Part shown: in pieces, positions 1 through 5,282 of the stretch
Numbering within the stretch: position 1 is the first letter of the stretch
How the letters are laid out: each line of letters starts with the position of its first letter
Source: Comamonadaceae bacterium
GTDB taxonomy: Bacteria > Pseudomonadota > Gammaproteobacteria > Burkholderiales > Burkholderiaceae
Direction of reading: 5' to 3'
Assembly: GCA_947374535.1 (NCBI GenBank)
Contig: CANCCJ010000172.1
Span: 1 to 5,282 of the forward strand
Length of the DNA stretch: 5,282 nt
Translations under genes and position numbers: made by a program
The notes under the pieces: generated by a model
The model's input: only the letters and a program-made list of their open reading frames with translations
Database searches by the model: none
Told to the model about the DNA's origin: nothing

Positions 1-861
1 GGCATACAACTGTTCAGCAAAAGCGCCAACCGGCTTCCAATCTGGCAACACTTGCACCAACTTGCCTTGTTGCAGTGAGGCTTGCGCGCTGAAGTCAGGC
101 AGTAACGCAATGCCCAGCCCCGTCAATGCCGCTTCACGCAACGCCTCGCTGTTGTTCGCCGCGAGTTGTCCCGTCACCGGCACGGTGATGCGCTCGTCTT
201 TGGACTTGTCTTTTGCTTTGGACAGCACCCGCTCCAGGGTCCAAGTCGGTGTGTCTTGTGCGCGCAGGTAATGCAAACAGTTGTGCGCTTGCAAATCAGC
301 CGGTGTTTGCGGCGTGCCCGCGCGGCGTAAATAGGTTTTGCTAGCGACCAGCACGGAGTGCGTGTGGCACAAAGTCCACGCCACATGCGTGTCGGGCGGT
401 CGCGCCGTGTGTCGGATGGCCAAGTCAAAGCCCTCGTTCGCCAAACTGCTGAGGCGGTCCGACATGTCCAGCTCGATGCGCACATCGGGGTACTCGCGCA
501 AGAAGTCCGCCAAGCGCGGCGCGAGCTGTTGCCGAGCAAAGGCCACGGGTGCCGTCACCCGCAACAAGCCGCTGGGCACACCCGCCAAGTCGCGCACTTG
601 GGCGAAGCTGTGTTCAATTTGCTCAAACGACGCGCGGGTGTCGTCCACCAGCCGCTGGCCCGCCTCGGTCAAGCGCACGCTGCGGGTGGTACGTTGGACC
701 AATGGCACACGCGCGGCGCGCTCCAGCTCAGCAATGCGTTGGCTCATCGCCGCTTTGCTCACGCCTAAGCGCGTCGCTGCAGCGGTGTAACTGCCTTGTT
801 GGGCCAACACACTCAACCAATGCAGGTGGTGCCAGAGCTCGCTGATTTTTTGATCATTCAT
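1..861 (-). CDS. LysR-type transcriptional regulator (C-terminus cut by window edge)
   Basis: DNA-binding regulator, read on the minus strand from the ATG at 861-859 for 287 codons to the window edge with no stop. About 10-20 residues are probably missing, since LysR proteins are usually near 300 residues. The N-terminal winged helix-turn-helix is clear at about residues 15-70: it contains GSYTAAATRLGVSKAAMS and then RTTRSVRLTEAG, both classical LysR signatures. The rest (about 93-287) is the effector-binding domain, with typical blocks such as GFDLAIR and, near the end, LVQVLPDWKP. The gene is divergent from mmsA, so it probably controls mmsA and itself. The start lies only 3 bp from an 11+11 bp palindrome, which suggests negative autoregulation. 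I see no Shine-Dalgarno sequence before this ATG. The in-frame GTG (876-874) and TTG (888-886) upstream have none either, so the ATG is chosen because the family alignment begins there. The effector is unknown; 3-hydroxypropionate or a related acid is inferred from the neighbours. Confidence 0.95.
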   Translation of the reverse strand, partial: MNDQKISELWHHLHWLSVLAQQGSYTAAATRLGVSKAAMSQRIAELERAARVPLVQRTTRSVRLTEAGQRLVDDTRASFEQIEHSFAQVRDLAGVPSGLLRVTAPVAFARQQLAPRLADFLREYPDVRIELDMSDRLSSLANEGFDLAIRHTARPPDTHVAWTLCHTHSVLVASKTYLRRAGTPQTPADLQAHNCLHYLRAQDTPTWTLERVLSKAKDKSKDERITVPVTGQLAANNSEALREAALTGLGIALLPDFSAQASLQQGKLVQVLPDWKPVGAFAEQLYA

Positions 862-864
862 AGG

Positions 865-892
865 TTGATTGTTCACTATTTTGAACAATCAA
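865..892. promoter_or_regulatory. Candidate LysR operator: 11-bp perfect inverted repeat, 6-bp spacer
   Basis: The arm TTGATTGTTCA (865-875) is followed by spacer CTATTT (876-881) and the exact reverse complement TGAACAATCAA (882-892). It contains the T-N11-A pattern typical of LysR boxes (for example T872 to A884). It sits between the divergent regulator and mmsA, 3 bp from the regulator's start codon. Its centre (878.5) is about 65 bp upstream of the mmsA transcription start predicted from the promoter at 908-936, the usual place of a LysR recognition site. The dyad is seen directly; binding by the adjacent LysR protein is inferred. A CAAAAT hexamer on the minus strand (883-878), inside the dyad, could be the regulator's own -10 box, which would fit autorepression, but no good -35 accompanies it. 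Confidence 0.7.
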
Positions 893-894
893 TT

Positions 895-910
895 CAAGCT
901 TGGGCGCTTG
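895..910. promoter_or_regulatory. Secondary dyad, possible LysR activation site
   Basis: CAAGC (895-899) and GCTTG (906-910) form an inverted repeat with a 6-bp spacer, the same spacer length as the main operator. It overlaps the start of the proposed -35 box at 908, where LysR proteins commonly place their second, weaker contact. It does not share the half-site sequence of the main palindrome, so it may be chance. Confidence 0.25.
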
Positions 911-936
911 TTTGATGCACACGCCCTGCCTACACT
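908..936 (+). promoter_or_regulatory. Predicted sigma-70 promoter of mmsA
   Basis: TTGTTT (908-913) and TACACT (931-936) are separated by exactly 17 bp. The -35 box matches the consensus at 3 of 6 positions and the -10 box at 4 of 6, a weak promoter of the kind that depends on an activator. The predicted start near 943 gives a leader of about 25 nt before the mmsA ATG and puts the palindrome at about -65. Assigned by eye only. Confidence 0.4.
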
Positions 937-967
937 GCGTCATCTTTTCTACACAACGAGACACACC

Positions 968-2479
968 ATGACACAAACTCACATTGCGCACTACATCAAC
1001 GGCGCCGTGGCCAATGGCAGCAGCACACGTACACAGCCGGTGTACAACCCCGCCACAGGCGCCGTCACAGGCAACGTCAGTTTGGCCAATGTGAACGACG
1101 TCCATGCCGCCGTCGCCGCTGCGCAAAAAGCATTTCCCGCTTGGGCCGACACACCTCCCCTGCGTCGTGCTCGCGTGATGTTCAAGTTCTTGGAATTGCT
1201 CAACGCCAACAAAGACAAACTGGCGCACATGATCACCGCTGAACACGGCAAGGTGTTCACCGATGCGCAAGGCGAAGTGAGTCGTGGCATTGACATTGTG
1301 GAGTTCGCCACAGGCATTCCCCAGTTGCTCAAGGGTGACTTCACCGAACAAGTCTCCACCGGCATCGATAACTGGACCATGCGCCAGCCCCTCGGCGTGG
1401 TGGCCGGCATCACCCCTTTCAACTTCCCCGTCATGGTGCCCGCTTGGATGTTCCCCGTGGCCATCGCCGCAGGCAACACCTTTGTGCTCAAGCCCAGCCC
1501 GATTGACCCCACCCCCGCGCTTTTCATGGCCGAGTTGCTCAAACAAGCGGGCCTGCCCGACGGCGTGTTCAACGTGGTGCAAGGCGACAAAGAAGCGGTG
1601 GACGCCTTGTTGGTTCACCCCGATGTGAAAGCCGTGAGCTTTGTCGGCTCCACGCCCATCGCCAACTACATCTATGAAACTGGTGCCCACCACGGCAAAC
1701 GTGTGCAAGCCTTGGGCGGTGCAAAAAACCACATGGTGGTCATGCCCGATGCCGACATCGACCAAGCCGTAGACGCCCTCATTGGTGCCGCCTACGGCTC
1801 TGCGGGCGAGCGCTGCATGGCCATCAGCGTGGCCGTGTTGGTGGGTGATGTGGCCGAGCGCCTCATGCCCAAACTGATTGAACGCACCAAAGCCTTGAAG
1901 GTGTTGAACGGTACCAACCTTGCCGCCGAAATGGGCCCCATCGTGACTGACATCGCGCACAAACGCATCACCGGTTACATCGAACAAGGTGTGAAAGAAG
2001 GCGCACGCTTGTTGGTCGATGGCCGCAACTTTGACGGCGCATCTGCTGGCGAAGGCTGCAAAGACGGCTTCTGGATGGGCGGTACCTTATTTGACAACGT
2101 GACGCCTGACATGCGCATTTACAAAGAAGAAATCTTTGGCCCCGTGTTGAGCTGCCTGCGTGTCGCTGACTTGGCACAAGCCGTGGACCTCATCAACGCG
2201 CACGAGTTCGGCAATGGCGTGAGCTGCTTCACCCGCGACGGCAACGTCGCCCGCGAGTTTGCACGCCACATCCAAGTGGGCATGGTCGGCATCAACGTGC
2301 CAATTCCAGTGCCCATGGCATGGCACGGCTTTGGTGGCTGGAAGAAGAGCTTGTTTGGCGACATGCACGCCTACGGCGAAGAGGGTGTGCGCTTCTACAC
2401 CAAGCAAAAGAGCGTCATGCAGCGCTGGCCTGAGAGCATTGGCAAGGGCGCTGAGTTTGTGATGCCGACGTCTAAGTAA
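968..2479 (+). CDS. mmsA: (Methyl)malonate-semialdehyde dehydrogenase, CoA-acylating
   Basis: Soluble enzyme of 503 residues, the usual length for MmsA. The family oxidises methylmalonate semialdehyde to propionyl-CoA, or malonate semialdehyde to acetyl-CoA, using NAD+ and CoA and releasing CO2. Visible ALDH landmarks are TPFNFP with the oxyanion Asn at residue 152, FVGST (225-229) in the NAD fold, the catalytic Cys283 in GERCMAIS, and KEEIFGP (386-392). The block QALGGAKNH (247-255) is diagnostic: hydrolytic ALDHs have a Glu where this protein has Ala248, as expected for CoA-dependent members that do not need the water-activating base. VPIPVP and [11 protein letters not shown] near the C-terminus also fit MmsA. 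The reading frame is open back to 869, but the ATG at 968 is chosen because family similarity starts there and a weak ACGAGA Shine-Dalgarno lies 7 nt upstream; the earlier start would lie inside the operator. The neighbouring GMC dehydrogenase and the lack of mmsB or other valine genes favour malonate semialdehyde as the main substrate, but this is inference. Confidence 0.95.
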
Positions 2480-2524
2480 CTGATTGCGCTCTGTGGGTGG
2501 CGCTGTTGCATGTGCATCGGCAGC

Positions 2525-2590
2525 TTGGGGTGGCATGTTTTGCTCCTCGTCTGCTGCGCATCCGAATGTCGCGGCAACATGCCACCCCAA
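2525..2590. repeat. Palindromic element A: 15-bp perfect stem, 36-nt loop
   Basis: TTGGGGTGGCATGTT (2525-2539) is perfectly complementary to 2576-2590. The 36-nt loop (2540-2575) is the reverse complement of the loop in element B, with one difference (2573). It begins 45 bp after the mmsA stop. No T-tract follows on either strand, so it is not a canonical intrinsic terminator, though it could stabilise the mmsA 3' end. Confidence 0.85.
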
Positions 2591-2673
2591 TCTACCGCTG
2601 CTACACACAAAGGCGCTGCGAGCTCAGAAACGCATGATGTGATGGACCAATGCTGCATAGCAGCGAGGCCCAT
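2591..2673. other. Spacer between palindromic elements, no gene seen
   Basis: This 83-bp stretch completes the 372-bp mmsA-GMC gap together with the two palindromes and the short flanks 2480-2524 and 2778-2851. I find no credible gene or strong promoter. A small perfect hairpin, GCTGC-ATA-GCAGC, lies at 2652-2664. Short open frames on both strands across the gap arise because the repeat core lacks stops and have no plausible start context. Confidence 0.5.
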
Positions 2674-2777
2674 GTTGTCAGAGAAGGGGCGGGCTGGGCG
2701 GTGTGTTGCAGCGACATTCGGATGCGCAGCAGACGAGGAGCAAAACACACTGCCCAGTCCGCCCCTTCTCTGACAAC
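2674..2777. repeat. Palindromic element B: 34-bp stem, same 36-nt loop inverted
   Basis: The left arm 2674-2707 pairs with 2744-2777 over 34 positions: 32 Watson-Crick pairs plus two G-T pairs (2693/2758 and 2700/2751). The outer end is GTTGTCAGAGAAGGGG and its complement. The 36-nt loop (2708-2743) matches that of element A in inverse orientation at 35 of 36 positions. The two stems share only the innermost TGTT/AACA. The common core is therefore 44 bp (2536-2579 and 2704-2747). No T-tract follows. Confidence 0.88.
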
Positions 2778-2851
2778 TGCGACGGCAAACGGACAACCAG
2801 CACAAGCAGCTACCATCCCTGCACACAACAACAAAGAGTTGAGACATCTGC

Positions 2852-4573
2852 ATGAGCGACACCCAGTTTGACTACATCATCGTTGGCGCAGGCACAGCCG
2901 GCTGCTTGCTCGCCAACCGCCTGAGCGCTAACGCCAGCAAACGTGTGTTGCTCATTGAAGCAGGCCGCAAAGACGATTACCACTGGATTCATATCCCTGT
3001 CGGTTACTTGCACTGCATTGGTAACCCCCGCACCGACTGGCTCTACAACACCGCCCCTGATGCAGGCCTGAACGGCCGCAGCTTGCGCTACCCACGCGGC
3101 AAAGTGTTGGGCGGTTGCTCCAGCATCAACGGCATGATTTACATGCGCGGCCAAGCGCGTGACTACGACCAGTGGGCAGACATCACCGGCGACGCCCGCT
3201 GGCGTTGGGACAACGCCCTGCCTTATTTCAAACTCCACGAAGACCATCACGCAGGTGCCAATGCATCGCACGGCGCAAAAGGCCATAAGAGCGATGTGCT
3301 GCTGGCCGACACCACGGTGTATGGCGAAACCTTGCGCCACCACATTGCAGGTGGCGAATGGCGTGTCGAGAAGCAACGCTTGCGCTGGGATGTGCTCGAT
3401 GCCTTCGCACAAGCTGCTGTGCAAGCCGGCATTCCCGCCACCGACGACTTCAACCGTGGCAGCAACGAAGGCGTGGGCTATTTTGAAGTCAACCAAAAAA
3501 GCGGTTGGCGTTGGAACACCGCCAAGGCCTTCATTCGCCCCACCTGCTATGCGCGTCCCAACTTTGAACTGTGGTCCTCCGCGCAAGTGGCCAAGCTGCT
3601 CATGCACACCGAGGCCAACGGCTCGCAACGCTGTACCGGCGTTGAGGTGTGGACAGGCCACGGCTATGTCACGGTGACCGCCAAACAATCGGTGGTGTTG
3701 AGTGCAGGCGCCATTGGTACGCCGCAAATTTTGCAGCTCTCAGGTCTTGGTCCAGCGGACTTGCTGAAGCAACACGGCATTCAACCGGTCATCGATCTGC
3801 CTGGCGTGGGTGCCAACCTGCAAGACCATTTGCAAATCCGCTCAGTCTTCAAAGTGCAAGGCGTAGAGACACTCAACACCTTGGCCAACAGTTGGTGGGG
3901 CAAAGCCAAGATTGGTTTGGAATACGCCTTCAAGCGCAGCGGCCCCATGAGCATGGCACCGTCACAGCTCGGCGCCTTCACCCGCAGCAGCCCTGACCAG
4001 CCTTACCCCAACATCGAATACCACGTACAGCCCCTCAGCCTCGATGCGTTTGGCGAGCCCCTGCACAACTTCCCCGCCTTCACGGCCAGCGTGTGCAACC
4101 TCAACCCCACCAGCCGAGGCACAGTCAACATCACCAGCGCGAACTTCAACGACGCGCCCAAGATTGCCCCCAACTACCTGAGCACCGAAGCCGACCGCCA
4201 AGTGGCTGCCGATTCTTTGCGCGTGACGCGCCGCATCGCCGCGCAACCCGCGCTGGCCAAATACAAACCCGTGGAATACAAGCCCGGCGTGCAATACCAA
4301 ACCGACGAGGACTTGGCCCGCTTGGCCGGCGACATTGCCACCACCATCTTCCATCCGGTGGGCACCGCACGCATGGGCCGCATCGACGACCCCATGGCCG
4401 TGGTGGACCCCGAGTTGCGTGTGCGTGACGGACGCGGCGGTGTGGTGCGCGGCTTGCGTGTGGTGGATGCCAGCGTCATGCCCACCATCACCAGCGGCAA
4501 CACCAACAGCCCGACGCTGATGATGGCCGAGAAGGCCGCGCAATGGCTGGCCCATGAGGCTGTGCAAGCTTGA
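2852..4573 (+). CDS. GMC-family FAD-dependent alcohol dehydrogenase, probable 3-hydroxypropionate dehydrogenase
   Basis: Flavoprotein of 573 residues, normal for the GMC family. The FAD-binding Rossmann motif VGAGTAG (G12, G14, G17) is at the N-terminus, with Glu36 in LLIEAG for the ribose. GMC signature 1 is RYPRGKVLGGCSSINGM, starting at residue 79; signature 2 is GAIGTPQILQLSGLGP (286-301). The catalytic His501 is in FHPVGTARMG, and the partner Asn lies in SGNTNSPT (548-555). There is no signal peptide. The segment around 167-185 (GGEWRVEKQRLRWDVLDAF) precedes the usual DDFN block and marks a bacterial GMC branch that is often labelled choline dehydrogenase automatically. I see no betB, betI or choline transporter here, so that substrate is unlikely. 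Pairing with mmsA and a LysR gene resembles hpdH-mmsA and dddA-dddC, where the GMC enzyme oxidises 3-hydroxypropionate to malonate semialdehyde. The ATG at 2852 is supported by a weak TTGAGA Shine-Dalgarno about 8 nt upstream and by the FAD motif at the expected distance. The family is certain; the substrate is inferred. Confidence 0.93.
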   Translation: MSDTQFDYIIVGAGTAGCLLANRLSANASKRVLLIEAGRKDDYHWIHIPVGYLHCIGNPRTDWLYNTAPDAGLNGRSLRYPRGKVLGGCSSINGMIYMRGQARDYDQWADITGDARWRWDNALPYFKLHEDHHAGANASHGAKGHKSDVLLADTTVYGETLRHHIAGGEWRVEKQRLRWDVLDAFAQAAVQAGIPATDDFNRGSNEGVGYFEVNQKSGWRWNTAKAFIRPTCYARPNFELWSSAQVAKLLMHTEANGSQRCTGVEVWTGHGYVTVTAKQSVVLSAGAIGTPQILQLSGLGPADLLKQHGIQPVIDLPGVGANLQDHLQIRSVFKVQGVETLNTLANSWWGKAKIGLEYAFKRSGPMSMAPSQLGAFTRSSPDQPYPNIEYHVQPLSLDAFGEPLHNFPAFTASVCNLNPTSRGTVNITSANFNDAPKIAPNYLSTEADRQVAADSLRVTRRIAAQPALAKYKPVEYKPGVQYQTDEDLARLAGDIATTIFHPVGTARMGRIDDPMAVVDPELRVRDGRGGVVRGLRVVDASVMPTITSGNTNSPTLMMAEKAAQWLAHEAVQA

Positions 4574-4576
4574 ATT

Positions 4577-4733
4577 TGACGCGCATTGGGTTAGCCCCCA
4601 AGGGAAACTCCTAGGCAAAAATGAGCGCCGTGCCGCGTACAGTTGCATCACTCGAAACAGCGCAAGCGCTGTTCATACGAGGGTCTGAGGAGACAAACAC
4701 AACAGGCACTTCCCAAGGAAGCGTCACTTAGAG
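4577..4733 (+). ncRNA. Candidate structured RNA (leader or small RNA), unassigned class
   Basis: The gap after the GMC gene shows ordered complementarity on the plus strand. Four helices nest collinearly: TGACGC (4577-4582) with GCGTCA (4721-4726); TTGGG (4586-4590) with CCCAA (4712-4716); GCC (4594-4596) with GGC (4705-4707); CTCCTAGGC (4608-4616) with GTCTGAGGAG (4683-4692, one bulge). An open bubble of about 11 by 12 nt lies between the third and fourth. At the tip is a hairpin at 4651-4681: AACAGCGC-AA-GCGCTGTT with outer CTCG/CGAG. A competing local hairpin, CTTCC-CAA-GGAAG (4709-4721), would exclude two of the long-range helices, and GTCT-GAGG-AGAC (4683-4694) would compete with the fourth. 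A terminator follows 7 nt later. I recognise no riboswitch class. A rod with a central bubble and tip hairpin is loosely like 6S RNA, but I cannot confirm that. No convincing promoter is seen. Confidence 0.3.
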
Positions 4734-4766
4734 AAGGCACCGGTTACCCCCGGTGCCTTTTGCTTT
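4734..4766 (+). terminator. Intrinsic (Rho-independent) terminator
   Basis: AAGGCACCGG (4734-4743) and CCGGTGCCTT (4750-4759) form a perfect 10-bp GC-rich stem with a 6-nt loop, followed by a T-rich tract TTTTGCTTT (4758-4766). The T-tract is on the plus-strand side, so it ends rightward transcription from the mmsA/GMC side or from an RNA in 4577-4733. It lies only 34 bp before the transporter ATG, so it could also be an attenuator for that gene. Confidence 0.87.
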
Positions 4767-4794
4767 GTGGGACGCTGGCATTTGCGACCACAAT
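4765..4794 (+). promoter_or_regulatory. Possible promoter of the TSUP gene, leaderless geometry
   Basis: TTGTGG (4765-4770) and CACAAT (4789-4794) are 18 bp apart, directly after the terminator. They match consensus at 3 of 6 and 4 of 6 positions. The predicted transcription start falls at about 4801, the A of the transporter ATG, which has no visible Shine-Dalgarno sequence. Weak evidence, assigned by eye. Confidence 0.25.
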
Positions 4795-4800
4795 CTCGGC

Positions 4801-5282
4801 ATGGAACTTTTCTTCACCACGTTTGCGTCCGCGTTAGCTGGCTTTGTGGATTCAATCGTAGGTGGTGGTGGCCTGATTTTGCTGCCCGCCCTGTTTGCCG
4901 CTTATCCCGCCACAGCACCCGCCACCTTGTTTGGCACCAACAAAAGCGCCTCCGTCTGGGGCACGGCATTTGCCACTTGGCAATACAGCCGTCGCGTCGA
5001 TGTGCGATGGTCTGGGTTGTTGCCTGCGGCCGCCGTCACCATGTTGGCGGCCTTCGCAGGGGCTTGGCTGGTCACCTTGGTGTCGCCCGAGTTTTTACGC
5101 CGCTTGTTACCGCTGGTGTTGTTCGCTGTACTCATCTACACCTTGATGCGAAAAGACATGGGCCGCCGTCATGCGCCTCGCTTCACCGGTCGCGCCGAGT
5201 TGCTCGCCACGTCAACCATTGGGTTGACGATTGGTTTTTACGACGGTTTCTTTGGCCCAGGCACGGGTAGCTTCTTTGTGTT
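4801..5282 (+). CDS. YfcA-like TSUP (TauE/SafE) membrane transporter, N-terminal part
   Basis: Inner-membrane permease, 160 codons present before the right edge; the family is usually about 250 residues, so roughly 90 are missing. The N-terminus has the family pattern GFVDSIVGGGGLILLPAL (14-31), then GTNKSASVWGTAFATWQYSRR (45-65). Hydrophobic spans lie near 3-34, 73-95 and 101-116, and another begins near 133. The end of the window reads GFYDGFFGPGTGSFF (145-159), the conserved start of the second half-repeat and very close to E. coli YfcA. TSUP proteins are linked to export or uptake of sulfite, sulfonates or small organic acids; the substrate here cannot be read. The ATG at 4801 is chosen because the first helix starts directly after it; no in-frame ATG or GTG lies between the terminator and it, and no Shine-Dalgarno sequence is visible. 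The terminator upstream makes it a separate unit from the GMC gene, unless there is read-through or attenuation. Confidence 0.93.
   Translation, partial: MELFFTTFASALAGFVDSIVGGGGLILLPALFAAYPATAPATLFGTNKSASVWGTAFATWQYSRRVDVRWSGLLPAAAVTMLAAFAGAWLVTLVSPEFLRRLLPLVLFAVLIYTLMRKDMGRRHAPRFTGRAELLATSTIGLTIGFYDGFFGPGTGSFFV

What the first reader, a model, noticed from the sequence alone, without database searches (positions are those of the whole stretch)
2525..2777. Two palindromes with a shared 44-bp core and different stems, in opposite orientation
Elements A and B have the same apical core (TGTT, 36 nt, AACA) at 43 of 44 positions, inverted relative to each other, yet their stems differ in sequence and length (15 versus 34 bp) and are each self-complementary. 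Ordinary duplication would copy the stem too. A conserved tip on freely varying stems suggests either a small element that inserts at the apex of existing palindromes, or a family of hairpins in which only the tip is recognised (by a nuclease, RNA-binding protein or transposase) and the stem needs only to pair. I know no named repeat family with this design.
Basis: partly seen in the sequence, partly recalled or inferred. Interest (0 to 1): 0.8.

Follow-up and report, generated by a model that had tools for sequence, protein, structure and literature searches.

The report
Hairpins sharing tips, not stems
The two DNA hairpins belong to a scattered family in freshwater bacteria in which the folded tip is conserved while the stem can have very different sequences so long as its two sides pair, apparently on one particular strand.

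Summary
In detail: cores 2536-2579 and 2704-2747 are inverted and match at 43 of 44 positions (best of 200 shuffles 31). The near-exact core occurs only at this gene gap in relatives. Diverged tips on other stems are dispersed: 41 of 84 genus genomes have model hits, up to 20 each, and so do 15 genomes of a 150-genome family sample that are not among those 84. Stem pairs covary strongly (score 0.718 versus 0.159 shuffled). Inside uvrA, where the frame fixes the alignment, the tip is conserved at synonymous sites. New here: mismatches in the outer stem of the tip-forward strand are A.C, not G.T (67 versus 5; 43 versus 4 in other genera). Folding thus seems kept on the opposite strand, which is antisense to the abutting gene end in 24 of 27 clusters lying within 110 nt of one. 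A and B are old copies, repeatedly lost. Best reading: a REP-like element recognised by its folded tip. The recogniser is unknown; the REP-type transposase of these genomes has another palindrome beside it.

The parts
2514..2601 (+). Hairpin A (tip-forward on +): arms 2514-2539 / 2576-2601, 36 nt between; sense to the mmsA-like gene ending at 2479
   Evidence: model R1 match 2523-2592 +, 63.9 bits (A was among the nine sequences the model was built from)
2536..2579 (+). Conserved tip/core of A (44 nt)
   Evidence: inner 34 nt with up to 3 mismatches found only at this locus in relatives
2674..2777 (-). Hairpin B (tip-forward on -): arms 2674-2707 / 2744-2777
   Evidence: R1 match 2691-2760 -, 64.2 bits (B was also in the model)
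2704..2747 (-). Conserved tip/core of B, inverted relative to A
   Evidence: 43 of 44 identical to A
2536..2587 (+). Left half of the 52-nt inverted repeat A/B (partner 2696-2747); includes part of the related inner stems
   Evidence: pair I1, 92%
968..2479 (+). Upstream gene: CoA-acylating methylmalonate-semialdehyde dehydrogenase-type aldehyde dehydrogenase
   Evidence: TIGR01722 682.7 bits, cut-off 448.5; PF00171
2852..4573 (+). Downstream gene: GMC oxidoreductase
   Evidence: PF00732 and PF05199

Best explanation
A and B are two copies of a dispersed family of hairpin elements whose conserved unit is a folded tip: two closing GC/GC pairs (invariant in 48 of 48 aligned copies), an internal loop (tip-forward strand about TCMT ... 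AAWRTC) and a small variable mini-stem capped by a 3-nt loop. Below it lies a stem of about 30 bp that differs between loci. SHOWN: tip conservation, different but paired stems, dispersal, placement just past gene 3' ends, orientation bias, a reversed tip in 2 of 21 uvrA copies, repeated loss, and an excess of A.C over G.T in the outer stem of the tip-forward strand. INFERRED: the selected object is the folded single strand that carries the tip in reverse (5'-GGCGACATTCTGAGCGNAGCGAAGAGGAGCC-3' in the common subtype). A protein acting on single-stranded nucleic acid recognises the tip and uses the stem only as a clamp, somewhat as REP transposases use their hairpins. Copies spread this way, then persist, are lost, or change stems. 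Whether the folded strand acts as ssDNA (mobile element, my preference) or as RNA antisense to the abutting gene end is not decided.
For: Dispersal: 9 copies in 8 of 84 genomes with a diverged-tip pattern, 6 of the 9 outside the mmsA-GMC gap; model hits at E 0.05 or better in 41 of 84 genus genomes and none in 43 (only 59 candidates per genome were scored, and E-values are rough). Covariation: 88.3% of cells paired versus 55.9% shuffled, slid partners 28-46%, 376 double-changed cells versus 119. uvrA, 19 gapless rows: third-position entropy 0.128 bits in tip codons, 0.893 in flanking codons, 0.846 in arms (p about 1e-4). Double changes within one stem type: 16 cells versus 4.9 shuffled, maximum 9. 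L252 versus L258: tip identical, flank 5.6% different, arms 63% different. Strand asymmetry in the 17 outer pairs: A.C 67, G.T 5 of 814 cells; by row 34 to 1 with 13 ties; other genera 43 to 4, rows 19 to 1 with 11 ties; uvrA coding strand, which carries the tip reversed in 19 of 21, shows the opposite, G.T 34 and A.C 11. Orientation: of 43 clusters 28 sense, 7 antisense, 5 neither, 2 inside genes, 1 tie; within 110 nt of a gene end 24 to 3. In-frame copies in uvrA and recG.
Against: No recognising or mobilising enzyme was found; the REP-type transposase has another palindrome beside it. No target-site duplication or clear pre-insertion site was seen. Tight, oriented placement at gene 3' ends suits a host RNA function at least as well as mobility. 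The three tip-proximal pairs (columns 18-20), set aside because the register shifts by one there, go the other way: G.T 17, A.C 2. On A5 two covariation measures do not stand out: pairs with a double change 21 versus 19.2 (20 of 500 shuffles reach it), further pair types 68 versus 67.4. In uvrA the large arm divergence comes from two stem types: within a type arms differ less than the flank (0.14 versus 0.18; 0.15 versus 0.17), one type shows no double change in six rows, and the types do not follow the flank tree. Some stems share ends: GTCAAG at the base in L122, L054, L147 (shifted by one in L099), and TTCGCTCC or TTCGCTTC just before the stem in 5 of 41. B in this window does not follow the orientation rule.
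Confidence: 0.5

Rival explanations
1. An RNA element: the folded strand is transcribed (by convergent or antisense transcription) and the tip binds an RNA-binding protein or nuclease, stabilising or trimming transcripts before they run antisense into the abutting gene.
For: G.U-type tolerance on one strand; folded strand antisense to the nearest gene end in 24 of 27 clusters; in five pair loci between convergent genes (L117 group, L091/L102, L135, L139, L112) each hairpin has the same orientation relative to its own gene; by eye one hairpin stays nearly identical in six species while intergenic flanks diverge.
Against: 11 of 28 sense clusters show no opposing convergent gene end (some lie at contig ends or beside weakly called genes), A in this window among them. 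Other pairs (L137, L123, L107/L126, this window) do not follow the five-locus pattern. On the folded strand none of 41 stems has four or more T among the next 8 nt. In two uvrA copies the tip is reversed. No Rfam match in 2400-2900 reaches its gathering score.
Confidence: 0.3
2. Passive palindromes: old duplicates kept self-complementary by template-switch correction between arms during replication; the tip is simply the loop left over.
For: Arms covary, and palindromes of another family also occupy the uvrA site.
Against: Does not predict a tip conserved at synonymous sites, nor the A.C versus G.T asymmetry, nor the orientation bias.
Confidence: 0.12
3. Members of the REP/RAYT system proper, mobilised by the REP-associated tyrosine transposase of these genomes.
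For: Y1-transposase family in 63 of 84 genomes, mostly one copy; strand-specific recognition of folded ssDNA hairpins is described for TnpA-REP (PMC8266576, passages); one R1 match of 31.4 bits lies in a RAYT region, L279.
Against: AATTAATTGGGTTCTGACCCCAATTAATT lies beside the gene in 4 of 8 regions inspected; no shared tag or stem in 41 representatives; the transposase is also present in genomes without model hits, such as G407, G408, G410.
Confidence: 0.08

Closest known systems
REP / BIME elements with RAYT (TnpA-REP) transposases
   Same: Small dispersed hairpins, mostly between genes, often paired; strand-specific recognition of the folded single strand in the REP case (PMC3733652 and PMC8266576, passages only).
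   Different: GTAG/CGTC REPs have a 4-nt tag and mostly 6-9 bp stems defined by family; here the stem is about 30 bp and differs by locus, the tip is conserved, and no tag is seen. The RAYT of these genomes lies beside another palindrome.
Rickettsia palindromic elements (RPE)
   Same: Palindromic repeats that also sit in frame inside protein genes (recalled); a passage of PMC3733652 says R. conorii RPEs end with CGTC.
   Different: RPE families conserve the stem sequence (recalled); ours conserves the tip.
Integron attC sites
   Same: Lie just after a gene in fixed orientation, fold on the strand antisense to it, stem variable in sequence (recalled; PMC3053210 seen as search listing only).
   Different: No integron integrase over cut-off in 12 hairpin-rich genomes; the conserved part is the tip, not the base of the stem.
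Widespread AGATTCTTCGCTNCGCTCAGAATGACA repeat (peptide HSERSEE, recalled as common)
   Same: Shares TTCGCTNCGCTCAGAATG with the commonest tip subtype.
   Different: 93 copies from 80 of the 90 viral stretches found have flanks no more complementary than random positions (mean 10.0 versus 10.5 of 25).

Membership tests
REP (repetitive extragenic palindrome) | GTAG or CGTC tag at one end of a conserved short palindrome | tested here: not met
   41 representative stems with 14-nt flanks, read by eye, show no common tag and no common stem, though a few share a base GTCAAG
REP (repetitive extragenic palindrome) | RAYT gene flanked by the same palindrome | tested here: not met
   20 RAYT regions: 3 matches (31.4, 26.9, 23.7 bits; two are one place on both strands). 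Of 8 regions inspected 4 have AATTAATTGGGTTCTGACCCCAATTAATT, 2 have other palindromes, 1 none, and in L274 another gene was examined
Integron attC | Integron integrase in the genome | tested here: not met
   TIGR02249: 0 of 12 genomes over cut-off; weaker matches in all 12 and in all 14 control genomes
Integron attC | Folded strand is antisense to the preceding gene | tested here: met
   Inferred from G.T tolerance on the tip-reverse strand and tip-forward sense in 24 of 27 clusters
Intrinsic terminator | GC-rich hairpin followed at once by a T-run | tested here: not met
   Four or more T among the next 8 nt: 27% on the tip-forward strand, 0% on the folded strand, 41 hairpins
Rfam families | Match at gathering score | tested here: not met
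   Window 2400-2900: all 15 listed matches below gathering, e.g. mir-627 35.9 versus 86
Mobile element | Target-site duplication or clean empty site | tested here: inconclusive
   A-less and tip-less alleles are best read as losses; hairpin-free uvrA linkers exist in more distant relatives

The most novel reading that the evidence does not exclude
A new class of dispersed hairpin element in which recognition lies wholly in a folded single-strand tip and the long stem is free in sequence, built anew or exchanged at each site, used in one orientation at gene 3' ends by an undescribed ssDNA- or RNA-acting protein.
Probability: 0.35. Interest if true: 0.85.

Novelty: new variant of a known kind. 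Interest (0 to 1): 0.7.

Why it matters
The described small palindromic repeats that I compared are defined by a stem or an end tag. Here the rule is reversed, so stem-based repeat searches would miss them. The A.C versus G.T count is a simple way to ask, from sequence alone, which strand of a palindrome is kept folded. If a tip-binding protein exists, this family (10-20 model hits in ten of the 84 genomes; oriented at gene ends; also inside uvrA and recG) makes it findable by pull-down.

Tried and rejected
Apex insertion into existing palindromes: no tip-less palindrome with intact arms among the sites read. Inverted duplication of the target flank as the source of stems (suggested by A's right arm TGCACACGCAA matching the left flank TTGCGTGTGCA): not upheld, since A-less L029 is the sister of A-bearing L033 and hairpin-free uvrA linkers are only a few codons long (15 of 20 fetched stretches readable). 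Extension to the widespread HSERSEE-type repeat: shares the motif but not the stem. A tight pattern outside the genus: 0 of 299 genomes, while the covariance model found 15 further genomes, most with a single hit. Plasmids: three Streptomyces records matching 29 nt at E 0.06, taken as chance; phages: none; viral contigs, exact 27-mer: none. Papers: peptide strings 0 papers; DNA strings 18 papers, 15 listed, none on bacterial repeats by title, none opened; further wording searches (0 papers, 10 of 713 listed, 8 of 12, 8 of 9) listed no title that describes this family.

Rows dropped: of 105 matches, 83 were used; left out were 11 copies from orthologous mmsA-GMC gaps or duplicates of a listed locus, 4 opposite-strand duplicates and 7 weak ones. 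Alignment A5 used 36 of 76 sources; it still holds some orthologues, so rows are not fully independent. Of 30 uvrA loci 29 were read; 21 have the full 171-nt form, 19 entered the entropy test (one search had 18, missing L249). One search used 80 of 90 stretches. A.C/G.T counts use the 17 outer pairs only. Gene calls behind the orientation count are my own codon-usage script, not an annotation; one search was a cruder first try. The first tree caught only 6 rows through a bad search string and was replaced. A2, A5 and A6 are fitted to a model that counts G-U as a pair, so its bias runs against the A.C excess.

Full report
Observation. The window is a Comamonadaceae (Limnohabitans-like) stretch: a LysR regulator, an mmsA-type aldehyde dehydrogenase, a GMC oxidoreductase and a TauE/SafE protein. 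Its GMC gene and hairpin gap are identical to those of one MAG, G001. The gap 2480-2851 holds two hairpins. Their 44-nt cores, 2536-2579 and 2704-2747, are inverted and match at 43 of 44; the best such match in 200 dinucleotide shuffles was 31. Stem A is 15 bp perfect and stem B 34 nt at 94%. The innermost 12 bp of the two stems are still related, and the inverted repeat extends to 52 nt at 92%.

Is the core dispersed? An exact 21-mer scan of genome contigs gave 6 stretches (copies). With up to 3 mismatches the core is found only at this gene gap: five genomes, 8 of 84 genus genomes, 2 of 399 in a family sample. Orthologous gaps read show A plus B, A only, neither, or hairpins with diverged tips (L036, L037, L038). 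A pattern drawn from those tips found 9 copies in 8 of 84 genomes, 6 of the 9 at other loci, on different self-complementary stems. A covariance model from nine copies (A1, R1) gave hits at E 0.05 or better in 41 of 84 genus genomes, up to 20 per genome, and none in 43. E-values are rough and only part of the candidates was scored. Reading 60 fetched regions shows several tip subtypes, for example GGCTCCTCTTCGCTGCGCTCAGAATGTCGC and GGCTCATGCGTCGCTGCGCGCCAAAATCGCC, on many stems. Some loci hold inverted pairs about 100-200 bp apart, usually of one tip subtype (not in L135).

Stem. On 48 chosen matches (A5) 88.3% of cells pair, against 55.9% in shuffles and 28-46% with slid partners; covariation score 0.718 against 0.159; double-changed cells 376 against 119. 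Two of the five measures do not stand out: pairs with a double change 21 against 19.2, further pair types 68 against 67.4. Median stem length is 31 in 41 representatives, range 22-45. A few stems share a base GTCAAG, and 5 of 41 share TTCGCTCC or TTCGCTTC just outside, so not every stem is wholly unrelated.

uvrA as a natural test. In many genomes a copy lies in frame in uvrA between the same codons, so 21 sequences align without gaps. In 19 of them third-codon-position entropy is 0.128 bits in the tip, 0.893 in flanking codons and 0.846 in the arms. The tip is therefore kept as nucleic acid, not only as peptide. Arms differ by 32% on average (maximum 67%), tip by 6%, flank by 18%. That average mixes two stem types. 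Within a type, arms differ by 14-15%, less than the flank (17-18%); double changes exceed all 500 shuffles in one type (16 cells; mean 4.9, maximum 9) and are absent from the other, six rows. L252 and L258 have identical tips, nearly identical flanks and arms 63% different. The types do not follow the uvrA flank tree, so exchange of alleles or repeated insertion is involved. In L248 and L254 the tip is reversed within arms resembling the first type. L260, L264 and L266 lack the tip and each has a tip-bearing sister. Five of 29 copies read have another palindrome, AATTGGGGTCAGA..., at these codons. Hairpin-free relatives have a linker of a few codons. A second in-frame copy lies in recG.

Which strand is folded? 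On the tip-forward strand, mismatches in the 17 outer pairs are A.C or C.A 67 times and G.T or T.G 5 times, spread over most columns; by row 34 to 1 with 13 ties. The three tip-proximal pairs, where the register shifts, go the other way, 2 against 17; I set them aside, and a reader may not. Copies from other genera, not used to find this, give 43 to 4 in the same outer pairs, rows 19 to 1 with 11 ties. In uvrA, where the coding strand carries the tip reversed in 19 of 21, the count turns round: G.T 34, A.C 11, though related rows repeat the same changes. The simplest reading is that folding is selected on the tip-reverse strand, where these are wobble pairs. The data do not separate ssDNA from RNA. 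That strand's apical loop is mostly GCGNAGC, which I recall as an unusually stable DNA mini-hairpin.

Where and how oriented? By my own gene calls, 83 hairpins form 43 clusters: 28 have the tip-forward strand sense to the nearest gene end, 7 antisense, 5 neither, 2 lie inside genes, 1 is tied (p 5e-4). Within 110 nt of a gene end it is 24 to 3 (p 5e-5). The folded strand is thus antisense to the abutting gene. B in this window is an exception. No representative has four or more T in the 8 nt after the folded strand's stem.

History of A and B. In a GMC tree A occurs in a diverged form in L036, outside the 17-row clade that holds the rest. Among A-less species L029 is the sister of A-bearing L033 at 100/100 and L023 lies, less firmly (82/90), among A-bearing species. 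L025, which lacks B, is the sister of B-bearing L028 at 100/100. Both copies are old and repeatedly lost. By eye, one hairpin elsewhere stays nearly identical in six species while intergenic flanks diverge.

Relation to known things. A Y1/REP-type transposase occurs in 63 of 84 genomes, mostly once; a fragment from G004 scores just under the NCBIfam REP transposase cut-off (77.1 versus 80). AATTAATTGGGTTCTGACCCCAATTAATT lies beside it in 4 of 8 regions inspected, and the model finds 3 matches in 20 RAYT regions, the best 31.4 bits. No integron integrase passes cut-off in 12 genomes. Rfam gives nothing above gathering in 2400-2900. A motif-sharing repeat from viral contigs lacks complementary flanks. 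Of papers I saw passages of PMC3733652 and PMC8266576 and search listings otherwise; searches listed no title describing this family.

Verdict. The mechanism I prefer, a REP-like element recognised as a folded single strand by its tip, is an inference. The RNA reading is close behind.

Noticed in passing
uvrA in L261, L262, L263, L265, L267: An unrelated palindrome (AATTGGGGTCAGATCCCAATT type, resembling the one beside the RAYT gene) occupies the same uvrA codons as our hairpin in other species, so this linker looks like a repeated landing place.
   Followed up: partly
L273, L275, L277, L282: REP-type tyrosine transposase with AATTAATTGGGTTCTGACCCCAATTAATT close to it.
   Followed up: partly
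L149-L228 (viral contigs): The motif AGATTCTTCGCTNCGCTCAGAATGACA recurs in many viral contigs without a stem; two searches listed no paper describing it.
   Followed up: partly
G004:C2:477955-478479 (L123): A hairpin pair lies next to a gene that matches the C-terminal part of the integron integrase model below cut-off, perhaps a Xer-type recombinase; similar neighbours in G002 and G005.
   Followed up: no
L131 (G469:C27): An in-frame hairpin copy inside recG; both protein genes found with a copy inside (uvrA, recG) act in DNA repair.
   Followed up: no
L001 and L004 (G001 contigs C170 and C117): The assembly of this genome is broken at hairpin B: one contig ends in it and another begins just before it.
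   Followed up: no
L054, L141, L108, L147: TTCGCTCC or TTCGCTTC just outside the stem, and in some a stem base GTCAAG, recur at several loci; possibly remains of a longer shared element.
   Followed up: no
window 4735-4765: A terminator-like hairpin with T-run (GGCACCGGTTACCCCCGGTGCCTTTT) lies downstream of the GMC gene, unlike hairpins A and B; read by eye.
   Followed up: no
L030 (G455): The mmsA-GMC gap is 1070 bp and appears to hold other genes.
   Followed up: no
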